A stretch of 64,000 nucleotides of DNA, taken from assembly GCF_000685355.1 (NCBI RefSeq), contig NZ_JHET01000008.1:124001-188000 (forward strand). Reading direction: 5' to 3'. Under the pieces are notes generated by a model. The model was given only the letters and a program-made list of their open reading frames with translations. It was not told the DNA's origin and ran no database searches. The DNA comes from Microbacterium sp. CH12i (lineage in GTDB: Bacteria; Actinomycetota; Actinomycetes; Actinomycetales; Microbacteriaceae). The position numbers were made by a program, and so were the translations under genes. Shown in pieces: positions 1 to 64,000 of this stretch; within the stretch, counting starts at the first letter, position 1, and every line of letters begins with the position of its first letter.

Positions 1-287
1 CCGGTCTTGACGTCGGGAAGCGATGCGACGATCGGTGCATCGGGTCCGGGAGCTCGGAAGTTCAGTCCCTCGAACGCGTAGCCGGCATCCCGGATGTCGT
101 CCCAGGCGCCAAGCGCGTCGAAGCAGCGCAGTGCGTTCCCCTGCAGGGAGATGCCCGAACCGAGGCCACTCAACTCGGGCTTGGCTTCGAAGACGTCAAC
201 CTCGATGCCCGCCTTTGCCAGCTGAATCGCTGCGGCGAGTCCCGCGACGCCGCTGCCGGCGATCGCGACCTTGGATACTGCGGTCAT
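1..287 (-). CDS. FAD-dependent monooxygenase, N-terminal part (runs off window)
   Basis: This is the first 95 residues of a flavoprotein whose remainder lies left of the window. The translation opens MTAVSKVAIAGSGVAGLAAA, a Rossmann GxGxxG dinucleotide-binding motif at residues 11-16, then an acidic end of the second strand (VDVFEAK). GSGISLQGNALRCFDALG resembles salicylate hydroxylase/UbiH-type aromatic hydroxylases. GAGAGG lies 7 bases before the ATG. It is the last gene of a leftward operon, 38 bases after the cyclase, which fits ring hydroxylation in an aromatic pathway. The substrate cannot be told from this part. Confidence 0.8.
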   Translation of the reverse strand, partial: MTAVSKVAIAGSGVAGLAAAIQLAKAGIEVDVFEAKPELSGLGSGISLQGNALRCFDALGAWDDIRDAGYAFEGLNFRAPGPDAPIVASLPDVKT

Positions 288-325
288 GTCAGAACCTCTC
301 TGTTCTGGTGTAGTGCATCGGAAAG

Positions 326-1323
326 TTAGAGAAGGGCGATGGGATTGATCGGAGAGCCGACCGCACCCGTGATGGGCAGGGGCGGGGCAGAGAGCAAGAA
401 CTCCCAGCGGCCGAGCTCTGCGCAGGCCGCTGCGAGCTCGTCGAGGTTCCACATCTCGCCGATCGTGAGCCCCATGTTCGGGATCACGACCTGGTGCAGC
501 GGCTGGAAGGCCTCCGCGTCGAACTCGTTCGGGCGCACCTCGAAGCCCCAGGTGTCGGTCGCGATAGCGGCGATCTCAGTGCGATGCAGCCAGCCGGCGG
601 TGGTGACTGAGAGTCCGGGTGCAGGTCCCCCTGCATAGTCGCCCCAGCCGTCGCGGCGAGTCCGCGTGTACTGACCTGTGCGGACGAGCACGATGTCGCC
701 GCGGCCGATGCGTGCGGAGTCGCCCTGCGCTGCGGCGGTCGCTTCGAGATCGGCGACGGTGATCGCGTGGCCTTCGTCGAGCTCGCCCGTCTCAGGGCGC
801 AGATGCCGGCCGACGTCGAGCAGCACGCCGCGTGAGACGACGACGGATGCTGCATGCTCAATGCCTGTGACGAGGTCGCCATCACTTGTGACGACGTCGC
901 CGGCACGACGACCGTTCCAGGCGTTGCCGTGATCGAAGATGTGGCCGAGACCGTCCCACTGAGTCGAGCACTGCAGCGGCATGGCGATCACGTCATCCGC
1001 GCCGCCGATCCCGTGCGGGAAGCCCTGATTGCCGCGTTCGGCATCGGTGCCGGTGTCGGTCATCGTGTGCACCGGGTTGGTGCGTCGGCGCCAGCCCTTT
1101 TGCGGACCGTCGGTGTCGAAGGGCTGCGAGAGCGAGATTGCCCGCCGTCGCGGACCAGGCTCGCGGCCTGCACGCGCTTGGCCGGGTCGATGAAGTTCAG
1201 CGTGCCGAGAGCGTCGTCCTCGCCCCAGCGGCCCCAGTTGCGAAACGCCTCGGCACGAAGGGTGATCTCTGCCTCTGGATCCTGGCGGTCAAGGTCAGCG
1301 GGGTTCTCGGACGGAGCGGTCAT
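326..1323 (-). CDS. Cyclase family protein (kynurenine-formamidase-like), frameshifted
   Basis: The N-terminal part (about 60 residues, RNWGRWGEDDALGTLNFI) and the larger C-terminal part (THTM-like stretch, CSTQWDGLGHIFD, DIVLVRTGQ, ATDTWGFEVRP) match the metal-dependent cyclase/kynurenine formamidase family but lie in two frames. Restoring one base near 1143 (GGCGGGCA read as GGCCGGGCA) gives one 332-residue protein, normal for the family. HIFDHG supplies likely metal-binding histidine and aspartate. Its start overlaps the stop of the upstream hydrolase as ATGA, so the two are translationally coupled. In such operons these enzymes hydrolyse amide or lactone intermediates of ring degradation. 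The frameshift is probably a sequence error. Confidence 0.75.
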
Positions 1324-2278
1324 GACTCGTCCTCCGCGACGCAGCGGATGACCTGGGTGCCGAGGCCTGCGATCGTCCCGGTCATGACGTCGCCGTCGCG
1401 CAGGAACCTCTTCCAGTGCTGACCATTACCCGCGGGGCTGCCAGTCAGCAGCAGATCGCCGGGCAGCAAGGGCATGTTCTGCGAGGCCGCCGAGATCAGT
1501 GCGGGGATGTCAAAGAGCAGGTCGGTGGTGGAGGCGTCCTGCATCACCTCTCCATTCAATTCGAGTCGCACCGCCGCATTGTCAGCATCCACGAACTCGG
1601 CCGGCACCAAGAACGGGCCAGTGGGCAGGAAGCCGGGGGCATTCTTGCCGCGGTACCAGTCGGTGCCGATGTCTTTCATGTCCTCGCGGAATACGAGGTC
1701 CCGCGTGGTGACGTCGTTGACCATGGTGTAACCGGCCACGTGCTCGAGGGCATCCTCGCGAGTCACCCGGAACGCTTCCCGACCGATCACTACGGCCAGC
1801 TCCAGCTCCCAGTCATGCACCTCACTGTACGACGGCAGCACGAGCGGTACGTCGTCGCCGACGACGCACGCGGGCAGACCGATGAAGAAGTAGGGCTCAC
1901 CGTTCACGGCCCGATCGTCCATCAGCTTGGCCGCGAACTCGCGAGCCTCTTCGATTGTGCGACCGCTGTTCTTCGACACTCCGGCGGCGACCAGCTCGAT
2001 CACGTGCTGACGGTAGTTCGCACCGGTCTGCAGCACCTGGCGCGGCTCGACCGGCGCGGTCAGGACGACCTCGTCCAGCGGACGCCAGGCTCCGTCAGCG
2101 CTTTCGGCGAGCGCGCCGAGGCGATCCCAGTCGGGGGCGGCGAGGAATGCATTCAGCCCGCTGCGCCAAGGTCTTCGTCATCCAGTGGGCGGATGCGGTC
2201 TCCCGCTACCAGCCCGAGACGCGCAGAAGCGCCGTCCTGGTAGCGGGCCAGCGCGAAGGGTGCCGTGGTGGTCGTCAT
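1320..2278 (-). CDS. Fumarylacetoacetate hydrolase family protein, frameshifted
   Basis: The C-terminal 238 residues carry the FAH fold: GLPACVVGDDVPL, WELELAVVIGREA with the metal-binding glutamates, GYTMVNDVTTRDL and PGDLLLTGSPAG. The N-terminal part begins MTTTTAPFALARYQDG at 2278 in another frame. One base restored near 2157 (GGGCTGAAT read as GGGCCTGAAT) joins them into 319 residues, the usual length. GAAGGA lies close before the ATG. Family members cleave or decarboxylate 2-keto acids formed after meta-cleavage, which fits the neighbouring extradiol dioxygenase. The exact reaction (hydrolase, isomerase or decarboxylase) is not decidable. Confidence 0.8.
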
Positions 2279-2367
2279 CGATCCTTCTCCAGTTTCGTTT
2301 CTCAGTCTGTGTCATGAGGGTGGGAGGAGGGGCGCGGCATCACCGTACCCCTCCTGTCCACTCAGTC

Positions 2368-3381
2368 CTAGCCGTGCTGGGTGTAGGGGTTCAGCAGCAG
2401 GTCTTTGATCTCGTCGGGCACGCCCTCTTCGGTCGCGGACGGTCCGTCAGCCGGCGGGAACGACTCGGTCATCGACATCGGCATGGAGCCGTTGCGATAG
2501 AAGTTGCTCGATCCCTGCGACGGGCGCCAGGTCTGAGCTTCCCAGTCCGGAACGTAGTTGCGGTAGCCGCCGGTGTTCAGTTCGATACGCATCGTCGACG
2601 GCTCGCGGTAGTACAGGAACGTCTGCTCGCCAATGCCGTGGATGTTCGGCCCGTATTCCATCGGGGTGCCGTTTTCCATGAGCGTATCTGCCGCGATGAG
2701 CAGCTCCTCACGAGTGTCGACCCAGAACGCGTAGTGATTGATGCGCCCTGCGACGCTGGAGCTGTCAAGGACGATACCGAGGTCGTGTGACTTCTCGTTC
2801 GTGGTGAGCACAGAGAACACCGAGATAGGTGCCTCGTCCAAAACGGTGCGTGCCATGAACCGGAAGCCGAGCACATCGACATACCAATTGACGAAGCCGT
2901 CGACGTCGCTCGCCGCGATGGTGACGTGGTCGAGTTGGCGCGGTGCGCCGGCGACCTTCGAGCGCTTCTCCGGACGGTCGGGGTAGATGGATGCCGTGTC
3001 GCCCTGTGCCTGGTGACGGGTGACGTCCCAGTGCAGGGTCATGCGGTGTCCGTAAGGCCCGGTGAAGCGGTACGCCCGGCCGATCTTGTAGCCATCGAAC
3101 CATTCGCCTTGGATGCCAGCAGCCTCGATGCGCTTGGCCGCCTCTTCGAGCGCTTCGGCGCTAGTCGTGCGCCACGCCATGGTTTCAAGGGCGGGCTCCG
3201 GGCCTTCGATGACGACGACTGAGTACGAGTAGTAGTCGCCCCAGCAGCGCAAGTACACGCGATCGTCCTCGCGAGCGACCTCGGTGAGGCCGACCTGAGT
3301 CTTGTAGAACTCGACCGACGCCTCGACGTCAGGCGTCGTGATCGCCACATAAGAGAGATGGGAGAGCAGTTTGATCATCAT
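2368..3381 (-). CDS. Extradiol ring-cleavage dioxygenase (VOC superfamily, catechol 2,3-dioxygenase type)
   Basis: This 337-residue protein has two VOC modules, starting at HLSYVAITTPD and at LDHVTIAASD. Likely Fe(II) ligands are the histidines in LDHVTI and INHYAFWVD and the glutamate in MRIELNTGG, the usual two-His/one-Glu set of type I extradiol dioxygenases. The start MMIKLL at 3381 is chosen because GAAGGA precedes it by 5 bases; a longer upstream reading lacks a ribosome site and crosses the promoter. It is the first gene of the leftward operon and probably opens a catecholic ring for the FAH-family and cyclase proteins behind it. Confidence 0.88.
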   Translation of the reverse strand: MMIKLLSHLSYVAITTPDVEASVEFYKTQVGLTEVAREDDRVYLRCWGDYYSYSVVVIEGPEPALETMAWRTTSAEALEEAAKRIEAAGIQGEWFDGYKIGRAYRFTGPYGHRMTLHWDVTRHQAQGDTASIYPDRPEKRSKVAGAPRQLDHVTIAASDVDGFVNWYVDVLGFRFMARTVLDEAPISVFSVLTTNEKSHDLGIVLDSSSVAGRINHYAFWVDTREELLIAADTLMENGTPMEYGPNIHGIGEQTFLYYREPSTMRIELNTGGYRNYVPDWEAQTWRPSQGSSNFYRNGSMPMSMTESFPPADGPSATEEGVPDEIKDLLLNPYTQHG

Positions 3382-3464
3382 TGATTCCTTCTGAGGTGGG
3401 CTCGTCGTGTTCCTACTCTGCAGCGAGCCGCAACTATCAGGGAATCCGAATTCAGCTATCTCCG

Positions 3465-3482
3465 GTATCAGTGCGCTGATAC
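3465..3482. promoter_or_regulatory. Perfect inverted repeat, probable LysR operator
   Basis: GTATCAG-TGCG-CTGATAC has two perfect 7-base arms. It lies 84 bases before the dioxygenase ATG and 54 bases before the divergent LysR GTG. LysR regulators normally bind dyads in such shared divergent promoters. Binding itself is inferred. Confidence 0.55.
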
Positions 3483-3535
3483 GATCAGTCTCAGCTCGCC
3501 GACAAGCTCCATACCACCTGAGGAAGCCCCCACCC

Positions 3536-4463
3536 GTGTCCATCAGCCCTTACTCTCGCGCCTCGACCTGAACCTGCTCGTGTCGTTGGACGCGCTGCTT
3601 ACCGAGCGCAGCGTCACCAGGGCAGCCGAGCGACTGCATCTCAGCCAGCCAGCCCTCAGCGCCTCGCTCGCGCGATTGCGTACGCACTTCGACGATCCGA
3701 TTCTCGCCCGCCGCGGGAACTCCTACGAGCTGACCCCGCTTGCCATCCGACTCACGGACCACACCACCACGGCGCTCGAAGCCGCCAGGCGAGTGTTCGA
3801 GAGTCAGGCGGCGTGGAATCCGGAGCTTTCGACACGCGAGTTCGCCATCTACGGGTCGGACTATTCCTTCGCGACCGTCGGGCGACACGTCAGTCGGCTT
3901 GCCAGACAGCAAGCGCCCGGGGTGCGCTTCCGTTTTATGCTGCACAGTCCGGCCGTCGTCGAGGATGCCACCTCCCGGCTGCGTTCCGCGGACGCGATGC
4001 TCATCCCGCACGGCTTCCTCAGCGACCTGCCGTACGCCGATCTCTGGCAGGACCGCTGGGTGGGGGTAACAAGCACGCACGACACGACGATCGGCGAGCG
4101 GGCCACGATGGCCGATCTCTCGGCGCGCCCCTGGGTCTTCACCTATCAGTCCCGCGAGGCGTTCACCTCGGCGAGCCGTCAGATCCAGCAACTTGGCATC
4201 GAGCGAGATTCGAGGCGGTCGTTGAGAGTTTCCTCGCCCTGGCGTATTTCATCGAAGACACCGATCGACTCGGCCTGGTGCACGCCTCGCTCGCACCCGC
4301 TCTCGAGCGTTCCGCGGGCGTGCGTACCTTCGCTCTGCCCTTCGATGCGACCCCGGTGCTCAACGCCGTGTGGTGGCATCCTGTGCACGATCGCGACCCC
4401 GAGCACCAGTGGATGCGCGGGCTGTTCGTGCAGGCCGCGGCCGAGCTCGGAGACGCGCACTAG
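3536..4463 (+). CDS. LysR-family transcriptional regulator, two apparent frameshifts
   Basis: The winged HTH is clear: LNLLVSLDALLTERSVTRAA, then AERLHLSQPALSASL. The substrate-binding domain follows, with FAIYGSDYSF and DAMLIPHG. A GTG at 3536, preceded by GAGGAAG, would give MSISPLLSRLDLNLL if one C is restored near 3549. A second lost base near 4203 separates the last 85 residues (FEAVVESFLALAYFIEDTDRLGLV). With both restored the protein has 309 residues, the normal LysR length. It is divergent from the dioxygenase operon and close to the importer, so it probably controls one or both in response to the aromatic substrate. Confidence 0.82.
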
Positions 4464-4646
4464 TCTGCACGATCACGTCTGATCCCTCTAACGGGCGATA
4501 TGCCCAAGGCGCCAGCCACCCCTCCGATCGGGGCGAGAGCGGCGGCGCCGACCTGCTATCACCCTTATCGATGAGCACATAACAAGAAGCCTCTTTCCGG
4601 CGGCAGCGCCGTCGAGTCTCATTGCAAGAGAACAAGGGACTTCTTG

Positions 4647-5438
4647 ATGACGAAATCACCAGCACCCGCGCTCCGACTCATCGACGTCGGGATCGGCTTC
4701 CGCGGAGTGCGCGCGCTCGACTCGGTGACCTTCGATGTCCCCCAGGGCGGCGTAAGCGCCGTCATCGGCCCCAACGGCGCAGGTAAGACCACGCTCTTCA
4801 ACTGCGTCAGCGGCATCTACAGACACGAAGGCTCGATCCTCCTTGAGGGCACGGCACTCGACGGCAAGCGCGCGTTCCGCCGGGCGGGCGCCGGCATCGC
4901 CCGGACGTTTCAGACCCCGGTGCTGCTCGACGACCAGGACGTACTCACCAACGTGATGCTCGGTTCCTACACCGACACGCGCGTCGGCATCTTCACACCC
5001 CTCTGGGCCCCCGCCGGCGCGCGCCGCGAAGAACGCGCGGTTCGCGAGAAGGCGATGGCAGTCATCGAGCGCGTCGGACTGGGCGCTCACGCGTGGACTC
5101 CGGCCGGGGCCCTCGCGCATGGCGACCGGCGCCGGGTCGAGATCGCTCGTGCGCTCATCGCCGAGCCCCGCTTGCTCATGCTCGATGAGCCGGCGGCGGG
5201 GCTGAGCGAGCAGGAGGCGAACGCTCTCATGGATCTTGTCGTCGCGCACGGCACTGAGACGGGGATGACGTGCGTGCTCGTGGAGCACGATGTCGCCCTC
5301 GTCATGCGTTATGCGACCACGATCGCCGTTCTCGACGCCGGTCGACTCCTCGCCGTCGGCGCTGCCGCGGAGATCCAGAAGAACCCCGCGGTCGTCGCGG
5401 CGTATCTCGGAAGCGACGTGGAGGTCGATGCAGCGTGA
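4647..5438 (+). CDS. Branched-chain amino acid-type ABC transporter ATPase (LivG-like)
   Basis: This 263-residue cytoplasmic ATPase has Walker A GPNGAGKTT, a LivG-type signature LAHGDRRRVEIARAL in place of LSGGQ, Walker B RLLMLDEPAAGLS and the H-loop in VEHDVALVM. ATG 4647 follows AAGGGA by about 6 bases; a TTG directly before it is less likely. It is the first gene of the importer operon and its stop overlaps the next start as GTGA. The LivG family energises uptake of hydrophobic amino acids, and many relatives next to ring-cleavage genes import aromatic acids. That substrate is inferred from position. Confidence 0.9.
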   Translation: MTKSPAPALRLIDVGIGFRGVRALDSVTFDVPQGGVSAVIGPNGAGKTTLFNCVSGIYRHEGSILLEGTALDGKRAFRRAGAGIARTFQTPVLLDDQDVLTNVMLGSYTDTRVGIFTPLWAPAGARREERAVREKAMAVIERVGLGAHAWTPAGALAHGDRRRVEIARALIAEPRLLMLDEPAAGLSEQEANALMDLVVAHGTETGMTCVLVEHDVALVMRYATTIAVLDAGRLLAVGAAAEIQKNPAVVAAYLGSDVEVDAA

Positions 5439-6187
5439 GCCTCTTGAGTCTGCGCGGCGTCACCGCCGCATACGGGAAGGTCGAAGTGCTGCACGGCATC
5501 GATCTCGACATCGACGAGGGCAGCATCGTGGCGGTGCTCGGACCGAACGGCGCCGGCAAGACCTCGCTCCTGCGCGCGATCAGCCGCACCATCGCCGTCA
5601 GCGGCACCCGCACCTTCGCCGGCACCGACATCGCACGTTTGCGCACGCCCCAGATCGCACGGCTCGGCGTCGGCCACGTCCCCGAGGGCCGCGGCACCTT
5701 CTCCGACTTCACCGTCGAGGAGAACCTCCGTCTCGGCAGCGTCGCGCGGCCGTCGGCGCGGCGCACCGACAGCGCGGCCGACCTCGCGCGCATTTTCCGC
5801 TCGTTCCCGATCCTGGAGGAGTTCCGGAAGCGCCCAGCCGGAGCGCTCTCGGGCGGGCAGGCGCAGATGCTCGCGATCGCCCGGGCGCTCCTGGCACGGC
5901 CGCGGCTGCTGCTCGTCGACGAGCCGTCCCTCGGACTCGCGCCTCTGACCACCAAGGAGTTGTTCTCCCAGTTCACGGCGCTGCGCACGGAATGGGACCT
6001 CACGGTGCTTCTCGCAGAGCAGAACGCGCGGCTTTCGCTGGCCGTCGCCGATCGCGTGGTGCTGCTCAGCCGCGGCCGCGTCGTCCACGACGGACCTGCG
6101 GCCGAATACCAATCGACCGATGCCCTGCAAGCCCACTACCTCGGCGGCGCATCATCGCCCGCCGACCAGAAGGAGGGCTCGGCATGA
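5435..6187 (+). CDS. Branched-chain amino acid-type ABC transporter ATPase (LivF-like)
   Basis: This 250-residue second ATPase has Walker A GPNGAGKTS, the LivF-typical GHVPEGRGTFSDFTVEENL, signature LSGGQAQMLAIARAL, Walker B LLLVDEPSLGLAP and a switch glutamine in LLAEQNARLSL in place of histidine, as is normal for LivF. The GTG start at 5435 overlaps the livG-like stop (GTGA) and its own stop overlaps the next ATG, so all importer subunits are probably made from one coupled message. It should pair with the preceding ATPase as a heterodimer on the membrane subunits. Confidence 0.9.
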   Translation: MSLLSLRGVTAAYGKVEVLHGIDLDIDEGSIVAVLGPNGAGKTSLLRAISRTIAVSGTRTFAGTDIARLRTPQIARLGVGHVPEGRGTFSDFTVEENLRLGSVARPSARRTDSAADLARIFRSFPILEEFRKRPAGALSGGQAQMLAIARALLARPRLLLVDEPSLGLAPLTTKELFSQFTALRTEWDLTVLLAEQNARLSLAVADRVVLLSRGRVVHDGPAAEYQSTDALQAHYLGGASSPADQKEGSA

Positions 6188-7065
6188 TCGAGTTCATCCA
6201 GATCTCACTCGACGGTCTGATGACCGGGCTGGTCTACGCGGCTCTCGCACTGGCGCTGAGCGTCATCTTTCAGGGAACCGGCATGCTCAATCTCGCCCAA
6301 GGCGAGATGGCCGTGCTCGCGGCGTACATCTCCTATTCGGTTCTACTCTTCGGACTCCCGCTGTGGCTCGCCATCCCGATCGCGATCGTCGTCTCAGCGG
6401 TTATCGGCGCCGCGATCTACTTCTTCGTCGTGCGATGGGTGGACCGACGCAACCAGACGGCGCTCACCACGCTCGGCGTCACCCTGCTGCTGGGTGTCAG
6501 CGCAGTGATCAGCATGATCTGGGGCACGGATCCACACAGATTCCCCCCGCTCTTCGGAACCTGGGTCTTCCACTTCGGCGGAGTGCGGCTGACGAGCCAG
6601 CAGGTGGCAGGGGTCGTCCTCGTCGGAGGTGCGATGATCGCCATGGCGCTCCTACTCACCCGGACGAATTTTGGGCTGCGCCTGCGCGCGGTGGCGCAGA
6701 ATCAGTCGTCGGCTGCACTGCTCGGGCTCTCGGGTGGCCTCTGGCTCGCAACGGGATGGGCGGTAGCCAGCGGCGTCGGCACGATCGCCGGCGTCGTGGC
6801 TGCTCCCACGCTGGGGTTGTCACCCGGCATGATGACGGTGCCGTTACTGATGGCGCTGGCGGCGACGAACCTCGGCGGGATCACCAGCCGCGTCGGCGTC
6901 GTCCTCGGCGGGCTGATCATCGGCGTGCTGGCGGCTCTGGGCGGACGCTACGTCCCGGGGCTGGGCGGAGACCTCAATGTGCTCCTGGCGTTCGGCGTCG
7001 TGATCCTGGTCGTCCTGTTCAAGCCCGCCGGCCTGTTCGGCCGTGAGAGCACGGTGCGCGCATGA
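6184..7065 (+). CDS. Branched-chain amino acid-type ABC transporter permease (LivH-like)
   Basis: This 293-residue protein is almost entirely hydrophobic, with about eight membrane segments, and has the LivH opening GLMTGLVYAALALALSVIF followed by GTGMLNLAQGEMAVLAAY. FGLRLRAVAQN is the cytoplasmic coupling loop that contacts the ATPases. It ends with ILVVLFKPAGLFG, typical of the family. ATGA overlaps join it to both neighbours. It forms one half of the translocation path together with the next gene. Confidence 0.9.
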   Translation: MIEFIQISLDGLMTGLVYAALALALSVIFQGTGMLNLAQGEMAVLAAYISYSVLLFGLPLWLAIPIAIVVSAVIGAAIYFFVVRWVDRRNQTALTTLGVTLLLGVSAVISMIWGTDPHRFPPLFGTWVFHFGGVRLTSQQVAGVVLVGGAMIAMALLLTRTNFGLRLRAVAQNQSSAALLGLSGGLWLATGWAVASGVGTIAGVVAAPTLGLSPGMMTVPLLMALAATNLGGITSRVGVVLGGLIIGVLAALGGRYVPGLGGDLNVLLAFGVVILVVLFKPAGLFGRESTVRA

Positions 7066-8093
7066 TGGCTTCACTGCGCACCTGGCTGCCGCGCGGCATC
7101 GCGGCCGTGGCGATCATCGTGGGCATCCTGATGCCATTCCTCGTCACCGACTACGACCTGTTCTCGATGAGCCGCGTGCTCGCGGTCGCCCTCGGAGTCG
7201 TGAGTCTGAACCTCCTGATGGGCTCCTCCGGCCAGATCAGCCTGGGACACGGCGCGATCTTCGGTATCGGCGGTTACGCGGCGATGATGCTGATGCGCTA
7301 CCTGGAGTGGCCGGTCGGCTTGGCCGTTCTCGGCGCGGTCGTCCTGTGCATAGTGCTCGGCGTAATCCTCGGGTTCCCCGGCGTCCGTTTGGGCGGGTTC
7401 AATCTCGGTCTCCTGACGATCGTCATCGCTGCCCTGTTCCCGATCCTGCTCTATCGCTTCTCCGACTTCACTGGCGGTCAGGCGGGCATCACCCTCAGCG
7501 GCGCGGGGCTAGTCTCCCCCACAGATGCCCTCACTGACGCCCAGTGGGCCTATCTGGTCATCCTCCTCGTGCTTCTGGTATGCGTGGGGATGCTCCGCGG
7601 CATCGTCTCCGGACGGACAGGCCGGGCGCTCGCCGCAGTACGGGCTTCGCCGATCCTGGCCGCTTCGATGGGCGTCAACGCCGACCGGCTCAAGCTGGTC
7701 GTGTTCGTCATCAGCTCGGCTCTCGCTGGCCTTGGCGGCGCCCTCTACGCGTTCGTGCTCGGACTCGTCGTGCCGGAGTCGTATCCGCTCGTCTTCTCGA
7801 TCACGCTGCTCGTCGCATCCGTCGTCGGCGGCAGCCGATCATGGTGGGGCGCGATAGTCGGCGCCGCTGTCATCGTCTACCTCCCGACCTGGTTCAGCGA
7901 AGCGGTGCCGGGTGACACCTCGGCGTATCTCGCGCAGTTGATCTTCGCGATCGTGCTCGGCGTGTGCATCATCGTCGCCCCCGGCGGCATCGCCGGCCTG
8001 CTCTCTCGTTTGTACCGCTCGGTCTGGCCGGCGCGAGCCGCCAAACCGCATCCTTCCCTTCCCACCCAACCCGACACACAGGAGATTCGATGA
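7062..8093 (+). CDS. Branched-chain amino acid-type ABC transporter permease (LivM-like)
   Basis: This 343-residue permease has the LivM signature SLNLLMGSSGQISLGHGAIF and the coupling motif RTGRALAAVRASPILAASMG, with eight to ten predicted membrane segments. The start may be either ATG of ATGATGG at 7062. Its stop overlaps the start of the binding-protein gene as ATGA. The last 30 residues are a polar cytoplasmic tail. It completes the membrane channel with the LivH-like subunit. Confidence 0.9.
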   Translation: MMASLRTWLPRGIAAVAIIVGILMPFLVTDYDLFSMSRVLAVALGVVSLNLLMGSSGQISLGHGAIFGIGGYAAMMLMRYLEWPVGLAVLGAVVLCIVLGVILGFPGVRLGGFNLGLLTIVIAALFPILLYRFSDFTGGQAGITLSGAGLVSPTDALTDAQWAYLVILLVLLVCVGMLRGIVSGRTGRALAAVRASPILAASMGVNADRLKLVVFVISSALAGLGGALYAFVLGLVVPESYPLVFSITLLVASVVGGSRSWWGAIVGAAVIVYLPTWFSEAVPGDTSAYLAQLIFAIVLGVCIIVAPGGIAGLLSRLYRSVWPARAAKPHPSLPTQPDTQEIR

Positions 8094-9313
8094 CGAAATC
8101 CATCCGCCGCAGCGCGCTGACGACCGTCGCACTGCTCGGCGTCACAGCCCTCGCCCTTTCGGCCTGCAGTCCACGAGGCGGTGAAGCAGGGGAATCGCCG
8201 GACAGCGGCGACAAGGCACCGATCGTCATCGGCGTCAGCTGGCCGCTGAGCGGTCCGGCCGGTTCCGTCGCGCCGGGGCTGGCCGGCATCGAGACGTACA
8301 TCGCAGAGACCAATGACGACGGCGGGATCGACGGTCACCCCATCAAACTCGTCACCGCTGACGACGCGTACGATCCGGCGCGCCTGGTTGAGAACCAGCG
8401 CAAGTTCGTCGAGAAGGATGGCGCCGTCCTGGTCGTCAACTTCGGCGGCATCTCCATCGCCGGCCGCGACTACCTCAAGCAGAAGGATGTCGCCGGCGTA
8501 TCCCTGGCGGGCAACTCTCCGCTCAGCGACATCGAGAACTATCCCCTCCAACGTGCCTTCTGGCCGGATGTCGCGTGGGAGGGCGAGCTCCAGGCGCAGT
8601 GGATAAAGGAGCAGAACCCGGATGCCGTCGTCGGCTACGTCGGATTCAACAACGATCTGAGCGAGAGCCAGCTTGCGGGCCTCGCCACCGGCGGCGTGGT
8701 TCCTGCCGAGCAGGCGCTGGTCGCACCCGGCACGTCCGATCTCAGCGCTCAGGTCAGTCAGTTCCAGGCTGCGGGCGTGGACACGCTCGTCGTCAACATC
8801 GGCGCACCGACCGTCGGTGCGCTGCTCGGATACATTCACCAGATCGGGTGGAAGCCGACGCTGATGCTCGGATCCACGACGTCGGACTTCACCGCCGCCA
8901 TCAACCAGGCGACACCCCCGGCCGTCGAAGGTGCGTACGCGTTCAAGTGGTACACGGACCCGTCTGACCCGCTCTTCGCTAAGGACGAGCGCTATCTCGC
9001 GTACGCCGAGGCGATGACGGCGCAGGGCCACGAGGCCGAAATCGGTGACTCGCTGGCGTTCAGCGGTTACGGGCTCGCAGCGGCGATCGTCGGTGCGCTG
9101 GAGCAGGCCGAGTCGCTCGACAGCGAAGGATTCATCGCCGGCTGGGACTCACTCTCCGACCTGGAGAACCCGCTGACGCTCCCCGGCATCAACTTCGACT
9201 CTGGTCCTGACGGGCGCATCGTCTTCCAGTTCCAGCTGAGCCGGTTCGACGGCACCAGCTGGCAGCCCGAGGGCGAGATCGTCGACGTCCGGGAACTCGG
9301 GATAGTCAAGTAG
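8090..9313 (+). CDS. ABC transporter substrate-binding lipoprotein (LivK-like, type I fold)
   Basis: This 407-residue protein has a lipoprotein signal peptide ending at LALSAC (Cys26), so it should be anchored outside the membrane. The mature part begins PIVIGVSWPLSGPAG, a typical opening of type I periplasmic binding proteins, and contains FVEKDGAVLVVNFGG and ALLGYIHQIGWKPT. AGGAG at 8080 precedes the ATG. It is the last gene of the operon and sets its specificity. The overlap with ring-cleavage genes suggests an aromatic or hydrophobic acid, but the ligand is not readable from sequence. A hairpin follows the gene. Confidence 0.9.
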   Translation: MTKSIRRSALTTVALLGVTALALSACSPRGGEAGESPDSGDKAPIVIGVSWPLSGPAGSVAPGLAGIETYIAETNDDGGIDGHPIKLVTADDAYDPARLVENQRKFVEKDGAVLVVNFGGISIAGRDYLKQKDVAGVSLAGNSPLSDIENYPLQRAFWPDVAWEGELQAQWIKEQNPDAVVGYVGFNNDLSESQLAGLATGGVVPAEQALVAPGTSDLSAQVSQFQAAGVDTLVVNIGAPTVGALLGYIHQIGWKPTLMLGSTTSDFTAAINQATPPAVEGAYAFKWYTDPSDPLFAKDERYLAYAEAMTAQGHEAEIGDSLAFSGYGLAAAIVGALEQAESLDSEGFIAGWDSLSDLENPLTLPGINFDSGPDGRIVFQFQLSRFDGTSWQPEGEIVDVRELGIVK

Positions 9314-9319
9314 CTGAAC

Positions 9320-9356
9320 TGATGGGGGCGGCGGCACTCAGCCGGCGTCCCCATCA
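9320..9356. terminator. Hairpin between convergent importer and LacI genes
   Basis: TGATGGGGGCG pairs with CGTCCCCATCA (10 of 11 positions) around a loop of about 15 bases, in the 68-base gap between the ends of two convergent genes. It could act in both directions. There is no strong T tract. Confidence 0.5.
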
Positions 9357-9381
9357 ATGGTCTCAGCGCTCGAGCATGCAG

Positions 9382-10389
9382 TCAGCCCGAAGTCGACTGA
9401 CGGATCACCAGCTCGGGCTGGAACCGAACGTTGCGCTCGTAGTCGCCATCCGGATCGTCGATGAAGCGCAGCAGCAGGTCTACCGCGGTGTGTCCGATCA
9501 GCCGCGCCGGCTGACGGATCGAACTCAGCGGTACGACGGTCGCCGCCGCGAAGTCGATGTCGTCGTAGCCGATCAGGGCGATGTCCTCGGGCACTCGCAC
9601 TGTGCTGAACATGGTCAGGGCCTGCAGCACCCCGACCGCGAGCAGGTCGTTCGCTGCGAACAGGGCATCCGGGCGCTGAGAGGGCTCACGACGCACGATC
9701 TCTTCGCCCGCGGTGCGACCGTTCAGCACCGTCAGCGCCGGTATCTCGATCAGCTCGAGCGCAGCATCCGGAGTCTCGTCGACGGCACGCCGCGCTCCGC
9801 GCAGACGGTTCGCGACCTGCGCAATCGATGACGGTCCCCCGATGAAAGCGATCCGACGTCGACCGATGTCAATCAGATGCCGCACGGCGAGATACCCGCC
9901 CTCGACATCGTCCACCGACACCGAGCAGAAGCGGCTTCCCGGCAACTCATGGTCGACGAGGACCACGGGGATGCCGGCATTCTTTACCCGTTCGAGCTTG
10001 TCGACGTCATCGGATGCCGGGCTGATCAGCACCCCGTTCACACGCTGCTCTCGGAACAGATCAAGGTAGCGGTCTTCGCGCAAAGGATCATCATCGCTGT
10101 TTCCGAGGAGCACAGACAGCCGATCCTCTTCAGCTCTGGCCTCGGCCCCGCGAGCGACATCCGCGAAGAACGGGTTGCCGGCATCGAGCACGACGAGTCC
10201 GATGCTCCGGCTCCGCCCTGCGCGCAGCTGACGTGCCGCGTCATTGCGCACGAATCCCAGTTCCTCGATCGCGGCGAGTACGCGCGTGACCGTCTCCGTC
10301 GCGACCTTGTCACGTCGATTAAGAACATTGGAAACCGTGCCGACAGACACCGATGCCGCCACCGCAACATCCCGCACACTCACTGCCAC
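9382..10389 (-). CDS. LacI-family transcriptional regulator, probably of rhamnose genes
   Basis: This 335-residue protein starts with a LacI HTH, SVRDVAVAASVSVGTVSNVLNR, and hinge LRAGRSRSIGLVV, then a periplasmic-binding-protein-like effector domain with NGVLISPASDD and DALFAANDLLAVG. GTG 10389 is chosen because AGGAG ends 6 bases before it; a GTG at 10410 has no such site. It is divergent from the rhamnose isomerase gene. The dyad TGAAACGATTCA, typical of LacI-family operators, stands before both rhamnose transcription units, so it is probably the rhamnose repressor. Confidence 0.88.
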   Translation of the reverse strand: MAVSVRDVAVAASVSVGTVSNVLNRRDKVATETVTRVLAAIEELGFVRNDAARQLRAGRSRSIGLVVLDAGNPFFADVARGAEARAEEDRLSVLLGNSDDDPLREDRYLDLFREQRVNGVLISPASDDVDKLERVKNAGIPVVLVDHELPGSRFCSVSVDDVEGGYLAVRHLIDIGRRRIAFIGGPSSIAQVANRLRGARRAVDETPDAALELIEIPALTVLNGRTAGEEIVRREPSQRPDALFAANDLLAVGVLQALTMFSTVRVPEDIALIGYDDIDFAAATVVPLSSIRQPARLIGHTAVDLLLRFIDDPDGDYERNVRFQPELVIRQSTSG

Positions 10390-10571
10390 CTGATACTCCT
10401 CATCCTTCACGCTGACCGCGAGTGTACGGCATAGGATGCGCTCCTCAGCCGCGCAGCCGCCTGCCGCGTGCCATCTGTGATCGCCGGCGCCGACGCTCGC
10501 ACCGAGTGCGTGCCGTTGCCCAGACGTTCGTTATGTTGACTCGAATCGGAAATATCACCTAACATTACGTT

Positions 10572-10583
10572 TGAAACGATTCA
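10572..10583. promoter_or_regulatory. LacI-type operator upstream of rhaI
   Basis: TGAAACGATTCA is a near-perfect dyad (TGAAAC against TGAATC). It lies 46 bases before the rhaI start, and the same 13-base core TTGAAACGATTCA recurs before the aldolase gene at 12997. Confidence 0.65.
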
Positions 10584-10628
10584 CAAACGCCACGCATCCG
10601 CGTCAAGGCCGACCGAAGGAGCATCGCC

Positions 10629-11795
10629 GTGACCACGCTCTCCCCCGCCATCCTCTCGGAACTCGAGAAGCAGTCCATCGAGCTTCCCTCGTGGGCCTTC
10701 GGCAACTCCGGCACCCGCTTCAAGGTGTTCGGCACGCCCGGCACCCCTCGTGATCCGTGGGAGAAGATCGCGGATGCCGCGCAGGTCAACAAGTACACCG
10801 CGCTGGCTCCCGCCGTCGCGCTGCACATCCCGTGGGACCTCGTCGACTCGTACGACGATCTGCGAAAGCACGCCGAAGACCTTGGCGTCTCGCTCGGCAC
10901 GGTGAACTCCAACACGTTCCAGGACGACGAGTACAAGTTCGGCGCGCTCACGCACGAGGATGCCGCGGTCCGCAACAAGGCGATCGATCACCACCTCGCG
11001 TGCATCGATGTGATGGATGCGACGGGATCTCGCGACCTGAAGATCTGGCTCGCCGAAGGCTCGAACTACCCGGGACAGGCCGACCTTCGCGGCCGCCAGG
11101 ACCGTCTGCAGGAGTCGCTGCAGAAGATCTACGCCCGCCTCGGCGACGACCAGCGACTGGTGCTCGAGTACAAGTTCTTCGAGCCGGCTTTTTACCACAC
11201 CGACGTGCCGGACTGGGGTACGTCATACACCCAGGTGAGCGCGCTCGGCGACAAGGCGATGGTGTGCCTCGACACCGGCCATCACGCACCCGGCACGAAC
11301 ATCGAGTTCATCGTCATGCAGCTGTTGCGTCTCGGCAAGCTCGGCTCATTCGACTTCAACTCGCGTTTCTACGCCGACGATGACCTCATCGTCGGAGCGG
11401 CAGACCCGTTCCAGCTCTTCCGCATCCTCTTCGAGGTCATCCGCGGCGGCGGCCTCAACAACCCCGACGTGGCATTCATGCTCGACCAGTGCCACAACGT
11501 CGAAGACAAGATCCCCGGCCAGATCCGCTCCGTGCTGAATGTGCAGGAGATGACAGCCCGCGCGCTGCTCGTCGACAAGGATGCTCTGACCGCTGCCCAG
11601 AAGTCGGGCGACGTGCTCGCCGCGAATGCTGTGTTCATGGACGCCTTTTACACCGACGTGCGCCCGGCCCTCGCCGAATGGCGCGAGTCGCGCGACCTCG
11701 CCGGTGACCCGATGGCGGCGTACGCGGCATCCGGTTACCAGGCGAAGATCGCGGCCGACCGCGTCGGCGGCACCCAGGCCGGCTGGGGCGCGTAA
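10629..11795 (+). CDS. rhaI: L-rhamnose isomerase
   Basis: This 388-residue TIM-barrel isomerase should convert L-rhamnose to L-rhamnulose. It is of the actinobacterial/Pseudomonas RhaI type, not the E. coli RhaA type. Metal and catalytic residues fall in [28 protein letters not shown] and [12 protein letters not shown]. The GTG start follows AAGGAG by 7 bases, and an operator lies just upstream. It has no frameshift. The next rhamnose genes begin 1.2 kb further on, after a gene on the other strand. Confidence 0.92.
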
Positions 11796-11808
11796 GCAGC
11801 CATCGGTG

Positions 11809-12794
11809 TCACCAGCGAGGGTGCACGGCAGTGCGCAGGCGGCGATCGTAGATCTCACGTACGGACGCCGTGAACTCCTCCCCGGGATCCGGGATTGAGC
11901 CCGCCGCAGCATTCGACTCCGCCTGCGCGACGCTGCGGGCGCGGGGATCACCGCAGAGACCCCGGGGAGCTGGGACACCCATGCGAGGGCGGCCGCAGCC
12001 GGCGCGAGCTGCGCCTTCGCGGCGAGGGCGGAGAACTCTCGAGCGGCCTCGACGCCTTCGTCGTAGTCGACGCCGGAGAACGTCTCGCCCTGATCGAACG
12101 CTTCGCCGTGACGGTTGAAGCTGCGGTGATCGTTCGCGGCGAACACCGTCTCGTGCGTGTACCGCCCCGAGAGCAGCCCGCTTGCGAGCGGCACGCGTGC
12201 GATGATGCCGACACCGGCCTCGCGGGCCGCCGGGAGCACTCTGTCGAGCGGCTTCAGCCGAAAAGCGTTGAGGATGATTTGCACCGTCGCGACGCCGGGG
12301 CGCGCGATCGCGACGAGTGCCTCGTCGGCCGTCTCGACGCTCACGCCGTAGCCGGCGATCGCCTCCTCCTCGACAAGCGTGTCCAGCGCGTCGAACACGG
12401 CGTCGTCGGAGTACACCGCGGTCGGCGGGCAGTGCAGCTGCACGAGGTCGAGCGTGTCGACGCCGAGGTTGCGCCTGCTGCGGTCAGTCCATGCCCGGAA
12501 GTTCTTCAGGACGTAGTTCTCCGGGATCTGATCCATCCGGCGCCCCATCTTCGTGGCGACGGTCAGCTCGGCATCCGGGTGATCGCGCCGCCATGCGCCG
12601 ATGAGCGACTCGCTGCGCCCGTCGCCATAGACATCCGCAGTATCGAAGAAGGTGACTCCGGAGCTCGCACTCGCATCGAGGACCGCTCGCGCATCGGCTT
12701 CACTGATATCACCCCAGTCGGCGCCGAGCTGCCAGGTTCCGAGACCGATGAGGGATACGTCGCGGCCGGTACGGCCCAGGGTGCGATGCTGCAT
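11809..12794 (-). CDS. Aldo/keto reductase, frameshifted near its 3' end
   Basis: The barrel is readable from [20 protein letters not shown], through the active-site Asp and Tyr in [14 protein letters not shown], the lysine in VATKMGRR and the histidine in LVQLHCPP. Near 11941 the frame breaks: one base restored in ATCCCCGCGCC (as ATCCCCGGCGCC) gives the expected tail [15 protein letters not shown] and a stop at 11809, for 328 residues. It converges on rhaI with 13 bases between stops. In this position it may reduce lactaldehyde from rhamnose breakdown or act on the sugar itself; the substrate is unknown. Confidence 0.82.
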
Positions 12795-12845
12795 GGCACC
12801 AGCCTACGGCGCCGGTACGCTGCACGCGCCGGCCGCGACGGCACC

Positions 12846-12977
12846 TCACGCTGCCTGAAGAACCTCGAGGAACGCCTTCATCCAGGTTCCGTTGTCTGGC
12901 CAGGCTCGCGCGGTGACGAGATTGCCGTCGACCACGGCACCGCCGTTCTCGAAGACGCCGCCGGCGGTTGCGCTCGG
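12846..12977 (-). pseudogene. C-terminal remnant of a DJ-1/PfpI family gene
   Basis: Only about 40 codons remain: GGVFENGGAVVDGNLVTARA, then WPDNGTWMKAFLEVLQAA and a stop. The VVDGNLVT segment is the characteristic C-terminal strand of DJ-1/PfpI (class I amidotransferase-like) proteins of about 190 residues. The nucleophile-elbow cysteine and all the N-terminal part are missing. The remnant stops about 20 bases from the operator of the aldolase gene, so the missing part was replaced by the rhamnose promoter region. Confidence 0.6.
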
Positions 12978-12997
12978 CGCCCTGCATCTCCTACTAT

Positions 12998-13009
12998 TGA
13001 AACGATTCA
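12998..13009. promoter_or_regulatory. LacI-type operator upstream of the aldolase/dehydrogenase gene
   Basis: The same TGAAACGATTCA dyad as before rhaI, flanked here by AT and TAAATC, 24 bases before the ATG at 13033. It is close enough to overlap the promoter or the transcription start. Confidence 0.65.
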
Positions 13010-13032
13010 TAAATCCGATCGACGGAGCTCTC

Positions 13033-15067
13033 ATGACGAACCCCACTGCCGCTGCTCTTCTCGCGCGCTCGAACCGCCTCGGCGCGGATCCGAAGAACAC
13101 CAACTACGCCGGTGGCAACACCTCAGCCAAGGGCACCGAGACCGACCCTGTCACGGGTCAGCCGGTTGGGCTGCTGTGGGTCAAGGGGTCGGGCGGCGAC
13201 CTCGGCACGCTCAAGGAGCAGGGTCTCGCCGTGCTGCGCCTCGACCGCTTCCGCGCGCTCGTCGACGTCTACCCGGGCGCGAGCGTGAAGACGAGATGGT
13301 CGCCGCGTTCGATTACTGCCTGCACGGCAAGGGCGGGGCTGCGCCTTCGATCGACACCGCGATGCACGGCCTGGTGGATGCTGCGCACGTCGACCACCTG
13401 CATCCCGATTCCGGCATCGCGATCGCCACGGCCGCCGACGGTGAGGAGCTGACCTCGAAGATCTTCGGCGAAAAGGCCGTGTGGGTGCCGTGGCGCCGTC
13501 CCGGCTTTCAGCTCGGGCTCGACATCGCGGAGATCAAGAAGCAGAACCCTGCCGCGATCGGCTGCATCCTCGGCGGGCACGGCATCACCACGTGGGGCGA
13601 TACCTCGGAGGAGGCAGAGGCAGGCTCACTCTGGATCATCGACACTGCCGCCGCCTACATCGAGGCGAACGGCAAGGCCGAGCCGTTCGGCGGCACCCGT
13701 AAAGGCTTCGAGGCACTGCCAGAGGCCGAGCGCCGTGAGCGCGCAGCGGCCGTTGCGGGCACGGTCCGCGGCATCGCCTCTACCGACAAGCCGATGGTCG
13801 GCCACTTCACCGACTCTGACGTCGTGCTCGACTTTCTGGCATCCGAGAACGCGCCCGCCCTCGCCGCACTCGGCACCAGCTGCCCCGACCACTTCTTGCG
13901 CACCAAGGTCAAGCCGCTCATCCTCGACCTGCCGACGACCGCAACTGTCGAAGAGCAGATAGCACGCCTTCACGAGCTGCACACCGAATACCGCGCCGAC
14001 TACCAGGCGTACTACGACGCGCACGCAACCGCCGATTCCCCCGCGATCCGCGGCGCAGATCCGCTCATCGTCCTGATCCCGGGCGCGGCATGTTCTCGTA
14101 CGGAGCGAACAAGCAGACCGCCCGCGTTGCCGGCGAGTTCTACACAAACGCGATCAATGTCATGCGCGGCGCGGAGTCGCTCTCGACGTACTCCCCGATC
14201 TCAGATGCCGAGAAGTTCAACATCGAGTACTGGGCTCTGGAAGAGGCGAAGCTGCAGCGGATGCCGAAGCCGAAGTCGCACCAGGGCCGCATCGCGTTCG
14301 TCACCGGCGCAGCATCCGGAATCGGTAAGGCCATCGCTGTCCGTCTCGCCGCCGAGGGCGCATGCGTCGTCGTCGCCGACCTCGATCTCGAGAAGGCGCA
14401 GGCCGCCGCCGCAGAACTCGGAAACACCGATGTCGCGATCGGTGTCGCCGCCAACGTCGCAGATGCCGATGCTGTGCAGGCCGCAATCAATGACGCCGTG
14501 CTCGCCTTCGGCGGGGTCGATCTCGTCGTCAACAACGCCGGCCTCTCGCTGTCGAAGTCGCTGCTGGAGACCACCGAGAAGGACTGGGACCTGCAGCACG
14601 ACGTCATGGCCAAGGGCTCCTTCCTCGTGTCGAAGGCCGCAGCCAAGGTGCTCATCGACCAGAAGCTCGGCGGAGACATCATCTACATCTCGTCGAAGAA
14701 CTCCGTCTTCGCGGGCCCGAACAACATCGCCTACTCGGCGACCAAGGCCGACCAGGCCCACCAGGTGCGCTTGCTGGCCGTGGAACTCGGCGAGTTCGGC
14801 ATCCGCGTCAACGGGATCAACCCCGACGGTGTCGTGCGCGGCTCAGGCATCTTTGCTTCGGGCTGGGGTGCGAACCGCGCCGCAACATACGGAGTCGAAG
14901 AGAAGGACCTCGGCCAGTTCTACGCGAACCGTACGATCCTCAAGCGCGAGGTCGTGCCGGAGAACGTGGCGGATGCGGTCTACGTCCTGACCGGCCCCGA
15001 GCTCAGCCGCACGACCGGCCTGCACATCCCCGTCGACTCCGGCGTGGCGGCGGCGTTCCTGCGATGA
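13033..15067 (+). CDS. Bifunctional rhamnulose-1-phosphate aldolase / short-chain alcohol dehydrogenase, two frameshifts
   Basis: The N-terminal class II aldolase part starts with NTNYAGGNTSAKG and contains the metal-binding VDHLHPDSGIAI and LGGHGITTWGD. The C-terminal short-chain dehydrogenase part has VTGAASGIGKAIA, NNAG and the catalytic YSATK. Breaks near 13277 and 14086 are each repaired by one base (GGGCC and GCCGG contexts), giving 678 residues, the usual size of this actinobacterial fusion. It splits rhamnulose-1-phosphate to dihydroxyacetone phosphate and lactaldehyde and probably oxidises the latter. Its stop overlaps the rhaB start (ATGA). Confidence 0.88.
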
Positions 15068-16476
15068 GTGAGAGTGTCCGCGCGGTCGCCGCCGTCGACC
15101 TCGGGGCGACCAGCGGGCGCGTCGTGATCGGGCGCGTCGGCGAGGGCACGCTCGATCTTGAGCTCGTCGCCCGCTTCCCGAACGGGCCCGTCGAGCGTGA
15201 AGATGGTCTGCACTGGGACTTCGACGCGCTCTATATCCATATCGTCGACGGTCTCGCCGAGGCTGTGCGGCGCGAACCTGCCATCGAGAGCATCGGCGTC
15301 GACTCTTGGGCCGTCGACTACGGCCTGCTGCGGGGCGGCGAACTGCTCGCGCAGCCCTTCCACTACCGCGACGAGCGCACCGTACGCGGCGTCGCCGAGG
15401 TGCACGAGATTGCGCCGTTCGCAGAGCTGTACCAGCGCAACGGACTGCAGTTTCTGGCGTTCAACACTCTGTATCAGTACCGCGTCGACGAACGACTCAC
15501 GGATGCTGACACCGCTCTGCTCATTCCGGATCTGATCGCGTACCTTCTGACGGGCACCAGCGTTGCCGAGCGCACGAACGCATCGACCACGGGCCTGCTG
15601 GGTGTGCGCTCCGGTGAGTGGGATGCCGAACTGGCCGAGCGCCTCAGCATTCCGACGGCGATACTACCCAACCTGGTCGACCCCGGATCGGTGATCGGGA
15701 TGCTGCGCCCCGAACTCGCTGCGCGCATCGGCAAGGAACTTCCTGTCATCGCGGTCGGCTCGCACGACACAGCATCCGCCGTCGTCGCCGCCCCGCTCTC
15801 GTCTCCGAACTCGGCATACGTCTCCTGCGGCACCTGGGGTCTCGTCGGTGTCGAACTCACTGAGCCGGTGCTGACGGATGCTGCGCGCGAGGCGAACTTC
15901 ACGCACGAACTCGGCGTCGACGGGCGCTACCGCTTCCTGCACAACGTCACGGGCCTCTGGCTGCTCAGCGAGACTGTACGGGCGTGGGAAGCGGAGGATG
16001 GGATGAAGATCGACCTGTCGGAGCTGTTGGATGCCGCTGCCGCTGTGACCGACAGCATCCCGCTGTTCGATGCGAATGACGCGTCGCTGAGCGCGCCGGG
16101 TGACATGCCCGCCCGCATCGCGGCCCTACTGCGAGCGCAGAGCTCCGACGCGCCGGAAAGTCGGTCTGCCTTTGCCCGCACGATCGTCGAGTCGATTGCC
16201 GCGGCATTCGCGGCAGCGGTGCAGACCGCGGCCGATCTGTCAGGGCGTGAGCTTGACAGCATCCATCTCGTCGGCGGCGGTTCGCTCAACCGGCTGCTGT
16301 GCCAGGCGACCGCTGACCGCTCGGGTCTTCCCGTGTTGGCCGGGCCCGTCGAGGCGACCGCACTCGGCAACGTGCTCGTGCAGGCGCGCGCCCTGGGCGC
16401 CGCCCCCGAGACGCTCGACCAGCTCCGCGCACTCGTCGCACGGACGCACGAGCCGATGCGCTTCGACCCGCGTTGA
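15064..16476 (+). CDS. rhaB: Rhamnulokinase
   Basis: This 470-residue FGGY-family sugar kinase is intact. AAVDLGATSGRVVIGR is the N-terminal phosphate-binding loop, GVDSWAVDYGLL and PFHYRDERT follow the rhamnulokinase pattern, VGSHDTASAVVA carries the catalytic Asp region, and HLVGGGSLNRLLCQ is the C-terminal ATP-binding motif. It phosphorylates L-rhamnulose for the aldolase encoded just upstream, to which it is coupled by ATGA. No rhamnose transporter or mutarotase is seen in the window. Confidence 0.93.
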   Translation: MSESVRAVAAVDLGATSGRVVIGRVGEGTLDLELVARFPNGPVEREDGLHWDFDALYIHIVDGLAEAVRREPAIESIGVDSWAVDYGLLRGGELLAQPFHYRDERTVRGVAEVHEIAPFAELYQRNGLQFLAFNTLYQYRVDERLTDADTALLIPDLIAYLLTGTSVAERTNASTTGLLGVRSGEWDAELAERLSIPTAILPNLVDPGSVIGMLRPELAARIGKELPVIAVGSHDTASAVVAAPLSSPNSAYVSCGTWGLVGVELTEPVLTDAAREANFTHELGVDGRYRFLHNVTGLWLLSETVRAWEAEDGMKIDLSELLDAAAAVTDSIPLFDANDASLSAPGDMPARIAALLRAQSSDAPESRSAFARTIVESIAAAFAAAVQTAADLSGRELDSIHLVGGGSLNRLLCQATADRSGLPVLAGPVEATALGNVLVQARALGAAPETLDQLRALVARTHEPMRFDPR

Positions 16477-16511
16477 CCATCGCACGCGGGTAATACCGTC
16501 CAACCAACACG

Positions 16512-17309
16512 TCCGCTGCGAACACTCCCATTGCCGGCTACTACCCGGCGGTGATCGGGCCGGACGGCGAGTGGCTGTGTGTGCTGCTCGGCGTGCGACC
16601 ACGCAGCATGACTCGCGCGTTCTCGGCACTCGGGCGCGAAACGTTTGTGACATCGGTGCGCTGGGAAGACAACGGCTGGCCCGTGATCGACCCGGTTCTC
16701 CTTAACCACCGAGCGGGCACACGCGTAGATATCGACTTCGCGTCGCAGCGGGCTCTCGATGCCGAGTGGATGGCGGTCCGCACTCTGCCGGCAGAAGTGG
16801 CCGATCTCACGGCACGACTCGATGCGCTCACCCTCCACGGCACGGGAACAACGTTGAATGATCCGCACCCGGTCTTCCTTGGCCGGCGCCAGGAGCATCT
16901 CACGAACGCGGTGACCGTGCACCTGGATGTGCGCTCCGGCGTCGGCGGGCTCGCCGTACGGTATGACGAACGCTTCCACGTCGAGATCGAAGCAGGCAAT
17001 GGGCTGCTGACCGCGCGAGCTGTGGTCGCGGATCTCGTCCAGGAGTGGACAGCACCGCTCACGTCGACCGTGCTGGATCTGCACATCGACTCCCGCCGAC
17101 CAGAGTCGTCGACGGGCTTCCCCCGCACCAGCGACGTGTTCCACCTCGGAGCCACGATCGACGGTGAACGCCACGAACTCGCGCAGGTCGATGGCCGCTT
17201 CCTCTCCTCCGAGACCTGCGAGTCATTCACCGGTCGCGTCATCGGCGTGTACGCCGTTTCCGGCGAAGTCGCGGTGCAGAGTTGGAGCGCCGAAGGAGAC
17301 GACGAGTGA
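16512..17309 (+). pseudogene. 5'-truncated GH43 family glycosidase (C-terminal domain only)
   Basis: The readable protein begins at NTPIAGYYPAVIGPDGEWLC, the end of the GH43 five-bladed propeller, continues with VLLGVRP and ALGRETFVTSVRWEDNGWPV, then the C-terminal beta-sandwich of beta-xylosidase-like proteins. The 300 or so residues with the three catalytic acids are absent, and rhaB ends only 35 bases upstream. A GTG at 16551 could start a 252-residue product but has no ribosome site. The stop overlaps the next gene as GTGA, as in an old operon. I read this as a deletion remnant. Confidence 0.65.
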
Positions 17310-20112
17310 CGGATGCCGCGGACGCGACGCCGTGCATCGCGACGCTCCGCGCAGAGCTGCGCGACGATACCGCGTTCGTCGCCACCCCGACGCCACGACT
17401 GAGCTGGACGGTGAACGCCGCCGCAAACGGTTGGCTGCAGGACTCTGCGGAACTCACCGACGGTCGTGACACCATCGAAATCGTGGGACGCGACGGTGTG
17501 CTTGTCGAATGGCCGTTCGCGCCCCTCACAGTGGGAGAAGCACGCGATGTACGCGTACGTGCGAGGGCGACTTCTGGCGCTCAAACACCATGGAGCGCAT
17601 CATTGCGGGTCGAATCGGGGTATCTTGCCGAGGGCGAATGGATCGCGCGGCCGGTGGGGCTCGCCAGGCCCGACCGCGCGGCTCAGCCGGCTGTCGTTCG
17701 CTCACGGTTCCACGTCGAGCGGCCAATCAAGAGGGCTTTGCTGTTTTGGACAGCGCTCGGTGTCGCTGAACCAGAGCTCAACGGAGCGGCTGTTTCCGAT
17801 GACATCCTTGCTCCCGGTTGGACGGCCTACCGTGATCGGCTCGTGCACGAGAGCGTCGATGTCACAGCTCTCGTACACGTGGGGACCAACGAACTCACCG
17901 CATCGATCGCTGGGGCCTGGTACACCGAGAAGTACGGCTTCTTCGCGTTCGCCGACCGCCTCTACGGCACGCAACCCTCATTCCTCGCTCAGCTCCGCGT
18001 GACGTACGCAAACGGTTCAACCGAGACGCTCGGCGCGACGGGCGAGGGATGGGAAGCAGCAGGCGACGGACCAGTCGTCGAATCCGGCATCTACGCCGGC
18101 GAGCACCAAGACCTCCAACGCACCTCATCAGACTGGGCTCCGGCTCGCGTCGGGGCAGCGCACCTCCCCGGCTATGAAAACGTCCCCGCACCCGAGGCGA
18201 GGATCGCCCCACCAGTACGTCGCATCGAGTCTCTGCCGGTTGCTGACGTGCTCACCACGCCGTCCGGTGGTCGCATCCTCGATTTTGGCCAGAACCTCGT
18301 CGGTCGGCTCCGCATCCGAGTCCGTGGCGCAGCGGGCACACGACTGATCGTGAAACACGCCGAAGTTCTCGAGATGGTGAGCTGTCGTTGCGCCCACTGC
18401 GCAACTCTGCAGCCACCGCAACGTTCGACCTCTCCGGCGACGACGATGTGCTCGAATCCCGCTTCTCGTTCTACGGCTTCCGCTACGCGCAGCTGACCGG
18501 ATTCGACGTCGATCCCGCCGACATCTAAGCCGTCGTACTGCACACGGACATGCGGCGAACCGGTTGGTTCGAAGCATCCGATCCGCTGCTGAGCAAATTG
18601 CACGAGAACATCGTGTGGGGCATGCGCGGCAACTTCCTTTCGATCCCGACTGACTGCCCGCAGCGCGATGAGCGCCTGGGGTGGACCGGTGACATTCAGG
18701 TATTCGCGCCGACTGCGAGCTTCCTATACGACTGCAACGGGTTTCTCACCTCCTGGCTGCGTGATCTCAGCCATGAGCAGTCGCACAACAACGGCGCAGT
18801 GCCCGTCGTCGTGCCCGCAGCGCTTCCTGGGTTTGGTGCCGACGGTGCAGCCACTCCAGCAGCTTGGGGAGATGCGGCGACAGTGGTGCCGTCAGTGCTC
18901 TTCGAACGCTTCGGCGATATCGGCATCGTCGCCGCGCAGTACCCGAGCATGCGTGCGTGGGTCGACACGGTGCTGAAGGATGCTGGCGACACGGGGCTCT
19001 GGGCCGGTCGAATGCAGCTGGGCGATTGGCTCGACCCTTCCGCTCCCGCCGACAAACCCGGAAAGGCGAAGGTCGACTCCGACATCGTCGCCACCGCTTA
19101 CCTCGCCCGCTCTATGCGTCAGGTATCGCAAGCCGCGGCGTTGCTCGGCCACCATGATGATGCCGAGACATATGCGACGCTCTCCGAGCGCAGTCGTGCC
19201 GCGTTCGTGGCCGAGTACATCACACCCGCTGGCCGGATGATGAGCGACGCGGTCACGGCATATGCGCTCGCACTGGAATTCGATCTCGTGATCGATTCGA
19301 CGCAGCGCCAGGCCCTCGCCGATCGACTGGCCGCGCTCGTCCGAGAGGGCGGTTACCGGATCAGCACTGGCTTCGTCGGCACGCCACTGGTGGCCGACGC
19401 TCTCACCGCTGGCGGCCACCTCGCCGCAGCCGAACGTCTGCTCCTGCAGACGGAGTGCCCCTCGTGGCTGTATCCCGTGACCATGGGCGCAACCACTGTG
19501 TGGGAACGATGGGACTCACTCCTACCGGACGGCACCGTCAACCCGGGACAGATGACCTCCTTCAATCACTACGCACTGGGCGCCGTCGCTGACTGGTTGC
19601 ACCGCACGGTCGCCGGCCTCGCACCAGCAGAGCCTGGTTATCGTCGTCTGCGCATCGCGCCGCGGCCGCTTTCTGCTCTCACGCACGCCTCAGCACAGCA
19701 TGAGACACCGTATGGCATGACATCCGTGTCGTGGCGCCGCGTGCCCTGTGCCGACGGTGAGGAGATCGTCGTCACGGCGGTCGTGCCTGCCAACACGACC
19801 GCTGAGGTGTCTATCCCCGGGGCTCCCGCGGAGATCACCGCGGGAGCCCACGAATGGCGTTACCGTGCACAACCCACTCTGGCGCGACCTGCGCTGCCGG
19901 GGCTCGAGGCGACACTCGCCGATGTGATCGATGACCCGCGCGCGTACCGGGCACTGCTCGACACGCTCACTCAGATCGATCCACAACGAGCGGAAGCCGT
20001 CCGCACCGATACGGTCTGGGGTGCCGGGCGTCGGCTCTCCAGTGCCCTCATGTTCACTCCATCGGAGGTGCTCACCCGCGTCGATGACGCAGTGCGCACC
20101 GCCACAACCTGA
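17306..20112 (+). pseudogene. Alpha-L-rhamnosidase (GH78), interrupted by a frameshift and a stop codon
   Basis: Across the breaks the gene encodes about 935 residues: N-terminal beta-sandwich domains, then the GH78 barrel with CPQRDERLGWTGD, WDSLLPDG after TTVWER, and a C-terminal beta domain. The motifs around catalytic acids are present. One base is missing near 18373 (GAGATGG for GAGGATGG), and TAA at 18526-18528 replaces a glutamate codon in ADI-stop-AVVLHTDM. The reading resumes in frame right after the stop. The enzyme would release L-rhamnose from glycosides to feed the genes upstream. AAGGAG precedes the GTG start. Confidence 0.8.
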
Positions 20113-20126
20113 CGAGAGGGTCGATC

Positions 20127-21953
20127 TTGTTCGATCGCGCTTCTACCTTCGGTGACACACTCGACAGCCCTGCGGGACGGGCAGTGCTGGAAAGGCATCT
20201 TCCCGGCATCGCGGCGTCACCGATGGCCGTGCAGTACCGAGGCGTACGTCTCGGCCAGCTTGTTGCGCTCGTGCCAGAGCTTGAGTCTGTCGATGCACGG
20301 GAGCGCCTGTGGGCGGCGCTGTCGGAGGTCGGCGACGGTGAGTCGCGAGCCCCGTACGCACCCGCACTCGCACCAGACCCCTCGTACGAAGACATCGCGG
20401 TACCGCGTGCCTCGGCAGGGGCGGCGCTTCCGGATGCTGTCGCACTCTGGGATCCGATGGAGATCCGCATCGCCGGCCCCTCACACGGCAATCCATTCGT
20501 CGATGTCGAGCTCGACGCCGTTTTTGTGCGCGATGGCGAAGAGATCCGGGTGGGCGGCTTCTACGACGGCGATGGCACTTACGTTATCCGTGCTCTCGCT
20601 GATCGTGAAGGCCGGTGGACGTTCACGACGCGATCGACGGCGCGGTCGTTGGATGGGCTCACCGGATCGGTGACGGTTGGTGCTGCAAGGGAAGGATCGC
20701 ACGGCCCCGTGGGCGTCGACGGATTCCACTTCCGTCACGCAGACGGCACCCGTCATCTGCCTCTCGGCACGACTGCCTACGCCTGGACGCACCAGCGGAA
20801 GTCACTTCAAGAGCAGACTCTCGCGACTCTCGCGGACGCGCCATTCACGAAAATGCGCATGTGAATCTTTCCGAAGTCGTATCTGTACAACGCGAACGAA
20901 CCGGAAGACTTCCCTTTTCTAGGATCGCTCGCCGAAGGCTTCGATCTCGAACAGTTCAATCCGGAACACTTCCGCAACCTCGAGAAGCGCATCTCACAGC
21001 TGGGCGCGCTCGGCATCGAAGCCGATCTCATTCTCTTCCACGCGTACGACCGATGGGACTTCGCTGACCTTGGCCCCGCCGTTGACGAGCGATACTTGCG
21101 ATACGTCGTACGGCGCCTGTCTGGCTTTTCAAACGTGTGGTGGTCGATGGCCAACGAGTACGACCTGCTGTGGTCGAAGGACACCGCGGACTGGGAGCGC
21201 CTGGCCGCTGTGGTCGGCGAGGAAGACGCGTTCGGGCACTTGAACTCGATCCACAACTGTCGACCGTTCTACGACTAAGCGATGCCGTGGATTACCCACG
21301 TCAGCGTGCAGCGTGTCGACGTGTACCGCACGGCGGAGAACACCGACGAGTGGCGCGAGCGCTGGGGCAAACCTGTCGTGATCGACGAGTGCGCTTATGA
21401 GGGCGACATCGATCAGGGGTGGGGCAACATCACCGGCGAAGAGATAGTTCGTCGTTTCTGGGAGGGTGCGATCCGTGGGGGGTATGTCGGACACGGCGAA
21501 ACCTATCTACCCGAACCGCTCGGGCTCGACGACGACGTGCTCTGGTGGTCCAAAGGCGGTGTGCTGCACGGAACCTCGCCCGCACGCATCGGGTTCCTCG
21601 AACGTCTCATTGCGCAGGCACCGGAGGGCGTGTGGGATCCGCTGCCGAGCGATTGGGATGTCCCGTGGGGCGGCGTCGGCGGGCGCGTCCATATCGGGTA
21701 TTTCGGCTTCAACCGGCCGCGGTTCAGAAACGTGCTGCTTCCGGAAGGCGTATGGTCCGTCGAGGTCATCGACACCTGGAACATGACGGTCGAGCCGATC
21801 CCCGGCACGCATCCTGCAGGCTCTCTGCGCGTTGAACTGCCCGGGAAACAGTTCATGGCCATCCGATCGACGCGCGTCGACGACGCGCTGACCTCGACTA
21901 CTAGCGAACGTTACCGTTCGAGCAGGTCTGCTGCGCGGCAGAGTTACCCTTGA
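20127..21953 (+). pseudogene. Glycoside hydrolase with DUF5060, barrel and DUF5605-like domains, two in-frame stops
   Basis: One frame runs from a TTG at 20127 to 21953 (609 codons) broken only by TGA at 20862-20864 and TAA at 21276-21278. Domains: a small helical module (FGDTLDSPAGRAVLERHLPG), an Ig-like DUF5060 domain (DVELDAVFV, GFYDGDGTYVIRAL), a TIM barrel with NEYDLLW and VIDECAYEGD holding the likely acid/base and nucleophile glutamates, and a beta-sandwich end. The TGA sits where relatives have Cys (RM-C-IFPKSY) and the TAA where Tyr is expected (PFYD-Y-AMPW). The 3' end overlaps the convergent LCP gene. Confidence 0.72.
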
Positions 21954-23150
21954 TCGAATCGGGCAACGCGGCGATGTTGTCGGCCGGGGTCGGCACAGGC
22001 GCATCGGTGGCTGCCGGGTCGGGAGCGGGCGCTCCGGCACGGCGCCTTCAACAACCACGCCTTCGTTGGCATTGTTCTCGTGCGTGATCTGCAACTGCTG
22101 ATTCGCGTTGATCGCGTCCCACATCATCTGCGCTGAACCCGTGTCGGCAACAACCTTGTTCGGGTCGGCGGAGTCCGTATACGTCGGGTACTGCAGGAAC
22201 ACGATGTCCTCGAACGGCACGTCCTTCACCGCGAGCGCGACCTGCACGATCGTCATCGGGTTAGTAAGCGAGGTGCTCGCTTCAAGATTGCTGAGTGCGG
22301 TGTTGGCTAGCCGCAGCATCGTCGGCACGTTGCCGAGCACTTCACCGCTGATGAGCTTGCGGGCAAGACTCGACATGTACTGCTGCTGGTTGCCAATGCG
22401 ACCCAGGTCGCTGCCGTCGCCCACGCCATGGCGCGTGCGCAAGAACTGCAGAGCTTCAAAGCCCGCGACCGTATGCGTGCCAGCGGCCATATCTAGCCCC
22501 GTGTACGGGTCGTAGATGGGGCTGGCAAGGCAGACATCAACTCCGCCGATGGAGTTGGTGATCTCGATCACACCGCCGAAGGTCACGGATGCTGCGAACT
22601 CGATGTCCTGGCCAGTGAGTTTGCTGATCGTCTGGACGACACAGTTCAGCCCGCCATACGTGTACGCACTGTTCAGTGGCTGCTTGCTCATCGCCGACGA
22701 AGTGTTGCCGTCGGCATCCGTGCACTCCGGAATCGGAAGCATGAGGTCGCGAGGGAAGCTGACGGCGGTGATGCGTCGCGGCTCTTCCGACACGTGTACG
22801 AGAATGTTCACGTCGTTGAGGTTGCCCTCGGAGTCCGCTCCGCTGCAACGGTCACCGAACAGGTAGGCGTATGCCTCTTCACAGCTATCAGTGCCCACGA
22901 GCAGCAGGTCGAACCCGCCCTTGTACGCGCTGATGTCCGGCGGAACCGGCTTCTGACCCTCAAGCTCAACAGCATCCGCTGTCGCGGTGCCATAAAGGTC
23001 GCTGACCACAAAGGCACCGATGCTCACGCCGCTGACCAGCAGGACAGCAAGCGCGACACCGAGAATCTTCAAGAGCTGGCTGATCGGGCCCGGGGTGCGC
23101 AGTTGGCCATGGCGTGCCACGGTCTTGCGGCGACGGATCTTCTCGCTCAC
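21901..23150 (-). CDS. LCP (LytR-CpsA-Psr) family cell-wall glycopolymer ligase, frameshifted near the 3' end
   Basis: A basic cytoplasmic head (SEKIRRRKTVARHGQ) is followed by one membrane helix (LLKILGVALAVLLVSGVSIG) and an extracellular LCP domain: LLVGTDSCEE, NDVNILVHVSEEPRRITAVS, FPRDLMLPIP and FLRTRHGVGDGSDLGR, with the conserved arginines and aspartates. LCP enzymes attach polymers such as arabinogalactan or teichoic acids to peptidoglycan. GTG 23150 follows AAAGG. One C restored near 22035 (GCCGTGCCCGGAGCG) joins a Pro/Ala-rich tail ending NSAAQQTCSNGNVR, giving 416 residues. Confidence 0.87.
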
Positions 23151-23205
23151 TCGGTGCCTTTCGGATCTGAACGCAGTGCTCGGGGTACCACAGTCAGTTT
23201 TTCTG

Positions 23206-23290
23206 CGGAGGGTGTGGGATTCGAACCCACGAGACATCTCTGCCCACTGGTTTTCAAGACCAGCTCCATCGGCCGCTCGGACAACCCTCC
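23206..23290 (-). tRNA. tRNA-Ser(UGA)
   Basis: The 85-base sequence folds as a class II tRNA with acceptor GGAGGGT pairing with ACCCTCC, anticodon loop CTTGAAA (anticodon TGA), a long variable arm and T loop GGTTCGAATCC. CCA is not encoded. Confidence 0.95.
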
Positions 23291-23333
23291 TCGACGGACG
23301 AATCCGACGATCAGTGGTTGAGTCTAGTCGCTT

Positions 23334-24164
23334 TCATTCTCTCGTCCTCACCTGGGCGACCCCTGGATGCACCAATAGCGTGTCCAGGGCGAGCGCAAGC
23401 CCCCCATCGGCGACATCCGCGGTGACTTCACCTGCGGCATCCTTCACATCATCCGGCGCCTGGCCCATCGCTACGGCTCGCCCGCCAAGGCCGAGCGCCC
23501 AGCCGAACATGCCGACGTCATTGCGGCCATCTCCTGCGACAAAGACCTGTCCCTCAGCGATGCCGAGCTCTGCATGCACGCGCGCCAAAGCGGTGCCCTT
23601 GTCGACACCCTGCGGCGCGATGTCAAGCCATGCGGTCCAACCGATGGCGTACGAGACCTCGTTGAGTCCGGCCTCCGCCACTAACCGCTGGAAGTCCTCC
23701 TCGTTGTGGCCGGGCGACACCACGACGACGCGCGAAACCGGCTGAGCGCCGAGCTCGTCGAAATCGACCCGTCGTCCACCTTCTAGCGTCCAGTCATCGA
23801 CCACGTCAGTGAACAGCCGCATCCCCGAGTCGAGCTCAACCATGTAGTGGGCCTCTGGCAGCCGCTCCGTCAGCAGCGCGAGCACGGCACGCGGGTCAAA
23901 AGTTTCAACCCACCAGCGCTCCCACGAGTCATCGACCCGCCGCATGGTGACTGCGCCGTTCGAGCAGACGACGAACTCAGGGGTGATCTCCAACTCGTCG
24001 ACCCAGCGCTCCGTCGCCATCCAGCTGCGGCCGGTCGCGATCGTCACGACGTGACCGGCGTCTCGCACCCGCGCGACCGCCTCCGGCACGCCAGGACTCA
24101 TCGTCTCGTCCTGCAGAATGATCGTTCCGTCGACATCGAGGCCGACGAGCCAGGGCGCACTCAC
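23334..24164 (-). CDS. HAD-superfamily phosphatase (Cof-like)
   Basis: This 276-residue HAD hydrolase has motif [11 protein letters not shown] (nucleophile Asp10 and Asp12), motif [11 protein letters not shown], the lysine region GVDKGTAL and motif [16 protein letters not shown], with a type IIB cap between. Such enzymes dephosphorylate small phosphorylated metabolites, often sugar phosphates or flavin precursors. The GTG start overlaps the serS stop as GTGA, so its translation is coupled to seryl-tRNA synthetase. That pairing occurs in many actinobacteria. Confidence 0.88.
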
Positions 24165-25462
24165 GCCTGCGGCTCCAGAACGGCTAGCCCGCCGAGGTAT
24201 GGCCGCAGAGCCTCGGGAACGATCACCGAACCGTCCGCCTGCTGATGCGTCTCGAGCAACGCGACGATCCAGCGAGTGGTCGCGAGCGTGCCATTCAGGG
24301 TTGCCACGTGCTGCGTCTTCGTCTGCGTAGCGGTCGCTGAAGCTGTCGAAGGATCGGCTGCCGGACGGTACCGGATATCCAGCCGCCGCGCCTGGAACGT
24401 CGTGCAGTTCGACGTGGAGGTGAGCTCGCGGAACGCACCTTGGGTCGGCACCCACGCTTCGATGTCGTACTTGCGCGCCGCACTCGAGCCGAGGTCGCCG
24501 GCTGCGACGTCGATTACCCGGTACGAGAGGCCGAGCGCCGTCAGCATCTCTTCTTGCAGAGCAACGAGGCGCAGGTGCTCTGCCTCGGCGTCTTCAGGAG
24601 TCGTGTAGACGAACATCTCGAGCTTGTTGAACTGGTGCACGCGAATAATGCCGCGGGTGTCTTTGCCGTACGAGCCCGCCTCACGGCGGTAGCAGGTCGA
24701 CCACCCGGCGTAGCGCAGCGCACCGCCCTTCAGATCGACGATCTCGTCCTTGTGATACCCGGCGAGCGCGACCTCACTGGTACCGACCAGGTACAGGTCG
24801 TCTTCCTTGTCGAGGTGGTAGACCTCATCGGCGTGCTCACCGAGGAACCCGGTGCCCTGCATGATCTCTGGACGCACCAGCGTCGGCGTGATCATCGGCA
24901 CGAAGTCATTCTGCAGCGCCCTATCGAGCGCCATGTTCATGAGGGCGATCTCAAGACGCGCACCGATTCCGCGCAAGAAGTAGAACCGTGCACCGGAGAC
25001 TTTCGCCCCGCGCTCCATGTCGATCGCTCCAAGAAGCTCGCCGATGGCGAGATGGTCACGCGGTTCGAAGTCGAAGGTCGGGGCTTCACCAACTCGGCGG
25101 AGTTCAACGAAGTTCTCCTCGCCACCGGCCGGCACGCCATCGATGACGATGTTCTCGATGCGCGCGAGAGCGGATGCCACGGCATCCGCCGCCTCGTTCG
25201 CCATCTGCTGCGCCTGCTTGACCCGGTCTGCCAGGTCCTTGGCCTGCGCGACGAGGGCAGCCTTTTCATCCTTGGGGGCCTTGGCGACCTGCTTGCCGAA
25301 CGCGTTCTGCTCGGCACGAAGCTCTTCGAACGTGCTCAGCGCCGCACGTCGCGATCGATCTGCATCAATCGCCGCATCAACGGTGGCAGCGTCATTGCCG
25401 CGCGCGTGCTGCGAACGACGAACGAGCTCGGGCTGGTCACGAAGGAGAGCGAGGTCGATCAT
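24161..25462 (-). CDS. serS: Seryl-tRNA synthetase
   Basis: This 433-residue class II synthetase has an N-terminal coiled-coil arm (residues about 30-105, rich in Lys/Glu/Ala) that grips tRNA-Ser, motif 2 in [16 protein letters not shown] with the binding residues HQFNKLEMF, and motif 3 in [15 protein letters not shown]. Between [12 protein letters not shown] and HVATLNG lies an unusual insert, [17 protein letters not shown], part of which is encoded by a dispersed repeat. A tRNA-Ser gene lies nearby. No frameshift is seen. Confidence 0.96.
24332..24355. repeat. Dispersed 24-bp repeat, copy inside serS
   Basis: CTGAAGCTGTCGAAGGATC differs at few positions from the intergenic copy CTGAGCCTGTCGAAGGGTC at 31891. 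On the coding strand it encodes part of the extra loop DPSTASAT in SerS. Confidence 0.65.
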
Positions 25463-25520
25463 TCATCAAGTCTAGATGCCGTGGCCTGTGGGTTCGGATG
25501 CGGGACATAGAGTGATCGAC

Positions 25521-26518
25521 ATGGGGATAAGCACCTCACGCCAACGACAGGCGGCGCTCGTCTACAACCCGATCAAGGTTGACGAGAAGCGTCTGCGCGC
25601 TGCCGTGCGCGATTTGTCGAAGCAAGCCGGGTGGGTACCGCCCGCCTTCTATCCGACGACGGTCGAGGATGCCGGGCAGGAAGTGACCAGGCAGGCCATT
25701 GCCCGCGGAGTAGATGTCGTGCTGGTTGCCGGAGCGACGGAACGGTGCGTGCCGTCGCCGAGGCAATGGCCGGAACCGGAGTGCCGCTGGCGATCGTGCC
25801 GAGCGGCACCGGAAATCTGCTCGCACGTAACCTCGGGCTGCCGCTCACTGTGCCGGAGGCGATGATCCGCGCTGCGCTGGGAGATTTCCACCACCCGATC
25901 GACATCGGTTGGGCCGTCCTCACCCGAGAGAACGGTGACACGAACGAACATGCGTTCGTGGTCCTGGCTGGTATCGGCTTGGATGCCGACATGATCGCAA
26001 ACACACGCTCAGATCTGAAGAAGTCGGTCGGCTGGGTCGCTTACGTTGACGGCGCTGCGCGTTCACTCCCCAAAGCGAAGCCGTTCCGCATCGTCTACCA
26101 ACTCGACGAGTCGCGGCTGCATTCGACCAAGGTTCAGAGTGTGTTGTTCGCCAACTGCGGCACGCTACCCGCCGGCATTTCGCTCATCCCGTCGGCGTCG
26201 ATCGCCGACGGCCTCATGGATGTCGCGATCATCCAGCCCAGCGGCCCATTCGGGTGGATCGGAGTCTGGCGCAAGATTTGGTGGGACAACTCGGTGCTCC
26301 GGCGATCCCGCGCGGGACGACTCGTACTGCAGCGTCGCGGAAAAAGTGCTTCAGTGCGCTACTTGCGGGGACAGACTGCCGAGGCCGCGGCCACTGGGCC
26401 CACCCCGATCGAACTCGACGGCGACGAGTTCGGGGTGGCCGTTCGCATCCACTGTCGCATTGCACCCGATGCGCTTTTACTGGCTCTGCCTGAGGGGCAT
26501 CCGGTCGATTCGCTCTGA
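25521..26518 (+). CDS. Diacylglycerol kinase-family lipid kinase, frameshifted
   Basis: The N-terminal 70 residues (RQAALVYNPIKVDEKRLRAA) and the rest lie in different frames. Restoring one G near 25733 (GCCGGAGGCGACGG) rebuilds the nucleotide-binding GGDGTVRAVAEAM of DAGK/sphingosine-kinase-like proteins, followed by VPSGTGNLLARNLGLPL. The joined protein has 332 residues. The C-terminal beta-sandwich ends with PIELDGDEFG. Actinobacterial relatives phosphorylate lipid alcohols in phospholipid or glycolipid metabolism. It is divergent from serS. ATG 25521 is preferred, although GTG 25512 is possible. Confidence 0.84.
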
Positions 26519-26522
26519 ATGA

Positions 26523-27266
26523 TCAGTTCGCCCGCACGGAGACTGTCCCATCGAGGTTGTCACCGACGAGCGTCAACGTGAAGTCGTCACCCTGATCGTC
26601 ATCGAGCTCGTCACCGAAGTCGAGGATCGTGGCGCGCGGCGCCATATCCATCGTGCATACGCGGTCCTCGGTCTTGAAGGTGACTGTTCCGCTGTTTCCA
26701 CTCGCCTGAACGTCCTCGACAATCGGCGGGCAACTCGATGAGCCCCAGGTGAGCAGCACCAGAGCGCCGTCATCGAACCAGCCAGCGGAAGGCTTGTAAT
26801 CGGTGGATTCACCGGGGGTGCCGGTCAGTGCGGAATTGCCGTCGAGTTCAACACTGTCGGAGTTGTCGCCATAAGTGACGACGAGCTCGACATCCTTGGT
26901 CGGATCGACGCCCACAGGAAGCCCCCCAATGCTGGCCCGCGGGGCGAGATCAGCGGTGCAGGCCTTCGTGGCATCCGCCCCATCGCTCAGGGTGATACTG
27001 ACCTTCTGACCGTCCGCAGTGACCTCGTCGACGATCGGGACACAGGTCGAAGATCCCCAGGTGACGACAGCGAACGAGCGTCCGTCGTCCAGCCATGCCG
27101 CCTCGAAGTCGTCATGGTCATCCGGAGAGGTCGGGGCGGCCGAACTATCCGTCACCGGAGAATTCGTCGGCGCCGGCGCGGCCGGTGATGCGGTGCAACC
27201 AGCCACCAGCAGCGTGGCCGCGATGAGAGCGGAGGCATACAGGGCAAGCCGCAGAGGAGTGGTCAT
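26523..27266 (-). CDS. Lipoprotein with two tandem copies of an unrecognised domain
   Basis: This 247-residue protein has a lipoprotein signal ending LLVAGC (Cys24), then a Ser/Thr/Pro-rich linker. Two copies of an approximately 95-residue unit follow. Copy one reads AAWLDDGRSFAVVTWGSSTC and later CTADLAPRASI; copy two reads AGWFDDGALVLLTWGSSSC and CTMDMAPRATI. Each has two cysteines in equivalent places, probably a disulfide. I do not recognise a named family. It is probably an exported surface protein and converges with the lipid kinase gene, 4 bases apart. Confidence 0.75.
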   Translation of the reverse strand: MTTPLRLALYASALIAATLLVAGCTASPAAPAPTNSPVTDSSAAPTSPDDHDDFEAAWLDDGRSFAVVTWGSSTCVPIVDEVTADGQKVSITLSDGADATKACTADLAPRASIGGLPVGVDPTKDVELVVTYGDNSDSVELDGNSALTGTPGESTDYKPSAGWFDDGALVLLTWGSSSCPPIVEDVQASGNSGTVTFKTEDRVCTMDMAPRATILDFGDELDDDQGDDFTLTLVGDNLDGTVSVRAN

Positions 27267-27319
27267 GGCCTCAGAGTAACGCTGGGCGTGTCATGGCGGG
27301 GGAACAAAATGGTTACGGG

Positions 27320-28774
27320 TTACTGCAACGCCGAAGTCAGCCGAGCGAGGTTGTCGAGCACCGTGGAGCGCAGGGGCTGTTGCAGCCACTCCTCCAGGGT
27401 GAGTTCGCGGCTGAGCGCACGATACTCATCCTCGACCCCACGCATCTCGGCGACGAACTCCTCACCGCGCACGAGCATCGAGATCTCGAGATTCAGACCG
27501 AACGAGCGCATGTCCATGTTGCTGGAGCCGATGACCGCAACCTCGTCGTCGATGCTGAGAGTCTTGGTGTGCAAGATATACGGTTTGCGATACATCCAGA
27601 TCCGCACGCCCGCGCGGAGCAGGGACTCGTAGTAGCTGCGCTGTGCGTGATAGACCATGGCCTGGTCGCCTTCTTCAGAGACGAACAGTTCGACGTGCAC
27701 GCCGCGGTCGCAGGCCGCGTTCACGGCAAGCAGCAGCGCCTCATCTGGCACAAAGTACGGGCTGACGATGATGATCTTCTCGCGTGCTGCGTAGAGCAAA
27801 GTGAGGAAAAGTCGCAGGTTGTTCTCGACCTCATAGCCAGGGCCCGACGGCACGATCTGGCAGTCCAGATCGCCCGAGCCGATTTCGGCGTGGGTGATGT
27901 CAATCTCACCGAGTGCTTCGTCTGTCTCGCTGTACCAGTCACTGAGAAAAATGGCGTTGACGCTGAGCACGATCGGTCCGTCGACGCGCACCATGAGATC
28001 GACCCAGTGCAGACCGCGCTTAATATTCTTCGGCAGGTTGTAAGACGAATCGGTGACGTTCTGCGATCCAACGAAGGCGACGTTGCCATCTACGACGAGG
28101 AGCTTGCGGTGATTGCGCAGGTCAGGACGCTGCATCCGACCCTTCAAAGGCTGCATCGGCAGCATCAGATGCCAATCCGCGCCCATCGCGGTGAGCCGCT
28201 TGATCGTCTTGCGATAGCGGGGCTTCCAGCGGTTTGCCCAGTGGTCAAGGAGCACGCGCACTTCGACGTCGCGCGCCGAGACCTCTTCGAGCGCGCGGAA
28301 GAAATTGTCGGTCGCGTCATCCGATTGCAAAATGTAGAACTCGACGTGCACGTAGTCGGTCGCCGTGCGGATGGCATCGGCCATCGCATCCAACGACTGC
28401 TGATAGTCGCTGATCAGATGCGCGCCGTTGTCTCCAGAAATCGGCAGCGCACCGAGCTTCTCGTTCATCGCGACCAGCGGAGGAAACCATCCCGGCGCGT
28501 TCGGACGCAACGTTCCGAAGTGCAGCTGGTGAGAAGTCTCAGCGATATACGCGTTGATCTGATCTTGTTTCCGGCGGCGTGCGCGAGGCAGCCGCGGATT
28601 GCCGATGACGAGAAATAGCAGGACGCCGATATACGGGATGAAGAACACCGCGAGTAGCCAGGCCATCGCGGCGGTGGGACGGCGGTTGCGCGGGATGATG
28701 ATTATCGCGGTAATGCGGATCGCGATGTCGACGACGACCGCAAAGGCAAGAACCCACCAGGGCCACTGGTCCAT
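27320..28774 (-). CDS. cls: Cardiolipin synthase
   Basis: This 484-residue membrane enzyme has two N-terminal helices (residues about 8-30 and 36-57, a PLDc_N region) and two phospholipase D signatures: NHRKLLVVDG at about 222 and LHTKTLSIDD at about 402, each with the HxKxxxxD catalytic set and a following GSxN. It condenses two phospholipids into cardiolipin. ATG 28774 gives MDQWPWW directly before the first helix; GTG 28783 is a possible alternative. Confidence 0.92.
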   Translation of the reverse strand: MDQWPWWVLAFAVVVDIAIRITAIIIIPRNRRPTAAMAWLLAVFFIPYIGVLLFLVIGNPRLPRARRRKQDQINAYIAETSHQLHFGTLRPNAPGWFPPLVAMNEKLGALPISGDNGAHLISDYQQSLDAMADAIRTATDYVHVEFYILQSDDATDNFFRALEEVSARDVEVRVLLDHWANRWKPRYRKTIKRLTAMGADWHLMLPMQPLKGRMQRPDLRNHRKLLVVDGNVAFVGSQNVTDSSYNLPKNIKRGLHWVDLMVRVDGPIVLSVNAIFLSDWYSETDEALGEIDITHAEIGSGDLDCQIVPSGPGYEVENNLRLFLTLLYAAREKIIIVSPYFVPDEALLLAVNAACDRGVHVELFVSEEGDQAMVYHAQRSYYESLLRAGVRIWMYRKPYILHTKTLSIDDEVAVIGSSNMDMRSFGLNLEISMLVRGEEFVAEMRGVEDEYRALSRELTLEEWLQQPLRSTVLDNLARLTSALQ

Positions 28775-28869
28775 CCGCCTCACCCCCGACGTCCACTGTT
28801 CAGCAGTCGCCGAATGCGGCGTCTGGACTCAGCGTAGCCCGTACTACTGACGCGGCTGGTCGGCGTGAC

Positions 28870-29043
28870 TCAGACGCGCGGCGGCAGTCCGCGCGCTTCG
28901 CGTTCCTCGGCTTCAATCCGCGCGTGCACCTTGCGTTCGGTGCGGTCGGATCGAATGATCCCGCGCAGAACGAAGAAGAAGACGATGCTCACTCCGATGG
29001 TCGGCAGGATCGACCACGCCGCAACCGCCCAGTAGCTGTCCAT
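28870..29043 (-). CDS. Small single-pass membrane protein, 57 residues
   Basis: The product starts MDSYWAVAAWSILPTIGVSI, continues VFFFVLRGIIRSD and ends in a charged tail, RTERKVHARIEAEEREARGL. One membrane helix (about residues 7-28) is followed by a basic and acidic cytoplasmic part that may form a helix. AGAAGG lies directly before the ATG, closer than usual. It lies upstream of cls on the same strand, 95 bases away, and may share its transcript. I recognise no family. Confidence 0.6.
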   Translation of the reverse strand: MDSYWAVAAWSILPTIGVSIVFFFVLRGIIRSDRTERKVHARIEAEEREARGLPPRV

Positions 29044-29173
29044 CCTTCTATCGTACGCGGGCCTAGCACCGGTGAAGCCCCACTAGTTCTGCACCAACCA
29101 AGGATTTCGGGATTTGCGTGAATAGGCTGTGGAACCGAAGTTTTGAGCTCTGCCGATCGGCCACACTCGCGTC

Positions 29174-30302
29174 ATGAACACAGTCCTCCGTGCTACTGAT
29201 TCCGCCGAGTTCCTCGCTCTCGTCCCGGCCCTCGCCGGGTTCACCCCCAGGCAGAGCATTGTGCTGCTGCCGTTCCAGCGTTCACGCGCTCATGGTGCGA
29301 TGCGCATCGATCTGCCTCATTCCGATGCCGACCTTGAGCACTATGTCGACACCGCGATCGGTTTGGTCTCTCGCGTCGCGGGGACGGATGCCGTCGCCGT
29401 TGTCGTGTACACCGACGAGGCACCGCAGCAAACGCCAGACGGCATCGTGTTGCCGTCTCGTCGTCGTCGATGAACTGCTCAACCTGACCGAAGACCTCGG
29501 TCTAGGCATTGTCGACGCGCTCTGCGTCACCCCGGATGGGTGGTCCAGCTACCTGCACGATGACCCGATGCTGCACCCGACAGGTGATATTCCGACTGCC
29601 CCGCTGGCACCAGGAATCGGCGATGTCTCGGGCGACCAAGATTCGGGTACCGCCCTGCCCATGATCGATCTCGCCGAGAAGGAGCGTGTCGGTCGCGCTC
29701 TGCTCGAGCTCTCTGACGTACTCGCCCACCAGAACTTTCCTGGCACGGGCCGTGAGCGCGAGAATCCGCAGGCGATCGCAGCAGCGACGCTGCTCGATGA
29801 TCTGCCGCTCTTCTTCGAAGACCTGCTTAACGCGCCACAGAACATGCCTCCATACGTGACCGCAGCGCTGCTCTGGTGCCTGGACCGTCCGCGCTACCGC
29901 GACGTCGCACTGGTGCAGTGGGCCAGCAATCTTCCAAATGGTCTCCGCGCGCTCGGCGCACAGCTCGGATACTCACTCGATCGCACAGCGGTGTCGAGCG
30001 ATCTGGGAGAGGTGTTCCTCGGCCGCGGGCCTCGCCCTGACCTCGACCGGCTCCGAGTTGCGCTCACAATCGTCCGCAACGTCGCGGCTCGCGCGCCACG
30101 GGCATCGAAGCCTGCACCGCTCACTGCTGCAGCGTGGCTGTCATGGGCGCTCGGCCGTTCCACACACGCCGCACACTACTTACAGCTGGTGACCGAGATC
30201 GACCCCACCTATTCGCTGGCGTCGCTAATGAACACCATGATCCACGCGGCTGTGCTGCCGGAGTGGACGTTTCACCGCGACGCAGACGATGCCGCTATTT
30301 GA
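29174..30302 (+). CDS. DUF4192 domain protein, frameshifted
   Basis: The opening [20 protein letters not shown] followed by [11 protein letters not shown], and later [13 protein letters not shown], are typical of actinobacterial DUF4192 proteins of unknown function. The frame changes near 29454, between PDGIVLP and [15 protein letters not shown]. The shift is one base too many or two too few, unlike the single-base losses elsewhere. The total is about 375 residues. The C-terminal half contains several helices ([20 protein letters not shown]). Its stop overlaps the lysS stop region by 8 bases, tail to tail. Confidence 0.75.
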
Positions 30303-31824
30303 CCAGCGGGAAGAGGATGGTCTCGCGGATACCGAGACCAGTGATGGCCATCAGCAGCCGGTCAATGCCCATACCCATGCCCCCCCGACGGCGGCATACC
30401 GTGCTCGAGAGCGCGCAGGAACTCCTCGTCGACTCGCATCGCTTCGACGTCGCCGCGCGCGGCAAGCTTCGCTTGCTCAACGAAGCGCTCGCGCTGAATG
30501 ACAGGATCAACGAGCTCGGAGTACCCGGTGGCAAGTTCGAACCCGCGAATGTACAGGTCCCATTTCTCTACGACGCCAGCGATCGCGCGGTGCTCGCGCA
30601 CCAGCGGAGAGGTGTCTACCGGGAAGTCCATAACGAAGGTCGGGCGCACGAGGTCGTCCTTCACGAAGTGCTCCCAGAGCTCTTCGACGAGCTTGCCGTG
30701 GGTCGCCTGCGGCGGCAGATCAACACCGGATGCCTCGGCGAACGCAATCAGGTCCTCCACTGCGTCGTCCGGGGTGACCGTACGCCCGGAGGCTGCGGAA
30801 AGCGACTCATACATCGAGATGCGATCCCACTCACCGCCCAGGTCGTACTCCGTGCCATCTGCCCAGGTAACGGTCGTTGAGCCGGTGACAGCAACCGCAG
30901 ACTGCTGCACGAGCTCTTGCGTGAGCTCTGCCATCTGAATGTAGTCGCCGTAGGCCTGGTATGCCTCGAGCATCGCGAACTCGGGGCTGTGCGTGGAGTC
31001 AGCACCCTCATTGCGGAAGTTGCGGTTGATTTCGTAGACGCGCTCGATGCCGCCGACGACGGCGCGCTTAAGGTAAAGCTCCGGCGCGATGCGCAGGTAC
31101 AGCTCGGTGTCGAACGCATTCGAGTGGGTGATGAACGGACGAGCGGATGCTCCACCATGCTGCACCTGCAGCATGGGCGTCTCCACCTCGAGGTAGTCGT
31201 GCGAGCCGAACGTTGCTCGCAGACTCGCGTTGACCGCCGCGCGAGCGCGCACCGTTGTACGGGCCTGCTCGCGCACGATGAGGTCGAGGTAGCGAGTGCG
31301 CACGCGCCCTTCCTCGCTGAGCTCGGAGTATGCGTTCGGCAGCGGCAAAATCGCCTTGGACGCGATCTGCCAGCCGTCGGCCATGATCGACAGCTCACCG
31401 CGGCGGCTGGAGATCACCTGGCCGTGGACGAAGACGTGATCCCCCAGGTCGACATACTCTTTCCACTGCGCCAGCGACTCTTCGCCGACCTCCGCCAACG
31501 AGATCATGGCCTGGATGCGGGCACCATCGCCGGCCTGCAGCGTCGCGAAGCAGAGCTTGCCGGTGTTGCGGCTGAACACCACCCGTCCGGCAACGCCGAC
31601 GACAACTCCGGTCTCGTCTCCCGCCTCGAGCTCGCCGTACTCGGCGCGCAGCGCCGGGATCGTGTGCGTCACCGGCACCCCGACCGGGAAGCTCCGCCCG
31701 CGGCATCCGCTCGCTGTGCGATGAGTCGCTCACGCTTGGCCAGACGCACGGCCTTCTGCTCGTGAATCTCCTCGCCGTCGGTGTCGTCAGGGGTGGATGC
31801 GGGCGCGTCAGGCGCGGTGGTCAT
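30295..31824 (-). CDS. lysS: Lysyl-tRNA synthetase (class II), two frameshifts
   Basis: The OB-fold anticodon domain ([20 protein letters not shown]) and the class II core are clear: motif 1 near [10 protein letters not shown]-like [13 protein letters not shown], motif 2 [14 protein letters not shown], motif 3 [12 protein letters not shown]. One base is missing near 31688 (joining [15 protein letters not shown] to [11 protein letters not shown]), and one C too many is present in the run of seven at 30380-30386 just before motif 3. The corrected length is 509 residues. AAGGAG precedes the ATG. Since this enzyme is essential, the breaks are almost certainly sequence errors. Confidence 0.92.
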
Positions 31825-31885
31825 AAGGGCTCCTTGGAAGTCGCACTCAGTTTACCGGGCGCCCCTGCGACCGCTCACCGAACGC

Positions 31886-31909
31886 GGTCCCTGAGCCTGT
31901 CGAAGGGTC
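31886..31909. repeat. Dispersed 24-bp repeat, intergenic copy
   Basis: CTGAGCCTGTCGAAGGGTC preceded by GGTCC lies in the 114-base gap between the divergent lysS and DUF2207 genes. It is the best-formed copy and the reference for those in serS, folP, folE, ftsH and tilS. Confidence 0.7.
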
Positions 31910-31938
31910 TGGTAACCCTCCCCCGTTACGCTCGACGT

Positions 31939-33738
31939 ATGTTCTGGCAATCGATCCCCCGCTCTCTTGCCCTGCTGGCCGTCACGGCCGGCATGCTCCT
32001 GACCGGCTCTGCCGCCGCATCCGCTGCCCAATCACCCACCGGCGTCGACGACTTCGATTTCACTTCATGGGATGCGACCTACGAGGTCAGCCTCAACGAT
32101 GAAGGCCGTGCGACGATGCATGTCGAAGAGACCCGCGTGGCGGCATTTCCAGACTTCGATCAGAACCGCGGCATCGTCATCGGCTATCCGGAGAGCTACC
32201 AAGGCGCGACCCTGAACACGACGATTCTCTCGGTGCGCGACGAGAACGGCGACGAGGTTCCCTACGAGACCGAAGAAGATGACGGGCTCCTCTACGTCCT
32301 CACCGGCAACGACGACTACGTGCAGGGCTCGACCACCTACGTCATCGAGTACGAGATGCGCGACGTCATCCTTGCCGCTTCCGAGACGGGGGTCGATGAG
32401 TTCTACTGGGATCTGCTGCCGCTGAACAGCACGCAGGACGTCGATTCCTTCCACGCCGATGTCATCTTCTCCGATGAGCTCGCCGCGCACCTCACGGGCA
32501 ACGCATCGTGCTACCAAGGCCGAGAGCGATCGACTGAATCCTGCGAGCTCACTGGTGAGAACGGCACGTTTAGTGTCACAGCGGACGGCCTCGCAGCTGG
32601 CGAAGGTGTCACTGTGGCGATCGCTCTTGAGCCCGGCACTGTGACCCAGCCTCTGCGCGCGAGCCGAATGCTGCCACTGACGTACTGCCATACGCATTGG
32701 GTGGCGGCGCAGCCTTACTCTCGGTCGTCGGGTGGTTCGCGAGCTCTGCGATGATTCGCTCCCGACGCCGCGGTACCGGCGTCGTTGTTGCACAGTACGA
32801 CGTGCCGGATTCGATGTCGCCTCTTCTAGCCCACGCGATTGTGCCCGGCGCCAAGAATCCAATCACGGCCGAGATCGTGCACCTCGCCGTGCGCGGTCTG
32901 CTTCGCCTCGAAGAGCTTCCAGAGCCCGGTGCGAAAAAAACGACGTCCTCGTCTGCGGCGGCTCGCAGGCACCGCACCCGATCCGCTTGATGACCGCGCG
33001 ATGACTGCGTTGTTCACCAATACTGAGATCGACGCGGTCATGAAGATGCCGAAGAACAGCGAAGCCTTCGCCAAGCGCATGCAAGCGCTCATCAAAGACG
33101 GATCGAAAGCCGCAGAAGAGCGTCGCCTCACGACGAAGGCGCACAGCACCCTGGCGCGGATCACCCAGAGCATCGCAGTCTCGGCGATCGCGGTGATGCT
33201 CGGGTTGATGTTATGGGGCATGTTCACCGGTCGCGCATCTGCCGGACCCGTGCTCCTCGTGTTCATCTTCTGTGCCGTCTTCGTGCTGATTGCGAGCATC
33301 CAGGGCTTCAGGAAACACACGGTCCTCACCCCAGACGGCGCCCTGCAACTCGAGTACCTGGAGGGCGTGCGCGAGTTCATCCGCGTCGCCGAAGCCGACC
33401 GCCTGCGGATGCTGCAGTCGTATTCCGGAGCAGAACGCCGCAGCGATGGCACCGTTGATGTGATTCACATCTACGAGCGATTGCTCCCCTTCGCGATCTT
33501 GTTCGGCCAAGAGAACGAGTGGGGCGAGGTACTCGAAGACGCGTACAGCCGCGCCCAGCGCTCCCCCAGCTGGACAGACAACTCGTCGGCAGGCTTCGCT
33601 ATGCGAATGGGCGCCTTCTCCACGGCGACGCGTTCATCGTCGACCTATTCCGCTCCGAGCTCGTCGAGCTCTGGCGGGTCATCTGGCGGCGGGTTCTCCG
33701 GCGGCGGGGGCGGCGGCGGGTTCTCCGGCGGCCGCTGA
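31939..33738 (+). CDS. DUF2207 family membrane protein, two frameshifts
   Basis: A signal peptide (LALLAVTAGMLLTGSAAASA) leads to an extracellular DUF2207 domain (YEVSLNDEGRATMHVEETRV). A first helix (LLSVVGWFASSAM), a cytoplasmic part (YDVPDSMSPLLAHAIVPG) and two more helices (AVSAIAVMLGLMLWGMF, LLVFIFCAVFVLIASI) follow. It ends with a Ser/Gly-rich tail and FSGGGGGGGFSGGR, typical of the family. Breaks: one base lost near 32658 and one A too many in the run of seven at 32934-32940. The corrected length is 599 residues. It is divergent from lysS and inserted in a conserved block of opposite orientation. Function unknown. Confidence 0.82.
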
Positions 33739-33743
33739 GACCA

Positions 33744-33766
33744 GCCCTGAGCGAACGCCTCAGGGC
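33744..33766. terminator. Hairpin between DUF2207 and DUF2520 genes
   Basis: GCCCTGAG-CGAACGC-CTCAGGGC is a perfect 8-bp stem with a 7-base loop, placed between convergent genes and overlapping the stop of the minus-strand gene. There is no T tract. Confidence 0.5.
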
Positions 33767-34449
33767 GCGAGTGGATCGGATACCTCGCGCAAGGCGCGCT
33801 CGACGGTCGACTGCACGAGTGCCGAAAGATATCCGCCCGGGTTCTCGACCCCGATGCCGCGCAGCAGCGACGTGGACTGGCCGATGATCGCTCTCGAGAA
33901 CTCGGAAGCTGTAGCGATCGCCTCTGCGTATGACGCGCGATCTTCCTCGCTGATGACAATCGGCTCACAGCCCAGCTCGACGGCAAGCGCCTGAGCAATC
34001 GGCAACACCGGTCCTGGCGCGGTGACGGCAGCAAAGCTCGCCTGCAACTGGCGCAGATCGATCGACGTACCCGTGAATGAGATCGCCGGGTGCACCGCCA
34101 ACGGAATTGCGCCCGCTCGCTGCGCCGGCTCAAGCACATCAATGCCGAAAGCGGGGTCGGTGTGCAGGACGAGTTGCCCCGCCTGCCAGGCTCCGAGCTC
34201 GGCCATGCCCCGGACGAACCCAGCTAGTTGATCGTGCGGCACGGCCAGGATCACCAACTCGCTGCGACGCAGCACCTCCGGCGCCTCGAGCACAGGAACG
34301 CCCGGAAGCACACCGGCAACCCGGTCATCGTCAGAGCCACTCGTAATCCCTGTGATCGCATGCCCTGCCCCGGCGAGCGCCGCACCGATCACCGGGCCAA
34401 CGTGTCCTGCACCGATGATGCCGACGCCGAGCCTTCCGTCACGATCCAT
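33760..34449 (-). CDS. DUF2520 Rossmann-fold NADP-binding protein
   Basis: This 229-residue protein begins with a dinucleotide-binding motif, LGVGIIGAGHVGPVIGAAL, and SELVILAVPHDQL. The C-terminal helical part (PAISFTGTSIDLRQLQ, EPIVISEEDRASYAEAIATA) is the DUF2520 domain. In actinobacteria this gene normally sits between the PH-domain genes and panC. Here panC is missing and the DUF2207 gene lies next to it. Its start overlaps the preceding stop by 11 bases. A ketopantoate-reductase-like role has been suggested for relatives, but is not shown here. Confidence 0.82.
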   Translation of the reverse strand: MDRDGRLGVGIIGAGHVGPVIGAALAGAGHAITGITSGSDDDRVAGVLPGVPVLEAPEVLRRSELVILAVPHDQLAGFVRGMAELGAWQAGQLVLHTDPAFGIDVLEPAQRAGAIPLAVHPAISFTGTSIDLRQLQASFAAVTAPGPVLPIAQALAVELGCEPIVISEEDRASYAEAIATASEFSRAIIGQSTSLLRGIGVENPGGYLSALVQSTVERALREVSDPLAP

Positions 34450-36111
34450 TCGACGCCTCCGCCCAACGGTGGCTGTGGTCACGGTTCGCGGCGGATGCTG
34501 CGCGACGGACGATCTCATCGAGAGCGGTATTCAGCTCAGCACTGTCAATGCCGACCACATCGCCGTTGATCGGTCCGGTGACGCTGTGTGCGGTGAGGCC
34601 TCCGACACGTTGCATCCGATCGATCGGTCCCTGGTCACTCGAGATGCCTTGCAGACGTGCGAGCGGGAACACCGCGAGTTTGCGCCATACGACACCACGG
34701 CGAAAGATCAGTCCGAAGTCGGTGACGGTGAACCCATGGCGCTTCCACGAGACCGGCCGACGCCACCATGCACGCGGCTGCAGCACACGATACGGATCAT
34801 TCTGTTGCGGGCCGAGGATCCCGTGCTCCCAGACAAGCGGCATGTCCTCGGCGGGTAGGTCAGGAAGGATCAGGCCGAGCACACGCTCGACGTCAGCGCG
34901 TTTGCCCACGGGAAGGACGACGTTGAACTGCTGCGCCGAGCTGGACTGCTGCGCGGACATGCTCTTGCCGCTCATGCGATTGATCTTGATTGTCCACCAG
35001 CCGAACGGCCGCCAGAGGAATGGCTGCGAAACCTCGACGCCGAATATGCGTCCGGGCGGAATGGTCTCGGTGATGGTGGTGAACAGGCCGAAAGTGATGC
35101 GCACGCCATCCGACGTCGGTGCGATCGAGTAGCGCAACGACTTCGAAATTTGCCCCCAGGTGATCGCGACCGTCGCGATGATGAACGGAACTCCCATTCC
35201 GAGCACAATCGCCACCACACCGATCCACGCGTCGGGGTCTCCGTCCGCAAGAATCGCGGGGACCGCGAAAGCGAGGCCGACCGCAAAGATCGCGAGGAAG
35301 AAAAAGAACCACAGCACGCCCGCGAGCAGCATCGAGCCCACCAGACGCCCGGTGGGGATTCTCACGACGCTCTCGGGCTCGACGTCACTGAGATCAACGC
35401 CGCCGATGAGGTCGGTCACGCCGGTGTTCATCGAACCGACGAGCTGGCCGCGCATCGTTGCAGGAGCCGGGATCTGCGGTCCGCCCTGGCGCGCATGACG
35501 CGCTGCGCGTGCGCCAGATGCGAGGCGGAGGATGTCGGACCGCACTGCCTCAGCTTTGGACGTGGACAGGTACTCCAGCGCCACGTTCGCGTCGGTGCCA
35601 GCGCCCACGACTTCGAGCTTTGCCATCCCGATCAGCCGGGCGGGGAAGGGACGGGTGAGATTGACACCCTGCACACGATCGAGCGGAGCGCGCCGATGAG
35701 ATCGGAAGACGATGCCTTTTCGAACTTCTACGTGCTCATCGGAGATGCGGAACTGCTGGAACCGCCACACCATCCAGAACCCGATGATCAGCACGGCCAG
35801 CACACCGAGCACAATCAACAGCGCAACCAAGATCAAGTTATTGGCGAACACCCAGTCGACCGGGTCGCCGCCGCCGTAGTCGCCGACGTGCGCTTCTTCC
35901 GGAGCGAAGAGTCCGATGAAGCCGAAGATGATGCGGTCACGGAAGTTGTTCAGCAGAGGCCCGCGACGAGGATGAGGACCAGCCCGCCCTTGAACAGGGG
36001 CGTGAGGGGGTGCATCCGGTGCCATTCGCCATCAGCGAGCGAATCGCTGTTGGTGGGCTGCGCCGGATGCGACACAGGAAGCGACGGGTCGGGCGGCTGG
36101 GGCGTGCTCAC
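34439..36111 (-). CDS. Membrane protein with YdbT-type bacterial PH domains, frameshifted
   Basis: This protein has two N-terminal helices, a PH domain (RISDEHVEVRKGIVFRSHRR, APLDRVQGVNL), two further helices (LLAGVLWFFFFLAIFAVGLA, GVVAIVLGMGVPFII) and two more PH-like units (YSIAPTSDGVRITFGLF, FTVTDFGLIFRRGVVWRKLA). One base restored near 35956 (GCCTCCTGCTGAAC) links the N-terminal part, which begins at GTG 36111 and overlaps the previous stop as GTGA. The corrected length is 557 residues. Relatives are paired with a smaller PH protein, as here. The role is unknown; a membrane lipid or envelope function is plausible. Confidence 0.83.
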
Positions 36112-36851
36112 AGGCCGGTCCGACGAGTTTCGGCGACGTCGATGAGGGTGTCACGCAAGGCTTCTGCGGCGGCCCGCGTGAGTCCAGGGATCTGCACGCC
36201 TGTGGTCGCGGCGGCAGTCACCATCTTCAGCTGCGAGACGCCGAAGGCGCGATCCAGCGGTCCGTGCGTGATGTCGACGAGCTGCATCCGCCCGTAGGGC
36301 ACCGCGATGATGCGCTGCCAAAGAATGCCCTTGCGGAACACGATGTCATCTGCGCGCAGCATGTAGCCGATCGCCTTCGCCTGCCGCGGCAGGATGATCA
36401 GAGTGATCAGGGTGACGAAAATAAGGATGCCAGCGGGGATCCATACCCAGAGCTGATCAAAGACCAGTCCAACGATGAGGGCCGCAGCGATGATGATCGC
36501 CAGCATGATCCCGTTCTGTACGAACTGGGACACGACGTAGCGCGGAGAGATCTGGTGCCACTTGCCGTCTAGGGCGAGTCGGGCGGTGCTGCGAGGCTCA
36601 CGAATCTGCGAGTACGTGCCCTCGTCCAATATCGGGGGTGCAGTAATTGGCGGCGCCTGTGCGGCGACCGGTGCTGGCGCGCTGAAAGCCGGAGCGGGCG
36701 CAACAGCCGGAGCGGGCGGCACACCAATCGGAGTGGGCGGCGGCGCTGGCGGCACATTCGTCACGAATGACGGCGCAGGCGGCAGAGGCGACGGCGAGGG
36801 CTCAGTGCCCCGCGGGTACTCCGGTGGCGGGGTCATCTGGCTGTCGGTCAT
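36108..36851 (-). CDS. Membrane protein with one bacterial PH domain (YdbS-like)
   Basis: This 247-residue protein starts with about 75 residues rich in Pro and Ala (PPAPPPTPIGVPPAPAVAPA), then has two helices (IMLAIIIAAALIVGLVF, VWIPAGILIFVTLITLII) and one PH domain (YMLRADDIVFRKGILWQRII, AVPYGRMQLVDI, GPLDRAFGVSQLKM). The start overlaps the DUF3180 gene by 50 bases in another frame, so the two are co-translated. It should form a unit with the larger PH protein that follows. Confidence 0.84.
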   Translation of the reverse strand: MTDSQMTPPPEYPRGTEPSPSPLPPAPSFVTNVPPAPPPTPIGVPPAPAVAPAPAFSAPAPVAAQAPPITAPPILDEGTYSQIREPRSTARLALDGKWHQISPRYVVSQFVQNGIMLAIIIAAALIVGLVFDQLWVWIPAGILIFVTLITLIILPRQAKAIGYMLRADDIVFRKGILWQRIIAVPYGRMQLVDITHGPLDRAFGVSQLKMVTAAATTGVQIPGLTRAAAEALRDTLIDVAETRRTGL

Positions 36852-37290
36852 CAGGGCCCTTCGGCAGAGTGCAGAACTGTTCGGCGACGAGAGCTGCGGC
36901 CACGAGCACGAGCGAACTCGCCACGAGTGCAGCCATCGCCACAATCGACCCTACCTGGGGATCGACCGGACGTGACAACAAGAACGTTCCGAGCCCGGCG
37001 CCGAGCCCGGTCATGATCGCGCCGAGCAGGCTCGAGGCTCGCGCAAGTGTCGCCGCGCGAGTGGCGCGGAACGGGTCGATGCGTCCCGGCGTCCGTCCGC
37101 GCACGCTGCGTCGCACCGGCCAGGCGACAGCGAGAACCGCAGCGGCCAGCAACAGCAGAAGAACTGGCAGGAAGCCCGACGGCGTAAACGTCGCACGCCC
37201 CGAAACGGTCAGCACCTGGTCGATCAGATACCCGAGACCGCCCGCGACGAGCGCGAGAACAACGAGGGCGGTCGCCGATGTGCGCTTCAC
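36802..37290 (-). CDS. DUF3180 membrane protein
   Basis: This 162-residue protein has four predicted membrane helices: ATALVVLALVAGGLGYLI, FLPVLLLLLAAAVLAVAW, LLGAIMTGLGAGLGTFLL and IVAMAALVASSLVLVAAALV. DUF3180 proteins lie directly after folK in many actinobacteria, and the GTG start here overlaps the folK stop (TGA within GTGAAG). The C-terminal 20 residues are hydrophilic and extend into the next gene. Function unknown; an envelope role is a guess from the PH neighbours. Confidence 0.85.
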   Translation of the reverse strand: MKRTSATALVVLALVAGGLGYLIDQVLTVSGRATFTPSGFLPVLLLLLAAAVLAVAWPVRRSVRGRTPGRIDPFRATRAATLARASSLLGAIMTGLGAGLGTFLLSRPVDPQVGSIVAMAALVASSLVLVAAALVAEQFCTLPKGPDDRQPDDPATGVPAGH

Positions 37291-37838
37291 AGACGCTCCG
37301 GATCATCGCCAACAGGATCCGCACGCAGGCGAGCCGCGAGGTCGGCGACATTCCCCAGCCCAGGAATCTTGGCCTCGGGCGCAATGCTCAGCCACGGCTC
37401 CAGCACGAACAGTCGCTCGCCAGCACGAGGGTGCGGCAGCAGCAGATGCGGATCCTCGGAGACGATATCGCCATACGTGATCAGGTCAAGGTCGAGAGTC
37501 CGGTCACCCCACCGCTCGTGACGCTCACGTCCGTACTCGTCCTCGATCGCGTGCAGCATGCCCAGCAGCACCTGCGGTGCCAAACGCGTGGTGACCAGCG
37601 CGACCGCGTTCACATAGCCCGGAGCATCCGGATCGGGTCCGTCAACGCGCACCGCGACGGTCTCGAAGAGGTCAGAGAGCCGCACATCATCAACGAGCGG
37701 CAACCGCGCGATACGTTCGACGGCGGACTGGATCGTCTCGCGGCGATCACCGAGATTCGCCCCGAGTGCGACGACCGCGGTGGTCCACTCACGTCCGGGA
37801 CGCGGATCTGGTGCTGCTGGTGGCGGTTTACGGATCAT
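37287..37838 (-). CDS. folK: 2-amino-4-hydroxy-6-hydroxymethyldihydropteridine pyrophosphokinase (HPPK)
   Basis: This 183-residue enzyme transfers pyrophosphate from ATP to 6-hydroxymethyl-dihydropterin. VVALGANLGDRRETI is the N-terminal motif, and RWGDRTLDLDLITYGD holds the two Mg-binding aspartates. LLLPHPRAGERLFVLEPW is the C-terminal signature. Its ATG overlaps the folB stop as TAATG and its stop overlaps the next gene, so the folate genes are strongly coupled. Confidence 0.95.
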   Translation of the reverse strand: MIRKPPPAAPDPRPGREWTTAVVALGANLGDRRETIQSAVERIARLPLVDDVRLSDLFETVAVRVDGPDPDAPGYVNAVALVTTRLAPQVLLGMLHAIEDEYGRERHERWGDRTLDLDLITYGDIVSEDPHLLLPHPRAGERLFVLEPWLSIAPEAKIPGLGNVADLAARLRADPVGDDPERL

Positions 37839-38215
37839 TACGGCGCAACTTTCTGACCCCGGTGCACGGTGACTGAGACATCGGCGAAAGAAAGCGAAAT
37901 CGGTGCGTGCGGCTTGTGCACAGTGACGCTGGTCAGCTGCACCCTCTCATCCGTGAGCACGACATCTGCAATGCGTACGGCGAGCGTTTCGATGAGGTTC
38001 ACCGGTTCGCCGGCGACCACCGCTGCGACCTTCTCGGCGAGCTCACCGTAGTGCACGGTGTCAGCCACATCGTCGGATGCCGCGGCATCCGCCAACGCGA
38101 TATGAAGGCGCACGTCGATCACGAATTCTTGGCCGTTCTCGCGCTCGTGATCGAACACGCCGTGCCGGCCGAAAACCGTGAGTCCGGTGAGCTGAATTTC
38201 GTCCAAAGGGTGCAT
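37838..38215 (-). CDS. folB: Dihydroneopterin aldolase
   Basis: This 125-residue enzyme begins MHPLDEIQLTGLTVFGRHGV, with the conserved GxxGVFDHER segment and active-site glutamate in HERENGQEFVIDV, and has VHYGELAEKVAAVV and the lysine in VTVHKPHAPI. It converts dihydroneopterin to hydroxymethyl-dihydropterin and glycolaldehyde, the step before FolK. One base separates the folP stop from its ATG, a tight operon arrangement. The internal ATG at 38215 fits the known family start. Confidence 0.95.
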   Translation of the reverse strand: MHPLDEIQLTGLTVFGRHGVFDHERENGQEFVIDVRLHIALADAAASDDVADTVHYGELAEKVAAVVAGEPVNLIETLAVRIADVVLTDERVQLTSVTVHKPHAPISLSFADVSVTVHRGQKVAP

Positions 38216-38216
38216 T

Positions 38217-39032
38217 TCAGCCCTCCCAGGCATGTGCGATCGCGAGCGCATCGCGGGTGGCGGCGACGTTGTGCACGCGCACTGCCCAGACACCGTGACG
38301 GACAGCAAGTGCGCTGGTGACGGCGGTCGCGAGGTCGCGCCGCGCCTCATCGATCTCCTCGAGAGCCCCCAGCCCCCGAGCCTGTCGAAGGGTGTCTGCC
38401 AGAAAGAGCTTGCGTGAAGTGCCGATGAGCACGCGGTATCCGAGCGCCGTGATGTCAGCGAGGCCGCGCAGCACGTCCCAGTTCTGCGCGCCCGCCTTGG
38501 CGAAGCCGATCCCCGGGTCAACGATCAGTCGCGCAGGGGCGATACCTGCTGCGGCTGCCTTCTCGATCCGCTCCCGGAGTTCACCCGCGACCTCACGTGC
38601 GGCCCGGCTGTACTCGGCGAGCGCGTACATGTCATCGGAGGGGCCCCGCCAGTGTCCGATGGCGAAGTCCGCGCCGGACTCGGCGACCGCGCTCAGCATC
38701 TCCGGATCAGCGAGACCACCCGAGACGTCATTCACGATCCGCGCCCCTGCGCGCACGGCGGCTACTGCCGTCGAGGCATTCAGCGTGTCAACGCTCACCG
38801 GGATACCCTGCGCAGCGAGTTCCTGGATGACCGGAACCACCCGCTGCTCTTCGACGGCAGGATCAACCCGTTCGGACCCCGGTCGCGTGGACTCTCCACC
38901 CACGTCAAGCACAGTCGCACCATCCTCGCAGAGGCTGAGTCCGTGAGCGATGGCGCGCTCTGGGTCAAAATAGCGACCCCCGTCGCTGAACGAGTCAGGA
39001 GTGACGTTGACGATGCCCCAGATCCCGGTCAT
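38217..39032 (-). CDS. folP: Dihydropteroate synthase
   Basis: This 271-residue TIM-barrel enzyme joins p-aminobenzoate to the pterin pyrophosphate. Motifs: GIVNVTPDSFSDGGRY, VLDVGGESTRPG, VNDVSGG, LIVDPGIGFAK and LIGTSRKLFL. A segment ADTLRQARGLGALEE follows the LIGTSRK motif, at the usual loop before the last helices. It is encoded by a copy of the dispersed repeat and looks like an insertion. The ATG overlaps the folE stop (ATGA). Confidence 0.95.
   Translation of the reverse strand: MTGIWGIVNVTPDSFSDGGRYFDPERAIAHGLSLCEDGATVLDVGGESTRPGSERVDPAVEEQRVVPVIQELAAQGIPVSVDTLNASTAVAAVRAGARIVNDVSGGLADPEMLSAVAESGADFAIGHWRGPSDDMYALAEYSRAAREVAGELRERIEKAAAAGIAPARLIVDPGIGFAKAGAQNWDVLRGLADITALGYRVLIGTSRKLFLADTLRQARGLGALEEIDEARRDLATAVTSALAVRHGVWAVRVHNVAATRDALAIAHAWEG
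38371..38394. repeat. Dispersed 24-bp repeat, copy inside folP
   Basis: CCGAGCCTGTCGAAGGGTG is nearly the same as the intergenic copy at 31886. It is read through in frame by folP (coding strand CACCCTTCGACAGGCTCGG) and encodes TLRQARG. Confidence 0.7.
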
Positions 39033-39634
39033 CGAGCGCCCGCTGAACCTGTCGAAGTCCCGATGAGTGTGACCAGTTCTGCCCGTGCGACCGGTTCGGT
39101 GTATATGCCACGGGCGGCCATCGTGAGGGTGGATGCTTCGGGCTGGCGACCGCCGCGCATCGTGACGCAGCCGTGCGTGGCATCCAGAACGACGAGGACC
39201 CCGCGAGTGTCGAGATGCTCAGAAATGGTGTCAGCGATCTGCTCGCCGAGGCGCTCCTGCACCTGTGGACGGGTAGCGAGGGTCTCGACGACCCGAATCA
39301 GAGCGCCGAGTCCGACGACTTGCTCGCCGGGCAGGTACGCGATGTGCGCGCGACCCGCGAACGGCAGCAGGTGGTGTTCACACACCGAGCGGAAACGGAT
39401 GTCTCGCAACAGCACCGCGCCAGAGGGCAGAGTCTCTGGCGCAGGCCCCCGCGAGACGCTGATCGTGCGCGCAAGCGGCGCCGCAGCATCTTCTCCGACA
39501 CCGGCGAAGAACTCGGAGTAAAGATCGGCCATGCGAGCGGGAGTCTGCTTCAGCCCCGGGCGCTCTGGATCCTCGCCGATTGCCTCAAGCAGCTCACGCG
39601 TGAGCCGCTCGACACGCCGCCTGTCGACAGCCAC
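39029..39634 (-). CDS. folE: GTP cyclohydrolase I
   Basis: This enzyme of about 201 residues makes dihydroneopterin triphosphate, the first folate step. Zinc ligands are in SVCEHHLLPFAG and DATHGCVTMRG. The GTG at 39634 gives MAVDRRRVERLTRELLEAIG and lies 2 bases past the ftsH stop. The last residues, LIGTSTGSAGAR, extend beyond the normal family end and are encoded by a dispersed repeat, which also brings the coding sequence to the stop that overlaps the folP ATG. Confidence 0.94.
   Translation of the reverse strand: MAVDRRRVERLTRELLEAIGEDPERPGLKQTPARMADLYSEFFAGVGEDAAAPLARTISVSRGPAPETLPSGAVLLRDIRFRSVCEHHLLPFAGRAHIAYLPGEQVVGLGALIRVVETLATRPQVQERLGEQIADTISEHLDTRGVLVVLDATHGCVTMRGGRQPEASTLTMAARGIYTEPVARAELVTLIGTSTGSAGAR
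39038..39061. repeat. Dispersed 24-bp repeat, copy at the folE 3' end
   Basis: CGCTGAACCTGTCGAAGTCCC is a diverged copy. On the coding strand it specifies the tail GTSTGSAG of FolE, immediately before the folE/folP overlap. Confidence 0.55.
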
Positions 39635-39636
39635 GA

Positions 39637-41651
39637 TCAGGCCGTCGCCGGCCGGGCCTGCCCGGTTGCGGGTGCACCGCTGGTCGCGCCGCGGGATGCC
39701 GTCGCATCCGCCGGACCTTCGACAGAGGCCGCGGCATCCGCTGGGATCATGCGCTTGGGGACCTCGATCGGCGGACGGCTCGACACCGGCCGGTCTTCGC
39801 TGGAGAGCCACTGCGGGCGCTCGGGAAGCTTGCGGATGTCGGTAAAGATCTCTGCGATCTGGTTGTGATCGAGCGTCTCCTGCTCGATGAGCGCGAGAGC
39901 GAGTCGGTCAAGGAGGTCGCGGTTGTCACTGAGCACCTCGTACGCCTCGTTGTGCGCCTGTTCGATGAGGTCCCGCACTTCTGCGTCGACACGCTCGGCG
40001 ATTGCCTCCGAGTATTCGCGTCCGCGGCCCATGTCGCGACCCGCGAACGGCTCACCGCCCTCAGAGCCGAGCTTGACCGGGCCGAGCTCGGTCGTCATGC
40101 CGTACTCGATGACCATCTTGCGGGCGATGCTCGTCGCCTTCTCGATGTCGTTCGATGCACCGGTGGTGGGATCGTGGAAGACGAGCTCTTCCGCGACGCG
40201 GCCGCCCATCGCGTACGTGAGCTGGTCTTGCAGCTCGTTGCGGGTGACGGAGTACTTGTCGTCCAGCGGCATCACCATCGTGTAGCCGAGGGCCTTGCCG
40301 CGCGGAAGGATCGTGATCTTCGTCACCGGGTCGGTGTAGTTCATCGCGGCCGCGGCGAGCGCGTGTCCGCCCTCGTGGTACGCGGTGATGAGCTTCTCCC
40401 GGTCCTTCATCATGCGCGTGCGGCGCTGCGGGCCGGCGATGACACGGTCGATCGCCTCATCGAGTGCGCGGTTGTCGACCAGCTGGGCATTCGAGCGCGC
40501 GGTGAGCAGAGCGGCCTCGTTGAGGACGTTCGCCAGGTCGGCACCGGTGAACCCCGGAGTCTTGCGGGCGACGACTTCGAGGTCGACGCTTTGCGCGAGC
40601 GGCTTTCCCTTCGCGTGCACCTCAAGGATGTGCAGGCGACCCTTCATATCGGGAGCATCCACACCGATCTGACGGTCGAAACGGCCAGGGCGCAAGAGAG
40701 CAGGGTCGAGGATGTCGGGGCGGTTGGTCGCCGCGATCACGATGACGTTCGCGTTCGGGTCGAAACCGTCCATTTCGACGAGCATCTGGTTCAGTGTCTG
40801 CTCGCGCTCATCGTTTCCGCCACCCATGCCGGCACCGCGGTGGCGACCGACAGCGTCGATCTCATCGATGAAGATGATCGCGGGCGCGTGTTCCTTGGCC
40901 TGGTTGAACAGGTCGCGCACACGGGAGGCGCCGACGCGACGAACATCTCCACGAAGTCAGAGCCGGAGATTGAATAGAACGGGGCGCCAGCTTCGCCCGC
41001 GACAGCGCGAGCAAGCAGCGTCTTGCCTGTTCCTGGAGGGCCGTACAGCAGCACGCCCTTTGGGATACGAGCACCAATGGCCTGGAACTTAGCGGGATCC
41101 TCAAGGAATTCCTTGATCTCCTGCAGCTCTTCGATGGCCTCATCGGCACCGGCGACGTCAGCGAAGCTGACCGTCGGGGTCTCTTTGTTGACGAGCTTCG
41201 CCTTGGACTTGCCGAACTGCATGACCTTGCCGCCGCCGCCCTGCATCGACGAGAGCAGCCACCAGAACAGCAGCCCGAGCAGTACCAGCGGAAGAAGAAG
41301 GGAGATGAACCCGTCGAACCAGGTTGCCCTCGGGACGACGTCGTTGAAGCCGTCCTTCGGGTCTGCCGCCGTGATGGCCTTGACGACCTCGTCTGCGCGG
41401 GCGTCGACGTAGTAGAACTGCACGGTCTTCGAGTCTTCGAAGGCCTTCGACAGTGTCATGTCGACGCGCTGGTCACCGTCGGTGTTGGTCACCTCAGTCA
41501 CGGTCGTTCCCGACAAGAGGTCAAGCCCCTGTTGGGTCGTAATCGTCTTCGGGGCACCGAGGTTCGAGATCAGCAGGAAGCCGCCGAACAGCAATACACC
41601 GATCAGCACTACGTAGAGCAGCGGATTCCGGGTGATCTTCTTCACATCCAT
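39637..41651 (-). CDS. ftsH: ATP-dependent zinc metalloprotease FtsH, frameshifted
   Basis: This is a membrane AAA protease: helix 1 [18 protein letters not shown], an extracellular part, helix 2 [19 protein letters not shown], Walker A GPPGTGKT, Walker [16 protein letters not shown], second-region arginines in [11 protein letters not shown] and zinc motif [11 protein letters not shown]. The frame breaks near 40937, where restoring one G rebuilds [17 protein letters not shown]. The corrected length is 671 residues. The last 30 residues ([20 protein letters not shown]) are a low-complexity tail overlapping a diverged dispersed repeat. It degrades misassembled membrane proteins; the break is probably a sequence error. 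Confidence 0.94.
39713..39735. repeat. Possible diverged dispersed repeat, ftsH 3' region
   Basis: GGACCTTCGACAGAGGCC shares the ACCTTCGACAG core with the reverse strand of the other copies, then diverges. It encodes part of the FtsH tail ASVEGP. It is weaker than the other copies. Confidence 0.35.
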
Positions 41652-41726
41652 GATGCGTTCAGCGTATCGCGCCGTACTTTATGGTCCGCTGTGATTCGCC
41701 CACGGCGTACGCCGCGTCATCCGATC

Positions 41727-42278
41727 TCAGGAATATATGTGCGGAGCGAGCACTGCCACGTCACGCAGGTTGCGGTAGCGCTCGTCGTAATCGAGTCCGT
41801 AGCCGACAACGAATTCCGTCGGGATGTCGAAGCCAACGTACTTGCAGTCGATCTCGACCTTCGCGGCTTCGGGCTTGCGCAGCAGCGCCAGTACCTCGAT
41901 CGATTCCGGCCCGCGGGACTCGAAGTTCTCCAGCAGCCAGCTGAGCGTAAGGCCCGAGTCGATGATGTCTTCGACGATGAGTACGTGCTTGCCATGCAGG
42001 TCGGTGTCGAGGTCTTTACGAATCTGCACGACACCGCTGGATTTCGTGCTGGAGCCGTAGCTGGAGACCGCCATCCAGTCCATCGGCGCGTGGAACGGCA
42101 GCGCCCTGGCAAAGTCAGCCATCACCATCACTGCGCCCTTCAAAACGCCGACGAGCAGCAGATCCTTGCCTGCGTAGTCCTCCGCGACCCTGACCGCGAG
42201 CTCATCGAGCTTGATCTTGATCTCCTCCTCTGTGACGAGAATTTCTGCAAGGTCATCCTGAATCTCAGCCGCGCGCAT
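41727..42278 (-). CDS. hpt: Hypoxanthine phosphoribosyltransferase
   Basis: This 183-residue purine-salvage enzyme has the PRPP-binding loop VLIVEDIIDSGLTLSWLL, VGVLKGAVMVMADFARAL and the base-binding segment KYVGFDIPTEFVVGYGLDYD ending in ERYRNL. It makes IMP or GMP from hypoxanthine or guanine. In actinobacteria it usually sits between tilS and ftsH, as here. The ftsH start is 75 bases downstream. The DUF937 gene is divergent from it. Confidence 0.95.
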   Translation of the reverse strand: MRAAEIQDDLAEILVTEEEIKIKLDELAVRVAEDYAGKDLLLVGVLKGAVMVMADFARALPFHAPMDWMAVSSYGSSTKSSGVVQIRKDLDTDLHGKHVLIVEDIIDSGLTLSWLLENFESRGPESIEVLALLRKPEAAKVEIDCKYVGFDIPTEFVVGYGLDYDERYRNLRDVAVLAPHIYS

Positions 42279-42361
42279 GCTTTGATTTTAGGTGACGAAC
42301 CCTGTGGTTTCCGCACTACTGTGATGTGCACTGGCCGCAGGCCCATACGGAAGGAATCACT

Positions 42362-42961
42362 ATGGCTCTTGACGACATCCTCAAGCAGGTCCCGATCGAC
42401 GACATCGCGGCGAAACTCGGGGTCTCCCCCGAGGTCGCAAAATCGGCCGTTGAGCAGGGCGGCGCAGTATTGCTCAGCGGAATCGCGAAGAACGCCCAGA
42501 CCCAGGAAGGCTCTGCTGCGATCGAGAACGCGCTGAAGAAGCACCAGGGCTCAACGGGCGCCGCGAAGGTTGACGACATCGACCAGGCCGACGGCGACAA
42601 GATCGTAAATCACGTCCTCGGCGACAAGAAGCAGGAGGTGACCGCCAAGCTCACCGAGTCGAAGGAGACGGCCGGCATCGACTTCGGCAAGCTTCTTCCT
42701 ATCCTCGCCCCGATCGTGATGGGCCTCATTGCCAACGCGACGAAGGACAAGTCGGCTGGAACCGCGACCGCGTCCGGTGAGTCCAGCGGCGGCGGCATAG
42801 GTGACATCATCGGCGGCCTGCTCGGCGGTGGCAGCTCAAACGGCGGAGGCGGCGGGATCGGCGATATTCTCGGCGGCATCCTCGGGGGCGGCTCTTCTAC
42901 CGGCGATTCCGGCGGCGGGATCGGCGACATTCTCGGTGGCTTGCTCGGCGGCAAGAAGTAG
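42362..42961 (+). CDS. DUF937 domain protein with C-terminal glycine-rich repeats
   Basis: This 199-residue protein has a helical DUF937-like part (LDDILKQVPIDDIAAKLGVS, KIVNHVLGDKKQEVTAKLTE). It is followed by three copies of a unit GGGIGDI(I/L)GG(L/I)LGG at about residues 141-155, 161-176 and 182-196, spaced by Ser/Asn/Gly linkers. AAGGA lies 7 bases before the ATG. It is inserted in opposite orientation between hpt and tilS, which are neighbours in related genomes. Function unknown; the repeats suggest a self-associating or flexible surface. Confidence 0.82.
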   Translation: MALDDILKQVPIDDIAAKLGVSPEVAKSAVEQGGAVLLSGIAKNAQTQEGSAAIENALKKHQGSTGAAKVDDIDQADGDKIVNHVLGDKKQEVTAKLTESKETAGIDFGKLLPILAPIVMGLIANATKDKSAGTATASGESSGGGIGDIIGGLLGGGSSNGGGGGIGDILGGILGGGSSTGDSGGGIGDILGGLLGGKK

Positions 42962-42977
42962 TTTCCGCCCGACGACG

Positions 42978-43985
42978 TCAATGGCGGGCAGCGAAGTGAA
43001 TCTGCCCGTCACGGCGTGCCGCGGTACAACTCGGCAGATCAATCGGCCCCTGGCCTGACCAGTCGGTAACGAGCCGCGCAACTTCAAGAGTCTGCGTGCG
43101 GGTGAGGCTCGCCCCGAACTCGCTGTGCGTGACAAGACGGATGATGCGGTTTCGTAGCGCAGCGGGGTTTGCTGCGAGGGCTGCGACGCTGACAGAGATT
43201 CCCGCTTCCGCGTGCTCCACGATGTCTTCGATCGTCTCGAGGATCATCTCGTCGAACGCCTCGGCATCCTCGCGCAGCTGCTCGGCAGTTCGTGCCAGTG
43301 CTTCGGCGATGCCGGGGCCGAGCTCTTCCTCAAGCACAGGAAGCACCCGTTCGCGCACTCGAACCCGTGCGAAGCGGAGTTCAAAGTTGTGTGGATCATC
43401 CCAGGGCGTGAGCTCGGATGCCGCGCAAAATGCCCTGGTCGTCTGGCGTCGTACGCCGAGCAGAGGACGCAGCCAAAGGGTTTCGTCATCGTCTCTGCGC
43501 GCCGGGGCCATGCCCTGCAGGCTCGCGGCCCCGGAGCCGCGGGCGAGGCCGAGCAGCACGGTCTCGGCTTGATCATCGAGGGTGTGCCCAAGCAGCACGG
43601 CATCTACCCTCTCGGTGAGGGCGATTTTTCGCAGCGCCGCGAAGCGCGCGTCGCGCGCGGCCGCTTCCGGCCCACCGGCCCCGAAGCCTGCCGAAGGGCC
43701 ACCCAACTGCACGCGTTCCACCAGCGCTCGGATGCCGAGCCTCTCAGCCTTCGCGGATGCTGCAGCGGCGACATCCGCCGACCCGTCCTGCAGACCGTGA
43801 TCGATCGTAGCGCTCACCACCCTCATCGCACGTGATCGCGCTTCGAACGCTGTGGCGGCGGCCAGCGCGAGCGAATCCGCCCCGCCGGAGAGGGCGACGA
43901 GGACTGTCGCACCATCTGCGAGTCTGGCCAGCGCGGCGCGTACGGCGAGACGGACTTCGGCGATGACGGGTGGGAGCGACGGCAC
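42978..43985 (-). CDS. tilS: tRNA(Ile)-lysidine synthase
   Basis: This 335-residue protein has the N-type ATP pyrophosphatase loop VLVALSGGADSLALAAA, then VSATIDHGLQDGS, AVLLGHTLDDQAETVLLGL and RPLLGVRRQTTRAFC. It modifies cytidine 34 of tRNA-Ile(CAU) to lysidine and is essential. The loop VQLGGPSAGFGAGGPEAAAR is longer than usual, and a dispersed repeat encodes its GPSAGFGA part. It converges on the DUF937 gene 16 bases away. Confidence 0.93.
   Translation of the reverse strand: MPSLPPVIAEVRLAVRAALARLADGATVLVALSGGADSLALAAATAFEARSRAMRVVSATIDHGLQDGSADVAAAASAKAERLGIRALVERVQLGGPSAGFGAGGPEAAARDARFAALRKIALTERVDAVLLGHTLDDQAETVLLGLARGSGAASLQGMAPARRDDDETLWLRPLLGVRRQTTRAFCAASELTPWDDPHNFELRFARVRVRERVLPVLEEELGPGIAEALARTAEQLREDAEAFDEMILETIEDIVEHAEAGISVSVAALAANPAALRNRIIRLVTHSEFGASLTRTQTLEVARLVTDWSGQGPIDLPSCTAARRDGQIHFAARH
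43677..43700. repeat. Dispersed 24-bp repeat, copy inside tilS
   Basis: CCGAAGCCTGCCGAAGGGCC matches the reference copy at about 20 of 24 positions. It encodes GPSAGFGA, within a loop before the conserved PEAAARDARFAAL. Confidence 0.55.
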
Positions 43986-44102
43986 CCCTCAAAGGTAGAA
44001 CACCGCGCAAGGTATCCGCGCGCCCGCCCGGGACACGCATACGGCACATGACCTGAGCGATCTCTCTATCGGTCACAGTCATCTCGGTCGTATCCTGAGC
44101 GC

Positions 44103-44738
44103 ATGAGTGATATGAGCTCTGAGCGCGTGAGTGAGATGACGACGTTCGCGCCCGAGCGCTTGAAGGCATTCGTCGACGCTGTCGTCGCGATTGCCATGAC
44201 TCTACTAATCCTGCCGTTACTCGAGTCCGTATCGAACGCAGGAGACGACGGAACGACGACCGCGCAGTTCCTTTTCGAACATCGCGGTCAGCTGGTCAGC
44301 TTCTTCATCAGCTTCATCCTGATCGCGCTGTTCTGGATGGAGCATCATCGCACCTACGAACGCGTGCAACGGATTTCCTCGTCGTTGCTGTGGGTCAACG
44401 TCGCATGGATGCTGACGATCGTGTGGCTCCCGGTGCCAACGGCGATGGTCGGGCAGATGCAGGCTGATCCGCTGCAGGCATTCCTCTACATCGGCACGCT
44501 GATACTGACGCAGGTCACCACGCTCTCCGGAAAGCTGTATCTGATGCGGCATCCGACGCTCACCGATATCACCGCCGACAGGCTCTGGGTCGGGGCAATC
44601 GGCGACATCGCCGCGATCATCCTGTTCTGCGTGGCGCTTCCTATCGCTGCGTGGGTGCACGTGGTCGGCTACTTCGCCCTGCTGCTCCTCGCCTTTTCCA
44701 CACCGTTGGAGAAATTGCTCCTGCGGCGGCGCAGGTAG
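44103..44738 (+). CDS. TMEM175-family potassium channel-like membrane protein (DUF1211)
   Basis: This 211-residue protein has six predicted helices. The first contains the family signature RLKAFVDAVVAIAMTLLIL (RxxxFxD, then a pore-lining Thr/Leu/Ile track). FFISFILIALFWMEHHRTYE follows the TMEM175 pattern (W..H). Bacterial members form potassium-leaning channels as tetramers. An earlier in-frame methionine group (MSDMSSERVSEM) leaves the exact start open. It stands alone before ppa on the same strand, 46 bases apart. Confidence 0.85.
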   Translation: MSDMSSERVSEMTTFAPERLKAFVDAVVAIAMTLLILPLLESVSNAGDDGTTTAQFLFEHRGQLVSFFISFILIALFWMEHHRTYERVQRISSSLLWVNVAWMLTIVWLPVPTAMVGQMQADPLQAFLYIGTLILTQVTTLSGKLYLMRHPTLTDITADRLWVGAIGDIAAIILFCVALPIAAWVHVVGYFALLLLAFSTPLEKLLLRRRR

Positions 44739-44784
44739 CTGGTTTCCGGCATCCACCCCCTTTTTCTTCTTGAGGAGCACACGT

Positions 44785-45276
44785 ATGGGCGCACACGACG
44801 CCGTCATCGAGATCCCGCGCGGCAGCCGCGTGAAGTACGAAGTCGACCACGAGACCGGCCGAGTACACCTCGACCGTGTCCTGTACACGACCTTCGGCTA
44901 CCCCGCCGACTACGGCTACTTCGACAACACTCTCGGCGAAGACGGTGACCCGCTCGACGTGCTGGTGCTGCTCGACCAGGCGCTCTTTCCCGGTGTCGTC
45001 GTTGAGGTACGTCCCGTGGCTGTACTCAAGATGAGCGACGAAGCTGGCGGCGACGACAAGCTCGTCGCCGTCCTTTCCAAAGACCCGCGCTGGGCGCACA
45101 TCCAGGACATCGACGATCTGCCCGAGTACACGAAGAAGGAAATCGCGCACTTCTTCGAGCACTACAAGGACCTCGAGCCCAACAAGTGGGTCAAGGTCGA
45201 CGAATGGGGTAACGCCGCCGAAGCGCAGCGCATCCTCGACGAAGCAATCGCCCGTGTCGGCGAGCAGGGTCACTGA
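44785..45276 (+). CDS. ppa: Inorganic pyrophosphatase
   Basis: This 163-residue soluble class I pyrophosphatase has VIEIPRGSRVKYEVD, YPADYGYFDNTLGEDGDPLD with the metal-binding aspartates of DGDPLDV, and KDPRW. It drives biosynthesis by removing pyrophosphate. ATG 44785 follows GAGGAG and begins MGAHDAVIEIP; a more upstream in-frame start would add 5 residues without a ribosome site. A strong terminator follows. Confidence 0.96.
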   Translation: MGAHDAVIEIPRGSRVKYEVDHETGRVHLDRVLYTTFGYPADYGYFDNTLGEDGDPLDVLVLLDQALFPGVVVEVRPVAVLKMSDEAGGDDKLVAVLSKDPRWAHIQDIDDLPEYTKKEIAHFFEHYKDLEPNKWVKVDEWGNAAEAQRILDEAIARVGEQGH

Positions 45277-45303
45277 GCCTGCTCTGAGCTTTTCTTAACG
45301 TCA

Positions 45304-45342
45304 GAAGCCCCCGGTTCCGCTCCTAAAGCGGCCGGGGGCTTC
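45304..45342 (+). terminator. Rho-independent terminator after ppa
   Basis: GAAGCCCCCGG pairs perfectly with CCGGGGGCTTC (11 bp) around a 17-base loop that itself contains CCGCT/AGCGG, so the stem extends. It lies 28 bases after the ppa stop and just before the convergent M23 gene. Confidence 0.85.
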
Positions 45343-45359
45343 TTCGCACATGAGCGGAC

Positions 45360-46742
45360 TCAGACCGAGACGCCGCGATCCGCCATGAAGTAGATGGGGT
45401 TGGTGTATTCGCCCCAGATGTAGACCTCGAAGTGGAGGTGGCATCCGAACGAGCCGCCAGTGTTTCCGGCATATGCGATGACCTGGCCAGCATTCACCCA
45501 GTCGCCGCGGCGCACTGCGAAAGAGCTGATGTGCCCGTAACCGGTGCCGATCCCGCCACCGTGATCGATGCGGACGTAGTTGCCGTAGCCACCGTTCCAG
45601 CTCGCATAGTCGACGGTTCCGGACTGCGCGGCATAAATCTGCGCGCCGCAGCCGTTTGCGAGGTCAACTCCGTAGTGGTAACTGGACGAACATCCGTTGG
45701 AATTGCACTGCTGCGAACGCGCGCCATAGCCGGAACTACGGAATCCGCCCTGAGGGCGCACCCAGCCGCCAGAACCAACAGCGCCGCCTCCGCCGCCATC
45801 TCCTCCGCCACCACCTCCGCCGCCACCGCCGTTGTTGGCGGCCGCTGCTGCGGCTGCGGCCGCCTCAGCGGCGCGTCGTGCTTGTTCTTCAGCAGCCCTG
45901 CGCGCGGCTTCAGCGGCGACGCCAGCCTGGTATCCGGCGACGGTCTTCGTGGTCTCATCCTGCAGCGCTGCGAGCTGCGCCTGGAGTGTGGAGAGGTTGG
46001 CGGTCTGCTCGTCGAGCGCAGCCTGAGCCGCATCGGCGGCCGCCTGCGCGGCGACCATCTTCTCTTCTGCGACCTTTTGCAGACGGTCGCGCTCGGTGCG
46101 GGCGACGGCGGCCTGGTCGCTGAGAGACTGAGCAGAGTTGCGGGCGGCGACAGCGTTGTCGTAGACCGACTGGTTGTATTCGAGGAGCTTGTCCATCGTG
46201 CCCAAGCGCGACAACAGCTCGTCGGCGTTCGCTGCCGATCCAGCGAAGAAAAGCTCCAGGGCGGTATCGTCACCGCCGTTGCGGTAAAGCTGCGCGGCGA
46301 CCTGGCCGGCCTTGCGCGCCGACTCGTCCGCGATCAGTGACTGCTCATCGGCCTGAGCCTGAATCGCATTCGCTTTGGCGATCGCGTCGAAGTACGCCTG
46401 CTGCGCCTCGTAATACTCGTTACCGGCAAGCTCTGCAGCAGCCTGCGTATCGGCGACCTGCTGAGTGAGCGAGCTGATCAGGTTCTGGATGCGAGTAACT
46501 TCGCCAGCCTTCGCGGCTTCGTTGTTCTTCGCGTTCTGAACGTCGTCCCAGCTCGGGTAGGTCGCGGCATATGCGGCATTGACGCCCGCTCCGATGCCAA
46601 ACGCGCTCAGTGCCGCGACGCCAAGCGCGCCGATGCCGAGCGCATTGCGGCGCGTGACCGTGCCCTTCTGCCAGAAGGTACGCCGCTCAGCGATGCTGGG
46701 CGCGCACCCGCAGGAGTCGCCTGCGTCGAGCGCAGCATCCAT
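45360..46742 (-). CDS. Secreted M23 family peptidoglycan endopeptidase with coiled coil
   Basis: This 460-residue protein has a long N-region, then a twin-arginine-like stretch TRRNALGIGALGVAALSA and a cleavage site AYAA near residue 60. Residues about 75-300 form a coiled coil rich in Ala/Gln/Glu (EQARRAAEAAAAAAAAA), followed by a Gly linker. The LytM domain has HYGVDLANGCG, GHISSFAVRRGDWV and HLHFEVYI, supplying the zinc ligands. The layout resembles NlpD/RipA-associated hydrolases that act in cell division. It is preceded by the tRNA cluster and faces the ppa terminator. Confidence 0.9.
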   Translation of the reverse strand: MDAALDAGDSCGCAPSIAERRTFWQKGTVTRRNALGIGALGVAALSAFGIGAGVNAAYAATYPSWDDVQNAKNNEAAKAGEVTRIQNLISSLTQQVADTQAAAELAGNEYYEAQQAYFDAIAKANAIQAQADEQSLIADESARKAGQVAAQLYRNGGDDTALELFFAGSAANADELLSRLGTMDKLLEYNQSVYDNAVAARNSAQSLSDQAAVARTERDRLQKVAEEKMVAAQAAADAAQAALDEQTANLSTLQAQLAALQDETTKTVAGYQAGVAAEAARRAAEEQARRAAEAAAAAAAAANNGGGGGGGGGGDGGGGGAVGSGGWVRPQGGFRSSGYGARSQQCNSNGCSSSYHYGVDLANGCGAQIYAAQSGTVDYASWNGGYGNYVRIDHGGGIGTGYGHISSFAVRRGDWVNAGQVIAYAGNTGGSFGCHLHFEVYIWGEYTNPIYFMADRGVSV

Positions 46743-46971
46743 CGTCGACTGCTCGTCTTCACACGGCCCCTTCCGCCGGATTCACACATGTCACACTAAC
46801 AACAACTGTCACATCCGCAACAGCGGGATTAAACCGCGTGGACACAGTGGTTCGGGATCATCGTCCCCCAGAAACGCCCGGGCGCGACGGCGGCGCGCCC
46901 TCGATTCGCGTTTTGGCCAAATCATCCTTTATGCTTGAGCGTCGGCAAGGAAGTCCCCCGGGACGCCCTTC

Positions 46972-47044
46972 GGCCCCATCGTTTAGCGGCCTAGGACACC
47001 GCCCTTTCACGGCGGCAGCACGGGTTCGAATCCCGTTGGGGTCA
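46972..47044 (+). tRNA. tRNA-Glu(UUC)
   Basis: 73 bases: acceptor GGCCCCA with TGGGGTC, anticodon stem CCGCC/GGCGG around CTTTCAC (anticodon TTC), T loop GGTTCGAATCC. CCA not encoded. Confidence 0.96.
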
Positions 47045-47072
47045 CTCCAAATCCGATACAATTTAATAGCAT

Positions 47073-47146
47073 GGCCCTGTAGCGCAGTTGGTTAGCGTGC
47101 CGCCCTGTCACGGCGGAGGTCGCGGGTTCAAGTCCCGTCAGGGTCG
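47073..47146 (+). tRNA. tRNA-Asp(GUC)
   Basis: 74 bases: acceptor GGCCCTG with CAGGGTC, anticodon loop CTGTCAC (anticodon GTC), T arm GGGTTCAAGTCCC. It lies 28 bases after tRNA-Glu and is probably co-transcribed. Confidence 0.96.
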
Positions 47147-47158
47147 CTCTAAGCGACG

Positions 47159-47180
47159 GGCCCTTTTTTCGAAAAGGGCC
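47159..47180 (+). terminator. Hairpin after tRNA-Asp
   Basis: GGCCCTTTT-TTCG-AAAAGGGCC is a perfect 9-bp stem closed by a UUCG tetraloop and followed by TTTCGTC. It ends the Glu-Asp tRNA transcript before tRNA-Phe. Confidence 0.8.
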
Positions 47181-47218
47181 TTTCGTCTAAGATGCGGCAG
47201 ATTTATGATGTGTCGCAC

Positions 47219-47291
47219 GGCTCTGTAGCTCAGTTGGTAGAGCGCACGACTGAAAATCGTGAGGTCACGGGATCGACGCCCGTCGGAGCCA
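47219..47291 (+). tRNA. tRNA-Phe(GAA)
   Basis: 73 bases: acceptor GGCTCTG with CGGAGCC (one G-U pair), D arm AGCTCAGTTGGTAGAGC, anticodon loop CTGAAAA (anticodon GAA). The T loop reads GGGATCGACGCCC, where TTCGA is expected as the core; the deviation (ATCGACG) is noted. Confidence 0.93.
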
Positions 47292-47318
47292 CACGGGTCA
47301 TCATTACAGTGATCCTAG

Positions 47319-47354
47319 AAACCCTCGCCTAGCTTCTAACATGGCGGGGGTTTT
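47319..47354 (+). terminator. Terminator after tRNA-Phe
   Basis: AAACCCTCGCC pairs with GGCGGGGGTTT (11 bp with one G-U pair) around a 13-base loop, followed by TGCTTTG. It lies 28 bases after the tRNA. Confidence 0.75.
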
Positions 47355-47400
47355 GCTTTGCCCTGATGAGGGGTCGTTTGGTCAAGTCTGGGGCCGGTCG

Positions 47401-48684
47401 TCACGCGTTCCAGCCACGCGACGACGCATACTCATGGATGCTGTCGACCATCCGCCCGACGAACGGGTCGTCGCCGAGCTGCGCTCGCGCAGCATCCGCC
47501 GCCGCAGCGTAGGCGATCACGATGCCGTCCGTGATCTCATGGGCGCGCGCCTCAGCCCAATCGCGGTCGAGGCCGACCCGCGCCGCCACCCTGACCAGGG
47601 AATCGAGGCTGATCTGTCCGACGCTGTCCTCGCCCTCGATCGACATGGCGAGCTTCGGGTTACCGCCGTCGGCGGCGAGGTACGGAGCGTAGCTGCCGAG
47701 GTCGTTGAGCGGGGCGAGTGTGGCACGATCACGCCGCAGCAGAAGCGAGTAGTTCTTCGCGTGCGCGTCGGTGCCGAGGGACGCCACCGAGAACACAAGA
47801 GCCTCGTAGAACTGCCTTGCGTTGCCTCGCCGGTCCTCGGCGTCAGGCAGGGAGTTGATGAGGCGGGCAATCGCGGCGATACCTGGCCCGCCCTCGGACT
47901 GATACTTCATGTCCGGCGGCACGCTCAGCGCCTGACAGAGGTCTTCCTGATGGAGCCGATGCCAACGCCCTTCTTCGAGCCGGCGGTCGTAACGCGTGGA
48001 CACGAACACCGCGTCACCACGTTCGGTGGTTACCAAGAAGTCGTCAGCGACGCGAAGATCCAGCGCACGCGCCGCGGCCATCGTCATGAACTCATTGATG
48101 TGATGGTCCGGATAGGGCGCGACTGCTGGCTTCAGTATGTGCGTGGTCGGTGTCGAATCCTGCGGCACCGCCCATCGTTCCTGCTCGGTGCGGAACAGCG
48201 CGACTTTGGGCTGCGCACCGGGAAGACTCCAGCGCGCGTCATCCGTACGCCTCCCCCAGGTATCACCGTTGCGAACAAGATCCGCCACGAGCTCCGCGAA
48301 GTCGGTGTCGGAGAGTTCTCTCACATCGCCGTGACGTTCGGCTGCGTCAGCGCTCGCCTCACCAGCCGGAAGCAACTGCACCGCACCGGCCGCATCACGA
48401 CCAATGTGCGAAAGCAACGCGAAAGGATTACTGGCGCTGACACGATACTCGCGTCCGAGCTCCGCGAGCCGGCCCGGACTGTCGGGAAGCAATCCCTGCA
48501 GAAAAGCGCGCACCGGCTTGTTCTTGTGCCCGGCGCGCACAAGCGGCATGGAGAGTGAGAGCGGGGTCGCATCGCGCCGGGACCGGTAGTCAGCGTCGTA
48601 GGTGAATGACAAGGCGCCGCCAGCCGACTGCTCGACGACGCCGATCGCTTCGCCATCGAGATACGCGAACAGTTCACTCGACAT
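47401..48684 (-). CDS. hipA: HipA-family toxin (serine/threonine kinase fold)
   Basis: This 427-residue protein has the HipA N-terminal domain (FLQGLLPDSPGRLAELGREY, VSASNPFALLSHIGRDAAGA), the phosphate-binding SLPGAQPKVAL, THILKP with the nucleotide-binding lysine, and the catalytic loop GTDAHAKNYSLLL with Asp and Asn, then LNDLGSYAPY. HipA kinases stop growth by phosphorylating targets such as glutamyl-tRNA synthetase. The gene overlaps hipB by 11 bases, typical of a co-translated toxin. All key residues appear intact. Confidence 0.9.
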   Translation of the reverse strand: MSSELFAYLDGEAIGVVEQSAGGALSFTYDADYRSRRDATPLSLSMPLVRAGHKNKPVRAFLQGLLPDSPGRLAELGREYRVSASNPFALLSHIGRDAAGAVQLLPAGEASADAAERHGDVRELSDTDFAELVADLVRNGDTWGRRTDDARWSLPGAQPKVALFRTEQERWAVPQDSTPTTHILKPAVAPYPDHHINEFMTMAAARALDLRVADDFLVTTERGDAVFVSTRYDRRLEEGRWHRLHQEDLCQALSVPPDMKYQSEGGPGIAAIARLINSLPDAEDRRGNARQFYEALVFSVASLGTDAHAKNYSLLLRRDRATLAPLNDLGSYAPYLAADGGNPKLAMSIEGEDSVGQISLDSLVRVAARVGLDRDWAEARAHEITDGIVIAYAAAADAARAQLGDDPFVGRMVDSIHEYASSRGWNA

Positions 48685-48901
48685 CGTCGACCTCGCTGAC
48701 GTCGACGACGAGGCCGAGCTCTCGGAGAACGCGCATGAGCCGGAAGAGCGTGACGGTTGTGGACCCGTTCTCCAGCCGCACGACCCACTCGCGAGTGACG
48801 CCGGCGCGGCGCGCGAGCTCAGCTTGAGACAGACTCAGACCTTCGCGGCGCTCAGCAACGAGTGCCCCGAAGTCGGATGCAGCGCGTACTTCCATCTCCA
48901 C
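48674..48901 (-). CDS. hipB: HipB-family antitoxin (XRE HTH)
   Basis: This 75-residue DNA-binding protein has a classic XRE helix-turn-helix, LSLSQAELARRAGVTREWVV, then RLENGSTTVTLFRLMRVLREL. It is the size and position expected for the antitoxin of the HipA that overlaps it. Three repeated dyads directly upstream are its probable operators, so the operon should be self-repressed. The C-terminal LVVDVSEVDDVE may contact HipA. Confidence 0.9.
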   Translation of the reverse strand: MEMEVRAASDFGALVAERREGLSLSQAELARRAGVTREWVVRLENGSTTVTLFRLMRVLRELGLVVDVSEVDDVE

Positions 48902-48908
48902 CTCACAA

Positions 48909-48977
48909 GTGACTTGTAACGCACAATTCTACATGTGACTTATAACGCACACAAGGCGAAGTGACTCATAACGCACA
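48909..48977. promoter_or_regulatory. Three-copy operator array between hipB and the divergent HTH gene
   Basis: GTGACTTGTAACGCACA (48909), GTGACTTATAACGCACA (48935) and GTGACTCATAACGCACA (48961) start exactly 26 bases apart. Each is also an imperfect dyad of form GTG-N2-TTATAA-N2-CAC. The array begins 8 bases before the hipB ATG and ends 66 bases before the divergent gene. Confidence 0.8.
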
Positions 48978-49042
48978 ATCTTGCGTGGCGCTCAGGGACA
49001 ACGCTCGAAGTTCTTCACACAGAAGGTTTAAGCCTGAACTTT

Positions 49043-49705
49043 TTGACAACGAATGAGGCAGCACAGCTACTCGGTGTTACGCCGCGTCGCGTGGTGCAGT
49101 TGCTGAACCAACGCCTCCTCGATGGGCGCCAAGTCCAGCGCGATTGGCTGGTCTCAGCCGCCTCCGTTCGACAGCGCGAAGCTCTGACTACCGCACGCGG
49201 TCGGCCGATGACGCCACAAACGTCACGCGCACTGATCGAAGCACTCGACAACGGAACCAGCCTCCCCGCACGTCGAGGCAATCTCTTGCACAGCCGCAAC
49301 GCCGAGCTACTTTCCAGCGCTATCGCTCACGCCGTCTGCGTGGAGACATTCATGACGCGCGATCCTCAACTCGCACTCGAGCGCCTGCATCTCACCGCGG
49401 AGTCCGCGCTTCAGCGCCTCACCACCGAGACTGGCGAGAGCCTTGCAGGGCAGTCGCCGGAGATTCACGGCTATCCGCGAGATACGTCCATGGAGGATCT
49501 CATTGATGACGCGATGCTGGTCCGCAGCGATGAAGGTACGGTGCACGTTTATCAGTTCCGCGATGGCCTGTTCCCTTGGGAGGAGACCCCGGCGGCATTG
49601 ATCGCCGCTGATGCAGCACGCAGTGACAGTTCGCGCGTGCACGCTGCAGGCATCGATGCGCTCGAAAAGAAGAGGACCAAATGGCTGGCCAGTCACACAC
49701 AATAG
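49043..49705 (+). CDS. HTH protein, possible antitoxin partner of a nucleotidyltransferase
   Basis: This 220-residue protein opens with an excisionase/MerR-like HTH, TTNEAAQLLGVTPRRVVQLL followed by NQRLLDGRQVQRDWLVS. A helical middle contains RPMTPQTSRALIEALDNGTS and LERLHLTAESALQRL, and the C-terminal part ends EKKRTKWLASHTQ. The start is a TTG at 49043 with an AGAAGG rather far upstream, so it is uncertain. It is divergent from hipBA and overlaps the next gene by 25 bases, the layout of toxin-antitoxin pairs. I recognise only the HTH. Confidence 0.65.
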   Translation: MTTNEAAQLLGVTPRRVVQLLNQRLLDGRQVQRDWLVSAASVRQREALTTARGRPMTPQTSRALIEALDNGTSLPARRGNLLHSRNAELLSSAIAHAVCVETFMTRDPQLALERLHLTAESALQRLTTETGESLAGQSPEIHGYPRDTSMEDLIDDAMLVRSDEGTVHVYQFRDGLFPWEETPAALIAADAARSDSSRVHAAGIDALEKKRTKWLASHTQ

Positions 49706-49965
49706 AGCTGGCTGCGGATGAACCGCCATGGCCGCTTGCATTCGAGCTCGCCTCCGGCCTGCCGAAGGGCAGTTGGGTTCTCGTTGGCGGCCTCATGGTT
49801 CATGTCCACGCGCTGCGTGCCGGAGTGAAAGCTTCACGTCCGACAACTGATGTCGACCTGCTGCTGAACATCGAGACGGCGTCGGCCGCCGAGATCGGTG
49901 ACGTCCCCGGGAGTGGTGTGGTTTCCCGGGTTCCTGGCGTCGCGTCGTTGAGCCACCCCCTTTGA
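49681..49965 (+). pseudogene. Truncated nucleotidyltransferase-fold protein (AbiEii-like)
   Basis: The first 65 residues carry a nucleotidyltransferase pattern: SWVLVGGLMVHVHALRAGV (VGG motif) and RPTTDVDLLLNIET with the DxD-like metal-binding aspartates. Relatives have about 200-280 residues. After ASAAEI (about 49895) the reading turns into unrelated sequence and stops at 49965, so at least two thirds of the gene are missing. The 25-base overlap with the HTH gene suggests a former toxin-antitoxin operon of AbiE-like type. Confidence 0.55.
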
Positions 49966-50212
49966 GCGCTCGGGAGAGCGCACCACTCATCGCAACGGCT
50001 CTCGATCCCGGACGTTGTCGACCACGGCCGGGGACCTGGACTTGCGAGATGCGCCTCGTACGCTCATCGGGCTGAGTGTTCCCTTGGCCTGGTGGCCGGC
50101 TGCGCCGACTCGCGAGACCTTGTTCGAAACCCGCTCCAGCGCGCACGCGCTGATATTGTGACGGCGGTGGACACTGCGTCCCTGGGGCCGGCTGAGCTGG
50201 AGATAACTCGAC
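49900..50212. other. No intact gene; possible insertion-sequence end at its left
   Basis: This stretch holds no convincing gene. Its left part (GTGGTGTGGTTTCCCGGGTT on plus; reading WLNDATPGTRETTPLPG on minus) looks like sequence I associate with ends of actinobacterial insertion sequences, and it begins exactly where the nucleotidyltransferase breaks off. That link is from memory and uncertain. The right part, 49990-50212, contains the promoter of the next gene. Confidence 0.3.
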
Positions 50213-51530
50213 ATGAAGCGAACGTCACGATGGCGTCTGGCGCGCGTCGCGATGCTGGCCGCGGTGGCAGTGCTCGTCGGGACGATCGCGACCTCGTTCG
50301 CACCTCCGCCCCCCGCATCGGCAGCTACTGACGGTCAGATGATCTACCCGGCATCGGGCACGATCCAGTCCAAGGTGGGCGACGGGTGCCGCTCCGACTA
50401 CCGCAATCACGACGGCATCGACATCTCCGGCCAAGGGGGCACGCCGATCCTTGCTGCGTACGACGGGGTCGTCACGACGCGCACCTGGAGCAACGGTTAC
50501 GGCAACTACGTCGACATCGAGCACGCGGCCGGATATGCCACCCGGTACGCCCACATGGTCGCGCCGGGAACCGTCGCCCCTGGCACGCGAGTGGTGCGCG
50601 GCCAACAGATCGGCGTCGTCGGGAGCACCGGCAACTCGACGGGCGCGCATCTGCACTTCGAGGTGTGGCGGAACGGATCCATCTACACCGCGATCAACCA
50701 GGGCTTCGTCTGCCTATCCACCATCGCGCGGGGCGCGACGATCCCGCTGGGCTTCCCCGGGCTCAGCACCGCTACGCCCGCACCCGTGCTTTCGGGCGAC
50801 TACAACGGCGATGGAAAGGCCGATCTCCTCGGGGTCGCCGCAGACAGCGACCTTCATTTCCTCGCGGGCAACGGCAGCGGCGGGTTCCTCAAGGGATCGA
50901 TCGTCACGAGTGCGTGGGGAATCCACCGGCACCTGACCCACGCGGATCTCAACGGCGACGGCCGCTCCGACATGCTCGTCGCCCGCAGCGACGGAGTGCT
51001 CGAGTACTACGCGGGGAACACCAGCGGCGGGTTCGGTGGCTACAGCACGCCCGGATCCGGGTGGTACGGGATGCTGCATGTGACGTCGGGCGCTGACTAC
51101 ACGGGCGACGGCAACCAGGATGTGCTCGGCGCCTCAGCGGCGGCGTGCTCACGCTCTATGCCGGCAACGGCACCGGAGCGCTCCCCGGACCGTACACGGT
51201 GGTCGGGAACGGGTGGAACAGCATCCGGTTCATGACCGGGGGCGACTTCAACGGCGATCGCTCGGTGACATCATGGCCGTGGGGTACGACGGCACCCTCT
51301 ACTTCTATCCCGGACTCGGCAGCCGCTTCGGCGCCGGAGTCGCAGTCAGCAGTGGCTGGGGTGTGATCACTGCGTTCACCGGGGGCGTCGACTACAACGG
51401 CGACAAGAATCCGGACCTGATCGCGCGCATCTCGGACGAGCTCTACCTATATCCGGGGGACGGGACGGGCCAGTTCAAGAGCCGTGTCCTCATCGGCTCC
51501 GGGTGGGCCGGGTATCTCCAGATCGAGTGA
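50213..51530 (+). CDS. Secreted M23 peptidase with five FG-GAP/VCBS repeats, two frameshifts
   Basis: A signal peptide (LARVAMLAAVAVLVGTIATS, cleavage near ASAA) is followed by a LytM domain: NHDGIDISGQGGTPILAAYD, YATRYAHM and HLHFEVW hold the zinc ligands. Then come five repeats with calcium-binding DxNxDG-like loops: GDYNGDGKADLL, ADLNGDGRSDML, ADYTGDGNQDVL, GDFNGDRS-GDIM and VDYNGDKNPDLI. Breaks near 51135 and 51264 each need one base. The corrected length is 439 residues. It probably cuts peptidoglycan outside the cell, with the repeats forming a partial propeller that binds wall or polysaccharide. Confidence 0.85.
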
Positions 51531-51544
51531 CGAAGAGAGCACTG

Positions 51545-51844
51545 ATGAGCCCTGACCCCAACCCCACCCGCCGCATCGAGATCACGCTGCACAAGCCCTG
51601 GTTCGCGCTGTACATCGCTCCGAAGCCGACGCTCGTCATCGACGGACGCGGACAGCCGGTGCAGTGGGGACTCGGCACCTGGCAGGTTCCGACTGACCGC
51701 ACGGTGACAGTCGGCGTGTTCCTCTTCAACAGGCTGTGGCGCTTCGGACAGGCAGAGTTCGCATTCGACCCGCACCATGCTCCGTCACTCACCTACCGCG
51801 CGCCGGCGCTACCGTTTCTCCGCGGCCGAATAAACCCGATGTGA
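51545..51844 (+). CDS. Hypothetical protein, 99 residues
   Basis: The protein starts MSPDPNPTRRIEITLHKPWF and alternates short beta-like segments (ALYIAPKPTLVIDGRGQPVQ, TVTVGVFLFNRLWRFGQAEF). It has no membrane helix or signal peptide and is rich in Trp, Phe and Pro. It follows the M23/FG-GAP gene by 14 bases on the same strand and could be co-transcribed with it. I recognise no family; the pattern suggests a small beta-sandwich. Confidence 0.6.
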   Translation: MSPDPNPTRRIEITLHKPWFALYIAPKPTLVIDGRGQPVQWGLGTWQVPTDRTVTVGVFLFNRLWRFGQAEFAFDPHHAPSLTYRAPALPFLRGRINPM

Positions 51845-51901
51845 ACCCGACGCAAGCCCGATGAGGATGCCGTCCAGCCGCCGCAACGTCAGAATAGAAC
51901 T

Positions 51902-53302
51902 ATGTCTCGCGAACACCCCTGGCACCTGCTGAACTCTGTGCGCCGCGTGATCCGGACCGACCCGTCTGAGGTCGCGCTCACCGAGTCATACCCAGTCCTG
52001 GGCGAGACCATCGTGGTGAAGATCCTCGATCTCGCCCTGCGCATCGGCGAGTCGATGTTCACGGTCGGCGCCTCCGCGCATGACGTGACGTTTGCCATTG
52101 TCCGCGTCGCCCAGGTCTATGGACTCACCGGCGTGCACGTCGACGTCACCTACAACTCAGTCAACGTCTCGTACCACCGTGGTGAGGAAGACTGGCCGAC
52201 GACTCTCATGCGAGTAGTCAAGGCCGCATCCCCCGATCACGCCAAACTGCAGCGTCTGCAAGCCCTCCTGGTCGAGATCAGCGAGGGCATGGACCTCGGC
52301 GAAGCCCGACTCGCGTTCCGCGTCATCCGCCGCACTCCCTTCCTGTATCGCCCCATCGTCGTGATCTTCGCTCGCGCCCTGCTCGCCCCCGGCGTCGCGA
52401 TTCTCTTCGATGCCTCGCCGCTGATCGTCTTGCTGTCTTTCATCGCTGCACTCGGGGCGGCCTTCACACAGGCTGGTCTCGCGCGCCTGCAGGTGCCGTC
52501 GTTCTTCAGCCAGATCGCCGGAGCGTTCGTCATCACCGCATTCGCGACGGCCGTTTCCGCACTGAGCGCAGCGGGTATCGAACCGTTTACAGACGTGCAA
52601 CCTTCCATCATCGTTGCCTCGGGCATCGTGCTGATGCTCTCCGGGCTTACTGTCGTCGGTGCCGCACAGGATGCGATCGACGGCTTCGCGGTCACCGCTG
52701 GCGGACGCATTCTCGACCTCACTATGCAGACCGTCGGCGTCGTCCTCGGCATCCTGATCGGATTAGAGCTTGCCCGCCTGCTCGGCTTCAGCATGGCCCT
52801 GCCGAACGATGCTTTGCCGTTTGGATCACTCCCGTCTCAGATCGTCGGCGCGGTCATCATTGCGGTCGCCGTCGCGCTGTTCAACGGCGCCGGTATGCGC
52901 ATCATCATCGTCAGCGCGCTGCTGAGCATGATCGCCATCATCGGCTACAATCTCGCGATCCTGCTCGACATTCACGCGGCCGGCGCGAGCGGTGTCGGCG
53001 CTCTCTTGGCAAGCTTCATCGGTGTGCTGATCGCGCGCAATCAGCACGTGCCCTCTGTCGCCGTCACGACGGCCGCAATCGTTCCGCTGGTGCCCGGTTC
53101 AGCCGTCTTCCGCGGCCTCCTCGGGATCGTGGACTCCGACGGCACCGCCGAAGGGATGCTGGCCAGCATCAGTCCGCTTGTGCTCGCGGCATCCATCGGT
53201 GTCGGCCTGGCAGCTGGTGCCTCACTCGGCCTCTATCTCGGCACCCCGCTGCGTGCGACCCTCGCCAGCGTCGCGAAGTCCCGCGCTCGCGTTCGGCGCT
53301 GA
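51902..53302 (+). CDS. Threonine/serine exporter (ThrE family)
   Basis: This 466-residue protein has an N-terminal cytoplasmic domain (LDLALRIGESMFTVGASAHD, VHVDVTYNSVNVSYHRG) and about ten membrane helices, including FIAALGAAFTQAGLARL, IIVASGIVLMLSGLTVVGAA with DAIDGF, and the C-terminal PLVPGSAVFRGLLGI. It matches the two-part ThrE (DUF1212/DUF3815) layout. In Corynebacterium ThrE exports threonine and serine by proton exchange. It has its own upstream gap and no obvious operon partner. Confidence 0.9.
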   Translation: MSREHPWHLLNSVRRVIRTDPSEVALTESYPVLGETIVVKILDLALRIGESMFTVGASAHDVTFAIVRVAQVYGLTGVHVDVTYNSVNVSYHRGEEDWPTTLMRVVKAASPDHAKLQRLQALLVEISEGMDLGEARLAFRVIRRTPFLYRPIVVIFARALLAPGVAILFDASPLIVLLSFIAALGAAFTQAGLARLQVPSFFSQIAGAFVITAFATAVSALSAAGIEPFTDVQPSIIVASGIVLMLSGLTVVGAAQDAIDGFAVTAGGRILDLTMQTVGVVLGILIGLELARLLGFSMALPNDALPFGSLPSQIVGAVIIAVAVALFNGAGMRIIIVSALLSMIAIIGYNLAILLDIHAAGASGVGALLASFIGVLIARNQHVPSVAVTTAAIVPLVPGSAVFRGLLGIVDSDGTAEGMLASISPLVLAASIGVGLAAGASLGLYLGTPLRATLASVAKSRARVRR

Positions 53303-53323
53303 CCCGGCAAATACCGACTGGGG

Positions 53324-54031
53324 TCAGCGGCGGCTGCGCGCAACGTAGACCGTGTTGGATGACACGCCACCGGTAACCGGATTGTCGAAGTCCACGACGT
53401 GGGCAGCCGCGTCGTCGAACACCGCGTTCAGGTTGACCATGAAGTCGTCGTCGGGCGGGTCATCTGACCACAGCGCGAAGATGCCACGCGATGCGAGATG
53501 CCGATCGAGGGCGCGCAGGCCATCTGCCGTGTAGAGGTCAGCGTGCGTCGGATCCAGCTGGTGGCGTGGCGAGTGATCCACATCCAGCAGGATGGCGGAG
53601 TATCCGCCCGCGCTTTCGGCAGGCGTCGTGCGCATCAGCGCGAAGAAGTCGTCTTCGACAAGGCTCGTGCGCTCGTCGTCGACGAGTTCTGCTGACACCG
53701 GCAGGAGCTTCCGCTCGTGCCAGTTGATCACGGTTCCGAGTCGGTCGACCACGGTGAGGGCAGCCACCCGTTCGTCACGCAACGCTGTGACGGCGGTGTA
53801 TCCGAGCCCGAGACCGCCGACCAGCACGGTCAGCTCATCGCCTTCAGTCACGGCAAGCCCAAGAGTCGCGAGCGCTTCTTCTGCAACGGTGAAGAGGCTC
53901 GACATCAGGTACTCGTCGCCGAGTTTGACCTCGTAGATTTCCTGGCCAACAGCCGGCTCCGTGCGGCGGCGCAACATAAGATCGCCCATCGGTGTGGGCT
54001 GCCAATCAAGTTCTTCAAACCGAGTGATCAC
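53324..54031 (-). CDS. Spermidine-synthase-like SAM-dependent methyltransferase fold protein
   Basis: This 235-residue protein has the spermidine-synthase pattern without its N-terminal domain: LTVLVGGLGLGYTAVTAL (SAM-binding loop), LTVVDRLGTVINWH (acidic residue after strand 2), YSAILLDVDHSP and GLRALDRHLASRGIFALWSD. The polyamine-binding aspartates of true SpeE are not all evident, so the reaction is open; a methyltransferase or aminopropyltransferase is possible. It converges on thrE. Confidence 0.75.
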   Translation of the reverse strand: MITRFEELDWQPTPMGDLMLRRRTEPAVGQEIYEVKLGDEYLMSSLFTVAEEALATLGLAVTEGDELTVLVGGLGLGYTAVTALRDERVAALTVVDRLGTVINWHERKLLPVSAELVDDERTSLVEDDFFALMRTTPAESAGGYSAILLDVDHSPRHQLDPTHADLYTADGLRALDRHLASRGIFALWSDDPPDDDFMVNLNAVFDDAAAHVVDFDNPVTGGVSSNTVYVARSRR

Positions 54032-54074
54032 TGCGGCATCCCTCCGTCGCTTTCACCCTACCCGCCGGATGCTT

Positions 54075-55480
54075 TCACGCCCGCCAGACTGCAGGACGCG
54101 GCAGCACGCCCACCCGTCGTTCCAGCTCAGCGGCAAGCGCGATGATCGCCACCTCTCCACCTGGCCGGCCGACGAGCTGCACACTCACCGGATGCCCCAA
54201 CCCGTCGAGCATCACCGGCACAACGATCGCGGGAAGGCCGGCGACGTTCACAAAGCTGCTGTAGGGCGCATAGCGCACCTGCTGCGAGAAGTTCTTGGCC
54301 GCGTCATTCGGGTCGAACGAGCCGATCGGCTGCGGCGGTAGAGCCAGCGCAGGGGTGAGCACCGCATCAAATCGCGAGAACGCGGTGATCGTGTCACGCT
54401 CGAAAGTCGTCGCCTCGGCGAGCGCCTCCAGCACCTGGGTGCCGCTCAGCGCGCGACCTTCGCGCACAAGCCAGGCCGTGATCGGTTCGACGAGTTCGAG
54501 CTCGGCATCCGACAGGTTCATCCGAGCCGCGCTCGTGCGCCAGATCGTCGTGAACATTCGCGCGTAGCCGCGCGGGCGCCAATCGAATGCGTCGACGCCG
54601 TGCCCGGCATCCGTCAGCAGCGCCGTCGCGACCTCGACAGCACGCGTTGCCGCCGGGTCGAGCGTGATGTCATCGTCGTCGTCCCAGGGCGACACCGTGG
54701 TCACGCCGATACGAGCGGATGTCATCATCGCCGTCACCGCGGAAAGGAACGGTCCCCTCCCCGGCGCGCGAGTCGCATACGAGTACGCACGACCTGCGAC
54801 CTGCACGTCCAGCAGCAACGCCGCATCAGCCACCGTGCGAGCGATCGGTCCCGCGACCGGAAGCCCGCCCGGGCTGTCGAGCCCCGAAGCGAACGGGATC
54901 CTCCCCCGCGAAGGCTTCAGACCGACAACACCGACGGTCGCCGCCGGGATGCGGATCGACCCGCCGCCGTCGGATGCCGGAGCCAGCGGCAGAAGCCCCG
55001 CGGCCACGGCGGTTGCCGCTCCGCCGCTCGAGCCACCCGCACCGTTCTCAGGATCCCATGGGTCTCGCGCTGGTGGCGCAACCTGCGATTCCGTGTAGCC
55101 AGTCAGGCCGAACTCCGGGGTGTTCGTCTTACCGAGCTGATGCCGCCGGCCTCATCAAGCACCGCCGCCTGATCAGCCGTGGCATCCGGTACAAAATCGC
55201 GGTGCAGCCGCGACCCAAAGCGGGTCGGCACGCCGGCGCGTGCCACGAGGTCTTTGTCAGCGAAGGGCAGCCCCCACAGGGCGCCATTCGGCGCTCGCTC
55301 CTGTAATTTCGCGGCGCGGGCGTGCGCAGCATCCGCCGTGACCTCGACGAAAGCTCCGAGCCCCGCGTCCAGCCGGGCGATGCGATCCAGGTAGTGCGCG
55401 GCGAGCTCGGCCGGAGTGAACTCCCGCGCTCGCAGCGCTCCGAGCTGCTCGATCGCCGTGAGCTCGTGCATTTCCGCCAT
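54075..55480 (-). CDS. Amidase (amidase signature family), frameshifted
   Basis: The Ser-cisSer-Lys triad is visible: the lysine in LPFADKDLVARAGVP, the cis-serine and nucleophile in GAGGSSGGAATAVAAG and SDGGGSIRIPAA. One base restored near 55136 (ATCAGCCTCGGTAAG) gives ISLGKTNTPEFGL, a hallmark of the family, and joins both parts into 468 residues. Amidases of this type hydrolyse carboxamides; some actinobacterial ones act on nitriles' amide products or aryl amides. The substrate is not evident. ATG 55480 opens MAEMHELTAIEQL. Confidence 0.88.
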
Positions 55481-55513
55481 GTGTCGAGCCTATTCCGCCG
55501 ATCATGCAAGAGA

Positions 55514-55556
55514 CCCCTCCCGCGTCCGCTTAGATACAAGCGATATGCGGGAGGGG
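55514..55556 (-). terminator. Strong hairpin after the 64-residue protein gene
   Basis: CCCCTCCCGC pairs perfectly with GCGGGAGGGG (10 bp) around a 23-base loop that can pair further (CGCTTAGATACAAGCG). It lies just past the stop of the minus-strand gene at 55577. Confidence 0.8.
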
Positions 55557-55576
55557 CCCTGAACTATTCGGCAACG

Positions 55577-55771
55577 TCAGTCGCGAAGATCTTCCTTCAC
55601 GTCGTTGCGCGCCTTGACGGAGTCGCGCTCGGCTTCAGCCTTCTTGACGTCGGCGTCTGCCTTCATCTCGTCAGCCTTGTCCTTGACGCGCTCAACCGTG
55701 TCGTCGATAGCGCGGCCAGCCTGCTTGGCGGCCTCGCCAATGGTCTCTTTTGCGTCCTCGAAGATACCCAT
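55577..55771 (-). CDS. Small charged helical protein, 64 residues
   Basis: The sequence MGIFEDAKETIGEAAKQAGR continues AIDDTVERVKDKADEMKADA and ends in KARNDVKEDLRD. It is almost all Asp/Glu/Lys/Arg/Ala, has no membrane helix and should be one long amphipathic helix, like CsbD-type or late-embryogenesis-like stress proteins. AGGGGGCCC lies before the ATG. It has its own strong terminator, which suggests a separately and perhaps highly expressed transcript. Confidence 0.75.
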   Translation of the reverse strand: MGIFEDAKETIGEAAKQAGRAIDDTVERVKDKADEMKADADVKKAEAERDSVKARNDVKEDLRD

Positions 55772-55949
55772 AGGGCCCCCTTTACCTCGGTTGCTAATGT
55801 GACGTTACCCTACGCCTTTTCTCTGACATTCGCGTGAAGATTGTTGTCTGCGGGCCCTCAGATGCGCCTCGGTATCCCCCGATCGGTGGATGTCAGAATA
55901 AGCCGCTCCACCACTACCGGACGTCGTGCGACGAGGCCACGCTGTAACC

Positions 55950-56894
55950 ATGACCGAAAACGTGATCGAGGTTCGCGACCTGCAGAAGTCGTATGGCAGC
56001 TTCACCGCCGTCGACGGGATCAGCTTCGACATCCACCGCGGCGAGACCTTCGCTCTGCTGGGGCCGAACGGCGCCGGTAAATCCACGACCATCGAGATCT
56101 TGGAGGGCTACCGGCACCGCACCGCGGGCGATGTGCGCGTGCTGGGCATCGACCCACAGCGGGGCGGTCTCGACTGGAAGGCACGACTCGGCATCGTGCT
56201 GCAGTCCACCGGTGAGGCCGGCAACGTCACCGTCCGAGAGCTGCTCACCGAATTCGCGGGCTACTACCCGCACCCTCGTGACATCGATGAAGTGATCGCC
56301 GCCGTCGGACTTGAACAGAAGCAGAAGACGCGCGTCTCGAAGCTTTCCGGTGGCCAGCAGCGTCGCCTCGACGTCGCACTCGGCATCATCGGCCGTCCCG
56401 AACTTCTCTTCCTCGACGAACCCACGACCGGATTCGATCCCGAGGCACGGCGTCAGTTCTGGGACCTCATCAACACGCTCAAGCGTGAGGGCACCAGCAT
56501 CCTGCTCACCACTCATTATCTCGACGAGGCCGCCCAACTCGGCGACCGCGCGGCGGTCATCACGGGCGGCACGCTCGTCGCGATCGGGCGCATCGATGAG
56601 ATCGGTGGGGCGGATGCCCGCACTCCCGTAGTCCGCTGGAGAGACAGCGACGGAACCCCGCACGAAACACGCACCGCTGAGCCAGGCGCCGTGGTCGCAG
56701 CTCTGTTCCGCGACGGGGGCGAACCCCACGGGCTCGAGATCGTGCGGCCCACGCTCGAAGACATCTACCTTGACCTGATCCGTGAGAGCGCGAATCCCGT
56801 TCATAACTCCTCCGAAACCGAGCCGGACGGACAGCCGGACCCCGGAAACACGCCCCTCCCCGTCAGCGCATCCTCGATTTCGCAGGAGTTGTGA
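55950..56894 (+). CDS. ABC-2 type exporter ATPase
   Basis: This 314-residue ATPase has Walker A LLGPNGAGKSTT, Q-loop IVLQSTGEAG, signature SKLSGGQQRRLDVALG, Walker B ELLFLDEPTTGFD and H-loop TTHYLDEAAQL. The last 50 residues (SETEPDGQPDPGNTPLPVSA) are an unstructured tail. It precedes its permease by 2 bases and a histidine kinase/response regulator pair, an arrangement typical of antibiotic- or lipid-stress-responsive exporters. ATG 55950 is preferred over an upstream GTG. Confidence 0.9.
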   Translation: MTENVIEVRDLQKSYGSFTAVDGISFDIHRGETFALLGPNGAGKSTTIEILEGYRHRTAGDVRVLGIDPQRGGLDWKARLGIVLQSTGEAGNVTVRELLTEFAGYYPHPRDIDEVIAAVGLEQKQKTRVSKLSGGQQRRLDVALGIIGRPELLFLDEPTTGFDPEARRQFWDLINTLKREGTSILLTTHYLDEAAQLGDRAAVITGGTLVAIGRIDEIGGADARTPVVRWRDSDGTPHETRTAEPGAVVAALFRDGGEPHGLEIVRPTLEDIYLDLIRESANPVHNSSETEPDGQPDPGNTPLPVSASSISQEL

Positions 56895-56896
56895 AC

Positions 56897-57751
56897 ATGA
56901 ACAGCACGACAGTGGCCCGCACCGATCCCCCGGTGACCGCGAACTTCGGCCTCGCGCGCACTCTCCGAATCGGCCTGCGCCGCATTCCGTTCGAGCTGCG
57001 CCAGTATTTTCGCGCCGGCGATCAGGTGTTCTTCACGTTCCTATTTCCGACGCTGATGTACGTCGTCTTCGCCACGATCTTCATCGGAGACATCGGCGAA
57101 GGACCGGATGCTGTGAGCATGGCAACCTACTACCTGCCAGGCCTCATCGCCGGTGGCATCCTGCTCTCAGGAGTACAGGGGCCGGCAATCGAAATCGCGA
57201 CCGAGAAGAGCGATGGAACGCTCAAGCGTCTTGGCGGCACACCGATCTCACCCATCAGTTACTTCATCGGCAAGATCGGGGAGGTTTTCGTCGCCGCTAT
57301 CCTCCAGATCGCCGTCCTCATCGTCGTTGCCGTTGTCGTCTACGGCGTGGAGCTGCCGACGGATGCTGAGGCATGGGGCCGCTTCGCCTGGATTTTCGCG
57401 CTGGGACTGATCACGTGCACTCTGCTCGGCATCGCACTGTCGTCGGTCCCCCGCTCAGGAAAGACGTCGACGGCCGTCGTGATCCCGATCGTGCTGCTGT
57501 TGCAGTTCATCTCCGGTGTGTACATCTCGTTCACAATGCTTCCGGAGTGGCTGCAGAACGTCGCAGGAATCTTCCCGCTGAAGTGGATCGCTCAGGGGAT
57601 GCGCTCAGCCCTGCTGCCTGACTCGTTCAAGGCCGCCGAAGCCAGTGGCTCATGGGATCTGGGCATGATCGCCATCATGCTCGGCGTCTGGTTGATCGCG
57701 GGCTTTATCCTCAGCCGCATCACCTTCCGCTGGATTCACCAGAACGGATAA
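56897..57751 (+). CDS. ABC-2 type exporter permease
   Basis: This 284-residue protein has six membrane helices, including VFFTFLFPTLMYVVFATIFI, YYLPGLIAGGILLSGVQ and IPIVLLLQFISGVYISF, and the ABC-2 loop GTLKRLGGTPISPISYFIGK. AGGAG lies 8 bases before ATG 56897; a GTG at 56891 overlapping the ATPase stop is the alternative. It partners the preceding ATPase. The exported substance cannot be told. Confidence 0.88.
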   Translation: MNSTTVARTDPPVTANFGLARTLRIGLRRIPFELRQYFRAGDQVFFTFLFPTLMYVVFATIFIGDIGEGPDAVSMATYYLPGLIAGGILLSGVQGPAIEIATEKSDGTLKRLGGTPISPISYFIGKIGEVFVAAILQIAVLIVVAVVVYGVELPTDAEAWGRFAWIFALGLITCTLLGIALSSVPRSGKTSTAVVIPIVLLLQFISGVYISFTMLPEWLQNVAGIFPLKWIAQGMRSALLPDSFKAAEASGSWDLGMIAIMLGVWLIAGFILSRITFRWIHQNG

Positions 57752-57790
57752 CGACCGTGCGGCAGCGCAACGGGTGAAAGAGTAGGACGC

Positions 57791-58972
57791 ATGAGCAGCA
57801 CGATGCACCGCGAACAGTTGGGCTGGGACCTCGCCAGCGGTGCACTGTTCATCGTGATCGTCCTCATCGCTTTCTCTGAGCCGCCGCGTTTCCCCGGATC
57901 GCAATGGATGATGGTCGCCGTCGCGGCCGGCATCCTCGCGGTCTATGCGTTCGGGGCTCGCCGCTACGTGAGTATCCATGAGGGGCCATGCCCGTCTCGG
58001 CGCACCTCGGTGCTCCTGCAGTTCTGCCTCATCGCACTGTTGGCGATCGGAACGTCCATCGCTCCGAACATGCTGCTACTGCAGACGATCGTGTTGCCGC
58101 TGATCTGGATGACATCGCGTTCCACCCGTCAGTCGGTACTTGTGACTCTCGCGAACGCAATCGTGCTCGGGCTCGCATACTCGATCTGGGGTGGTTTCCG
58201 CCCGGAGCAGGTGCTCGCCGGGTTCCTGACCTCTGGATTGTCGGCAGCGTTCAGCATCGCGCTCGGCCTGTGGATTTCACGGATCGCCGAGTGGGGCACA
58301 GAGCGTCACCGCCTTCTCTCAGAACTCACCGAAGCGCAGACGAGCCTCAAGGCTGCGAGCAGAGAGGCCGGCGCCACCGCCGAGCGTTCGCGCCTTGCCC
58401 GTGAGGTGCACGACACGATCGCGCAGAGTCTGACCAGCATCGTGATGCTTGCCGAGCGCGCGCGTCGAGACGGATCGGCCGACACCATCGCCCTCATCGA
58501 AGAATCCGCCCGTGATGCGCTGCGCGAAGCCCGCGCACTCGTGGTCGTGGAGTCTCCGGCATCCACACCTTCTGGTTCGCTCGCGCAGGCGCTGCACCGC
58601 CTCGGCGAACGTTTCCAGCGCGAGACCGGAGTGAGTGTGAGCGTCGACGCTCACGAACGCACGGTGCCGCGCGACCTGCAGGTGGTGCTGCTGCGTTGTG
58701 CGCAAGAGGGGCTGGCGAACGTCCGCAAGCACGCTGCGGCGAGCGCCGCATCCGTCGTGCTCGAGATTGACGAAGACGCGACACTCACCGTGCGCGATAA
58801 CGGGCGGGGGCTGGGCGACGCGACAATCGACGACGGTCGCGGTTTCGGGCTGTCGGGGATGCGCGATCGCGTCGCCCTCGTCGGCGGGACATTGGGCGTG
58901 ACGGATGCTGCGCCGAACGGCACAGCCCTGACGGTGCGGCTTCCATTGATTATCGAGAAGGTGTCCAAATGA
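57791..58972 (+). CDS. Sensor histidine kinase (NarL/DesK type)
   Basis: This 393-residue protein has about five N-terminal helices (LASGALFIVIVLIAFS, WMMVAVAAGILAVYAFG, VLLQFCLIALLAIGTSIA), then a HisKA_3 dimerisation domain with the phosphorylated histidine in LAREVHDTIAQSLTSIVML, and an ATPase domain with VRDNGRGLG and GFGLSGMRDRVALVGG. It has no large extracellular domain, so it may sense membrane state or interact with the ABC exporter encoded upstream. ATGA overlap with the regulator gene. Confidence 0.92.
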   Translation: MSSTMHREQLGWDLASGALFIVIVLIAFSEPPRFPGSQWMMVAVAAGILAVYAFGARRYVSIHEGPCPSRRTSVLLQFCLIALLAIGTSIAPNMLLLQTIVLPLIWMTSRSTRQSVLVTLANAIVLGLAYSIWGGFRPEQVLAGFLTSGLSAAFSIALGLWISRIAEWGTERHRLLSELTEAQTSLKAASREAGATAERSRLAREVHDTIAQSLTSIVMLAERARRDGSADTIALIEESARDALREARALVVVESPASTPSGSLAQALHRLGERFQRETGVSVSVDAHERTVPRDLQVVLLRCAQEGLANVRKHAAASAASVVLEIDEDATLTVRDNGRGLGDATIDDGRGFGLSGMRDRVALVGGTLGVTDAAPNGTALTVRLPLIIEKVSK

Positions 58973-59592
58973 TCCGCGTCATCGTCGCTGACGATCACCC
59001 CATCGTGCGCTCTGGCATCGTGGGCCTGATCGCGTTGGATGCCGACATCGAAGTGGTGGGTGAAGCAGCAGACGGCGTCGAAGCAGTCGAGCTCGCGCGG
59101 ACGCTACGCCCCGACGTGGTGCTGATGGATTTACGGATGCCGCGCCTCACTGGCGCCGAAGCGACAGCCCAGCTCGCCGAAGAACTGCCAGAAGTGCGGG
59201 TGCTGGTGCTCACCACATATGAGACCGACGACGACATCCTGGGTGCGATCGAAGCGGGCGCCAGCGGCTACCTGTTGAAGGCAGCGCCCCAAGAGCAGAT
59301 CGTGGCCGGAATCCGATCAGTCGCCGATGGCCACACCGTACTCGCGCCATCTATTGCGGCGACTCTTGTGACACGGATGCGATCGGCCCCAGCAGAGCGC
59401 CCGCAACTGAGTCCACGTGAGCTCGAGGTTTTGAAGCTCGTGGCTACGGGGCTCAGCAATCCAGCGATCGCGCGGGCGCTGTTCATCGGCGAGGCGACGG
59501 TGAAGACGCACCTGCTTCACGTGTTCGAGAAGCTCGACGTCTCCGACCGCACCCGCGCCGTTACGCTCGCGCTGGAACTCGGGCTCCTGTAG
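58969..59592 (+). CDS. LuxR-family response regulator
   Basis: This 207-residue regulator has a receiver domain (VIVADDHPIVRSGIVGLI; phosphorylated Asp in PDVVLMDLRMPRLTG; VLVLTTYETDDDIL; lysine in GYLLKAAP) and a LuxR HTH (LSPRELEVLKLVATGLSNPA, ATVKTHLLHVFEKL). It is coupled to the kinase by ATGA. It probably controls the exporter genes upstream. Its stop directly abuts the stop of the convergent desaturase with no base between. Confidence 0.93.
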   Translation: MIRVIVADDHPIVRSGIVGLIALDADIEVVGEAADGVEAVELARTLRPDVVLMDLRMPRLTGAEATAQLAEELPEVRVLVLTTYETDDDILGAIEAGASGYLLKAAPQEQIVAGIRSVADGHTVLAPSIAATLVTRMRSAPAERPQLSPRELEVLKLVATGLSNPAIARALFIGEATVKTHLLHVFEKLDVSDRTRAVTLALELGLL

Positions 59593-60753
59593 TTACGGCC
59601 GCCCGAACTGGGCGACAGCGGGGCAGTCGAACGGGTCGCTCGCAGCGAGTCCCACTCGGTTCAAGTATTCGACGACGATCGCATACGAGCGGAGGATAGT
59701 GGTCTCGGTGTACGGCACGTCGTTGGAGAGGCAGTAGTCACGAACGATCTCGCGCGCCTTCGCCAGGTGCGGGCGCGGCATGCTCGGGAACAGGTGGTGC
59801 TCGACCTGATAGTTGAGGCCGCCGAGGAAAGTGGTCACCCACCAGCCGCCTGAGATGTTGCGCGAGGTCCGTACCTGCTTCGTGAAGAAGTCCAGCCGGG
59901 CGCCCGCCTCGATGATCGGCATGCCCTTGTGATTAGGAGCGAATGCAATGCCCATGTATACGCCGAAGACGGCAAACTGGATCCCTGCGAATGCGAACGC
60001 CATCCCCAGCGGGAGCATTATGAAAACCGGCACCAGCACGGCCGCAAGGCGCCCGACGATGAGGCCGATCTCGAGCCACCGACCCTTAACCTTCTTCTTC
60101 GTGAAAAGGTACTTGAGCCCCTGTAAGTGCAGGTTCAGGCCCAACAGTGTGAGCAGCGGGAAGAACAGCCATCCCTGCTTGCGGGTGATCAGCCGGATGA
60201 AGCCGCGCGACTTGGCTGCGTCCTCCTCGAGGAACGAAATTGTATCGACCGCGATGTCCGGGTCCTTGCCGACCTGGTTGGGGTTGCCGTGGTGCTTGGT
60301 GTGCTTGTTGTCCCACCAGGAGTAGCTCATGCCGACGAGCCCGATGAGAATGCGAGCGAGCCGGAAGTTGGCCGGGCCCGACGTTAACACCTGACGATGC
60401 GCCGCCTCATGGCCGAGAAACCCGATCTGCGTGAAAATAATGCCGAGCGCAGCGGCGATGAGCAGCTGGAACCAGCTGTCGCCGAGCAGGATGAAGCCCG
60501 TGATTGCGCCGCCAAGAGCGACGACGATGCCTGCGGCGACGAGGGCGTAGAACCACTTCGTCCGCTGCAACAGTCCCATCTCACGTACGACCTGTGAGAC
60601 GTTCTGATACGCCTTGGCCATCGGAGGGAAGTCGGCGTTACCCGCGTACGTCTGGCGCACTCGTCCAAGAGTGCTGACGGTCTGTTCGACCTGTGTGATG
60701 GAGATGATTCTCTCCCGTCGATCGGAGCCCTGGAGCTGTGAAGCCAAAGGCAA
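59593..60753 (-). CDS. Membrane fatty acid desaturase
   Basis: This protein of up to 386 residues has the three histidine boxes of integral membrane desaturases: GHEAAHR, HTKHHGNPN and QVEHHLFPSM, plus four helices (WFYALVAAGIVVALGGAI, LLIAAALGIIFTQIGFL, others). It should introduce a double bond into acyl chains. The start is unclear: TTG 60753 has no good ribosome site, while GGGAGAG stands before an ATC (60706) that would give the expected SITQVEQTVSTLG. An ATG there would be natural. A GTATAC dyad lies upstream. Confidence 0.88.
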   Translation of the reverse strand: MPLASQLQGSDRRERIISITQVEQTVSTLGRVRQTYAGNADFPPMAKAYQNVSQVVREMGLLQRTKWFYALVAAGIVVALGGAITGFILLGDSWFQLLIAAALGIIFTQIGFLGHEAAHRQVLTSGPANFRLARILIGLVGMSYSWWDNKHTKHHGNPNQVGKDPDIAVDTISFLEEDAAKSRGFIRLITRKQGWLFFPLLTLLGLNLHLQGLKYLFTKKKVKGRWLEIGLIVGRLAAVLVPVFIMLPLGMAFAFAGIQFAVFGVYMGIAFAPNHKGMPIIEAGARLDFFTKQVRTSRNISGGWWVTTFLGGLNYQVEHHLFPSMPRPHLAKAREIVRDYCLSNDVPYTETTILRSYAIVVEYLNRVGLAASDPFDCPAVAQFGRP

Positions 60754-60786
60754 CTGCCGATCGCTTCACCCCAGGCTAACCCGACC

Positions 60787-60808
60787 CGTATACGCCGACC
60801 GGTATACG
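60787..60808. promoter_or_regulatory. GTATAC inverted repeat upstream of the desaturase
   Basis: CGTATAC-GCCGACCG-GTATACG has two perfect 7-base arms, 8 bases apart, 33 bases beyond the TTG of the desaturase gene. The form suits a TetR-type repressor. No such regulator gene lies nearby. Confidence 0.5.
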
Positions 60809-60839
60809 TCTACGACTTTTTTTCGAAGAAGAAACGGGC

Positions 60840-61118
60840 TCAGGAACGTGCGCGGCTCAGATGGCGGCGCAGCGTCTGCCGAATGGGACGAGTCGCACGT
60901 CGCGGGGTTCCTTCAAGCGCGCACCTCGCCTCCGCAAGGTTTGCGAAGGTTCCGCGCTCGGCGCCGTGGTTGTCGCGCACGACGTGCGCCGTGCCGTCGG
61001 ACTCGACGAAACCGGCGAATTCGCCGTCTCGGGTCGCGACGTGCACGTTGTCGTCTGCCTGTTTCCAGGTCAGCGTTGTAGATGAATGGGTGATGGTGGT
61101 ATTCATTGTGATGCTCAT
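60840..61118 (-). CDS. Hypothetical protein, about 92 residues
   Basis: From ATG 61118 the product reads MSITMNTTITHSSTTLTWKQ, ADDNVHVATRDGEFAGFVES, DGTAHVVRDNHGAERGTFAN and a basic tail RATRPIRQTLRRHLSRARS. The middle looks like three beta strands followed by a helix (LAEARCALE). It has no membrane segment. Methionines at 61118 and 61106 are both possible starts; neither has a strong ribosome site. I recognise no family. Its codon pattern is typical of the window, which supports it being real. Confidence 0.55.
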   Translation of the reverse strand: MSITMNTTITHSSTTLTWKQADDNVHVATRDGEFAGFVESDGTAHVVRDNHGAERGTFANLAEARCALEGTPRRATRPIRQTLRRHLSRARS

Positions 61119-61293
61119 TGCTTTGTGCGGACGCGCGCGCACGCGCATCTCATGTTCTTGAGATCAAGGGCGGATGCCGCGCGCGTCGGTGCGTTTGGTC
61201 CCTTACGGCCCTGATCAGTGGCGACGTGATGCGCCGAAATCGCGGCGAAACCTTCACGTTGCACCACCAGTCTAACCCAAAAAGCATCAAGGG

Positions 61294-62271
61294 TCAGTTC
61301 TGGGGCGGCGCAGAGCCCTGTGCACCGCCCGGCGCCTGGCCTCCGCCCGGCATCTGAGCGCCACCCATCGAGCCGCCAGTAGGTGGCGTAGCGGTGTCGA
61401 TGCGCACGATGAGGGATGCCGCATAACCCTTGGCGGCATCGCCAGTAATACTCGCGAGCTGCAGCTCGCCGCCATCGTCGCCGAACACGTTGTCGCTGTC
61501 GAGCGTGATCTGCGCGAGGTTCTTCGCCGAGCCGTCGTACCCGCTCGTTGCGTACACCGCGCTGCAAGCGTCTTCGGCGAGCGCGAGTTGCGACGTCGCG
61601 ATCGCGTTCGCGGAGTCGATGATCGCCGTGGCATCCGGATAGACCTCGAAGTGGATGTGCGGCCACCGTCCGGAATAGCAGCCAGGGAACACCGATGTGA
61701 ACGAGACCTTGCCATCGGCATCCGCTACCTGCACGCCACGCAAGTAGGTGACGTTCTCGAGCCCGGAAGAGTACATCGAGTACTCGCCCAGTGCGTTGCA
61801 GTGCCAGGCATAGACCGCGACGCCTTCGAACGGCACACCGCCGCCTGCCACATCCACAAGAGACAGTTCGAACGAGAGCGGCACGCCCTCCGCCGTCACC
61901 GACCCATCGAGCGAAGAACGAATGTCCTGGCGGATGATGCCGGACTGCTCGAGCACATCGGGGCCGTTCGAGCCGTCGCCCGGATAGGGGCCCGCGGTCT
62001 CATCGGGAATCTCTGCACCGGAGCTCGCGGCTGATCCGCTGGAAGTCGGCGAGGCACTGGGCGAGCTGCCGGTAGCGGCGGGCGCACACGCGGCCAATAC
62101 GGCTACGCCGACGCCGATGCCCGCGAGGCTGAACACTGCACGTCGGCTGACGAGAGTGCGCAAGTCGAACGCCACGCCCTGGTCGACGATTTCCTCGTCT
62201 GCGCGATCGAGCAGTCGCCCCTCGTATGACGGTCCGTCGGGGGTCTGTGTCGGTTCGGGAAAGCTACTCAT
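61294..62271 (-). CDS. Exported intradiol-dioxygenase-like lipoprotein (Tat signal)
   Basis: This 325-residue protein has a long N-region, then VSRRAVFSLAGIGVGVAVLA and AAC, a twin-arginine motif (Arg43-Arg44) with a lipobox ending at Cys62. A Ser/Ala linker follows, then DETAGPYPGDGS and an intradiol dioxygenase fold: VYAWHCNALGEYSMY and GRWPHIHFEVYPD hold likely iron ligands (Tyr and His). The tail is rich in Gly, Gln and Pro. Folding before export through Tat fits an iron enzyme. It may act on catechols outside the cell; the substrate is unknown. Confidence 0.85.
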   Translation of the reverse strand: MSSFPEPTQTPDGPSYEGRLLDRADEEIVDQGVAFDLRTLVSRRAVFSLAGIGVGVAVLAACAPAATGSSPSASPTSSGSAASSGAEIPDETAGPYPGDGSNGPDVLEQSGIIRQDIRSSLDGSVTAEGVPLSFELSLVDVAGGGVPFEGVAVYAWHCNALGEYSMYSSGLENVTYLRGVQVADADGKVSFTSVFPGCYSGRWPHIHFEVYPDATAIIDSANAIATSQLALAEDACSAVYATSGYDGSAKNLAQITLDSDNVFGDDGGELQLASITGDAAKGYAASLIVRIDTATPPTGGSMGGAQMPGGGQAPGGAQGSAPPQN

Positions 62272-62388
62272 GTACGGTCTCCTCGTGCGGCGAAAGGGTC
62301 TGAGACTCCATCATCCGTAACGAGGCCGTTGAAATACTGTGCTGCGTTTATGTATTCGCGATGGCGTCTTCCGTGTGGACACTCGCCG

Positions 62389-63575
62389 TTAGTCGACGAC
62401 GAGCATGTCAAAGATGTGCTCACCGATGAGCAGGGACGCCGTTGCTGCCGGTGAGGGCGCGTTCAAGACGTGTAGCGTGCGGCCGCTGCGAACAAAGTGG
62501 AAATCGTCCAGCATCCGTCCGTCCTTGCCAACGGCCTGCGCGCGCACTCCCGACTGGGAAGAAGTGAGGTCGCCCGGCTGCAGTTCGGGAACCATTTCCC
62601 GCGCCGCGCGCAGCATTGCTCGACCGGAGAGCGAACGGAACACTTCTTTCACACCCACCCCGAGGTACCCGGCGCCCAGTTTCCAGGTGCCAGGAAATGC
62701 CAGAGAGTCGACCGTGTCTCGAAACGAGATCTTGCTCCAGGAATAGCCTTCGCGCGCCAATGCCGGAACGCGTTCGGGCCGACATGCACCGTGCCATCGA
62801 TCCCGCGAGTGAGGTGGACGCCAAGGAAAGGCAAATCTGGATCAGGAACCGGGTACACCAATCCCTTCACCAGGTGAGCTCGATCAGCGCGGAGTTCGCT
62901 GTACTCACCGCGGAACGGGATGATCCGCACGTCGACGGCAAGGCCCGAGCGCCGAGCGATCCGGTCGGCGTGCAGTCCGCCACACACGGCGACGCGATGA
63001 GCGATGAGCGAAAGATCACCGGCGTCCACCCTCGCACCTTCCGGTGTCTCGACGACGGCGGACACCTCGGCTCCCAGCCGAATTTCACCGCCGGCCGCCC
63101 GTATCTCGGCAGCGAGCACGCGGGAGACCGCCCCATAGTCCACACGTCCGGTCGATTCGACGACGAGTGCGCGCAACACCCGCAGATGCGGTTCTCGCTC
63201 AGCGAGCTCACCCGGTTCGGGATCGCGCACCGGCACGCCATTGGCGATACCCCTGGCCCGGAGCGCCTCCAGCCGCGGAATCTCCCCCGGTCGAGTGGCG
63301 ACAACGAGTTTGCCAGGGACGTCGTAGGAGATGCCGTGCTCCTGACAGAACTCCTGAATAAGGCGTCCACCACGAATCGCCAGGTCTGCCTTGAGCGACC
63401 CGGGGGCGTAGTACAGCCCCGAGTGAATGACACCCGAATTGCGGCCCGTCTGGTGCAGCGCGACATCCGGCTCCTTCTCGAGCATGACGAGGGGACGCTC
63501 CGGGTCACGTCGGAGCATCGCACGCGCCGTGGCAAGCCCCACGATCCCACCGCCGACGACCACATTAGGCAGCAC
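62389..63575 (-). CDS. lhgO: L-2-hydroxyglutarate oxidase-like FAD oxidoreductase (LhgO family), frameshifted
   Basis: The N-terminal FAD motif is NVVVGGGIVGLATARAML, followed by LEKEPDVALHQTGRNSGVIH and SGLYYAPGSLKADL, the clear LhgO/YgaF signature. C-terminal PELQPGDLTSSQSGVRAQA and SPAATASLLIGEHI also fit. One C restored near 62765 (GCGTTCCCGGCATTG) rebuilds GPNAFPALAREGYSW and joins the parts into 395 residues. It oxidises L-2-hydroxyglutarate to 2-oxoglutarate and passes electrons to the membrane. AAGGA lies 6 bases before the GTG start. Confidence 0.87.
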
Positions 63576-63629
63576 GAGAGTTCCTTCCGTCAGGCGAGTC
63601 GCCTCACCTACCTACGTGACGCCCTCATC

Positions 63630-64000
63630 CTAGAGCTCACCTGGCCGCATTACCTCGGCGTCAATCGCTTTGATGATGCGCTGGGCGGCGGTATCTGGCT
63701 TCAGCTCGGACACCGTCGGCGCATCACTAACCGTTCGACCTCGCCCGCGTCGCGGTGCATACACGAACAACGAGTGGAACAAGAACCTCGCGAAGAACGC
63801 GACGATGAGTGAGAGCCCGGTGGCCAGGACACTGGAGATGTGCCAGGTCTCGACCATGAGCGCCATGATGGGAATGCGCAGCGCCGCCTCGACGCCGTTG
63901 AAAGTCACCGATGCGCCAAAGCGAGCCCACGTGCCCCGAGCATCCTGACGCATGTCGGCGAAGACGAATCGCTCCTGCAGCACGAAGTTGCCGACTATCG
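63630..64000 (-). CDS. GtrA-like membrane protein, C-terminal part (runs off window)
   Basis: The visible 123 residues begin IVGNFVLQERFVFADMRQ, a GtrA-like helix end, and contain two further helices (IPIMALMVETWHISSVLATG, LSLIVAFFARFLFHSLFVY), then a polar tail of about 40 residues. GtrA domains flip or move polyprenyl-linked sugars and often follow a glycosyltransferase domain in one protein, so the missing N-terminal part may hold one. Its stop lies 54 bases before the lhgO-like start on the same strand. Confidence 0.7.
   Translation of the reverse strand, partial: IVGNFVLQERFVFADMRQDARGTWARFGASVTFNGVEAALRIPIMALMVETWHISSVLATGLSLIVAFFARFLFHSLFVYAPRRGRGRTVSDAPTVSELKPDTAAQRIIKAIDAEVMRPGEL

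Follow-up and report, generated by a model that had tools for sequence, protein, structure and literature searches.

The window, by which is meant the whole 64,000-nucleotide stretch of Microbacterium DNA analysed here, carries on its minus strand a hipBA locus whose promoter contains three direct repeats, starting at 48909, 48935 and 48961 and spaced by exactly 26 bp. The features of the locus, in window coordinates, are as follows.

47393..48989, no strand assigned: hipBA block common to the orthologues (blastn), with its outer edge at the operator array
47401..48684, minus strand: hipA toxin kinase homologue, 427 aa (PF07804, PF13657, TIGR03071)
48674..48895, minus strand: hipB-like antitoxin, 73 aa from ATG (HTH_3/HTH_31; Y4mF-like)
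48898..48904, minus strand: putative Shine-Dalgarno GAGGTGG for hipB, read from the sequence and present in the orthologues too
48909..48925, minus strand: candidate operator O1, promoter-proximal, 1 mismatch to the dyad pattern; would cover the predicted hipB transcription start
48926..48931, minus strand: putative -10 TAGAAT, in the O2-O1 gap and separated by 17 bp from the -35
48935..48951, minus strand: candidate operator O2, exact dyad match, inside the -35/-10 spacer of the putative hipB promoter
48949..48954, minus strand: putative -35 TTGTGT, read from the sequence and by the lattice/promoter script (row L091)
48961..48977, minus strand: candidate operator O3, 1 mismatch to the dyad pattern, upstream of the -35 element
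49021..49899 (to 49965 on a wider delimitation), plus strand: remnant of an HTH and nucleotidyltransferase-like locus, by comparison with G117 (L121/L172) and G214 (L120/L171)

The product of the larger gene is a HipA homologue in which both the C-terminal kinase and the N-terminal domains are recognised by Pfam (PF07804, 149.5 bits against a cut-off of 30.5; PF13657, 78.8 against 22.5), and the NCBIfam family TIGR03071 is matched with 99 bits (cut-off 27.8). It aligns over residues 5-406 with E. coli HipA chains (E about 1e-43) and keeps Ser, Asp, Asp and Gly at the positions of E. coli S150, D309, D332 and G22 (G23 in the window protein), the first three being active-site residues of E. coli HipA and G22 an interface residue (PMC7029023). 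Directly upstream of hipA and overlapping it (hipB stop at 48674, hipA start at 48684) lies a Cro-type HTH gene, whose product scores 38.4 bits with HTH_3 (cut-off 23) and 61.0 bits with the Y4mF-type family TIGR03070 (E 7.5e-17), below that family's cut-off of 71.65, and is a relative of it only. The most likely start of hipB is the ATG at 48895, which is backed by the G041 orthologue with its N-terminus MEIRAASDF, while the alternative GTG at 48901 would give 75 aa. Judged by domains, conserved residues and gene order, the locus can be placed in the HipBA type II toxin-antitoxin family. Ahead of hipB, TTGTGT-17-TAGAAT is a plausible promoter by its resemblance to the consensus, of which it matches 8/12 bases; a stricter sigma-70 consensus scan, with a threshold of 9 of 12, passes over it.

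The position and spacing of the repeats, as given by the first-pass annotation, are borne out: GTGNNTTATAANNCAC with up to two mismatches matches just the three array copies in the window, and three such matches occur in 0/100 dinucleotide shuffles. The same annotation had described each copy as a GTG-N2-TTATAA-N2-CAC dyad, which is exact in the middle copy only, since each outer copy has one mismatch in the core (TTGTAA in the copy at 48909, TCATAA in that at 48961). Moreover, the dyad is imperfect because the N2 pairs (AC and CG) are asymmetric, and on the minus strand the copies read as an imperfect dyad of the form TGTGCGTTAT(G/A/C)AGTCAC. Copies elsewhere as trans targets of HipB were considered and rejected: in the genome, 96% complete by the tool's figure, no further place lies within two mismatches of GTGACTTATAACGCAC outside the three array copies, and the 7 further places listed all have 3 mismatches.

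Orthologous loci and the neighbouring DNA

The array was also sought, as had been suggested with the first reading, before homologous hipBA loci, and three copies at 26/26 are present in each of three other orthologues (G280, G252 and G041), with scores reached by 0/100 shuffles. By blastn, the shared block covers window 47393-48989 in L089 (G280), 47386-48989 in both L090 (G252) and L039 (Microbacterium sp. AK031, whose scanned upstream is identical to that of G252), and 47300-48977 in L095 and L170 (both G041); homology with the orthologues ends at window 48977-48989, at or just outside O3. Outside the array, blastn (E 0.01) on the next 600 bp gave no match between any two of the four loci, the window included. 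That the array belongs to hipBA, being kept with it next to unrelated upstream DNA, is supported by this comparison of sequences.

In the window and its orthologues, the hipBA block lies downstream of the same tRNA-Phe flank. The tRNA-Glu, tRNA-Asp and tRNA-Phe genes of the window stand in a row at 46972-47292, and the stretch that follows tRNA-Phe varies among Microbacterium genomes, being occupied by either hipBA or an HTH and nucleotidyltransferase-like pair; the window has both. A relative of the window's hipBA has been called part of a virus or prophage, because a predicted viral contig from IMG/VR (L215, 1-1281) opens with a hipA 95% identical to the window's, the hipB side lying off the contig. 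Further along the window, an M23 peptidase with FG-GAP repeats is found at 50213-51530; its repeats seem to continue in other frames (ORFs 51120-51530 and 51145-51366), and this change of frame is possibly a frameshift or a sequencing error.

The array lies, as first described, between hipB and a divergent HTH gene, and from this position it had been proposed that HipB could control two toxin-antitoxin-like loci at once. In G117 and G214, relatives of the divergent gene (69% identity) adjoin a tRNA flank of the same kind on its downstream side, with no hipBA intervening, and their ATG is immediately preceded by a separate dyad of the type CTTCC...GGAAGGTTTAA; behind the HTH gene of G117 stands a second gene, of about 250 aa. 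The window keeps only AAGGTTTAAGC, half of this 5' dyad, has CTG (49034-49036) at the position of the ATG, with the next in-frame start a TTG at 49043, and has a cut partner gene, in which homology is lost at about 49899 and the 3' part is missing. The fragment resembles AbiE-type HTH and nucleotidyltransferase loci by a weak PADLOC match to AbiEii (E 0.003), but differs from them in that the protein of the G117 relative has no Pfam match up to E 0.1 and the window copy is truncated. The divergent gene is best read as a remnant beside hipBA, outside its operator system. Although the array sits between both genes, control of both from it appears very unlikely, as the DNA next to the orthologous arrays differs, the divergent locus has decayed, and a strict sigma-70 scan of 48800-49100 on both strands, which also missed the promoter of hipB itself, gave no promoter-like site. 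The array may nevertheless exert a steric effect on some promoter.

Operator spacing in hipBA promoters

Matches to TIGR03071 were found in 61/295 Microbacterium, 71/249 family, 46/246 class and 21/198 phylum genomes, in samples that overlap slightly and each count the window's own genome; weaker matches in the family and class samples were left out of the survey, as was L289, from the same genome as L255 and with an equal match score. Together with loci from plasmids, E. coli, viruses and other genomes, and with repeats between samples left out, this gave 239 hipA loci. The proteobacterial loci came from 18 plasmid records picked for diversity among 60 listed of 1722 (L208, actinobacterial, was unscanned), and of 14 viral loci, 5 without a hipB region were left out. 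A HipB search of genome contigs yielded 50 loci. Six of them had a HipA match (E 1e-5), and of these 5 were used, L062, whose match lies on the other strand, being excluded; 41 of the remaining 44 served as controls, L064, L073 and L077 being too near the contig start. HTH antitoxins were found by profile, a regular expression having missed 12/71 loci. After removal of 21 loci without an HTH antitoxin by profile, of L039 (identical upstream) and of L276 (too short), 216 hipB promoters were scanned: in the 220 bp ahead of each HTH antitoxin gene, the highest-scoring set of three 16-mers was sought, each of the two spacings being allowed to vary between 18 and 55 bp. A triplet was taken as significant when its score was reached by 0/100 dinucleotide shuffles.

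Significant triplets are present in 118/216 promoters: 44/69 in Microbacterium, 27/63 in the family, 16/33 in the class, 10/20 in the phylum, 11/17 on plasmids, 0/1 in E. coli, 9/9 in viruses and 1/4 in other genomes. Their 236 spacings concentrate at 26 (71), 27 (60) and 28 bp (36), and 24 more lie at 37 (6), 38 (8) and 39 bp (10); none falls at 25, 29, 32, 33, 36 or 40, and in shuffled promoters each value accounts for about 2-4% of the spacings. Counted as arrays, 77 are short/short (26-28), 12 long/long (37-39), 10 short plus double, 3 at 49-50 and 16 of other kinds, outside the bands; some spacings of 18-24 bp are doubtful scan results. In the 98 promoters without such a triplet, both best spacings are 26-28 in 21 and 37-39 in 2. 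HipB proteins form 113 clusters (60% single linkage), 69 of them with a significant triplet, and of 62 clusters with regular arrays, 46 are at 26-28, 12 at 37-39, 1 at 50 and 3 outside.

Under the same parameters, hipA coding sequence gives 1/218 significant triplets, with 0 in band, and the 220 bp further upstream gives 8/215, with 1 in band (27/39, upstream of L151). Two sets of HTH genes without hipA give 2/40 and 0/14, with 0 in band; before removal of L059 and L020 these were 3/41 and 1/15, and the two loci, both of them significant, were taken out because they proved to have a hipA match: L020 is the hipB of a G004 hipBA locus that the survey includes, and the match at L059 is weak (E up to 1e-3). 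The controls thus amount to 11/487 significant and 1 in band, and an earlier scan, run within tighter limits and against separate controls, agreed with this. With three orthologous arrays and analogous arrays at more than half of the surveyed hipB genes, it is very likely that the window repeats are a true hipBA operator array and operators of HipB, as was first proposed.

The spacing recurs with quite different operators, whose types include GTGCGTTATAAGTCAC, TGTGGGAT...ATCCCACA, TGTCGCCGTACGGCGACA, TATCCGGAAA and TGTGGACGATC. In E. coli, according to PMC3376134 and PMC3920265, there are four sites of the form TATCCN8GGATA, HipB binding is cooperative, and the HipB complex bends DNA by 70 degrees. 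Our own count on the O1O2 48-mer printed in PMC3376134 gives 28 bp between site starts, and in E. coli 300709 (L196) exact TATCCN8GGATA sites lie at -134, -106, -67 and -39 from hipB, 28, 39 and 28 bp apart, so that both bands, differing by about one helical turn, occur in one promoter; this promoter falls short of the 0/100 mark, as 1 shuffle reached its score in the long-window scan. The window resembles E. coli hipBA in its hipB-hipA operon, its several upstream dyad operators and its homologous HipA. Its interval is 26 bp and not 28; both values lie within the 26-28 band of the survey. The window differs in having three sites, all 26 bp apart, rather than four, a HipB of 73 aa rather than 88 aa and, as the earlier reading rightly held, another operator sequence, the window copies being GTGACTTRTAACGCAC-like, of the TGTG...CACA type, with no TATCCN8GGATA (the E. 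coli motif as given in PMC3376134). That reading also placed bound dimers on opposite faces of the helix. With 10.5 bp to the turn, 26 bp amounts to 2.48 turns, which fits for straight B-DNA, but the idea is too simple, because both 26-28 and 37-39 bp occur across the family and DNA is bent in the E. coli complex.

Similar arrangements have been described in other systems. In Caulobacter crescentus, a passage of PMC7029023 says that the inverted repeats of hipBA stand at intervals that fit the E. coli higher-order complex, and PMC8545095 gives three operator sites each for hipBA1 and hipBA2, as in the window, and reports hipBA3/HipA3 without sites; the remark on intervals, in that passage, covers one species, whereas the present survey is family-wide. 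Legionella HipBST (PMC10653801) likewise has three evenly spaced operators bound by HipB, but with 53-bp gaps, a different motif and a three-gene system with a split HipA. The array of the window adds a further hipBA operator set to those described, the presence of several operators at hipBA being well known for E. coli. No survey of spacing across hipBA was found among the titles and abstract starts of the matches listed, in which subscription papers were mostly missing, and this literature search is a weak indication that the family-wide rule is new.

What may set the interval

We consider it probable, with good confidence, that the window holds an autoregulated hipBA operon, with HipB, or HipB with HipA, on O1-O3 in register, and with the 26 bp set by protein assembly rather than by operator sequence. 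HipB dimers, probably with bound HipA, would occupy O1, O2 and O3, and full occupancy would keep RNA polymerase off the hipB promoter, because O2 lies between -35 and -10, the start site falls within O1, and O3 is farther upstream. Binding of HipB at the window array, with repression, cooperativity and a distance-setting contact, is what we infer; neighbouring HipB or HipBA complexes would touch, most likely via HipA as in E. coli, and thereby set the 26 bp. Contacts between HipA molecules across the E. coli operators are reportedly described in a 2015 structure paper. A sentence in PMC7029023 also points to such HipA-HipA contacts, and the same part of that article describes hipA7 as the E. 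coli high-persistence allele, whose G22S change is believed to disturb the dimerisation of HipA in complexes at the promoter. If protein assembly sets the interval, 26, 27 or 28 bp, or one turn more (37-39), would be kept while the operator sequence changes; since many relatives do keep even spacing and change the site sequence, the toxin-antitoxin proteins probably set the distance. Several findings weigh against this reading: the 98 promoters that lack a significant triplet, the 16 arrays outside the bands, the HipB score below the Y4mF cut-off, the reported lack of operator sites for Caulobacter HipA3, and the promoter matches, since a sigma-70-like sequence occurs in 41/70 equal arrays and, of these 41, begins 3, 5 or 6 bases ahead of the final operator in just 17.

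It could be argued that promoter geometry alone dictates the spacing whatever the proteins do, 26-28 bp being forced because the operators interdigitate with the -35 and -10 elements (29 bp end to end). Indeed, in the window, as in several relatives, the first bases of one operator are shared with the -35, and the -10 immediately precedes the following operator. However, such geometry would fix one interval only, yet the two intervals are equal in 82/118 significant triplets; a third or fourth site falls beyond the core promoter (14/70 equal arrays have four operators); and the 37-39 class exists, with E. coli combining both lengths. As the sole cause it is therefore unlikely, and it may add a constraint for O1-O2, leaving O3, four-site arrays and the 37-39 class unexplained.

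Alternatively, a 26-bp unit may have been duplicated in tandem, which would be expected to leave equal spacing behind, and gaps are more alike within an array (0.40 identity) than between arrays of different loci (0.265), so part of this likeness may come from duplication; it could reflect flank preferences or an old duplication. Yet in the 70 equal arrays the operator copies are 78% identical against 40% for the gaps, and one and the same interval is found with operators of many kinds. The copies may have arisen by duplication, but this alone would not hold 26-28 bp in 46/62 HipB clusters with regular arrays, and the fit of spacing to the HipA tree points to an interval that follows the proteins across arrays of independent origin; as a full account duplication is very unlikely.

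Protein assembly, the preferred reading, was followed along the HipA tree, which was built with FastTree only, has no bootstrap and has long branches flagged; of 107 regular arrays, 102 entered it (HipA reading of at least 250 aa) and 99 have a spacing class. Operator spacing follows this tree: the class changes 20 times over the 99 arrays, against a mean of 51.7 and a minimum of 43 in 200 shuffles, and within 26/27/28 alone (84 rows) there are 16 changes, against a shuffled mean of 38.1 and minimum of 32. In the clade of the window's own HipA, 26 bp is found in 25/27 rows. The 37-39 class comprises 12 clusters on few branches, with 3 short/long changes, so support for a one-turn step comes from a small number of independent events together with E. 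coli, and because HipA and HipB travel together, the tree is blind to which of the two sets the distance.

On a broader view, HipBA may be a lineage-specific ruler of DNA distance, with centre-to-centre distances quantised at 26-28, at 37-39 (one turn more) and perhaps at 49-50 bp (two turns more) and inherited with HipA/HipB while the operator sequence is free, a proposal for which we judge the chances to be even. Conservation of operator spacing in hipBA goes far beyond that of sequence, and the spacing apparently changes in steps of roughly one helical turn. If the ruler is real, the promoter would be a scaffold that stores inactive toxin in a defined oligomer, and if HipA-HipA contacts on DNA set the spacing, an interval read from a genome would report the geometry of toxin storage, to which the high-persistence allele hipA7 is linked in E. 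coli. In addition, even spacing offers a way to seek hipB operators without knowledge of the motif. Three divergent hipA loci (L207, L225 and L226) have a spacing of 49-50 bp and are perhaps a third step of the same ladder. At three other hipA loci (L174, L173 and L212), the top-scoring spacings, 30-31 and 41-42 bp, also differ by roughly a helical turn, in a phase unlike that of 26-28/37-39.
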